Shown here in pieces: positions 1 to 32,303 of a DNA stretch of 32,303 nucleotides. The first letter of the stretch is position 1; each line of letters begins with the position of its first letter. Position numbers and translations under genes: made by a program. Where the stretch lies: NCBI GenBank assembly GCA_017415505.1, contig JAFQGG010000044.1, positions 1-32,303 on the forward strand, read 5' to 3'. The notes beneath the pieces are model-generated. The model made no database searches, was not told the DNA's origin, and saw only the letters and a program-made list of their open reading frames with translations. Source of the DNA: Clostridia bacterium (GTDB lineage: Bacteria; Bacillota; Clostridia; Christensenellales; Borkfalkiaceae).

Positions 1-69
1 TATTTTGAAACGATTTTTGGTGCGGAGGAAGAAATTATACCAAAGTATTATGATGACGACAAGCCATAA
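1..69 (+). CDS. C-terminal end of a gene cut by the window edge
   Basis: The first 22 codons are open and end at TAA (67-69); the peptide ends in the acidic string YYDDDKP. Nothing in so short a tail identifies the family. It matters mainly because it fixes the left edge of the gene-free repeat block that follows. No terminator is seen directly after the stop; the first good plus-strand terminator is at 828-871. Confidence 0.55.
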   Translation, partial: YFETIFGAEEEIIPKYYDDDKP

Positions 70-122
70 AGCGTTCAAAAGACGACTTTTGGGCTGATTC
101 GGATTACGTTCCTTTGGTTATG

Positions 123-168
123 CAACCGCAGGTTGCGCCCCACGCGAAGCGTTATCCTCGTCAGAGGA
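123..168. repeat. 46-bp repeat, copy 1
   Basis: This copy matches 771-816 over its whole length with a handful of substitutions and no gaps. It contains two small hairpins, CAACC-GCA-GGTTG and TCCTC-GTCA-GAGGA. The two copies bracket the repeat block. Confidence 0.8.
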
Positions 169-180
169 CGACGATAAAAC

Positions 181-260
181 AATGAAATTCGGCTACGCCG
201 AATGAAATCCGCTTGACGCGGGTGAAATTGCTATGCAATGAAATTTTGCTTCGCAAAATG
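181..260. repeat. String of four mini-hairpins separated by a GAAAT spacer
   Basis: Four short perfect or near-perfect hairpins follow one another, each preceded by TGAAAT: ATTCGGC-TAC-GCCGAAT (187-203), CCGC-TTGAC-GCGG (209-221), TTGC-TAT-GCAA (228-238) and ATTTTGC-TTC-GCAAAAT (243-259). The loops are similar but the stems differ, so this is a modular series and not a simple tandem repeat. Its function is unknown. Confidence 0.75.
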
Positions 261-273
261 GTGGCATAATCCA

Positions 274-297
274 AAAACTTAACCATGGTTAAGTTTT
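274..297. repeat. 24-bp perfect palindrome centred on CCATGG
   Basis: AAAACTTAAC and GTTAAGTTTT flank CATG, giving a perfect 24-bp dyad. A relative with the loop TATG lies at 366-391, and a half-site starts repeat B at 661. It could be a protein-binding dyad or a repeat end. Confidence 0.8.
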
Positions 298-365
298 GAA
301 ATCCGTAAAAACCACGCAAAAAGCACAACTCTACTGTGCGTAGAGTGGGCATTTTAAGGCAAAAT

Positions 366-391
366 AAAAACTTAACTATGGTTAAGTTTTT
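366..391. repeat. Second copy of the AAAACTTAAC palindrome
   Basis: Arms of 11 bp (366-376 and 381-391) surround TATG. The right arm is also the start of repeat B copy 1, so the palindrome probably marks the left end of that repeat. Confidence 0.75.
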
Positions 392-462
392 GAAATAAGG
401 GTTTGTGAGAGCAAAAAAGCTGTCAAAACGGCGGTGTAGTAACCCGATCAAGAGGGATAGAC
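378..462. repeat. Repeat B, copy 1 (about 85 bp)
   Basis: Starts ATGGTTAAGTTTTTGAAATA, includes AACGGCGGTGTAGTAACCC and ends GAGGGATAGA. It matches 661-745 with only a few substitutions. In this copy the repeat is followed by the inverted-repeat element 464-637 and then by the 22-bp repeat; in copy 2 the 22-bp repeat follows almost directly. Confidence 0.8.
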
Positions 463-463
463 G

Positions 464-637
464 ATGGCTATATCGAAGCCCGAAAAGAATTTTCGCCTAC
501 AAAATACGGCGCAATCCGTCGCAAATCGTTCGGTTACATGCCCCCGCGGGTATGCGCCCTCGCGATTCGCTCGTCTTGCTTGCATTTTCCAACGGCGAAA
601 TGCTATGCGAATCCATTTCGGACTTCGACATAACCAT
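464..637. mobile_element. MITE-like element, about 174 bp, with imperfect terminal inverted repeats
   Basis: The left end reads ATGGCTATATCGAAGCCCGA. The reverse complement of the right end reads ATGGTTATGTCGAAGTCCGA. About 24 of the first 31 positions agree and several of the differences are transitions. The element sits between repeat B copy 1 and the 22-bp repeat, exactly where copy 2 (745-750) has only a few bases, so copy 2 looks like the empty site. No transposase is present. It could instead be a structured RNA gene. Confidence 0.6.
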
Positions 638-659
638 TTAGGTGCAGGATTATCCTGCC
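638..659. repeat. 22-bp repeat with GCAGGAT/ATCCTGC dyad, copy 1
   Basis: TTAGGTGCAGG is followed by ATTATCCTGCC; it is identical to 750-771. The core 644-658 is a dyad with 7-bp arms around a single T. Confidence 0.85.
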
Positions 660-660
660 C

Positions 661-745
661 ATGGTTAAGTTTTTGAAATAAGGATTGGTGAGAGCAAAAA
701 GGCAGTCAAAACGGCGGTGTAGTAACCCGATCAAGAGGGATAGAT
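661..745. repeat. Repeat B, copy 2
   Basis: Near-identical to 378-462. The 22-bp repeat follows after four bases, so this copy lacks the 174-bp element found in copy 1. Confidence 0.8.
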
Positions 746-749
746 AAAA

Positions 750-771
750 TTAGGTGCAGGATTATCCTGCC
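750..771. repeat. 22-bp repeat with GCAGGAT/ATCCTGC dyad, copy 2
   Basis: Identical to 638-659. It abuts the second 46-bp repeat, sharing the base at 771. Confidence 0.85.
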
Positions 772-816
772 AACCGTAGGTTGCGCTCCACGCGGGGCGT
801 TATCCTCGTTAGAGGA
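771..816. repeat. 46-bp repeat, copy 2
   Basis: Matches 123-168 without gaps. It forms the right boundary of the repeat block. Confidence 0.8.
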
Positions 817-827
817 AAGGCAAAATG

Positions 828-871
828 AAAAAAGAATGTGTTTCGTGAGGATATGAAGCACATTCTTTTTT
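828..871. terminator. Intrinsic terminator, probably bidirectional
   Basis: AAAAAAGAATGTG (828-840) and CACATTCTTTTTT (859-871) form a 13-bp stem with an A-tract on one side and a T-tract on the other. It can end plus-strand transcription from the left and minus-strand transcription of the gene that stops at 953. Confidence 0.75.
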
Positions 872-952
872 AATGGGCAGGTGTGTGTTAAAGTCGTTTA
901 TTCCCAAACAACGGGAGTCAACCGTCCGTTAGTTGGAAATAGTTTCTAAATA

Positions 953-2434
953 TTATTGTTCTTTTTCAATATTTTTTATATCTTTTTTAATGGCAAAAGC
1001 ATCGTTGAAGAAAACGAAAGATGTAATTAGAGAAAAAAAAGAAATTATCGAACAAATAAATCCCCACCCAATAGAACCCCCATTAACAAAATCACCAACC
1101 GCGATTATGGCAAAAGCAATGGTGGAGAGAAGGCTTTTCCTAATATTAGATTTAACCGATTTTAATTCTTTTTCTTTTTGTTGTTTTTGCTCTTTTTTTA
1201 ATTCTTTTTTTAATTCTTTTTGTTTTTCGCGCTCTTTTTCTAATTGAATACATTCTATACGGCGGGTTTCGTCTACGAGTGCTAAGTATTTGTTAAATTC
1301 AGGGATAGTGTATAAGGAAACGTCCAAATCCAAGATTTCTTTATCCGTTTTTACGCGCAGTTTCATCAAGCATATATTCCAATACACGGCGGAATTATTC
1401 GGGGCAAAGGACAAAATTAGTTTGCTGAAATATTCCGAGTCTTCAAAATACCCGTTTCTCAGCGTAATTTGAGAAAGGGCTGTCAGTTCCGTTATCCAAG
1501 CAGAAAGCTCGTCGGTGTAACACAAGAAAATTTCCTTTGCGATTAAACAATGGTTTTGCGTGTGGAGTTTTTTTCCAAGCCAAGTCAAAACGCCTTTAAT
1601 TTCCGCGCGTTTATCTTCGGAATATTTTAATATATTCCCTAACGTATTCAAAACGGCGGAGGGGAGGTCGTCGTCTTTAAGCTGTGTATATAAAAGCATT
1701 TTTAAAACTTCCATATTTTTCTCGTCGATTTTTAGAACTCTAAGAAGATATTCTTTCTTTTCCGCTCTCGTTTTTGCGTATTTGGCATATCTCAAATTGT
1801 ATTGGATATATGAATCAACGTCCGCGCTATTCAGCGTGGTAAGCAACAATTCAAACGACATTTTTAAGCTGTTTGCAATTGCGCAAGCAAAGGAGGCTTT
1901 GATTTGAGCTTCGCGTTTTTCATACCGATAGGGCAATACGATTTTTAAGATTTCACAATAAAAAGCGTCGCTCGCTGTTGTACGTTCGTTATATAATAAG
2001 TCCAAAATTTTCGTTGCCATTTCTTGAGGGGCTTCGCTGATAATTTTATCCAAATATGGCAAATTGGCGATAGTAACTCTTTTTGCAAACGTTTCCTTGT
2101 CCATTGCCCTTTTTTCTATCAAAAGCTTTTTCCACAAGGCTTCCGTGCAAACGGAATTTTTGGATAAAATATCGTTTACGAGTTTTTCCGCCTCTTCCCA
2201 TTGCTCCAATTTTATATAAGTGTCGATAAGAGAAAGCGTTTGTTGTTCCGTAATATCCGTTTGTACCTTTATTCCTATGCTCAATTCTCGCGTTTGTAAG
2301 GTTTTTATCGGTAAAGTTTTGGCAAAAACTTGTTCTTCTTGGATGGGATGTTTTTCTCCGCAATTTTCACGAACGTAGCAATCTTCTTGCTTGATTAGTT
2401 TGCTACCGCAATTTTTACATACGATATTTTCCAT
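953..2434 (-). CDS. Zinc-ribbon, TPR-like protein with C-terminal membrane hairpin
   Basis: A 493-residue protein of unknown function. The start at 2434 is chosen because AAGGAG lies just upstream; a longer frame to 2470 would run into the leader terminator. Residues 1-30 resemble a zinc ribbon (C6-x2-C9 and NCGEKH with C25), but the expected Cys three residues before C25 is Arg22 (CGT, one change from TGT), so metal binding may be impaired or may use C19. The middle is helical with TPR-like phrases such as LIDTYIKLEQWEEAEKLV. A very charged Lys/Glu coiled coil (about 405-430) precedes two hydrophobic helices and a cytoplasmic tail. It is transcribed alone from 2623-2651, behind a long structured leader. 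A scaffold or sensing role at the membrane is only a guess. Confidence 0.8.
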   Translation of the reverse strand: MENIVCKNCGSKLIKQEDCYVRENCGEKHPIQEEQVFAKTLPIKTLQTRELSIGIKVQTDITEQQTLSLIDTYIKLEQWEEAEKLVNDILSKNSVCTEALWKKLLIEKRAMDKETFAKRVTIANLPYLDKIISEAPQEMATKILDLLYNERTTASDAFYCEILKIVLPYRYEKREAQIKASFACAIANSLKMSFELLLTTLNSADVDSYIQYNLRYAKYAKTRAEKKEYLLRVLKIDEKNMEVLKMLLYTQLKDDDLPSAVLNTLGNILKYSEDKRAEIKGVLTWLGKKLHTQNHCLIAKEIFLCYTDELSAWITELTALSQITLRNGYFEDSEYFSKLILSFAPNNSAVYWNICLMKLRVKTDKEILDLDVSLYTIPEFNKYLALVDETRRIECIQLEKEREKQKELKKELKKEQKQQKEKELKSVKSNIRKSLLSTIAFAIIAVGDFVNGGSIGWGFICSIISFFSLITSFVFFNDAFAIKKDIKNIEKEQ

Positions 2435-2451
2435 GGTTTCTCCTTGTAATG

Positions 2452-2483
2452 AAAAAGTGTCGCTTCGCAAACCGAAACGACAC
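2452..2483 (-). terminator. Leader terminator upstream of the zinc-ribbon gene
   Basis: Read on the minus strand, 2483-2473 and 2467-2457 form an 11-bp stem (one G-U) with the loop GUUUG, followed by five U at 2456-2452. It lies between the promoter and the start codon, about 18 nt before the ATG, so it can act as an attenuator. The 3' arm can instead pair with 2517-2511 and the 5' arm plus loop with 2509-2499. Confidence 0.8.
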
Positions 2484-2509
2484 CTGATAAAAGTGATTTT
2501 TCGCTTTGC

Positions 2510-2617
2510 TGCGACACAACTACTAAACTCTAATGTCTATAAAAGTTTTGTAAGCGCGAAAAGGTACACTTCCACCCAGAAGTATACTTTTATAGACGAT
2601 TATGCAGTTATGTCGCA
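2510..2617 (-). promoter_or_regulatory. Structured 5' leader (candidate riboswitch or attenuator aptamer)
   Basis: The RNA starts at about 2616-2617. P1 is UGCGACAUAACU (2617-2606) with AGUUGUGUCGCA (2521-2510): 12 pairs, one G-U. P2 is UAAU-C-GUCUAUAAAA (2602-2588) with UUUUAUAGACAUUA (2544-2531): 14 pairs with one bulged C. P3 is GUAUACUUC (2587-2579) with GAAGUGUAC (2572-2564), loop UGGGUG. A one-sided 19-nt bulge (2563-2545) separates P2 from P3. The 3' strand of P1 overlaps the strand that would form an antiterminator with the terminator at 2452-2483. I do not recognise a known class. The ligand may be a metabolite, ion, protein or temperature. Confidence 0.65.
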
Positions 2618-2622
2618 ATAGT

Positions 2623-2651
2623 ATTGTACCACTTTTTTAAGTTTTTGTCAA
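2623..2651 (-). promoter_or_regulatory. Promoter of the zinc-ribbon gene
   Basis: On the minus strand TTGACA (2651-2646), a 17-base spacer and TACAAT (2628-2623). The expected start is about 2616, exactly at the first base of the P1 stem of the leader. Confidence 0.85.
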
Positions 2652-2693
2652 CGGAATTTTATATGGCTATAAAAATCGCGGGGGAGGGAGTTA

Positions 2694-2709
2694 AAGTGAA
2701 TGTTCACTT
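2694..2709. promoter_or_regulatory. Operator-like dyad AAGTGAA-TG-TTCACTT
   Basis: A perfect 7-bp-arm dyad lying 16 bases upstream of the -35 box of the capD-like gene, followed by a further AAAAGTG half-site. The position suits an activator or repressor of that promoter. Confidence 0.5.
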
Positions 2710-2725
2710 AAAAGTGTGAAAAGTA

Positions 2726-2754
2726 TTGACAAACGCGTTTTGCCGTGCTATAAT
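2726..2754 (+). promoter_or_regulatory. Consensus promoter of the capD-like gene
   Basis: TTGACA (2726-2731), 17 bases, TATAAT (2749-2754): a perfect consensus. It rules out the alternative in-frame TTG start at 2726, because that codon is the -35 box itself. Confidence 0.9.
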
Positions 2755-2803
2755 ATATGTATTGGGAAGAAGGCGTACGCGCCGATTTACGACGGGGAAG
2801 GGT

Positions 2804-4702
2804 ATGAAAGTAAAAATTTCAAGAATCGTTTATATTATTTTGCTCCTTTTGGCGGATACTGCGGCGGTATTTTGTTCCGCCACGTTATCTTACATTGGAA
2901 GTGTGCCGAATGGGGAGTTCGTAGCGCCCGTATGGATATGGATAGGCTGTAACGCCGTATTCGCCGTGGCGATCTTTTTGCTGTTCGGGTTATACGGGAT
3001 CGTGTTTTCCAACTTCGGTTTGCCCGAAGTTTTGAAAACGGCGCTAGCCTCCATTCTTCTTTGCGTAGCCAACGTGGGCATGGTAATCGCTACGGACGGT
3101 TTGCATATCACGCTCGCAACGGCGATTTTTTACGGTCTGTTTTTATTCTTGCTTGCAACGCTCGTGCGTTCGTCCAAGCGCATACTTTGCTTTGCATACC
3201 GCTATATCAAAGGTATCAACGGGAACGGCAAGCGCGTAATGCTCGTCGGCGCGGGCGACGCGGGGGCGACGATCGTGCAAGAAATGCAACGGACCTCGAA
3301 AATTGAATACGAGCCCGTTTGTATGCTCGACGACGATCCCGAAAAACACGGCAAGTTTATTCGTGGCGTAAAGATCGTCGGAGGGGTTGCGGACGTGGAG
3401 AAGTACGCGAAAAAATACGCTGTGGAAGAAATTCTCGTCACCATGCCCTCGGTGAGCAAAAAACGGGTGAGCGAGATCGTTCGGCTTTGCCAAGCTTGCA
3501 ATTTACCCGTGAAAATTTTACCCGGCATATACCAACTCGTGAACGGCGACGTCGCCGTTTCCCAGCTTCGCGAAGTGGAGGTGCAAGACCTGTTAGGTAG
3601 GGAGCAGGTATGCGTCAATTTGAACGAAATCATGGGTTACATAGAGAATAAAACGGTTCTCGTGACGGGCGGGGGCGGGTCGATCGGGAGCGAGCTTTGT
3701 AGGCAAATCGCTTCGCATAACCCCAAAACGCTCATCATTTTAGACGTGTACGAAAACAACGCCTACGAGATCGAGCAGGAGTTGAAACGCAAAAAAGTTC
3801 CCTGTCCTATTCTCACGCTTATTGCGAGCGTACGCGACAAAACGAAAATGCGGGACGTTTTCGAGAAATACCGCCCGCAAATCGTCTTCCACGCGGCGGC
3901 GCATAAGCACGTACCGCTCATGGAAACGAGTCCCAACGAGGCGGTGAAAAACAACGTGTTCGGTACTTTGAACGTGGCGCGTTGCGCGGACGAATTCGGC
4001 GTGGAAACTTTCGTGCAAATTTCCACCGACAAGGCGGTGAACCCCACGAATATCATGGGCGCGACTAAGCGTATTTGTGAAATGATCGTGCAAACGATCG
4101 GAAGACACAGCGCGAAAACGAAGTTCGTCGCGGTGCGTTTCGGGAACGTGCTCGGTTCGAACGGCTCGGTGATTCCGCTGTTCAAAAAACAAATCGCGGA
4201 GGGCGGACCCGTTACGGTCACGCATAAGGAGATTATCCGTTATTTCATGACCATTCCCGAAGCCGTTTCCCTCGTACTGCAAGCGGGCGCGTACGCCAAG
4301 GACGGACAAATTTTCGTTCTCGATATGGGCGAACCCGTGCGCATTTACGACCTTGCTTGCAACCTTATCCGTCTTTCGGGCTTCGAGCCGAACGTGGATA
4401 TCGACGTGGTTTGTACGGGCTTGCGCCCGGGCGAAAAGCTGTTCGAGGAACGCTTAATGGCGGAAGAAGGGTTGCAAAAAACGCCCAACGGGCTTATTAG
4501 TATTGCAAAACCTATCGAGTTGAACGAAGAAAAGCTTTGGGCGACGCTCGAAAAATTGGAAACGGAAGCGCGCGCGGAATCGGAGGATATGAAACGGCTC
4601 GTAAAAGCGCTCGTGCCGACCTATACCATAGACACGCGCAATTCGGTGGCGGAAGCGTTGCAGGAAGCGAACCAGCGCCCCGCAACCTCGGCAACGGCAT
4701 AA
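2804..4702 (+). CDS. CapD/PglF-type UDP-sugar 4,6-dehydratase, membrane-anchored
   Basis: A 632-residue membrane-bound nucleotide-sugar dehydratase of the WbpM/PglF/CapD family, acting on UDP-GlcNAc-like substrates early in the synthesis of modified surface sugars. The start at 2804 has GGGGAAGGG upstream and lies after the promoter. Four hydrophobic helices (about 8-125) anchor it. A first Rossmann-like domain follows (RVMLVGAGDAG, 144-154). The catalytic short-chain dehydrogenase domain has VTGGGGSIGSE (287-297, NAD-binding) and STDKAVNPTNIMGATK (407-422). In the last motif Met replaces the usual catalytic Tyr, as is normal in this long subfamily. Length is typical. It is transcribed alone from a consensus promoter to a strong terminator; the sugar-transferase partners are not nearby. 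The exact substrate cannot be read from the sequence. Confidence 0.92.
   Translation: MKVKISRIVYIILLLLADTAAVFCSATLSYIGSVPNGEFVAPVWIWIGCNAVFAVAIFLLFGLYGIVFSNFGLPEVLKTALASILLCVANVGMVIATDGLHITLATAIFYGLFLFLLATLVRSSKRILCFAYRYIKGINGNGKRVMLVGAGDAGATIVQEMQRTSKIEYEPVCMLDDDPEKHGKFIRGVKIVGGVADVEKYAKKYAVEEILVTMPSVSKKRVSEIVRLCQACNLPVKILPGIYQLVNGDVAVSQLREVEVQDLLGREQVCVNLNEIMGYIENKTVLVTGGGGSIGSELCRQIASHNPKTLIILDVYENNAYEIEQELKRKKVPCPILTLIASVRDKTKMRDVFEKYRPQIVFHAAAHKHVPLMETSPNEAVKNNVFGTLNVARCADEFGVETFVQISTDKAVNPTNIMGATKRICEMIVQTIGRHSAKTKFVAVRFGNVLGSNGSVIPLFKKQIAEGGPVTVTHKEIIRYFMTIPEAVSLVLQAGAYAKDGQIFVLDMGEPVRIYDLACNLIRLSGFEPNVDIDVVCTGLRPGEKLFEERLMAEEGLQKTPNGLISIAKPIELNEEKLWATLEKLETEARAESEDMKRLVKALVPTYTIDTRNSVAEALQEANQRPATSATA
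3604..3614 (+). repeat. GCAGGTATGCG motif site
   Basis: One of four exact plus-strand copies of this 11-mer in the window; here inside the capD-like gene, preceded by GGGA. Confidence 0.7.
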
Positions 4703-4723
4703 AAAACGCGGAGCTTTTTTATA

Positions 4724-4763
4724 CGCGCCCCTTCGACGGTAGTCGAAGGGGCGCGTGGTTTTG
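4724..4763 (+). terminator. Intrinsic terminator after the capD-like gene
   Basis: A perfect 14-bp stem (4724-4737 with 4742-4755) with the loop GGTA, followed by TGGTTTTG. Confidence 0.85.
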
Positions 4764-4798
4764 CGTCTAAAAGTGTGCGGACGGGGCATACTGTCGTT

Positions 4799-5344
4799 AT
4801 GCAGGAAAAATCTTACGGAATAAGTCGGTATATTTTATTGGTTGCAACCCTCTCGTTTTTGGGTTGGGCGTTTGAAACGGGGTATATGTTTTTGTGCTCG
4901 GGGAAATGGCACGACCGCGGTTTTATGACCTTGCCCTTTTGCCCCATTTACGGTTGCGCGCTCTTTTCTACCTATTTGCTTGCGGGTACGCCCGACGAAC
5001 CGCGCGCCCTTCTCAAAGGCGTGAAAAACCGCGTTTTGCGCTACGCGCTGTATTTCCTTTTGGCGTTTTTCGTGCCCAGCGCGTTCGAGATTGCCGTGGG
5101 GTTCGTGCTCGATAAGGGGCTTGGTGTGTGTCTTTGGAGCTATAACGGCGTACCGCTCAATTTGGGCGGGTACGCGTGCGTACCCGTGTCGCTTGCGTGG
5201 GCGGTTCTAATATTTTTATTCATGAAATTTTTATTTTTACCGATAAAAAGGCTGTTGGGGCGTATTCCCTTGCACGGCGCAAGGCTCGGCGCGCTGTTTC
5301 TTCTCGTTTTTGCGGGAATAGATATTTTGCTTAAATTTTTGTAA
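4799..5344 (+). CDS. CmpB-type putative ABC-transporter membrane protein
   Basis: A 181-residue membrane protein. It carries the signature of the 'putative ABC-transporter type IV' (CmpB, PF06541) family: LGWAFE in the first helix, then RGF and CPIYG after it. Five or so hydrophobic segments cover most of the protein. The family is common in Firmicutes but its transport role is unproven. The start is uncertain: ATG at 4799 gives a normal N-terminus, a GTG at 4775 is possible, and neither has a good ribosome site. There is no obvious own promoter, so expression may depend on read-through past 4763 or on an unseen promoter. A strong terminator follows. Confidence 0.8.
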   Translation: MQEKSYGISRYILLVATLSFLGWAFETGYMFLCSGKWHDRGFMTLPFCPIYGCALFSTYLLAGTPDEPRALLKGVKNRVLRYALYFLLAFFVPSAFEIAVGFVLDKGLGVCLWSYNGVPLNLGGYACVPVSLAWAVLIFLFMKFLFLPIKRLLGRIPLHGARLGALFLLVFAGIDILLKFL

Positions 5345-5353
5345 ACGCAGGGG

Positions 5354-5364
5354 GCAGGTATGCG
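5354..5364 (+). repeat. GCAGGTATGCG motif site
   Basis: An intergenic copy between a stop codon and a terminator, in the longer context GGGGGCAGGTATGCGACGAA. Being outside coding sequence, it argues that the motif is not a codon artefact. Confidence 0.75.
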
Positions 5365-5368
5365 ACGA

Positions 5369-5411
5369 AGGCGCGCGGGCGGGAAAACTCCGCCCGCGCG
5401 CCTGTGTTTTT
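5369..5411 (+). terminator. Intrinsic terminator after the CmpB-like gene
   Basis: A 14-bp GC-rich stem (5369-5382 with 5390-5403) followed by GTGTTTTT. Confidence 0.85.
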
Positions 5412-5455
5412 CATATAAAATAGTGAAATTTCTTAAAAAAAGCTTATTAAATTGC

Positions 5456-5500
5456 TTGACTTTTGCCTTTTTATTAAGGTATAATAAATTATGGTATAAT
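5456..5500 (+). promoter_or_regulatory. Promoter of the SipW/TasA-like operon, with two possible -10 boxes
   Basis: TTGACT (5456-5461), 18 bases, TATAAT (5480-5485). A second TATAAT follows at 5495-5500, so two start sites may be used. The leader is about 75-90 nt. Confidence 0.75.
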
Positions 5501-5583
5501 ATCGATGGTGTCGGTTTTCGTCGAGTTGACCTTTAAGCTCAAACGACCGTTACCTCGAAAATTTGGTTTATGGAGGCAGGACG

Positions 5584-6135
5584 TTGCGCGAGCAAGGCAG
5601 AGAACATTACAATCTGAAAAATAAAGTGGCGTACGTCGTCTTTGCCGTACTCGTCATACTCGTTTTTATCGTCGTTTGTTTGATTTTCTTCTTAAAGAAG
5701 AATCGTGAAGACGCGGCGATTAGCGATTTGGAAGTCACGCTCGAACAGGGCGGGGTCGTCAATACGAGTTGGGCGATCGACGCGCTTGATTTGCGCCCCG
5801 GTAGCAGTACCGAGTACACGCTTATCGTACACGGCAAAGAGAGCGGGTCGTATGCGATTAAATTGGATTTTGAAACGGACGAGGAATGTCCGCTTGCAAA
5901 ATATATCACCGTCACGGTGAAATGCGAGGACGAGGTTTGGACGGAGCTTTCGCTCGAAGAATTCCTCGGCGGGAAGTACGTAGAGAGAGATTACGAGTTC
6001 GATACGAACGAGGATAAACGGTTCACCGTCACCTATACCATGGGCGACGCGGGGAACGAAGCGCAGGGCGCAACGGCAAATTTTGAATTGACCTTAACGG
6101 CGCACGGAAAAGGGGAAGAAGCGGAAAACGCTTGA
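5584..6135 (+). CDS. Single-pass membrane protein, first gene of the SipW/TasA-like operon
   Basis: A 183-residue protein. A TTG start at 5584 is preferred because GGAGGC (5572-5577) lies seven bases upstream; no ATG fits. Residues 15-37 form one long hydrophobic helix, then a Lys/Arg stop-transfer, so the rest is probably extracellular. The outer part has alternating beta-type stretches (ISDLEVTLEQGG, STEYTLIVHG, YAIKLDFE, FTVTYTMG), resembling the small beta-sandwich of TasA/camelysin proteins, and it ends acidic. It is followed after 42 bases by the SipW-like peptidase and then the TasA-like gene. It may be a minor matrix subunit or anchor. No specific family is recognised, and the link to TasA is inference from context and fold pattern. 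Confidence 0.75.
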   Translation: MREQGREHYNLKNKVAYVVFAVLVILVFIVVCLIFFLKKNREDAAISDLEVTLEQGGVVNTSWAIDALDLRPGSSTEYTLIVHGKESGSYAIKLDFETDEECPLAKYITVTVKCEDEVWTELSLEEFLGGKYVERDYEFDTNEDKRFTVTYTMGDAGNEAQGATANFELTLTAHGKGEEAENA

Positions 6136-6177
6136 TTTTATATAACCTGACGAGTTCGACAAAGGATAAGGAAATAT

Positions 6178-7026
6178 ATGGCAGATAAGCAAAAAGTGAA
6201 AAGTGTGTTTCGCGTAATCGGGAACGTTCTTTTGTATTTGCTTTTGGGAATCTGTTTGTTCACCGTCGTGTTGACGATCTTGACGAAACGGGATTCGGAC
6301 GGCGCGGCGACGATGTTGGGGTATCAAATGCGCGTCATTCAATCCCCGTCCATGGAGAAGAGTGAACAAACTTGGGATGAGGTAAAGGAATACGATATTA
6401 CCGATTTGCCCGTACGCTCCTTGATTTTTATCAAGGTAGTGCCCGAGGACGAACAGGAAGCGTACGAATGGTACGGGGATATTGAAGTGGGCGACGTGCT
6501 TACTTTCAAGTACGAATACGCGAGCGAACAGCCGACGATCACCCACCGTGTAACGGATATTTTCGAAAACGGCGAGGGCGGGTATACGATCACTCTTGAA
6601 GGGGATAACCAAGGCTCGGAAGAATACCCCTATCAAACGATGGAACAAATTATCCATACGCAAGAAGGCGGGTTTAGCTACGTAATCGGTAAGGTCGTGG
6701 GCAAGAGCAACGCGCTCGGACTGTTCATGTACGCGTTGAAAAGCCCCGCCGGGATCATTTGTTTGATCATTCTCCCTTGCGTAATCGTAATCGTAATGGA
6801 GGTTCTCCGTATCGTGCACGTGCTCGGTGAGGAGAAACGGGAAAAAGCAAAGGAAGCGGAAAAACAAAAAGACGACGAATTGGCGGAGCTTCGCAGAAGG
6901 CTGGCGCAGTTGGAGGGGAATTTGCCTCCCGAACCGCCTACGGAAAATACGACTCCGCAAACGGATGCGGACGGGGCGCAAAGCCCTTCGGACGGTTCGC
7001 CTACGAACGAAAATAACAATAGCTAA
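6178..7026 (+). CDS. sipW: SipW-type (ER-type) signal peptidase I
   Basis: A 282-residue membrane signal peptidase that should cleave the TasA-like neighbour during export. The ribosome site AAGGA is upstream of the ATG. A first transmembrane helix spans about 13-35, followed by the catalytic Ser58 in QSPSME. His123 in THRV replaces the Lys of bacterial-type peptidases, which marks the ER/SipW type, and EGDNQ (141-145) gives the Asp box. A second membrane helix lies at about 190-212. The tail is unusual: a charged coiled coil (about 218-247) and then a Pro/Thr/Asn-rich end not present in Bacillus SipW. The name sipW is used in the family sense, not as proven orthology. Confidence 0.88.
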   Translation: MADKQKVKSVFRVIGNVLLYLLLGICLFTVVLTILTKRDSDGAATMLGYQMRVIQSPSMEKSEQTWDEVKEYDITDLPVRSLIFIKVVPEDEQEAYEWYGDIEVGDVLTFKYEYASEQPTITHRVTDIFENGEGGYTITLEGDNQGSEEYPYQTMEQIIHTQEGGFSYVIGKVVGKSNALGLFMYALKSPAGIICLIILPCVIVIVMEVLRIVHVLGEEKREKAKEAEKQKDDELAELRRRLAQLEGNLPPEPPTENTTPQTDADGAQSPSDGSPTNENNNS

Positions 7027-7044
7027 TTATATTGGAGGTTTCTT

Positions 7045-7818
7045 ATGACCAAAAAATCAGTAAAAACCGTACTTATTGCCATCGCGGCGATCGCGCTTTG
7101 TATCGCGCTTATCGTTGCGGGAAGCTACGCGTTGTTTACGGACAGCACGCCCGTGAAAAACCACTTGCAGGCAGGTAGAATGGAAATGACGTTGAAGCGT
7201 ACGAACCTCGTTGGTAAGAAAATCAACGCCGCGGGTATTCTCGACGATTATACGAACGGCGCGGTCGTAGACTTCACGCGTACGACCACGCGCGATCAAA
7301 ACGTATTCGGATTCACCTTCGATTCCACGACTTCGGACGCGGACGATTTGGCGGATACCGTAACGAACAAGGTCGTTCCCGGCACGACGCTTACCGCGAC
7401 GATGGAATTGGATATGACGGATAGAAGCAACGTTGCGTACGCGTATTGGGTAGAATTCGTCGTAGCGGACGAAACCGGCAAACCCTATAATATAGACGAG
7501 AATAGTAACCACCTCGCCCTCGCGGAACAAATCGTTATTTCTATCAATAACGAAACGCCCGTGAAACTTTCCGAGATTGCGAACAATTCCGCGAAGCTTT
7601 CCTACGGTAGCGAAAGCGCGCCCCTTGGCGAAGTGCACGTGGAAGACGACGCGTCTACACCCAACGTGGACGAAAGCAAAGCGACTTTCACCGTTACCGT
7701 TACCTTCCTTGACGATTTCGTGGGGGCAAACGGTTTGACGAGAGGGGATAACAACGACGCGCAAGGTCAACTCGTAATGTTCGACATGGTTGTGCACGCC
7801 GTACAGCTCGTCGCGTAA
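7045..7818 (+). CDS. TasA/camelysin-like secreted protein with SipW-type signal
   Basis: A 257-residue secreted protein. GGAGG lies eight bases before the ATG. The N-terminus is basic, then hydrophobic (8-27), then GSYALFTDST followed by LQAGRMEMTL. This matches the SipW-dependent signal pattern (AYFTD followed by FTAG), so cleavage near residue 29 is expected. The mature part is rich in Thr, Asp and beta-type repeats, as in TasA fibre proteins and camelysin, and lacks Cys. It lies 18 bases after the SipW-like gene and is the operon's last gene. The likely role is a surface or matrix fibre, by analogy. A protease activity, as once proposed for camelysin, cannot be judged. Confidence 0.85.
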   Translation: MTKKSVKTVLIAIAAIALCIALIVAGSYALFTDSTPVKNHLQAGRMEMTLKRTNLVGKKINAAGILDDYTNGAVVDFTRTTTRDQNVFGFTFDSTTSDADDLADTVTNKVVPGTTLTATMELDMTDRSNVAYAYWVEFVVADETGKPYNIDENSNHLALAEQIVISINNETPVKLSEIANNSAKLSYGSESAPLGEVHVEDDASTPNVDESKATFTVTVTFLDDFVGANGLTRGDNNDAQGQLVMFDMVVHAVQLVA

Positions 7819-7840
7819 GGCAACTGAAAAAAACAAGCGT

Positions 7841-7873
7841 AAAACGGGTGCGTTGAACGGCGTATCCGTTTTG
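7841..7873 (+). terminator. Probable weak terminator after the TasA-like gene
   Basis: AAAACGG (7841-7847) pairs with CCGTTTT (7866-7872), with an imperfect inner stem. The T-run is short, so termination may be leaky. Confidence 0.45.
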
Positions 7874-7951
7874 TCGTACCTAACGAGAGTTAAACCCGCG
7901 ATAGAAATTGTGTAAAACGGGTAAAATTTACCGAAAAGGCGGTAAAAGCGC

Positions 7952-7980
7952 TTGACGGAAACGAAAATAAAGTTTACAAT
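7952..7980 (+). promoter_or_regulatory. Promoter of the cyclophilin-like lipoprotein gene
   Basis: TTGACG (7952-7957), 17 bases, TACAAT (7975-7980). The leader is about 77 nt. Confidence 0.75.
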
Positions 7981-8019
7981 AATATAGTAGATTGGGCGAG
8001 CGTGCAATTTGGCGGTACG

Positions 8020-8058
8020 CCCGCAATAAATTCCTGCGGGAACGCCCGCATTAGGAGG
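8020..8058 (+). promoter_or_regulatory. Alternative hairpins next to the ribosome site
   Basis: CCCGCA (8020-8025) can pair with TGCGGG (8035-8040). The same GCGGG (8036-8040) can instead pair with CCCGC (8045-8049), a hairpin ending four bases before AGGAGG (8053-8058). The two folds exclude each other, which could tune translation. Structure by eye only. Confidence 0.35.
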
Positions 8059-8063
8059 CTTTT

Positions 8064-8888
8064 ATGAAAATGAAAAAAGTGATTAGCGGTGTTTTGGCGA
8101 CGGTGGCTGCGCTCGGTTGCGCGGCGACGATGACCGCCTGCGAAACCTCGCGCCCCGAAGTGGAAATCGTGCTGACCTTCCAAGGCGAAGAGTACGAATT
8201 GAACTACACTTTGTATAGAAAGGTCGCACCTGCGACGGTGGAGCATTTCCTCACGCTCGCGGAAGAGGGTTACTACACCAACCAAAATATTTGCGTGCAC
8301 GATTTCGCCGATTCGAGAATGTATATGGGCGCGTATAAGTACGAGAACGAAACGCTCGTATATCAAAACTATTACGATATCGTAAAGGGCTATGAAAACT
8401 TCTCCGCGACCGTGTTCACGGACAAGGAATCCAAGACTCCCACCTACACGCTGTACGGCGAATTCGCTTCCAACAAATTCAGCGTGGAAAACGGAAAAAA
8501 GAGCGAAACCTACGGTTCGTTGACCATGTATTACACGAATAAGAGCTCGGAAGACCGCGTGTTCGTAGACCATCCCGAAGCGGGCGAAGCTACACGCGAC
8601 TATAAGTACAACAGCGCGACTTCGCAGTTCTTCATTTCCTTGACCGAAGCGGATAAATCCAACTCCTCTTACTGCACTTTCGCTACCCTTGACGAGAGCG
8701 ACGTGGATACGCTCAAAGCGTTGCAAGCGGCGGTGGAAGAGTACGCGGCGGACGAAGACGGCGTGAACCAAATCACGGTGGACGTGGACGAGGACGACCG
8801 CTACGTGGGACAACAAGGCAACGCGCAAACCTACGACGTGCTCACCTCTCCCGTGGTGATCAAGTCCGTAACCGTGAAAAAATTCTAA
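8064..8888 (+). CDS. Cyclophilin-like lipoprotein with degenerate active site
   Basis: A 274-residue exported lipoprotein. AGGAGG is well placed before the ATG. The signal peptide ends in a lipobox-like MTAC (about 23-26). The body follows the cyclophilin peptidyl-prolyl isomerase plan: VEIVLTFQG, then KVAPATVEHFLTLAEEGYY and, near the C-terminus, SQFFISLTEADK followed by FATL. The conserved HRV, GGD and catalytic Arg/Phe/Gln signatures are not recognisable (the segment reads CVHDFADSRMYMGAY), so isomerase activity is doubtful and a binding or structural role is possible. It stands alone between its promoter and a strong terminator. Confidence 0.8.
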   Translation: MKMKKVISGVLATVAALGCAATMTACETSRPEVEIVLTFQGEEYELNYTLYRKVAPATVEHFLTLAEEGYYTNQNICVHDFADSRMYMGAYKYENETLVYQNYYDIVKGYENFSATVFTDKESKTPTYTLYGEFASNKFSVENGKKSETYGSLTMYYTNKSSEDRVFVDHPEAGEATRDYKYNSATSQFFISLTEADKSNSSYCTFATLDESDVDTLKALQAAVEEYAADEDGVNQITVDVDEDDRYVGQQGNAQTYDVLTSPVVIKSVTVKKF

Positions 8889-8898
8889 ATATAAGCAC

Positions 8899-8931
8899 AA
8901 AAAAGCAGGCGCGAACCGCGCCTGCTTTTTT
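8899..8931. terminator. Bidirectional terminator
   Basis: AAAAAGCAGGCGCG (8900-8913) and CGCGCCTGCTTTTT (8917-8930) make a 14-bp stem with A- and T-tracts on both sides. It serves the lipoprotein gene and the converging minus-strand gene at 8975. A second GC hairpin lies at 8940-8960. Confidence 0.85.
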
Positions 8932-8974
8932 CTTTGGTGAACGCGCGCCTTGCGCGCGTTTTCGATTGCAAGAT

Positions 8975-9208
8975 TTACTCGTGGGCGGATAACCAAGCTT
9001 TCGCTTTTTCCGCGCCCATTCTCGAAATATCTTCTTTCGTGTATTTGGATTGCGCTCCGCCGTTCGTGTACAGGAAAAACGAACCGCTTTCCGTTTGATA
9101 GAGCGTTTCTTCGTAGCCCTCGGGCGAACCGAACGCCCCGAAACAAACCTTTTTCACGAGCGTTGCCCGTTCCGTGTCGTAAACTTTCTTACAAATAATT
9201 TTTTGCAT
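8975..9208 (-). CDS. Small conserved-looking hypothetical protein (77 aa)
   Basis: A soluble 77-residue protein that starts MQKIICKKVYDTE and contains GAFGSPEGYEETLYQT and FFLYTNGG, with a C-terminal helix (DISRMGAEKAKAWL). GAGG lies seven bases upstream of the ATG, and a TTGACG-N17-TATAAT promoter lies behind it, so it is a real gene. I recall similar short proteins in Clostridia, but I cannot name a family or function. It ends at the bidirectional terminator. Confidence 0.75.
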   Translation of the reverse strand: MQKIICKKVYDTERATLVKKVCFGAFGSPEGYEETLYQTESGSFFLYTNGGAQSKYTKEDISRMGAEKAKAWLSAHE

Positions 9209-9241
9209 AATAAAACCTCACTTCTTTTTTTTAGCGGTTAT

Positions 9242-9270
9242 ATTATACTACATAAACGGCGCGCCGTCAA
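9242..9270 (-). promoter_or_regulatory. Promoter of the 77-aa gene
   Basis: On the minus strand TTGACG (9270-9265), 17 bases, TATAAT (9247-9242). The spacer begins with the palindrome GGCGCGCC. Confidence 0.75.
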
Positions 9271-9300
9271 GCGGATATGCGTGGGAAATTATGGAGAAAA

Positions 9301-10215
9301 TTAACCTTTTATATCGCAAATTTTTCCGTTTTGTATTTCTACGGCGTAATAGGACAACTCGAACAGCCGTTCTTTCTTTTTGCGGACGAGTCCGCAAACG
9401 CGCGTATCTTCCGTCGGTACGACGGCGACGAAATCCCCCAAAAACGCGGAAAGCTCGCTCGCTTTTTCCGCGAGCTCGCTCGAAAGCATTTCCGCGTAGT
9501 TTGCGCCGATTAAAACGCTTTCGAAAAAGGCGTAGGGCAAAAGCTCGTCGCGAATTTTGCCCGCTTCCGTTTCCCCCGTGCGCGTGCGCGCCTGTTTTAA
9601 TACGCACCGTTTGCGCACGCAGGCGTTTTGGGTAAGCTCGTATTCGCACTCCGCGATCCGTCCTAAGCAGTCGGAGAGGGGAAGCGTTACTTTCAAAACG
9701 CCGTTTTCCACCGAAAAGGCGAGCGTTTTTTCAAGGAATACCCGCTCCCCGTTCGGCGCGAAAACGGCGAGCGTATCGGGCGCGCGAAGAAAGGTAAACT
9801 CTTCGAAAAAGGAAATCTCGCAAACGGCAAAGCAAGGGGGCAGGGTTGCGGTGAAGAAGCTTTGCGGGCTTTGAATCGCTACTTGCACTTTGCCTTGGGC
9901 AAAGACGGTGACGAGCGTATCTTCCCGTTTCGCCTGCGCGATTGGGCGCAGGGTATAATCGCGGGGCGGGAAATCGTAGGCGTAGATAGCGATACCGTCT
10001 TTTAAGAGATAGACCTCGCACCCCTCGGGCGGTTGAAAGCGTATATTCTCGTTGAGAAAAAAGCCGAGCGGGAGGGCGTTTTCGGGCGTGAAACGGATAA
10101 AAAGCCCGTCTTTTAAGGATAGCTCCGCGGTGCGCTCGAAACGGTCGGTGCGCCCGAAATAGGCGTCGTTTACGGTCAACGCGCAAGGTTGAGAAGATAA
10201 AAAACAAATTTTCAT
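9301..10215 (-). CDS. Hypothetical soluble protein (304 aa)
   Basis: No family is recognised. The protein starts MKICFLSSQPCALTVND and has a long beta-rich first part (to about 200) with repeated short strands, some written as sugar- or ligand-sheet-like patterns. A more helical C-terminal part includes LLPYAFFESVLIGANYAEML. No signal peptide or membrane helix is seen. There is no clear ribosome site before the ATG. TACAAT (10221-10226 read on the minus strand) lies only five bases upstream, so the mRNA could be leaderless, although its -35 box is poor; a TTGACA (10270-10265) with a 15-base spacer to TACTAT is the alternative. Terminator read-through cannot be judged. Confidence 0.7.
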   Translation of the reverse strand: MKICFLSSQPCALTVNDAYFGRTDRFERTAELSLKDGLFIRFTPENALPLGFFLNENIRFQPPEGCEVYLLKDGIAIYAYDFPPRDYTLRPIAQAKREDTLVTVFAQGKVQVAIQSPQSFFTATLPPCFAVCEISFFEEFTFLRAPDTLAVFAPNGERVFLEKTLAFSVENGVLKVTLPLSDCLGRIAECEYELTQNACVRKRCVLKQARTRTGETEAGKIRDELLPYAFFESVLIGANYAEMLSSELAEKASELSAFLGDFVAVVPTEDTRVCGLVRKKKERLFELSYYAVEIQNGKICDIKG

Positions 10216-10307
10216 ACTGTATTGTATTCTTTTTTTGCGCGGAATAGTATAAAATGAGAAAATTTGTCAATAATCACCGTGAAAGTTTTTGATCGGAGGA
10301 AAAAACT

Positions 10308-10937
10308 ATGAATAAGATCAACGGTTACACGGAAGAGGAAGCGAAAAATCTCGTCGAGTATATCAAAGAGGGCAAAAGCAGAGGGAAAACGCTTACTTAC
10401 CTGTTCGAAACGTACGGTATGCAACGGGGCAGGGCGAAGGGGAGCGTGCGCAATTATTATTACGCGCTCATGAAAAACGAGAAGCGGGACGAGCGGATCG
10501 TCAAACTCTTGGACGGTTCGCGCCTGTCCGTGGAAAAAATCCGCGCATTCACGCAGGACGAGGCGGACGAGGCGATACGGAGTATTCTCGCTGAAAAGAG
10601 CAAGGGGATATCCGTGCGCCGTGCGATTTTTAACCTTTCGGGTGGCGACGACAAGCTCATGCTCCGCCTGCAAAACAAGTACCGCAACACGCTCAAAAAA
10701 GATCCCGCGCGGATTGCGGCGATCGCGGCGGAACTTGGACTCCCCGACGAATACACGACGCGCCGTTCGGGCGCGCCCGTTCCGCCCTTGCCCGACCGCG
10801 ACTTTATGCGTCGGCGTTTGGAACACGAAATCAATTCCCTGTACGATAGAATCGCGCAAACCTTGAAAACGGAAAACGAGCGTTTACGCAAGGAAAACGC
10901 TCGCTTGAAAGAAGAACTTGCAAACTTCAAATCGTAA
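10308..10937 (+). CDS. Putative DNA-binding protein with two Myb/SANT-like repeats and a coiled coil
   Basis: A 209-residue protein with GGAGG eight bases before the ATG. It has an internal duplication: residues 7-52 (YTEEEAKNLVEYI followed by GKSRGKTL) and 81-126 (FTQDEADEAIRSI followed by EKSKGISV) share aromatic-T-x-x-E-A, a Lys-Ser-x-Gly turn and basic third helices. This resembles the tandem Myb/SANT-like HTH repeats of RsfA-type regulators in Firmicutes. Residues about 168-206 form a leucine-zipper-like coil (TENERLRKENARLKEELA), so it is likely a dimer. It is monocistronic with a terminator at 10939-10962. DNA binding is inference from the repeat pattern. Confidence 0.75.
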   Translation: MNKINGYTEEEAKNLVEYIKEGKSRGKTLTYLFETYGMQRGRAKGSVRNYYYALMKNEKRDERIVKLLDGSRLSVEKIRAFTQDEADEAIRSILAEKSKGISVRRAIFNLSGGDDKLMLRLQNKYRNTLKKDPARIAAIAAELGLPDEYTTRRSGAPVPPLPDRDFMRRRLEHEINSLYDRIAQTLKTENERLRKENARLKEELANFKS

Positions 10938-10938
10938 A

Positions 10939-10962
10939 AAAACGGAGCGAAAGCTCCGTTTT
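10939..10962. terminator. Bidirectional terminator
   Basis: AAAACGGAGC-GAAA-GCTCCGTTTT. It separates the Myb-like gene from the converging minus-strand operon, which ends at 10967. Confidence 0.85.
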
Positions 10963-10966
10963 ATAT

Positions 10967-11713
10967 TTACGCGATAAGCAGGTATACGCCCTCTAAAAGG
11001 ACGAGGTGCAAGGGGTAAAACAAATAGAAGAAATACTTTAACTTCGTCTTGCCCTTTTTGCCGTTATAAAGGAGTAAAATGAGAATCGCGGGGAACGCGT
11101 ACACGGGCAGGGTGACGGGCGCGTAGGAAATCGCGAGCATTCCAAGCCCTACGCCAAGGCACAAAACGCGCAGTAAAAGCGAATCGAGCTTTTTCAACTC
11201 CTCGGGGGCAGGTATGCGGTGAAAGTCAAAAATGCTTGCAAACACGGGGAGCATACACCCCCAAAATCCGTAGTCGATCGTGACCGTTTCGCAAAGCAGG
11301 TAAACGCCGATAACGGTGGCGATAAAGAGCGCGCCCGAAAGAATTTGCTTATAAAGGGGCGAACCGTCGAAGAGCGTTTTCTTGAAAAACTGCATGGCGT
11401 AAACCGTCAGAATGGATAGGGAAAACGTGACGAGTATGCACATATACAAACTGCCGTTATCGAAAAAATAATAGACGGTTTGGCAAACGACGGCGAGCAC
11501 GAACACGAGCAAAAAATGCTTGACTTTGTCGCGCGTGTAGCGACAGCCCTCGGATAGCGCGAACGCGAACAGGGGGAAAGACAGCCTTCCCACGATCCGC
11601 CACGCAAGTACTTGCGGGAAAAACAGCACGCCGATATGATCGACGAGCATGAGCGCGGCGGCTAAAATTTTAAGCGCGTTCGTATTGAGAAAGCGTAGTT
11701 TCATAGGCGTCAT
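10967..11713 (-). CDS. TraX-family membrane protein
   Basis: A 248-residue polytopic membrane protein. The N-terminal pattern LKILAAALMLVDHIG, followed by GRLSFPLFAFALSEG, is the hallmark of TraX-like proteins (PF05857), named for the F-plasmid pilin acetylase. In Firmicutes chromosomes these are common outside conjugation systems and their substrate is unknown. No conjugation genes are nearby. The start at 11713 is chosen because its ATG overlaps the upstream stop as ATGA and GGGAG precedes it; longer (11734) and shorter (11704) starts are possible. It is the last gene of the three-gene operon. A copy of the GCAGGTATGCG motif lies inside it, on the opposite strand. Confidence 0.85.
   Translation of the reverse strand: MTPMKLRFLNTNALKILAAALMLVDHIGVLFFPQVLAWRIVGRLSFPLFAFALSEGCRYTRDKVKHFLLVFVLAVVCQTVYYFFDNGSLYMCILVTFSLSILTVYAMQFFKKTLFDGSPLYKQILSGALFIATVIGVYLLCETVTIDYGFWGCMLPVFASIFDFHRIPAPEELKKLDSLLLRVLCLGVGLGMLAISYAPVTLPVYAFPAILILLLYNGKKGKTKLKYFFYLFYPLHLVLLEGVYLLIA
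11218..11228 (+). repeat. GCAGGTATGCG motif site, antisense to its gene
   Basis: The site is on the plus strand although the gene here runs on the minus strand. The context GGGGGCAGGTATGCGGTGAA is close to that at 5350 and 9836. It encodes RIPAPEE in a loop of the TraX-like protein. Confidence 0.75.
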
Positions 11714-12426
11714 TTCTCCCTTTTTCCAAACCAACCCTTTTTTGGCTTTTCTTCCGCAAGGCTAAGCGCGGTTTCCGCCTGCGTTTGTTTTTCCGCTTTG
11801 CGCGCGTCCTTTTCCGCTTGTTTTTGCGCCTTGCGTTCTTCTTTTTTCGCCTGTTTTTCTTCCTCGCGTTTGGCTTTGAGTTTGCTTAGTAGCGATTTGT
11901 TTTTCTCCGACGGCTTTTCCCATTCCTCTTCGCCTTTCATGCGTTTGAAGAAATTCACCGCGCTAATCACGGCGGAAAAATCCTCTTTCAAGCCGTCGAG
12001 GATAAGCGCGGCGCGCTTTTCGAGTACGGAAATTACCACCTCGAATACCACGCCGAGCACCCAACCTACGATCATGAACGCGAGTTGTACGAGGGCGAGC
12101 AAAGTCACTTCTTGCAAGGTGAAATACAATCCGTAAATAATCAAACCGAGGTTGAAAAACTTAATACCGAGCTTACACCAACGGAAAATTTTCGCTACCT
12201 TTTTTTGTAGGTCTTTTTTGCGCGTATGTACGATAAGATAAAAGACGAAATAAGCGGTGGAGAGAACGAGCAAAACGAGGTTCACCCAAAAATTCCCCGT
12301 GCCGGCAATCATGGCGTATATGAGGTAGGTAATGGAAATTGCCTGCAATACGATATTGCAAACGGTGGCGAAAATCTTGAAATCGTTTATCGTTTTTTTG
12401 AATGCGTTGACCGTGTTGTCTAACAT
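11710..12426 (-). CDS. Membrane protein with long charged C-terminal coil
   Basis: A 238-residue protein with about four hydrophobic helices in residues 18-135 (for example VLQAISITYLIYAMI and FWVNLVLLVLSTAYFVFYLI). A very charged Lys/Glu/Ala coiled-coil tail (about 165-230) follows, predicted to be cytoplasmic, and the protein ends WFGKREK. No family is recognised. AAAGGT precedes the ATG. It sits five bases after the methyltransferase gene and overlaps the TraX-like gene by four bases, so the three are co-translated. The tail suggests binding of RNA, protein or acidic lipids, but this is a guess. Confidence 0.8.
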   Translation of the reverse strand: MLDNTVNAFKKTINDFKIFATVCNIVLQAISITYLIYAMIAGTGNFWVNLVLLVLSTAYFVFYLIVHTRKKDLQKKVAKIFRWCKLGIKFFNLGLIIYGLYFTLQEVTLLALVQLAFMIVGWVLGVVFEVVISVLEKRAALILDGLKEDFSAVISAVNFFKRMKGEEEWEKPSEKNKSLLSKLKAKREEEKQAKKEERKAQKQAEKDARKAEKQTQAETALSLAEEKPKKGWFGKREK

Positions 12427-12431
12427 ATTTT

Positions 12432-13580
12432 TTACCTTTCGTCTTTCGGCGGTTTGCCAAAATATTCGTAAAACCCGCAGGGCAGGTTTGCGTTGAACAG
12501 CTTTTTCTTCTTATCCGCGCGCTTCCCGAAATACCGCTCGAAATCGGGCAGAGAAGTGAGGATATACGCGTTCCAATCGGGAAGTGAACGGAAGGTTTGT
12601 CCAAACTCGCGCATGAGTTTTTGCACCGCCGAGGTATCCGACAGCCGTTCTCCGTAAGGGGGATTGGAAATAAGTACGCCGTATTTTTGCGCGCAGGTAA
12701 ACGCTCGTGCGTCGGCGATTTGGAATCGCACGGCTTTATCCACGCCCGCGCGCTTAGCGTGGTATTTGGCGATAGAAACGGCTTCGGGGGAGATATCCGA
12801 GGCGAAAATACAGGGCTTTGCCGTGCGCAAAACGCCGTCGCGGGCTTCCTCTCTCGCAAGGCTTATCGCGGTCTTGGGCGCGCAAGCCCAAGCCTCGAAA
12901 TCAAAGGCGCGGTTTGCGCCGGGCGCGATTTTGAGCGCCTTCATCGCCGCCTCGATCGGCAAAGTTCCGCTCCCGCAAAAGGGGTCGGCGAACGGTTTTT
13001 CCATATCCCTGTCGGGGTTGTAAAACGAGGAATCGATAAGCCCCGCCGCGAGCGTTTCTTTGAGCGGTGCGCTGTACGCAAGCGAGCGATAACCGCGCTT
13101 GTGCAAGCCGTCGCCCGAGGTGTCGAGCGTGACGGTCACTTCGTCTTTGAAAATGGAAACGCCGATAATCGAGCGCGCGCCCGTTTCGGTAAAAGTTTTC
13201 CTGCCCGAGCGGATTTTGTCGGAAAGACGGCGAATGATCGCCTTTTTCGCTACGCCCCCCGCCGCTTTGACGGCGACGAGTTTGCTTTGCACGCTCTTTC
13301 CGTCCATGAGGATTTTCGAATCGAGCGCGAGCCAACGCTCCCACTCGATCGCGTATACGCCGTCGTATAGCTCGTCGAAGGTTTCCGCGCGGAAGCGCGC
13401 AAGGCGGATAAGCACCCGCTCTCCGCTACGCAGGAACACGTTTAAGCGGGCGATTGCTTGCCAATCGCCCGTAAGCTCGATACGCCCGTTTTCCGCGGGC
13501 GCTTTTTCAAAACCGAGCGTTTGCAGTTGTCGTTTCGTCGCCTGTTCCTGTCCGAACGCGACGGGAATGAGTAATTGCAT
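12432..13580 (-). CDS. THUMP-domain rRNA N2-guanine methyltransferase (RlmL/YpsC-like)
   Basis: A 382-residue class I SAM-dependent RNA methyltransferase of the RlmL N-terminal/YpsC type, expected to methylate a guanine N2 in 23S rRNA. A THUMP-like domain fills about 1-160. The SAM-binding motif I is DPFCGSGT (199-206) and the catalytic motif is NPPYGERL (306-313), typical for N2-guanine methylation. The next in-frame Met is near residue 92, so the start at 13580 is secure. A TTGACA-N16-TATAAT promoter ends six bases before this ATG, so the mRNA should be leaderless. It is the first gene of a three-gene operon. Confidence 0.9.
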   Translation of the reverse strand: MQLLIPVAFGQEQATKRQLQTLGFEKAPAENGRIELTGDWQAIARLNVFLRSGERVLIRLARFRAETFDELYDGVYAIEWERWLALDSKILMDGKSVQSKLVAVKAAGGVAKKAIIRRLSDKIRSGRKTFTETGARSIIGVSIFKDEVTVTLDTSGDGLHKRGYRSLAYSAPLKETLAAGLIDSSFYNPDRDMEKPFADPFCGSGTLPIEAAMKALKIAPGANRAFDFEAWACAPKTAISLAREEARDGVLRTAKPCIFASDISPEAVSIAKYHAKRAGVDKAVRFQIADARAFTCAQKYGVLISNPPYGERLSDTSAVQKLMREFGQTFRSLPDWNAYILTSLPDFERYFGKRADKKKKLFNANLPCGFYEYFGKPPKDER

Positions 13581-13586
13581 ACTTTT

Positions 13587-13614
13587 ATTATAAAGATTTT
13601 TGAAAATTTGTCAA
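13587..13614 (-). promoter_or_regulatory. Promoter predicting a leaderless mRNA
   Basis: On the minus strand TTGACA (13614-13609), 16 bases, TATAAT (13592-13587), then six bases and the ATG at 13580. Normal spacing places the RNA start at or within a base or two of the A of the start codon. Confidence 0.85.
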
Positions 13615-13642
13615 GACGATAGGGGGGATTTTGCAAAAAAAG

Positions 13643-13688
13643 CCCGCTTCGTTGCCTGTCAAAGATTGACAATCTTGGCGCAAGCGGG
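13643..13688. promoter_or_regulatory. Nested dyad overlapping the queH promoter
   Basis: CCCGCTT (13643-13649) mirrors AAGCGGG (13682-13688), GCC (13654-13656) mirrors GGC (13677-13679), and the centre is AAGATT-GAC-AATCTT (13662-13676). The inner dyad covers the -35 box TTGACA, so a bound protein would block or recruit polymerase. As RNA it would fold into one long hairpin. Confidence 0.5.
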
Positions 13689-13694
13689 TATAAT
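13666..13694 (+). promoter_or_regulatory. queH promoter predicting a leaderless mRNA
   Basis: TTGACA (13666-13671), 17 bases, TATAAT (13689-13694), then six bases and the ATG at 13701. There is no ribosome site. Confidence 0.88.
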
Positions 13695-13700
13695 ATAGAT

Positions 13701-14297
13701 ATGAAACGCAATTACGACAAAGAAATGCAAGAAATCATAAAGGGAATAGACGGGGGAACGAAACTGCTTTTGCATAGCTGTTGCGCGCCCTGTTCCTCGG
13801 CGTGCTTGGAACGGCTCAAAGACTTTTTTTCCGTGACCGTGCTCTATTATAATCCCAATATCGACGATAAGGAAGAGTACGAAAAGCGCAAGGCGGAACA
13901 AATCCGTTTCTTGAAAGAAACGGGCTGGGCGGATATCCTCGATTGCGACCACGAAAAAGAATCGTTCGAGGAAATGGCAAAGGGCTTGGAAAGCGAACCC
14001 GAACGGGGCAAGCGTTGCTATTTATGCTACGAATTGCGTCTTGAAAAAACGGCGCGCGTTGCCAAGGCAAACGGCTTTCGTTGGTTTTGCACCACGCTCT
14101 CGCTAAGCCCGTATAAAAACGCCGATTGGCTCAACGAGATCGGGGAAAAGCTGGCGGGCAGGTATGCGTTGAACTACCTTTCTTCCGACTTCAAAAAACA
14201 GGGCGGGTATCACCGCTCGATCGCACTTTCCAAAGAGTACGACTTATATAGACAGGATTTTTGCGGTTGCAAATTTTCGCGAAAAGGAGAGGAATAA
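13701..14297 (+). CDS. queH: Epoxyqueuosine reductase QueH
   Basis: A 198-residue cytoplasmic enzyme (DUF208 family) that reduces epoxyqueuosine to queuosine in tRNA, the non-cobalamin alternative to QueG. It shows the family Cys pairs: HSCCAPCS (C27, C28, C31), RCYLCYELR (C106, C109) and a C-terminal FCGC (C188, C190), used for metal/Fe-S binding. The segment CTTLSLSPYKN and YHRSIALSKEYDLYRQ are also family phrases. Length is typical. It is monocistronic with a strong terminator. The promoter -10 box is six bases before the ATG, with a dyad over the -35 box. No other queuosine genes are in the window. Confidence 0.95.
   Translation: MKRNYDKEMQEIIKGIDGGTKLLLHSCCAPCSSACLERLKDFFSVTVLYYNPNIDDKEEYEKRKAEQIRFLKETGWADILDCDHEKESFEEMAKGLESEPERGKRCYLCYELRLEKTARVAKANGFRWFCTTLSLSPYKNADWLNEIGEKLAGRYALNYLSSDFKKQGGYHRSIALSKEYDLYRQDFCGCKFSRKGEE
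14158..14168 (+). repeat. GCAGGTATGCG motif site
   Basis: Inside queH in the context GGCGGGCAGGTATGCGTTGAA. It encodes AGRYAL, a normal family segment. Confidence 0.6.
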
Positions 14298-14301
14298 AAT
14301 T

Positions 14302-14327
14302 AGCCCGACGGCGAACGCCGTCGGGCT
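14302..14327 (+). terminator. Terminator after queH
   Basis: AGCCCGACGGCG pairs perfectly with CGCCGTCGGGCT. The T-tract is poor (ATAAATATT). It may also act for the converging rubrerythrin gene. Confidence 0.75.
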
Positions 14328-14353
14328 ATAAATATTATGAAAGGAGGTCAAAA

Positions 14354-14992
14354 TTAATAGTTTTCCGCTCTTACTTGGAAGTACGCTTGCGGGTGCGCGC
14401 ATACGGGGCAAACTTCGGGAGCTTTCTTGCCGACTACGATATGTCCGCAGTTGGAGCATTGCCATACGGCGTCGCCGTCCTTGGAGAATACGAGGTCGCC
14501 CTTCACGTTCGCAAGGAGCTTTCTGTATCTTTCTTCGTGCTCTTTTTCAATCGCCGCTACGCCTTCGAAAAGTTCGGCGATCTTGTCAAAGCCTTCTTCA
14601 CGCGCTTCTTTCGCAAAGCCCGCGTACATATCCGTCCATTCGTAGTTCTCGCCCATAGCCGCTTCGAGAAGGTTTTCCGCCGTGGAGGAAATATCTCCGC
14701 CGTTGAGGAGCTTGAACCAAATCTTCGCGTGTTCTTGCTCGTTCTTCGCCGTTTCTTCGAAAATCGCCGCGATTTGCACGAACCCTTCCTTTCTCGCCTT
14801 GCTTGCGAAATAGGTGTACTTGTTTCTCGCTTGCGATTCGCCTGCAAACGCCGCTTGCAAGTTCGCTTCCGTCTTCGTGCCTGCAAGCGGGTTAAATTCT
14901 ACGAATTTGCCCGTTTGCTTGCATACGGGGCATACTTCGGGAGCTTCGCCTTCTACTACGTGTTGACATACCGTACATTTGAATTTTTTCAT
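14354..14992 (-). CDS. rbr: Rubrerythrin with rubredoxin domains at both ends
   Basis: A 212-residue non-haem di-iron peroxidase that protects anaerobes against peroxide. An N-terminal rubredoxin-like domain has C6-x2-C9 and C21-x2-C24. A four-helix di-iron domain carries Glu52 (GES), ENEQEH-type E85xxH88 and E149xxH152. A second rubredoxin domain at the C-terminus has C179-x2-C182 and C195-x2-C198. Classical rubrerythrin has only the C-terminal domain and reverse rubrerythrin only the N-terminal one, so this form is of interest. AGAGGT lies eight bases before the ATG. It is transcribed alone from 15061-15089. No PerR box could be recognised. Confidence 0.93.
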
Positions 14993-15060
14993 AACTATAC
15001 CTCTTTTTTTTTATTTTTTTGCCTTGTCTTTATTAGGACTCGGTTTTATTAACTGTAAAT

Positions 15061-15089
15061 AGTATAATATAAAAAAATGTATTTGTCAA
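15061..15089 (-). promoter_or_regulatory. Rubrerythrin promoter
   Basis: On the minus strand TTGACA (15089-15084), 17 bases, TATACT (15066-15061). The leader is about 60 nt. Confidence 0.85.
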
Positions 15090-15164
15090 CGGTTTTGAGG
15101 GGGAAAAACGAAAAAAATAAAAAATTTTTACAAAATTTTCATATATTTATAATAAAGAAGTGTT

Positions 15165-15221
15165 ATACTATAAAGAAACAAGCCGAACTTTGAGATGGTT
15201 CGTTTTATTTCTTTACAGTAT
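15165..15221. repeat. 57-base imperfect inverted repeat upstream of cls
   Basis: Arms of 24 bases (15165-15188 and 15198-15221) match at about 20 positions around a 9-base loop. It ends 13 bases before the -35 box of cls. It could be a regulatory dyad, an end of an upstream RNA or a remnant of a small mobile element; no T-tract follows on the plus strand. Confidence 0.55.
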
Positions 15222-15234
15222 CCCATAAAGGAAG

Positions 15235-15263
15235 TTGACAAAAAGCGAAAAAAGATATATAAT
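15235..15263 (+). promoter_or_regulatory. cls promoter predicting a leaderless mRNA
   Basis: TTGACA (15235-15240), 17 bases, TATAAT (15258-15263), then five bases and the ATG at 15269. Confidence 0.88.
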
Positions 15264-15268
15264 ATGGA

Positions 15269-16885
15269 ATGAAAAAAATGCGAAGAATCAGCGAGAAAAA
15301 GAAAAAATGGATAGAGCGGACGGCGAAAAACGATAGGAGTTATAAGCTGTTTTTGTACAATCGGCTGTTTCTTTTTTTGCTTGCGGTGGCGTTACAGCTT
15401 TGCGTGTACGCCCTGTTCGTGCTTTTGTTCGCGTACGACGCGACGGTGGGAGTGGCGGTGCAAGTGACCGCCGAAATCCTTGCGCTCGTGTTCGTGTTTT
15501 GGGTTATCAACCGCAACGATCGCCCGTCCACGAAAATGAATTGGGTGATTATCGTTTTAATCGCGCCCGTGTTCGGCGTACCCTTTTACCTCTCCTACGG
15601 CAGGGGCAAACCGACGAAAAAAATGAACGAAAAAATACAGCGGGCAAAGTCGGAAAACGACGAGGCGTTTTTTAGCTTTTACGGGGCGTTGCCCGAACTA
15701 AAAACGCAAGAGCGCGAGGGTGGAACGCTCCGCTACACCGCCGTTTGCGGGGGGTATCCCGCGTTTCGCGACGGGGGCGTGGAGTATTTCAAGAGCGGGG
15801 AAGAGGCGTTTCCCGTAATGCTTGACGAGTTGAAACGCGCGGAGAAATTTATTCTTTTGGACTATTTCATTATCGCGCCCGGGAAAATGTGGGAATCGGT
15901 GCTCAATATCCTGCTTGAAAAGGCGTCGCGCGGAGTGCAAGTGCGGATCATTTACGACGATTTCGGGTGTATCGTCACCCTTCCGCCTAAGTACGATCGG
16001 TACTTGGAAAGCCTGCACGAAAATATCAAGTGCCTGTCCTTTAATAAGGTCGTGCCCTTGTTCGCGCTCCGCATGAACAACCGCGATCACCGAAAAATAC
16101 TCGTAATCGACGGGAAAGTCGCGTTCACGGGCGGGGCAAATCTTGCCGACGAATATATCGCGGAAAAGGTGCGCTTCGGGTATTGGAAAGACTCGCTCGT
16201 CAAAGTGACGGGCAGTAGCGTAAGCTCGTTTACGAGAATGTTTTTCTATCTTTGGAACGCGTTCAAAAAGGAAAAAGAGCGGTTGCAGGATTTCTTGATT
16301 GAATACGAAGACGGCGGGCAGGTACGAGGCGAACGCGGTTCGTTTATCGTGCAACCGTACGACGATTCGCCCCTTGATAGCGTGAGCGTGGGGGAAACGG
16401 TGTACGCGGATATTATCGACCGCGCGAAAAAATACGTGTGGATATTTACGCCGTATTTGGTGCTCGACGATTTTATGCGCGCCTCGCTTTGCCGAGCCTC
16501 GCTTCGCGGAGTGGATATTCGAATCGTTACGCCGGGCGTGCCCGATAAAAAGGCGGTGTATCGCATGACGCGTGCCAATTACGAAACGCTCATGAAAGCG
16601 GGCGTGAAAATTTACGAGTATACCCCGGGGTTTTTGCACGCCAAAAGCATGGTGAGCGACGACGAGTGCGCGGTGGTGGGGACGATCAATCTCGATTACA
16701 GGAGTTTGTATTTGCACTTTGAGAACGCGGTGTATTTTAGCGGTTGCGAGGCGGTACAGGCGTTGAAACGGGACTGCGAGGAAACCTTCGCCGTTTCCAA
16801 GCTTTGTTCCAAAGAATACCCCAAACGGACGGTGCTTGGGCGGTTCGTCGATTCGGTGCTTCGCGTGTTCGAAACGCTGTTTTAG
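15269..16885 (+). CDS. cls: Cardiolipin synthase
   Basis: A 538-residue membrane enzyme of the phospholipase D family that joins two phosphatidylglycerols to make cardiolipin. After a basic N-terminus come two or three hydrophobic helices (about 30-110). The two HKD catalytic motifs are HRKILVIDGKVAFTGGANL (from His274) and HAKSMVSDDECAVVGTINLD (from His457). Length is typical of ClsA-type enzymes. The start at 15269 lies five bases after the -10 box; an internal Met at residue 4 is an alternative with a weak GGA upstream. It is followed by the small zinc-ribbon membrane protein, probably in the same mRNA. Confidence 0.93.
   Translation: MKKMRRISEKKKKWIERTAKNDRSYKLFLYNRLFLFLLAVALQLCVYALFVLLFAYDATVGVAVQVTAEILALVFVFWVINRNDRPSTKMNWVIIVLIAPVFGVPFYLSYGRGKPTKKMNEKIQRAKSENDEAFFSFYGALPELKTQEREGGTLRYTAVCGGYPAFRDGGVEYFKSGEEAFPVMLDELKRAEKFILLDYFIIAPGKMWESVLNILLEKASRGVQVRIIYDDFGCIVTLPPKYDRYLESLHENIKCLSFNKVVPLFALRMNNRDHRKILVIDGKVAFTGGANLADEYIAEKVRFGYWKDSLVKVTGSSVSSFTRMFFYLWNAFKKEKERLQDFLIEYEDGGQVRGERGSFIVQPYDDSPLDSVSVGETVYADIIDRAKKYVWIFTPYLVLDDFMRASLCRASLRGVDIRIVTPGVPDKKAVYRMTRANYETLMKAGVKIYEYTPGFLHAKSMVSDDECAVVGTINLDYRSLYLHFENAVYFSGCEAVQALKRDCEETFAVSKLCSKEYPKRTVLGRFVDSVLRVFETLF
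16318..16326 (+). repeat. GCAGGTACG motif site
   Basis: Inside cls in the context GGCGGGCAGGTACGAGGCGAA. A weaker member of the motif set. Confidence 0.5.
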
Positions 16886-16914
16886 AAAGGAAAAAATTAT
16901 AAGGAGATACGGTT

Positions 16915-17139
16915 ATGGATAAAAAGGACGGGAATATTTACGGCGACTTCGCGCCGTCGAAGTTACATTGTAAGCGTTGCAAAACGCTCATGGAAGAGGG
17001 CGTTTGCCCCACTTGCGGGTATAAAGTGTACGTGCCCATGTCCAAGGAAAAACGGGATAAAGTGAAATTGGTTAGCACGATCGTTGCGTTCGTCGTATTG
17101 ATTGCGGTGTTCGTGATTATACAAATCGTGAAAGATTGA
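16915..17139 (+). CDS. Small zinc-ribbon membrane protein (74 aa)
   Basis: A 74-residue protein with a strong AAGGAG ribosome site nine bases before the ATG. Residues 19-34 form a short zinc ribbon (CKRCKTLMEEGVCPTCG: C-x2-C and C-x2-C). A basic patch (SKEKRDKVK) follows, then one C-terminal transmembrane helix (about 52-71). It therefore presents a zinc knuckle to the cytoplasm. It lies 29 bases after cls and before a strong terminator, so it is likely co-expressed with cls. Function unknown. Confidence 0.85.
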   Translation: MDKKDGNIYGDFAPSKLHCKRCKTLMEEGVCPTCGYKVYVPMSKEKRDKVKLVSTIVAFVVLIAVFVIIQIVKD

Positions 17140-17145
17140 AAAGGG

Positions 17146-17184
17146 CGCGCCGCGACGGGAACTCCGTCGCGGCGCGTTTTTTTT
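17146..17184 (+). terminator. Terminator of the cls operon
   Basis: A 13-bp GC-rich stem (17146-17158 with 17164-17176) followed by eight T. Confidence 0.92.
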
Positions 17185-17271
17185 CTTGGTGGAAAAAAGT
17201 TTTTTACGAATAGTTTAGAAGGAAAAAATTGCGGGTAATAATAAATGGAAACAGAAAAGGAGGATACCGTT

Positions 17272-19872
17272 ATGGATATGAGAAAGTTTACGGAAAAATC
17301 GGCGCTCGCGTTGCAAAAGGCGCAAAGCGTGGCGACGGAATACGGCAATCAAGAAATCGGGCAGTTGCACCTTTTGTACGCGCTCGCGACGGCGGAGGAC
17401 GGCTTGATCGGACAGTTGCTTGCCAAAATGGGAACGGATATATCGGCGTTGGTTGCCGATACGCAAAAGGCGATTGCAAAGCTCGTCAAGGTGAACGGCG
17501 GGGAGCAGTATATCTCCAAACCGCTCGCGCTCGCCTTGGAGGAAGCGGAGACGCAAATGAAAAAAATGGGCGACTCGTACCTTTCCGTCGAACACCTCTT
17601 TTTGGGGTTGATCGAACGGGCGGACGGCGAAGTGAAAAAGCTGTTCCAAGGGTACGGGGTTGAGGCGAACGCGTTTATGCAGGCGCTTGCGGGCGTGCGC
17701 GGGAATCGCCGAGTGGACAGCGAAAACCCCGAGGATACCTACGACGTATTGAATAAATACGGCACGGACCTCGTGGAAAAGGCGCGCGCGCAAAAAATCG
17801 ATCCCGTGATCGGGCGGGACGAGGAAATTAGAAACGTGGTGCGTATTTTGTCGCGTAAGACGAAGAATAATCCCGTGCTCATCGGCGAAGCGGGCGTGGG
17901 GAAAACGGCGATCGCCGAGGGGCTTGCCATTCGTATCATGAAGGGCGACGTGCCCGATTCCTTGAAGGATAGGAAGGTGTTTTCGCTCGATATCGGCGCG
18001 TTGATCGCGGGCGCGAAATTCCGCGGGGAGTTTGAAGAACGGCTCAAAGCGGTGCTTGCCGAGGTGAAAAAGAGCGAGGGGAAAATTCTTCTGTTTATCG
18101 ACGAGTTGCACACGATCGTCGGCGCGGGTAAGACGGACGGCGCGATGGACGCGGGCAATTTGTTAAAACCCATGCTCGCGCGCGGGGAACTGCATTGTAT
18201 CGGCGCGACGACCTTGGATGAGTATAGAAAGTATATCGAAAAAGACCCCGCGTTGGAACGGCGTTTCCAACCCGTGCTCGTGGGCGAGCCGACCGTCGAG
18301 GACACCGTGTCCATTTTGCGCGGACTCAAAGAGCGGTACGAGGTGTACCACGGCGTAAAGATACAAGATAACGCGTTGATTGCCGCGGCAACTCTGTCCA
18401 ACCGCTATATCACCGACCGTTTCTTGCCCGATAAGGCGATCGACCTCGTGGACGAGGCGTGCGCTATGATTAAGACGGAAATGCAATCCATGCCCTCGGA
18501 AATGGACGAGATTTCCCGTAAGATCATGCAACTGCAAATTGAGGAAAACGCGTTGGAAAAGGAAACGGACGAACTTTCCAAAGCGCATTTGGAAGAGATA
18601 AGAAAAGAGCTTGCCGAGCTTCGAGCAAAGTACGACGAAATGAGAGCGAAGTGGGAGAACGAGAAGAACTCTATCGGCAAGGAACAAAAACTGCGCGAGG
18701 AGCTGGAATGGGCGAACGCACAGTTGGAAAAGGCGCAAAGGGAGTACGACCTTGAAACGGCGTCTAAACTGCAATACGGCAAAATCCCCGAGCTGAAAAA
18801 GCAACTCGAAGAATGTGAAAAGAGCAAAACGGCGGGGGCAGGTACGCATACAAACGGCAATTCGCTCCTGCGTGATCGCGTGAGCGAAGAGGAAATTGCG
18901 CGTATCGTGGCGCGGTGGACGGGGATTCCCGTCGCCAAGCTCATGGAGGGCGAGCGGGGAAAACTGTTGCGCCTTGGCGATACTTTGCACGAACGGGTGA
19001 TAGGGCAAGACGAGGCGGTGGAAGCGGTCGCGGACGCGATTTTGCGCTCCCGCGCAGGGATTGCAGATCCGAACCGCCCCATTGGTTCGTTCCTGTTTTT
19101 AGGTCCTACGGGCGTGGGGAAAACGGAGCTTGCCAAAACGCTCGCGCGCTCGCTGTTTGACGACGAGAAGAACATGGTTCGGATCGATATGAGCGAGTAT
19201 ATGGAAAAATATTCCGTGTCGAGATTGATCGGCGCGCCTCCCGGATACGTGGGTTACGACGAGGGCGGACAGCTCACCGAAGCGGTGCGCAGAAGCCCGT
19301 ATAGCGTAATTTTGTTCGACGAGGTGGAAAAGGCGCACCCCGACGTGTTCAACGTCTTATTGCAGGTGCTTGACGACGGGCGTATCACCGACGGACAGGG
19401 CAGAACGGTGGATTTCAAAAACACCGTGATTATCTTGACTTCGAACCTCGGTTCGACGGCGATTCTCGACGGTATCGAATACGACGGCGAAATCTCGGAA
19501 ACGGCGAAAGCGGAGGTGCAAAGATTGCTCAAAGCTTCCTTCCGTCCCGAATTTTTGAACCGCTTGGACGAAATCGTGTTCTTCAAACCGTTGACGAAAG
19601 AACAGGTGGAGAAAATCGTGCGCCTGCTTGCCAAGGACTTGGAAAAACGGCTCGCGGAAAAACAGCTGTATCTCACGCTCACGGACGGCGCGGTGGCGTA
19701 TATCGTGGAAAAGGGCTACGACCCCGTGTACGGGGCAAGACCGCTCAAACGGTATATGCAACACACCTTGGAAACGACGCTTGCCAAGAGTATCCTTTCG
19801 GGTAACTTCACGGCGGGGGATAAACTCGTGGTGGACGCGGACGAAAACGGCTTAACCGTGCAAAAAGCGTAA
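17272..19872 (+). CDS. clpB: ClpB-type disaggregase (Hsp100 AAA+ ATPase)
   Basis: An 866-residue cytoplasmic chaperone that, with DnaK, pulls proteins out of aggregates. AAGGAGG sits eight bases before the ATG at 17272, so an upstream in-frame ATG (17245) is not used. The N-terminal Clp repeats span about 1-145. The first AAA+ module has GEAGVGKT (205-212) and [10 protein letters not shown] long coiled-coil middle domain (about 410-530), absent from ClpC and ClpA, assigns it to ClpB. The second AAA+ module has GPTGVGKT (611-618), then a C-terminal domain with [13 protein letters not shown]. No ClpP-binding loop is obvious. No CIRCE or CtsR site was found in the 95 bases upstream, so heat-shock control is unclear. 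Confidence 0.95.
18838..18848 (+). repeat. GCAGGTACGCA motif site
   Basis: Inside clpB, in the linker between the middle domain and the second AAA+ module (residues about 522-527, AGAGTH), context GGGGGCAGGTACGCA. The linker tolerates substitutions. Confidence 0.6.
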
Positions 19873-19878
19873 AGAAAT

Positions 19879-19910
19879 CCCGCGGGGCGAAACGCCCCGC
19901 GGGTGATTTT
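19879..19910. terminator. Terminator after clpB
   Basis: CCCGCGGGGCG-AAA-CGCCCCGCGGG followed by TGATTTT. It also lies at the end of the converging regulator gene. Confidence 0.85.
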
Positions 19911-20151
19911 ATATGGAAAGGTTTTCTTCCGCGAATAAAGGACTGTCGAGAAATTCGCTTACCGACATATCAAAGCCTCCCGCGATAAGGATCGTGGTGG
20001 ACAGCAAATTGTCGTTCACCGTTTCGTGCATGATATTTTTAAGCGTGGAATGCGTTACTCCGCTATTCATGGCAAGACGGTATCTCGACATATTCTTTTC
20101 TTTTAACAACTCCGCAATTCTTAACGCCAACGCGTGGTTTACGCTGTGCAT
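19909..20151 (-). CDS. Small XRE-like HTH regulator
   Basis: An 80-residue protein made of little more than one helix-turn-helix domain: ALRIAELLKEKNMSRYRLAMNSGVTHSTLKNIM, in which the recognition helix follows SGVTHSTL. It matches the Cro/CI-type domain of very small Firmicutes regulators. The ATG at 20151 has AAGGAGA about ten bases upstream; an in-frame TTG at 20157 is less likely. Upstream is a 50-bp inverted repeat carrying TATAAT boxes on both strands, a likely autoregulatory operator. Its targets could include the RNA and ABC exporter to the right. Confidence 0.85.
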   Translation of the reverse strand: MHSVNHALALRIAELLKEKNMSRYRLAMNSGVTHSTLKNIMHETVNDNLLSTTILIAGGFDMSVSEFLDSPLFAEENLSI

Positions 20152-20197
20152 AGTCAAAAAATCTCCTTTTATGATTACGTATAACTATATTTAATAC

Positions 20198-20247
20198 TAT
20201 TATAGCACAAAATATGACTGTGCGCAACTATATTTTGCACTATAATA
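20198..20247. promoter_or_regulatory. 50-bp inverted repeat with divergent -10 boxes
   Basis: Arms of 18 bases (20198-20215 and 20230-20247) match at 16 positions. Each outer end carries a -10 box: TATAAT on the plus strand at 20241-20246 and its mirror on the minus strand at 20199-20204. A dimeric repressor bound here would control both directions. Confidence 0.65.
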
Positions 20248-20281
20248 GAAATACAAATTTATTGGGCTATGTCACAGAAAA

Positions 20282-20428
20282 CGGTTGATTTACGCAAAAA
20301 TATTTTTTTGCGGATTGACGAGAAAAATACAAGAAAGACAAGCGTTTTGTGAGCGCGCATACTTGGAAAGTATGAAAACGAGCAAAACACGAAGTATTTC
20401 ACAGAATTTTTCCGTCAAAAATCAACCG
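20282..20428 (+). ncRNA. Candidate structured RNA
   Basis: Nested stems can be drawn by eye: CGGTTGATTT (20282-20291) with AAATCAACCG (20419-20428), 10 bp; hairpin CGCAAAAA (20293-20300) with TTTTTGCG (20305-20312); TTGACG (20315-20320) with CGTCAA (20413-20418); AAAAAT (20323-20328) with ATTTTT (20406-20411); and CATACTT-GGA-AAGTATG (20358-20374), itself flanked by CGTTTT/AAAACG (20343-20348, 20375-20380). Together they give a three-way junction. A plus-strand -10 box (20241-20246) lies upstream and a strong terminator (20511-20545) downstream, so a transcript of about 290 nt is plausible. The -35 box is poor, and no known RNA family is recognised. Confidence 0.5.
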
Positions 20429-20510
20429 AGGGATGGGACAGAGCCATTTATTAAAGGAATATTCCACGAAAACGTATACGGATACTTTCTATTATTTTGA
20501 GTAAAAGGGA

Positions 20511-20545
20511 ATCCCCCGCGGACGGCTTGTCCGCGGGGGATTTTG
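20511..20545 (+). terminator. Strong terminator ahead of the ABC exporter operon
   Basis: ATCCCCCGCGGAC (20511-20523) pairs with GTCCGCGGGGGAT (20529-20541), followed by TTTTG. No protein gene precedes it, so it supports a non-coding transcript upstream. Confidence 0.85.
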
Positions 20546-20587
20546 CATGAAATTTTCGTGAAATGGCGATTTTTTTTACGCAAACGA

Positions 20588-20616
20588 TTGACATTATTTT
20601 TTATAAAAAATATAAT
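20588..20616 (+). promoter_or_regulatory. Promoter of the ABC exporter operon
   Basis: TTGACA (20588-20593), 17 bases, TATAAT (20611-20616). GATTGACA (20586-20593) is mirrored by TGTCAATC (20631-20638) across the start site, which could be a regulator site. Confidence 0.88.
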
Positions 20617-20664
20617 AGTACTGTTAGAATTGTCAATCAAGAAAAGGAGTTAGAGTATAAAGGA

Positions 20665-22455
20665 ATGGTTAAAACGGTAAAAACGCTACTCAAAAGCGTA
20701 CGGCAATACAAAAAACCGTCGATCGTCACACCGCTGTTTATGACGCTAGAAGCGTTTTGCGAGTGTTTGATTCCCTTCTTCATGGCGAAAATGATCAACG
20801 AAGAAGTATTGAAAAACGCGGGCGCAATGCAAAATATTTTAACGTACGGCGCGATTTTGCTCGCTCTTGCCGTGCTGTCGCTCACGAGCGGGGTGCTTGC
20901 GGGGAAATTCGCGGCGAAAGCGAGTTGCGGGTTTGCGAGCAATCTTCGGCACGACCTTTTTTACAAGGTGCAAAAGTTCTCGTTTGCGAACGTGGATAAA
21001 TTCTCTACCTCGTCGCTCGTAACCCGTCTTACGACGGACGTGACCAACGTACAGCAAGCCTATCAAATGTGTTTGCGTATCGCTATTCGCGTGCCCTTGC
21101 AGTTTATTTTCGCAATCATTATGAGCTTTACGATCAACGCGAGCCTCGCGTGGATATTCCTCGCGATCGCGCCCGTGCTGTTTGCGTTTATCTTTCTTAT
21201 CATTCGCTACGTAATGCCCTTCTTCCGCCGTATCTTCAAAAAATACGACGCGCTCAACAATTCCGTACAGGAAAACGTGGGCGGGATTCGCGTGGTGAAA
21301 TCGTTTGTAAGAGAGTCGCACGAAACGGAAAAATTTGAAAGAGCGGCGGGGGAGGTACGCGACGACTTCACGAAAGCGGAAAAACTCATGGCGCTCAACA
21401 ACCCCGTAATGACGCTGTTTATCAACGTGGCGGCGGTGCTCATTTCCTATCTTGGCGCGACGGCGATCATCAATAGCGGTTTCGCAAACGGCGGGGTCGT
21501 GCCCGACGGCGCGTTCGCTACTGCGGATTTATCCGCGCTCATTACCTACGGCATACAAATTTTGTCGTGCTGTATGATGCTTTCCATGGTGTTCGTCATG
21601 ATCACCATGTCGTTCGAATCGGCGCGCCGTATCGGCGAGGTATTGAACGAGGAATCGGATATCGTTTCGCCCGAAAACGCGGTGAAAACGGTGAAAGACG
21701 GCTCGATTCGCTTCGAGGGCGTTAGCTTCAAATACTCCGCCAAAGCGGAGAAAAACGCGCTGGAAAACATTGATTTGGATATCCGCTCGGGCGAAACGGT
21801 GGGGATTCTCGGCGGTACGGGTTCGTCGAAAACCACGCTTATTCAGCTCATTCCCCGTTTGTACGACGCGACGGAAGGCGCGGTGTTCGTGGGCGGTGTG
21901 AACGTCAAGGCATACGACCTTGAAACGTTGCGCCGTGAAGTATCGGTGGTCTTGCAAAAGAACGTGCTCTTTTCGGGCACGATCAAGGAAAATTTGCGTT
22001 GGGGGGACGAGAACGCGACGGACGAGGATATCGAACGGGTGTGCAAGCTCGCGCAGGCGGACGAATTTATCCGCTCCTTCCCCGACGGATACGATACCTA
22101 TATCGAGCAGGGCGGTACGAACGTATCGGGCGGGCAAAAGCAACGGCTTTGTATCGCGCGCGCGTTGTTGCGCAAGCCCAAGGTCTTGATTTTGGACGAC
22201 TCCACGAGCGCGGTGGACACGAAAACGGACGCGCTCATTCGCCACGCGTTCAAGGAAGAAATTCCCGATACGACGAAAATCATTATCGCGCAACGCGTTA
22301 GCTCGGTGGAGCACGCGGATAAGATCGTCGTGCTCGACGGCGGGAAGATCGTCGCGTGCGGAAATCACGCGGAATTGATGCAGTCGAGCGATATCTACCG
22401 CGAAACCTACGAAATGCAAACGAAGGGCAAAGAAGTGCAAGGGGGTGAGGCGTAA
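20665..22455 (+). CDS. ABC exporter half-transporter, degenerate-site subunit
   Basis: A 596-residue type IV ABC exporter subunit (six-helix membrane domain plus ATPase), of the heterodimeric multidrug type (YfiB/YfiC, BmrC/BmrD-like). Walker A is GGTGSSKTT (from 383), the signature VSGGQ (487-491) and Walker B LILDDSTSAVD, where Asp512 replaces the catalytic Glu. That marks the non-hydrolysing site of such heterodimers. The start at 20665 has AAAGGA very close and AAGGAG 15 bases upstream, so the spacing is odd; the frame upstream enters the promoter. The stop overlaps the next ATG by one base. The substrate cannot be predicted. Confidence 0.92.
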   Translation: MVKTVKTLLKSVRQYKKPSIVTPLFMTLEAFCECLIPFFMAKMINEEVLKNAGAMQNILTYGAILLALAVLSLTSGVLAGKFAAKASCGFASNLRHDLFYKVQKFSFANVDKFSTSSLVTRLTTDVTNVQQAYQMCLRIAIRVPLQFIFAIIMSFTINASLAWIFLAIAPVLFAFIFLIIRYVMPFFRRIFKKYDALNNSVQENVGGIRVVKSFVRESHETEKFERAAGEVRDDFTKAEKLMALNNPVMTLFINVAAVLISYLGATAIINSGFANGGVVPDGAFATADLSALITYGIQILSCCMMLSMVFVMITMSFESARRIGEVLNEESDIVSPENAVKTVKDGSIRFEGVSFKYSAKAEKNALENIDLDIRSGETVGILGGTGSSKTTLIQLIPRLYDATEGAVFVGGVNVKAYDLETLRREVSVVLQKNVLFSGTIKENLRWGDENATDEDIERVCKLAQADEFIRSFPDGYDTYIEQGGTNVSGGQKQRLCIARALLRKPKVLILDDSTSAVDTKTDALIRHAFKEEIPDTTKIIIAQRVSSVEHADKIVVLDGGKIVACGNHAELMQSSDIYRETYEMQTKGKEVQGGEA

Positions 22456-24431
22456 TGGCACAGGAAAAAACGATCGAACAAAAGCCCCGCGCTATGAAAC
22501 CCATGCGCGGGCGGGGTATGCCCGTGCCTAAGGGCGCGATTAAAAAAGGCACGTTCGGGCGGTTGCTTAAAATGCTGTTTAAGCATTATAAGTGGCGCAT
22601 GATTATCGTGTTTATTTGTATTATTCTCAACTCGCTCGGCAGTTTGGTGTCGTCGGTGTTCATGCAGTCGCTTATCGACGAGGTTATCACGCCGGGGATT
22701 AAGCTCGGGTTGGGCGAAGTCGCGGGCAAACTCGTGGGCATGGTGATCGGCATGGCTTGCGCGTACGGGATCGTGATCGTCGCGGGATTCTTCTGGCATA
22801 GAATCATGGCGACGGTAACGCAAGGTATGCTCTATCAACTGCGTAAGGAAATGTTTGCGAAAATGCAAACGCTCCCCATTAAATATTTCGATACGCACGC
22901 CCACGGCGAGATCATGAGTACCTACACCAACGATACGGACACCGCCCGCCAACTTATCGGGCAAAGCTTGCCCTCACTCTTTTCGAACGGGCTTACCCTG
23001 CTCGTGTCCGTCGCGCTTATGCTGTATTATAGCTTGTGGCTCACGCTCGTGGTGGTCGTTTGTACCTTTGCCATGACGCTCGTGGTCAAGTTTATCGGCG
23101 GGAACAGCGCGAAGTATATGGTATCGCAACAGCACTCGCTCGCGGCGGAGGAAGGCTTCGTCGAAGAGATGATGAAAGGGCAAAAAGTGGTGAAGGTGTT
23201 CACCCACGAGGAGCGCGCGAAAGAGGATTTCGATAAATATAACGATAAACTCTTCCACGACAGCGAACGCGCGCACGTGTTCGGGAATATCCTCGGACCG
23301 ATCCTTGGGAATATCGGCAATTTCACGTACGTGCTCCTTGCGATCGTGGGCGGATTGCTGTTTATGCTCGGTACGCCCAATATCGGGTTTATCAGTATCA
23401 AAACGGGTATTGAAAGCATTTCCATCGGCGCGATTATCGCGTTTTTGGGTATGTCGAGAAACTTTACGATGGTCGTCAATCAAATGTCCCAGCAAATTTC
23501 CATGATCGCCATGGGTATGGCGGGCGCGAGTCGTGTGTTCACGCTCATGGACGAGGAGTCGGAAAAGGACGAGGGCTACGTCACGCTCGTCAACGCGAAG
23601 TATGAAAACGGCGAATTGAAAGAAACGGACGAAAGAACGGGGCTGTGGGCTTGGAAACATTACCATAAAGCGGACGGCACGACGACCTATACCCAGCTTC
23701 GCGGGGAACTCGTCATGGATATGGTGGACTTTGGGTATACGCCCGAAAAGCAGGTGCTTTCGGATATCACGCTGTACGCCAAGCCCGGACAAAAAATCGC
23801 GTTCGTCGGCGCGACGGGCGCGGGCAAAACGACGATTACCAACCTTATCAACCGTTTCTACGATATCGCCGACGGCAAGATCCGCTACGACGGTATCAAT
23901 ATCAATAAGATACGCAAGAGCGATTTGCGCCGTTCGCTCGGGATCGTTTTGCAAGATACCAATTTGTTTACGGGTACGGTAATGGATAATATCCGCTACG
24001 GCAGACTGGACGCGACGGACGAGGAATGTATCGAGGCGGCGAAGCTCGCCAACGCCGACGACTTTATTTGCCGACTCCCCGACGGGTATAATACCATGCT
24101 CACCAATAACGGCGCGAACCTTTCGCAAGGACAAAGACAACTCCTTTCTATTGCGCGCGCGGCGGTTGCCGACGCGCCCGCAATGATCCTCGACGAGGCA
24201 ACCTCGTCGATCGATACGCGAACGGAAGCGCTCGTCAACGACGGTATGGATAAACTCATGCACGGCAGAACGGTGTTCGTGATCGCGCATAGACTTTCCA
24301 CCGTGCGCAACGCGGACGCGATTATGGTGCTCGACCACGGACGGATTATCGAACGGGGCACGCACGAACAACTCATTGAACAAAAAGGCACTTACTATCA
24401 ACTGTATACGGGCGCGTTCGAATTGGATTAA
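22455..24431 (+). CDS. ABC exporter half-transporter, catalytic subunit
   Basis: A 658-residue partner of the preceding gene, joined by a TAATG overlap. After a basic Pro/Gly/Met-rich N-terminal extension (about 1-30) come six membrane helices and then an ATPase with Walker A GATGAGKTT, signature LSQGQ and Walker B MILDEATSSID, whose Glu581 is the catalytic base. Between the membrane and ATPase domains is an insert of roughly 40 residues (NGELKETDERTGLWAW and onward) that lengthens it beyond the usual size of about 580-600. The pair should export a hydrophobic compound or peptide. A terminator follows at 24440. Confidence 0.93.
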   Translation: MAQEKTIEQKPRAMKPMRGRGMPVPKGAIKKGTFGRLLKMLFKHYKWRMIIVFICIILNSLGSLVSSVFMQSLIDEVITPGIKLGLGEVAGKLVGMVIGMACAYGIVIVAGFFWHRIMATVTQGMLYQLRKEMFAKMQTLPIKYFDTHAHGEIMSTYTNDTDTARQLIGQSLPSLFSNGLTLLVSVALMLYYSLWLTLVVVVCTFAMTLVVKFIGGNSAKYMVSQQHSLAAEEGFVEEMMKGQKVVKVFTHEERAKEDFDKYNDKLFHDSERAHVFGNILGPILGNIGNFTYVLLAIVGGLLFMLGTPNIGFISIKTGIESISIGAIIAFLGMSRNFTMVVNQMSQQISMIAMGMAGASRVFTLMDEESEKDEGYVTLVNAKYENGELKETDERTGLWAWKHYHKADGTTTYTQLRGELVMDMVDFGYTPEKQVLSDITLYAKPGQKIAFVGATGAGKTTITNLINRFYDIADGKIRYDGININKIRKSDLRRSLGIVLQDTNLFTGTVMDNIRYGRLDATDEECIEAAKLANADDFICRLPDGYNTMLTNNGANLSQGQRQLLSIARAAVADAPAMILDEATSSIDTRTEALVNDGMDKLMHGRTVFVIAHRLSTVRNADAIMVLDHGRIIERGTHEQLIEQKGTYYQLYTGAFELD

Positions 24432-24439
24432 TAAAAAAC

Positions 24440-24471
24440 GGGGCGGGTTGCTATCGCAACCCGCCCCCAAT
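24440..24471 (+). terminator. Terminator of the ABC exporter operon (form 1)
   Basis: GGGGCGGGTTGC-TATC-GCAACCCGCCCC. The stem is identical to that at 27777-27804, and the following CCAAT is also shared. Confidence 0.88.
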
Positions 24472-24488
24472 CTTTTCATTGGATACGC

Positions 24489-24518
24489 TTGACAAAAAAA
24501 AGGTAAATATGGTAGAAT
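24489..24518 (+). promoter_or_regulatory. Promoter of the truncated gene start
   Basis: TTGACA (24489-24494), 18 bases, TAGAAT (24513-24518). The AAATATGGTAGAAT segment resembles AAATATGGTAAAAT at the RHS promoter (27843-27856). Confidence 0.75.
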
Positions 24519-24553
24519 AAAAGAAAAAGAAATATTTTTTTGGAGAATCGGTT

Positions 24554-24613
24554 ATGAAAAAAGTGAAAGCGATTATACTCGGCGTAGAAATAATCCTTTT
24601 GGTTTTTCAATAG
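24554..24613 (+). pseudogene. 20-codon gene start, probably the remnant of a deleted secreted protein gene
   Basis: A GGAGA ribosome site and ATG are followed by MKKVKAIILGVEIILLVFQ and a TAG stop. This is a basic-hydrophobic start of the kind that begins a signal peptide. It has its own promoter, but the frame ends after 19 residues and AT-rich cassette DNA follows. The order terminator-promoter-signal peptide mirrors the intact RHS gene at 27891, so it may be all that is left of an earlier RHS or neighbour gene. A functional micro-peptide is possible but less likely. Confidence 0.5.
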
Positions 24614-24651
24614 GGATTTCATAGTTTTATTAAAATGAAATGGTGAGCAAT

Positions 24652-25212
24652 ATGAGGAAAAGAATTATGCTTGGTAAGACCTATTGGTTTTGGATGTTTT
24701 TATTTCTCACTGTAGGTGCAATAATCTTTTTTATATGTTTTCCACTTATTAGTGAAAAGCATATTCCCATTTCAGAAACAATAAAAGGGGTTATGGCTAC
24801 GATTATTGTGGCGATTATTGGCTTTTTATTAGACCAAGGGCTTAATACTTCTATAAGGATTTCAGGGGACAAGATAGTCTTAAATACCGTTTTTGAAAAA
24901 AAGATATATTATAAAAAGGATATAAGTATCTTATATGCAATACACGAGCATAAGGGGCGTGGAGCATACGAATGTCCTTGTTTAGTGATTGGTTGTTGGT
25001 ATGATAATAGGATTTGTTATACAAAAAGAAAATTTGTGTATAATAATCATTTCTTGGTTTTATTGGACTACAAAAAATTAAAAACAATTTTATCGTGGTA
25101 TAATGAAAAAATAGAGTTGCCTTCCAAACAGGAACTTGAATGTTTTCATACGAAAAAAATCAAGCATTTTTATGAAATCATTGAACAGCATAATAATTCT
25201 CAAAAGGACTAA
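24652..25212 (+). CDS. Two-helix membrane protein, candidate immunity protein 1
   Basis: A 186-residue protein, clearly AT-richer than the core genes around it. GGTGAG precedes the ATG at 24652; an ATG at 24640 is possible. Two hydrophobic helices (about 10-32 and 45-62) are followed by a soluble beta-rich domain beginning IRISGDKIVLNTVFEKKIYYKKDI, then a helix with Lys/Glu. The same plan, two helices and then a D-K-I-hydrophobic beta domain with conserved Y-x-x-I, is seen in the next two small genes, and resembles bacterial PH-like membrane proteins. The gene ends three bases before the start of the first orphan RHS tip. It may protect against a toxin whose gene has been lost. Confidence 0.7.
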   Translation: MRKRIMLGKTYWFWMFLFLTVGAIIFFICFPLISEKHIPISETIKGVMATIIVAIIGFLLDQGLNTSIRISGDKIVLNTVFEKKIYYKKDISILYAIHEHKGRGAYECPCLVIGCWYDNRICYTKRKFVYNNHFLVLLDYKKLKTILSWYNEKIELPSKQELECFHTKKIKHFYEIIEQHNNSQKD

Positions 25213-25476
25213 CAAATGAAACTTATTGCAATTTGTATTACGAATAACGCAACGGCTTACGGCGGAGCGCAACCACTCCGCCAAATTGTCCTGTTCGTTT
25301 TTGTTCCGTTCGACAAAAACACGCTTGGGGATATCGTGGCGATATGGGACGGAACGGGACAGGTGGTCGCGGAATACGAGTACGACGCGTGGGGAAATAT
25401 AACGTACCAATACGGAAGCATAGCGAGTGTAAATCCTTTCCGTTACCGTGGCTATTATTACGATACGGAAACGGGG
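25202..25476. repeat. 275-bp direct repeat, cassette junction, copy 1
   Basis: It matches 27506-27780 over 275 bases without gaps and with scattered substitutions. The first part, about 100 bases, is not RHS sequence: it supplies ACTAACAAATGAAACT with a start codon and a hairpin (GGCGGAG, GCGCAACCA, CTCCGCC at 25261-25282). The second part, from about 25310, encodes the RHS core beginning NTLGDIVAI. Confidence 0.88.
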
Positions 25477-26220
25477 TTCTATTACCTGCAAACGCGGTAT
25501 TACGACCCGACGATTTGTAGATTTATCAATGCGGATAATTATGAGCTGGTGGCAACGCTTTCGCAATCTGTTGGCGAATTGAATATGTATGCGTATTGTG
25601 GGAATAACCCTATTATGTATACAGACCCGACTGGGCAAGCATTTATTTCTATTTTGGTAGGTTTGGGAATTGCAGCATTAATTGGAGCGGCTATAGGAGC
25701 AGCCTCTTATACCGTTGGACAGATCGCTGATTATGCTATAACGGGTGACTTTGAATGGTCTTGGGGCGGATTCATAGGATCAACAATTGGTTGCGCATTA
25801 GGCGGAATGATTGCATATGCACTACCATATATTGGAATCGGAAGTGTGGCTGTTGGTGCTTTCTTTAGTGGAGCCGCTACTACGGACGGAACCATGATTG
25901 GTCAAAATATAACTGATAATACAAACTATTCGGTCATAGATATTTTATTAAATTCAGTAATTGTTGGTGGTTTTTCAGCATTGTCTATCGGCGTTATGAG
26001 TAGAATTCGTATTCCAAGACTAAATGCTGGTAGAGGTAGCTGCTTGGCTGTTAGTAATCAAATCTATACAAAATTTAGGAATCAAATGATTAGTAGAATA
26101 ACTATGAAAACTTTTCGTAAAATGATTGCTGTAGAAGCTTATAATGGCATTGCCGGAGCTATCTTTGAAGGTATATATGATTTTTCTGGTATTTCCGACA
26201 AGGTTTTAGGTTGGTTTTAA
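25216..26220 (+). CDS. Orphan RHS C-terminal tip with variable toxin-like end
   Basis: A 334-residue product. After about 35 residues from the junction repeat comes the end of the RHS core: GDIVAIWDG, YEYDAWGNI, PFRYRGYYYDTETG, YYLQTRYYDPTICRFINAD and NPIMYTDPTG. This is the canonical boundary of polymorphic RHS toxins. The variable part (about 140 onward) has Gly/Ala-rich hydrophobic stretches (ILVGLGIAALIGAAIGAASY and others) and a basic end (LNAGRGSC, then IYTKFRNQMISRIT). Toxic activity is not identifiable. AAAGGA precedes the ATG, so it might be made without the secretory part, or it may be a silent reserve cassette for recombination into the intact RHS gene. Two small membrane proteins follow. 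Confidence 0.85.
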   Translation: MKLIAICITNNATAYGGAQPLRQIVLFVFVPFDKNTLGDIVAIWDGTGQVVAEYEYDAWGNITYQYGSIASVNPFRYRGYYYDTETGFYYLQTRYYDPTICRFINADNYELVATLSQSVGELNMYAYCGNNPIMYTDPTGQAFISILVGLGIAALIGAAIGAASYTVGQIADYAITGDFEWSWGGFIGSTIGCALGGMIAYALPYIGIGSVAVGAFFSGAATTDGTMIGQNITDNTNYSVIDILLNSVIVGGFSALSIGVMSRIRIPRLNAGRGSCLAVSNQIYTKFRNQMISRITMKTFRKMIAVEAYNGIAGAIFEGIYDFSGISDKVLGWF

Positions 26221-26236
26221 TTCAAGGAGAAGATAA

Positions 26237-26818
26237 ATGAAAAAAATATTTTTACCATTACATATATGGCATTTGATTATATATTTAATAAGCATATTTA
26301 TTATTGGTATAGGGGTATATATAATAATATTGGGCTTTTATATTTTATTAACTCATAACCAGTACGAATCATTTATTCTTATTGTTGCTGGTTTGGTTGA
26401 TGTTGTTTTATTCTTGTACATTTTAATTTATACTTTGCATAATAGAATCATCTTTAACGACAAAAAAATTATTATTATAGGTCATTGGAATATAAAAAAT
26501 GAAGGATTACAATTTCCAGATGAAATAGAGTATGATGAAATCAAAGATATAGCTATAATTTGTGCAAATGCTAATTCTTTAAAAAAGAAAATTAAAAAAG
26601 CTGGTTATTCGTCATTAAGACCATTTATTTTCTATGAAATAACATTAAAAAATAATGAAACGAAATGGATATATATTGAATGTTTTTCTAGAAAGCAAAG
26701 GAAACAAATGCTTAGTATAATTAATGATAAAGTGGAATTAAATTTATCTTACAATCAATTAAAACGAAAAGATTACTCGATTTATAAAAGTGACAAAAAA
26801 TATAAAGAAAACAATTAA
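26237..26818 (+). CDS. Two-helix membrane protein, candidate immunity protein 2
   Basis: A 193-residue AT-rich gene, 16 bases after the orphan RHS tip, with AAGGAGA before the ATG. Two hydrophobic helices (about 10-35 and 42-67) precede a soluble domain starting RIIFNDKKIIIIGHW, with EYDEIKDIAII and KWIYIECFS, a pattern like a bacterial PH domain. The Lys-rich tail ends in KENN. Its position directly behind a toxin-like end is the usual place of an immunity gene, and its membrane topology suits protection against a membrane-acting or membrane-crossing toxin. Function is inferred from position. Confidence 0.72.
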   Translation: MKKIFLPLHIWHLIIYLISIFIIGIGVYIIILGFYILLTHNQYESFILIVAGLVDVVLFLYILIYTLHNRIIFNDKKIIIIGHWNIKNEGLQFPDEIEYDEIKDIAIICANANSLKKKIKKAGYSSLRPFIFYEITLKNNETKWIYIECFSRKQRKQMLSIINDKVELNLSYNQLKRKDYSIYKSDKKYKENN

Positions 26819-26938
26819 CAAATTGCGTTCACAACAAAACAAAGAAAGATATTATTTAATAACAATCTTGCAATCAGGTCCTTTTGAGGCAATAAATGCG
26901 GCGCAATATTATTTAGTGTAAACTTGGGAGTATAAAAG

Positions 26939-27523
26939 ATGAAAAAGAAATTTTTAATTCAAAAGACAAGTTTTTTATTTACGGTTTATTTGTTGTTATT
27001 CTACATTGTTTTTATGGTGCTTATCTTTTCAATATATAATTCAAATACGATAGAGAATAATATTGCTGTATATTTTTTTATTGCATTTTTGGTGCTTGTT
27101 TTTCCCTGTCTTCTATTCAGTAAAGGTGGTACAATTATTTTTGAGGAAAACTATTTTATAATAAAAAGAACTGCATTAAGTAAGAAACATTTTTTTAGAT
27201 ATGACAGTATAAAAAAAATGCATTTTCAAGAGGGTAACACAGCAATGGGACCTTTGAAAGGTCGGGATGATCCTACAATTATACTCTCTTCTAAGAATAA
27301 TAAAAACGTAAAAGTATATTTGGAAATTCAGTATGAAATTGTTCAGAGATTTATCGAAAAAAAGCCTCCGCACTGTCAAGTAAAAATAGACTTTTTTTCC
27401 TTGCGTATGTATGAAAAATACGGAGAACTTTTGAAAGATTATTTAACGGGTAGACAAAAAGAAGATATTCAACGAATGATTGCCCAAAAAGAGTCAAGAC
27501 GGAAGAAAAGAACTAACAAATGA
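26939..27523 (+). CDS. Two-helix membrane protein, candidate immunity protein 3
   Basis: A 194-residue AT-rich gene with GGGAG eight bases before the ATG and a 120-base gap behind candidate 2. It again has two hydrophobic helices (about 12-32 and 42-60), then a soluble domain (GTIIFEENYFIIKRT, FRYDSIKKMHF, IILSSKNNKNVKVYLEIQ) and a basic tail. Its stop overlaps the ATG of the truncated second RHS tip as ATGA. It could be a second immunity protein of cassette 1 or the partner of a lost toxin. Confidence 0.72.
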   Translation: MKKKFLIQKTSFLFTVYLLLFYIVFMVLIFSIYNSNTIENNIAVYFFIAFLVLVFPCLLFSKGGTIIFEENYFIIKRTALSKKHFFRYDSIKKMHFQEGNTAMGPLKGRDDPTIILSSKNNKNVKVYLEIQYEIVQRFIEKKPPHCQVKIDFFSLRMYEKYGELLKDYLTGRQKEDIQRMIAQKESRRKKRTNK

Positions 27524-27780
27524 AACTTTTTGCGATTTGTATTACGAATAACGCAACGGCATACGGCGGAGCGCAACCACTCCGCCAAGTCGTGCTGTTC
27601 GTTTTTGTTCCGTTCGAGAAAAATACGCTTGGGGATATCGTGGCGATAAGGGATAGCGCGGGAAGTCTAATGGGTAGATACAGCTACGACGCGTGGGGAA
27701 ATATAACGTACCAAAGCGGAAGTATGGCGAGTGTAAATCCTTTCCGATACCGTGGCTATTATTACGATACGGAAACGGGG
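27506..27780. repeat. 275-bp direct repeat, cassette junction, copy 2
   Basis: The partner of 25202-25476. It breaks off at ACGGAAACGGGG, where the sequence switches to the terminator stem GGGGCGGGTTGC that is also found after the ABC operon. Confidence 0.88.
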
Positions 27781-27822
27781 CGGGTTGCTGTGGCAACCCG
27801 CCCCCAATATTTTATATTTTAA
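27520..27822 (+). pseudogene. Truncated orphan RHS tip fused to a terminator
   Basis: The 100-codon frame begins like the first orphan tip (MKLFAICITNNATAYGGAQ) and keeps the RHS core as far as GYYYDTETG. It then reads through a terminator hairpin (RVAVATRPQYFIF) and stops. The conserved YLQTRYYDP and the whole variable end are missing. The breakpoint lies on the shared string ACGGGG, pointing to recombination between the RHS sequence and the terminator. Probably a dead cassette. Confidence 0.8.
27777..27808 (+). terminator. Terminator inside the truncated tip (form 2)
   Basis: GGGGCGGGTTGC-TGTG-GCAACCCGCCCC, with the same 12-bp stem and CCAAT tail as at 24440 but a different loop. It insulates the RHS gene downstream. 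Confidence 0.85.
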
Positions 27823-27827
27823 TATCC

Positions 27828-27856
27828 TTGACTATTATGGGGAAATATGGTAAAAT
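27828..27856 (+). promoter_or_regulatory. Promoter of the intact RHS gene
   Basis: TTGACT (27828-27833), 17 bases, TAAAAT (27851-27856). The leader is about 28 nt with AAGGAGA before the ATG. Confidence 0.8.
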
Positions 27857-27890
27857 GATAATAGAAAAAACATAATAAGGAGATATAGGA

Positions 27891-30800
27891 ATGAGGAAAT
27901 TGAAAACGGGCATCGTTTCATTAGTATTGTCGACGGTAATGTTTGCACAAGCAGTGCCAATGGAAGTGTGGGAAACATTCGCGGAAGGAGTGGACGTTTT
28001 GTTTGAAACCGAGGAAAACGTGAAAGTAGAAGAAACGATCACAGGCGGGCTTTCGGATGCGAATAATATTGGCAACGGGTATATTATTCAAGAAAATGTG
28101 GAGAAACGAACGGAAACGACGAAAGAGTTTTTGATGAGTGACGATACGATTTTGGTGCAACAGTTTGCCGATGAAGTACATTATTACGACGGGAGCGTTT
28201 ATCAAGAAATCGATAATACGCTCGTGGAAAAAACGGAGAGCGACGGAACGGAGTATTATGAAAACGAAAGCAATTCGTTCAAGGTGAAATTCCAAAAGAA
28301 CGGAAAAACGGATTTGAAACTGGTCGAGGTGGAAGAAGACGGCTACAAACTGAAAATAAAATACAAAAGCAAAACGGATAAAAAAGAGAAAAAGCTCAAA
28401 ACCAAGGTAGAGAAAAGCAAGAAAAAAGAAAAAGTAGAATATAAAGACAAGAAATTGAAAAAGCCTGCGGAGTATGTAACGCCGACGGGCGGAATTACGT
28501 ACAAAGAAATAGAAGATAACGTGAATCTTACATACGAAGTACAGGGAAATAAACTGAAAGAAAATATCGTTGTAAGCGAATTGCAAGAAGAATATTCGTA
28601 TACTTTCGAAGTAGACGCGAAAGATTTGTATTTCGTGCAAAACGAAAACGGAAGTATACATTTGAATGATACGAAAGGGGAAACGAAATTTGTAATTCCC
28701 GCTCCGTTTATGTACGATTCGGAAGGGCAATACAGCAACGCGGTATATTATACTCTGAATGAAAAAAACGATAAAGCGGAAATTACGGTGACGGCAGATT
28801 CAGAATGGATTAATACGCAGGCAAGCTTGCCTGTAACGATAGATCCCATTATCGAAAGTTTTACACAAAAGACCTTTTCTTATGTAAACGTCTATAACGA
28901 CGATGAAAAAACGGTAACGACAACGGGCAATATGTACGTGGGGGAAAAAGGCGGAACAACAAGTCACGCGTTTTTGAAATTCGATATATTATCCAAAGGC
29001 GCACAATACGCCGTAGTGGACGCGTCGTTAGATTTTACATATGGGATTGGAAATAATAAAAACGTATATTGTGAGTTGTATACGGCAGATACGGACGTGG
29101 CGTTTTCTAATATAAGATACAATAACCGTCCTTCGAAATTGCAATATCTTTTCCCGATAAATCAAGAAGATTTATTGCAACCCGATTATGAAAGTTACAG
29201 TACTGCTATTCGGGTGAGCGATATTAAATACGATTCGCTTACGATAGGTATAGAGTGTTTGGAGAAAACTTCCAATAACGGTTATATAGTCATATATCCT
29301 TCGGGGGATTACGTGCCCAGCCTCACGCTTAAATATAAATATATTGCAGGCGTGGAAGACGATTATAGCATGGAAACGTTTACAATTGACGGCGCAACGG
29401 GCTATGTGAACAACGCCACGGGTTTATTAACTTTGAATTGCGACGTGGCGTCCGTCAATACAATGGGATCGTTGCCCCTGAATACCAGTCTGATATATAA
29501 CAGCGAATATAATTCTATTTTAGAAGAATTTGGAATCGAAAAAATATTTGGAAATCATTTTAAGTTGAATTTTCAACAATATCTAAAAAAAGGGAACGAT
29601 TCGACGTATCAATATATTGACGGGGACGGTTCTATAATTACGTTTTACCGTGACGACGTTTCGGATAGATATTTTGCGCACACGAAAAATCTTATACTTA
29701 CGGAAACGGGGATTCAAAATCTTATAATAGACCCACAAGGAAATCAATTGGAGTTCCAGAACAAAAGATTGAAAAAAATCATACCCGCCAAAGAAAGCGG
29801 TACGGAATGGATAGAAATCAGTTATCTACAATCAAATAATGCCGACACGAATAAAATATCGCAAGTATTGTATAAAGAAACGTCCATGAATTTACAGTAT
29901 ACTATCTCTTTTACGTATACGAACGATAAAGTGACGGGAATTACGACGAAAAAAGGTACTACGACGCTGTTGTCGTATTCTTTGACGTACGACGCAAACG
30001 GATTTTTGACGAACGTTATAAATACGACGGCAAACGTAACGTTGTATCATTTTAATTATTGGAATATAAGCGATACGCCGTTGGAGGCAGTTTTTAATTG
30101 CCAGCAAGACGGGTTGTTTTTCTCGTACCCTGCACACGGTTATAAGGTTTGGAAGGTAACGTCGGTAAGCGGAACGGATATAAACGACGGGGCTACACGG
30201 TTTTACGACTATGCAGAATTTACGTATAGCGGAATAACGAATACAAAAATCGTGTATTATAGCGATAATAACCCAACCACGACGAAAAACGTTGCGTTTA
30301 ATACTTCTCGTTACGCAATTTCCGAGTGGATTGAAGACGAAAGCGGAAACGTAACCGTTTCCAATATGGGAAATTGGAAATGCGTTTGGGCTGTGGATTT
30401 TTGGAATGATTATACCCAAGAAAATTACGTATACGAGGAAAAAATCAGCACGAACGGCTTGGAATGGAATTCGGTTTCGTCGGGGGCAAGCTTGGCGCAA
30501 ACAATTCAGGTACATAACGTTCCGACGAATACGACCTATTATAAACACGTATTAGGTATAAAACTGAAAAGTACGTATAAAATCGACGTAAGCGTTTCCG
30601 TCAACGGCGTTACCGAGGAGGTGGTTTTGGTAAACGGCGGTGAGGTTTACGTAAGTATTCCTTGCGGGAAATTATATTCGGGCGCACAGGTTTCCGTAAA
30701 AAATAATGCCACGATAGGTACGGTAAATATTTCAAGAGCAAGCTATACGGTTGCAGATTATACGAAAGTAGTGAAAAGTTATCACGATAGTACGTACGGT

Positions 30801-32303
30801 TACGGAATAAAGGAAATTGTAAGCCAAGGCACGAACGGTGAGTGGTCAAAAACAATTTATAACGCATACCAAAGAACGGAATCGGTGGAAACGAGCAGTA
30901 TCAACGATACCGCACAGAAAAAAACCTATTACGAATATGCCAACGGAAACGGTTGGGACGCCGACCTTTCTCGTGTACAAACTAAGAGGGGCGACGAGGT
31001 GCTTTCCAGTACAAACTATACCTATGAAAACTCGACGGCGAACGGCACGCTTACGAGCAAAACCGTCGTGGAAACCGAGCAGGGCGAATATAAAACGAGA
31101 ACGGAAAGCGAAACGGTAAAAACCGCCAATAGCGTTACGACAACGCAAACGGACGTAAACAATTTAACGCAAACGAGCTACTATACCTTGTCGAATGGCG
31201 ATATGCGTTTGACAAAGACGGAAAGTGGAAATACCCGCACCGTGTATGCGTATAACAATCTTGGACAAATAACGCAGGTATACGTTTACGATATAAGCCA
31301 AGGCGTAGAGATTAAATACGCGCAAACCAACCAATACGACGGGGGCAGGTACGTAGGCACGGTGTTTCAAGGCGACCAATACGAATATAATTACGGTGAG
31401 GAAAACGGTGCGCTGGTGAATAGTATTGATTATAACGGCACGGCGAAACAAACGTATCATTACGCGGAAGAAGACGGATTTTACGACGGTCGCGCGTTGC
31501 AAAGCGTAGCGTATGCAAACGGACAAACGAAAACGTATACGTATGAAACGAATAAACAAACGGTAAACTATACGGGCGCGTCGGCAACGGACGCGTATGA
31601 ATACGCAACCGACGCATACGGACGAATGACAAGTCAAACGCATAAATCGGGTGCGGGGTTAAATACAAAACTGGTTTATGAATATTTGCACTTGGGCGAG
31701 CCGTATCAATACGGTTTTACCGTAAATTATTTGCAGGACTACTTAAAATATACGGAAGAATACGATCCGTATACGAACCGTTTGAAAAACTATACGGTGC
31801 AAACGGGTAAAACGTGCTTGGATACGAAAATACAAACGGGCGTTTATTCTTACGACGAAAAAGGCAGATTGTCGGAAACGCGTTACGACGGATATTACAC
31901 GGAATTGACCTACGACGAGGCAAATAGGCTCAACGGCTATACGCTTTCGTATAACGGGTTCGATATCGTAAACCAAACGTACGTATACAAAACGTATACG
32001 AAAAACGGCGTAACGTATACGACCAATCAACTGTCCAAGATAGAAAATCCGCTGTCTTACGGAACGAATACGTGCTACGAAAACGAGTACGACGCAAACG
32101 GCTACGTCACGAGCGTAAGCTATAACGGAAATACCTACGCGTATACTTATGATAGCGTAGGCAGATTGACGAGTGAAACAGTAAACGGGACAACGAAAAA
32201 CTATACGTACGATAATAAAAACAATATCCAAAAAACGGGCTTGACGTACGGAGCGAACGGACAACTGACGGCGGTAAACGGCGCGCAGATTGTTTACGAC
32301 GGA
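27891..32303 (+). CDS. Secreted RHS/YD-repeat protein, 3' end outside the window
   Basis: The frame is open for 1471 codons to the window edge. The ATG at 27891 follows AAGGAGATATAGGA. A signal peptide (MRKLKTGIVSLVLSTVMFAQA) starts it. The N-terminal part has Lys/Glu-rich stretches (about 145-190), then a DNRLRE-type domain (VNVYNDDEKTVTT and FLKFDI, about 326-367). A long beta-rich region follows, and YD repeats become dense from about residue 1090 (for example YDANGYVTSV, YTYDSVGRLTSE and YDNKNNIQKTG). These repeats build the RHS shell that encloses a C-terminal toxin. The toxin and core end lie beyond the edge. Upstream orphan tips share the core, so they are candidates for tip exchange. 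Confidence 0.92.
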   Translation, partial: MRKLKTGIVSLVLSTVMFAQAVPMEVWETFAEGVDVLFETEENVKVEETITGGLSDANNIGNGYIIQENVEKRTETTKEFLMSDDTILVQQFADEVHYYDGSVYQEIDNTLVEKTESDGTEYYENESNSFKVKFQKNGKTDLKLVEVEEDGYKLKIKYKSKTDKKEKKLKTKVEKSKKKEKVEYKDKKLKKPAEYVTPTGGITYKEIEDNVNLTYEVQGNKLKENIVVSELQEEYSYTFEVDAKDLYFVQNENGSIHLNDTKGETKFVIPAPFMYDSEGQYSNAVYYTLNEKNDKAEITVTADSEWINTQASLPVTIDPIIESFTQKTFSYVNVYNDDEKTVTTTGNMYVGEKGGTTSHAFLKFDILSKGAQYAVVDASLDFTYGIGNNKNVYCELYTADTDVAFSNIRYNNRPSKLQYLFPINQEDLLQPDYESYSTAIRVSDIKYDSLTIGIECLEKTSNNGYIVIYPSGDYVPSLTLKYKYIAGVEDDYSMETFTIDGATGYVNNATGLLTLNCDVASVNTMGSLPLNTSLIYNSEYNSILEEFGIEKIFGNHFKLNFQQYLKKGNDSTYQYIDGDGSIITFYRDDVSDRYFAHTKNLILTETGIQNLIIDPQGNQLEFQNKRLKKIIPAKESGTEWIEISYLQSNNADTNKISQVLYKETSMNLQYTISFTYTNDKVTGITTKKGTTTLLSYSLTYDANGFLTNVINTTANVTLYHFNYWNISDTPLEAVFNCQQDGLFFSYPAHGYKVWKVTSVSGTDINDGATRFYDYAEFTYSGITNTKIVYYSDNNPTTTKNVAFNTSRYAISEWIEDESGNVTVSNMGNWKCVWAVDFWNDYTQENYVYEEKISTNGLEWNSVSSGASLAQTIQVHNVPTNTTYYKHVLGIKLKSTYKIDVSVSVNGVTEEVVLVNGGEVYVSIPCGKLYSGAQVSVKNNATIGTVNISRASYTVADYTKVVKSYHDSTYGYGIKEIVSQGTNGEWSKTIYNAYQRTESVETSSINDTAQKKTYYEYANGNGWDADLSRVQTKRGDEVLSSTNYTYENSTANGTLTSKTVVETEQGEYKTRTESETVKTANSVTTTQTDVNNLTQTSYYTLSNGDMRLTKTESGNTRTVYAYNNLGQITQVYVYDISQGVEIKYAQTNQYDGGRYVGTVFQGDQYEYNYGEENGALVNSIDYNGTAKQTYHYAEEDGFYDGRALQSVAYANGQTKTYTYETNKQTVNYTGASATDAYEYATDAYGRMTSQTHKSGAGLNTKLVYEYLHLGEPYQYGFTVNYLQDYLKYTEEYDPYTNRLKNYTVQTGKTCLDTKIQTGVYSYDEKGRLSETRYDGYYTELTYDEANRLNGYTLSYNGFDIVNQTYVYKTYTKNGVTYTTNQLSKIENPLSYGTNTCYENEYDANGYVTSVSYNGNTYAYTYDSVGRLTSETVNGTTKNYTYDNKNNIQKTGLTYGANGQLTAVNGAQIVYDG
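31345..31353 (+). repeat. GCAGGTACG motif site
   Basis: Inside the RHS gene in the context GGGGGCAGGTACGTAGGC. It encodes GGRYVG, which is compatible with a YD repeat, so this copy is weak evidence by itself. Confidence 0.45.

Follow-up and report, generated by a model that had tools for sequence, protein, structure and literature searches.

The window analysed here (the whole stretch of 32,303 nucleotides) carries on its minus strand a structured leader RNA that we propose to be a cis-acting transcription attenuator, in which a switching segment would choose between two partner strands, an effector would gate the choice, and the downstream gene would be turned ON. We give this reading an even chance. 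Promoter, leader, intrinsic terminator, ribosome-binding site and gene follow one another on the same strand, which is the architecture of an attenuator, and comparison with copies of the RNA from other genomes supports the helices, the promoter, the terminator and the gene context. The RNA family is absent from Rfam and apparently uncatalogued, and may be listed under another name.

Organization of the leader and of its copies

A first-pass annotation made from the letters of this DNA had described a promoter, a P1 stem enclosing P2 and P3, a bulge, and an intrinsic terminator followed by five U. All of these are present (Table 1), with two corrections in length: P2 has 11-12 bp where 14 had been given, and the bulge 18 nt instead of 19. 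P3 has the 9 bp announced.

Table 1. Features of the leader and of the regulated gene, in window coordinates.
Feature	Position	Strand	Basis or remark
Leader, P1 to U tract	2617-2452	-	Ahead of the gene starting at 2434
Sigma-70-type promoter, TTGACA-17-TACAAT	2623..2651	-	11/12 matches
P1, 5' strand	2604..2617	-	Fold and swap test; predicted RNA start at or next to P1
P1, 3' strand	2510..2523	-	Fold and column comparison
P2, 5' strand	2587..2597	-	Fold and swap test
P2, 3' strand	2535..2545	-	Fold
P3, 5' strand	2579..2587	-	Comparative; absent from the window's own minimum-energy fold
P3, 3' strand	2564..2572	-	Comparative; part can pair instead with 2495-2486 (S2)
Bulge, 18 nt	2563-2546	-	Fold
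Bulge strand UUUUCGC	2556..2562	-	Pairs with 2504-2498, the pseudoknot part of S2
Switching segment	2486..2504	-	S2 with 2576-2567 and 2562-2556, or its 5' part with terminator 5' arm and loop
Antiterminator hairpin, 5' arm	2491..2509	-	Minimum-energy fold of transcript ending before terminator 3' arm
Antiterminator hairpin, 3' arm (terminator 5' arm and loop)	2467..2485	-	Fold
Intrinsic terminator hairpin	2457..2483	-	Sequence scan and comparison
Terminator U tract, five U	2452..2456	-	Sequence scan
Ribosome-binding site AAGGAG	2440..2445	-	Read from the sequence
Regulated gene	953..2434	-	N-terminal zinc ribbon (two CxxC), helical middle, C-terminal membrane stretch

For the comparisons we used two sets of copies. 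In the near set, 91 loci were scanned and, once 6 duplicates and 8 loci without a local match had been dropped, gave 77 copies, of which 75 form the near alignment (A1) after exclusion of two truncated ones; of the weaker matches of the blastn search, a part was fetched. The distant set holds 104 distinct copies obtained from the best 105 of 120 covariance-model matches, and includes five viral-contig copies and one further copy from the window's own genome. The 15 weakest matches, which it omits, are mostly reverse-strand echoes, at least one of them being likely a real tandem copy.

The promoter scan found 2 promoter-like sites for 1.5 expected, so that the leader promoter alone is weak evidence. 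The same promoter is retained, with at least 9/12 matches in a lax scan run without shuffle control, ahead of 74 of the 75 near copies, and the distance from the end of its -10 box to P1 is 5 nt in 72 near copies and 6 nt in 3. A start codon with a ribosome-binding site follows the terminator within 60 nt in 61 of the 75. Divergent from the leader, a plus-strand sigma-70-type promoter (2726-2754, 12/12) precedes an NDP-sugar dehydratase-like polysaccharide-synthesis gene (2804-4702, Pfam PF02719).

Comparative support for the helices

Folding of the leader RNA (2630-2435), one of the checks proposed by the first-pass annotation, gave -64.8 kcal/mol with a z of -6.87, and none of 200 dinucleotide shuffles was as stable. 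In the single-sequence minimum-energy fold of the window a different 7-bp hairpin replaces P3, and P3 thus rests on comparison. Another of its checks, homologous leaders with covariation, was also positive. Column counts on the 75 near copies for P1, P3, the pseudoknot and the terminator taken together gave 93.7% of paired cells versus 89.1% in shuffles, and changes on both sides in 20 of 39 pairs versus 9.1 expected, a number as high being found in 0 of 500 shuffles. Taken separately in the same copies, P3 had 97.6% of cells paired and both-side changes in 3 of its 9 pairs, the pseudoknot strand 96.4% and 3 of 7, and the terminator 97.2% and 7 of 10. The CGC/GCG pairs of the pseudoknot are retained in at least 70 of the 75 near copies.

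We also performed strand-swap tests between copies, in which z is inflated by relatedness for all helices. P1 gave z values of -22.2 in the near set (n=75) and -29.6 in the distant one (n=104, many with quite different letters), and the terminator -15.9 and -26.8, respectively. P2 is not column-countable in the near alignment and its support comes from this test, where most of its stability was lost (z -34.0, near). P3 gave -9.5 and the pseudoknot strand a weak -3.0, both in the near set. When swaps were limited to the five closest relatives, the own partner of P1 was better in 71/75 near and 101/104 distant copies, and for the terminator nearest-relative swaps gave 66/75 and 90/104. P1 and P3 conserve letters in addition to pairing. 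RNAalifold on A1 chose S2 and the terminator and omitted P1, P2 and P3, because a nested prediction has no room for both and P2 lacks a structural alignment. Altogether, P1, P2, P3 and the terminator are backed by compensatory changes, seen in the 75 near copies and in the 104 distant ones.

Two conserved partners for one segment

The same comparisons indicate that the stretch directly 3' of P1 is conserved in two pairings, one with the terminator 5' arm and loop (the antiterminator) and one with the P3 3' arm and the neighbouring bulge (S2). Since both need the same bases, they are mutually exclusive, and P1 can persist with either.

The conserved alternative antiterminator is supported by swap tests and hairpin shuffles, and the column count on A1 stands against it. 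Swap tests gave z -12.6 (near) and -19.1 (distant); with nearest relatives the own partner was better in 43 and worse in 22 of the 75 near copies, and better in 80 and worse in 14 of the 104 distant ones. The hairpin beat all 20 of its shuffles in 58/75 near and 82/104 distant copies. On A1, no covariation above shuffles was found for the antiterminator (80.0% paired versus 79.3%, with 11 double-change cells versus 11.0). The missing column signal is perhaps due to a badly aligned terminator loop, yet sliding gives at most 64.5% pairing. In minimum-energy folds of transcripts ending before the terminator 3' arm, P1 and the antiterminator coexist in 75/75 near and 104/104 distant copies; these figures mean little, as the threshold of at least 6 antiterminator pairs is also passed by most shuffled controls (341/375 and 382/520).

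The S2 duplex reaches -19.3 kcal/mol in the window and -19.9 kcal/mol on average in the near set, both being duplex values; the folding programs used do not score pseudoknots. Together with the terminator, S2 is 96.1% paired in the near set, with both-side changes in 14 of 27 pairs versus 6.7 in shuffles. The whole helix gave swap z values of -5.8 (near) and -16.8 (distant), and its P3-arm part -9.0 (near). S2 beat all 5 shuffles in 69/75 near and 89/104 distant copies. Nearest-relative swaps barely favoured it in the near set (35 better, 30 worse of 75) and gave 64 better and 24 worse of 104 in the distant set.

These results support the structured leader with terminator and antiterminator described by the first-pass annotation and change how its parts would work. 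The antiterminator pairings that it proposed exist (2517-2511 with 2463-2457, and 2509-2499 with 2477-2467) and as one duplex have an energy of -25.1 kcal/mol. It had taken P1 and the antiterminator as exclusive, the gene being turned OFF when P1 forms. The exclusion is not supported as proposed, and a turn OFF through P1 is not our preferred direction: the main antiterminator (2509-2491 with 2485-2467) lies 3' of P1 and coexists with it, no helix of the set is weaker than the one that would open P1 by pairing its 3' strand with the terminator 3' arm (swap z values of -2.8 and -3.2), and the S2 competitor had been missed. We thus discarded a competition of P1 with the antiterminator as main switch, for which support was weak. 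A helix joining the P1 5' strand to the terminator 5' arm was rejected too (swap z +0.7), and a small hairpin in which the post-pseudoknot segment pairs with just the base of the terminator was weak (z -2.9).

Proposed mechanism and alternatives

From these pairings we infer a folding order, two working states (S2 and antiterminator) and an effector. RNA polymerase would start at P1, and P1, P2 and P3 would fold first. The segment made next (2509-2486) would then face its two possible conserved partners. Paired with the terminator 5' arm and loop, it would form the antiterminator hairpin and leave P1-P2-P3 intact; paired with the P3 3' arm and the neighbouring bulge, it would open P3 and leave the terminator free to form. 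As S2 both opens P3 and removes the antiterminator, it should go with termination, and as its partner strands are transcribed ahead of the terminator, one would expect S2 and a stop by default. Without effector, S2 would thus capture the segment and transcription would stop at 2452-2456. A small molecule, ion or protein holding P1-P2-P3 together would block S2, so that the antiterminator would form and the gene would be read. In full-length minimum-energy folds the terminator is kept in 42/75 near and 60/104 distant copies, which suggests a small energy difference between the two outcomes.

Of the two directions, ON in response to a stabilised P1-P2-P3 seems somewhat more likely than OFF; the ON direction rests on the folding order and not on data. 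In the OFF version of the same attenuator, which comes nearest to the direction given by the first-pass annotation and which we hold to be rather unlikely, the effector would bind the pseudoknot or S2 form, the switching segment would be sequestered and the terminator would form. The pseudoknotted 3' strands of several known riboswitches belong to the ligand-binding fold, and the pseudoknot part is here highly conserved in sequence, both of which speak for OFF. However, S2 is already strong unaided, judged by the duplex energies given above, and it forms at the expense of P3, a helix with conserved pairing of its own. The RNA could instead be a stand-alone small RNA gene with its own promoter and terminator, the downstream genes being incidental. 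This would account for the 14 of 75 near copies lacking a start codon and ribosome-binding site within 60 nt, for the one of five own-genome copies behind which no open frame was found, and for tandem arrays, in which the upstream copy precedes only another promoter and copy; but a start codon lies close behind the other 61 near copies and a conserved antiterminator would be needless, and we regard it as improbable. Several copies per genome, tandem copies and 6 copies on contigs called viral could also suggest a MITE-like mobile repeat carrying a promoter and a terminator by chance. Since copies from the same genome diverge widely yet keep their pairing, and the window's own genome has no near-identical copy of the element, such a repeat appears highly improbable.

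Genes behind the RNA

The first-pass annotation had placed the window's gene among those of unknown function. Its protein has weak Pfam matches only (DUF5883, TPR_19); the family as a whole is not tied to this one gene and sits, as judged from the sequences, mostly before surface-protein genes. Proteins were scanned behind 67 of the 77 near copies (ribosome-binding site, at least 100 aa, within 200 nt) and behind 40 of 53 non-duplicate further loci. Among the 67, BspA-type repeats were found in 38, Listeria-Bacteroides repeats in 11, collagen repeats in 5 and TIR domains in 4. Among the 40, BspA-type repeats were found in 10, others being zinc ribbons and cell-wall enzymes. Lipoprotein-like starts, by a lax lipobox pattern, were found in 52 of 71 genes within 200 nt. 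The link between the RNA and BspA repeats is not exclusive, as the window's own genome holds 47 BspA-repeat stretches and only 5 copies of the RNA. Four of these precede the window gene, two BspA-repeat proteins and an EcoRI-type adenine methylase; behind the fifth we found no open frame. The methylase (PF13651, E 5.8e-136; L213:366-1457, C43) adjoins a copy with a model E of 8.4e-5.

The window protein shares 45% identity over 303 aa with a protein of another genome (G084) that has a TIR domain and a zinc ribbon and is encoded directly behind a copy of the RNA. Zinc-ribbon proteins with a TIR_2 domain lie behind the RNA at four loci (L056, L061, L063 and L030), and one of these proteins is related to the window protein, which lacks the TIR domain. 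The zinc-ribbon/TIR_2 products possibly under the switch could be effector or defence proteins. A PADLOC scan of the 67 downstream proteins gave 3 weak member matches only.

Distribution and copy number

A blastn search with the leader (E 0.01) matched 50 of 151 related genomes. We counted 37, own genome included; the 13 others, with matches under 50 nt only (10 of them at the promoter end), were not counted. A covariance model of the 75 near copies was then run on three overlapping draws of genomes, with E 1e-4 for the phylum and 1e-3 for the others. It found the RNA in 68 of 396 genomes of the order (23 of 142 genera) and in 53 of 391 genomes of class Clostridia (34 of 223 genera). In the phylum draw of 398 genomes it found the own genome alone, indicating that the model is specific; no member outside the class was seen in this draw. 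The 49 stretches lying in named genome records are Clostridia or Clostridiales MAGs, and the named sources of MAGs with the RNA are the hindgut of deer, sheep, goat or yak, or 'Lapin'.

Among the genomes listed, up to 7 copies per genome were found. At 15 fetched loci there are at least 2 same-strand matches, and in 7 of the 13 neighbouring pairs inspected at 12 loci the gap is 50-67 nt, hardly enough for more than the promoter of the second copy. The whole promoter-switch-terminator unit is repeated at tandem loci including L268, L267, L269, L214, L215, L219, L245 and L178. In such arrays the upstream copy would read into the next promoter and switch, and control could become steeper or respond to two inputs. 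At another locus a Gut-1 RNA (RF01706, 58.7 bits for a gathering score of 50; L180:1196-1272) lies about 230 nt upstream of a same-strand copy.

Of two pattern scans run on viral contigs, one gave 6 copies (L205-L210) and the other 0. A phage search with one copy matched a single unannotated faecal phage record (MT835845.1, 72.1% identity over 92%), and plasmid searches with two copies gave no match. The viral-contig and phage copies precede small genes.

Relation to known RNAs and candidate effectors

The aptamer had not been recognised in the first-pass annotation, and our searches agree with this. A scan of the window with Rfam 15 gave nothing at the gathering threshold, and a scan of 40 loci with copies gave tRNA, TPP and Gut-1 only, none overlapping the element. 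Lax Rfam matches (mir-316, MESTIT1_1, mir-368, manA-II and others) were rejected as chance-level, far below gathering scores. For the T-box, there was no Rfam match in the window at the gathering threshold or up to E 10. A text search of the literature with six short stretches of its conserved letters gave 0 papers. Apart from the SLH motif, no description of the motif was found in the available text of the open-access literature, PMC11109978, PMC8632094 and PMC7266159 having been covered by term only. Fremin and Bhatt (2021; PMC8040213) listed 3161 candidate structured RNAs from human microbiomes, with gut data; the family was not matched in the available text of that paper, whose catalogue could contain it.

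By gene context, the nearest known system in the available text is the SLH motif (Stav et al. 2019; PMC6429828), a riboswitch candidate for which c-di-GMP was suggested as a possible ligand. It was reported from Synergistaceae, Clostridia and Negativicutes, with about 60% of its 80 examples before S-layer-homology genes (PMC6429828). Both are candidate cis-regulatory RNAs, found at least partly in Clostridia and before surface-protein genes; here, however, the host genome and 5 of 10 RNA-carrying genomes lack SLH domains, the two RNAs being compared by description only. As described in part of the text of PMC11077080 and PMC7337938, the fluoride and ZTP/ZMP ON riboswitches also set a pseudoknotted region against an intrinsic terminator during transcription, as proposed here; however, their helices differ, and no Rfam riboswitch match overlaps the element in the window or at the 40 loci.

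Surface and adhesin-like genes are often under c-di-GMP switches, and the c-di-GMP-I and -II riboswitches control surface genes in multiple copies, a likeness to this family. A new or degenerate c-di-GMP riboswitch would fit such targets, but no Rfam c-di-GMP family matched, no GGDEF match was found in the host genome (94% complete), and among 25 RNA-carrying genomes GGDEF is present in 11 and absent from 14, host included. For the host this contradicts the reading, barring a GGDEF gene in the missing part of the genome, and we consider c-di-GMP very unlikely as the effector. An RNA-binding protein that would hold P1-P2-P3 or the antiterminator, in the manner of BglG/LicT, seems doubtful, if less so. 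It would agree with the conservation of letters as well as pairs in P1 and P3, and with the fact that the regulated genes share no pathway naming a metabolite. The CAT_RBD domain, by which BglG and LicT bind RNA, was however found in 0 of 25 RNA-carrying genomes, with 4 of 14 controls positive; the protein could be of another kind. As for c-di-AMP, the DAC domain of its synthase is present in 15/15 genomes, but as 11 of 14 controls also carry it this is uninformative, and the c-di-AMP (ydaO) riboswitch had no Rfam match in the window.

Tentatively, we suggest that the RNA could represent a new class of Clostridia riboswitch that responds to an unrecognised signal other than c-di-GMP and makes a gene-by-gene choice of BspA-type repeat, collagen-like, TIR/zinc-ribbon and cell-wall proteins, through a strand choice between invasion of the sensor hairpin and the antiterminator. 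The family is common in uncultured gut Clostridia, ahead of surface-protein genes, and an effector, if found, would open a way to study the surface choice of these bacteria and might add a new signal.
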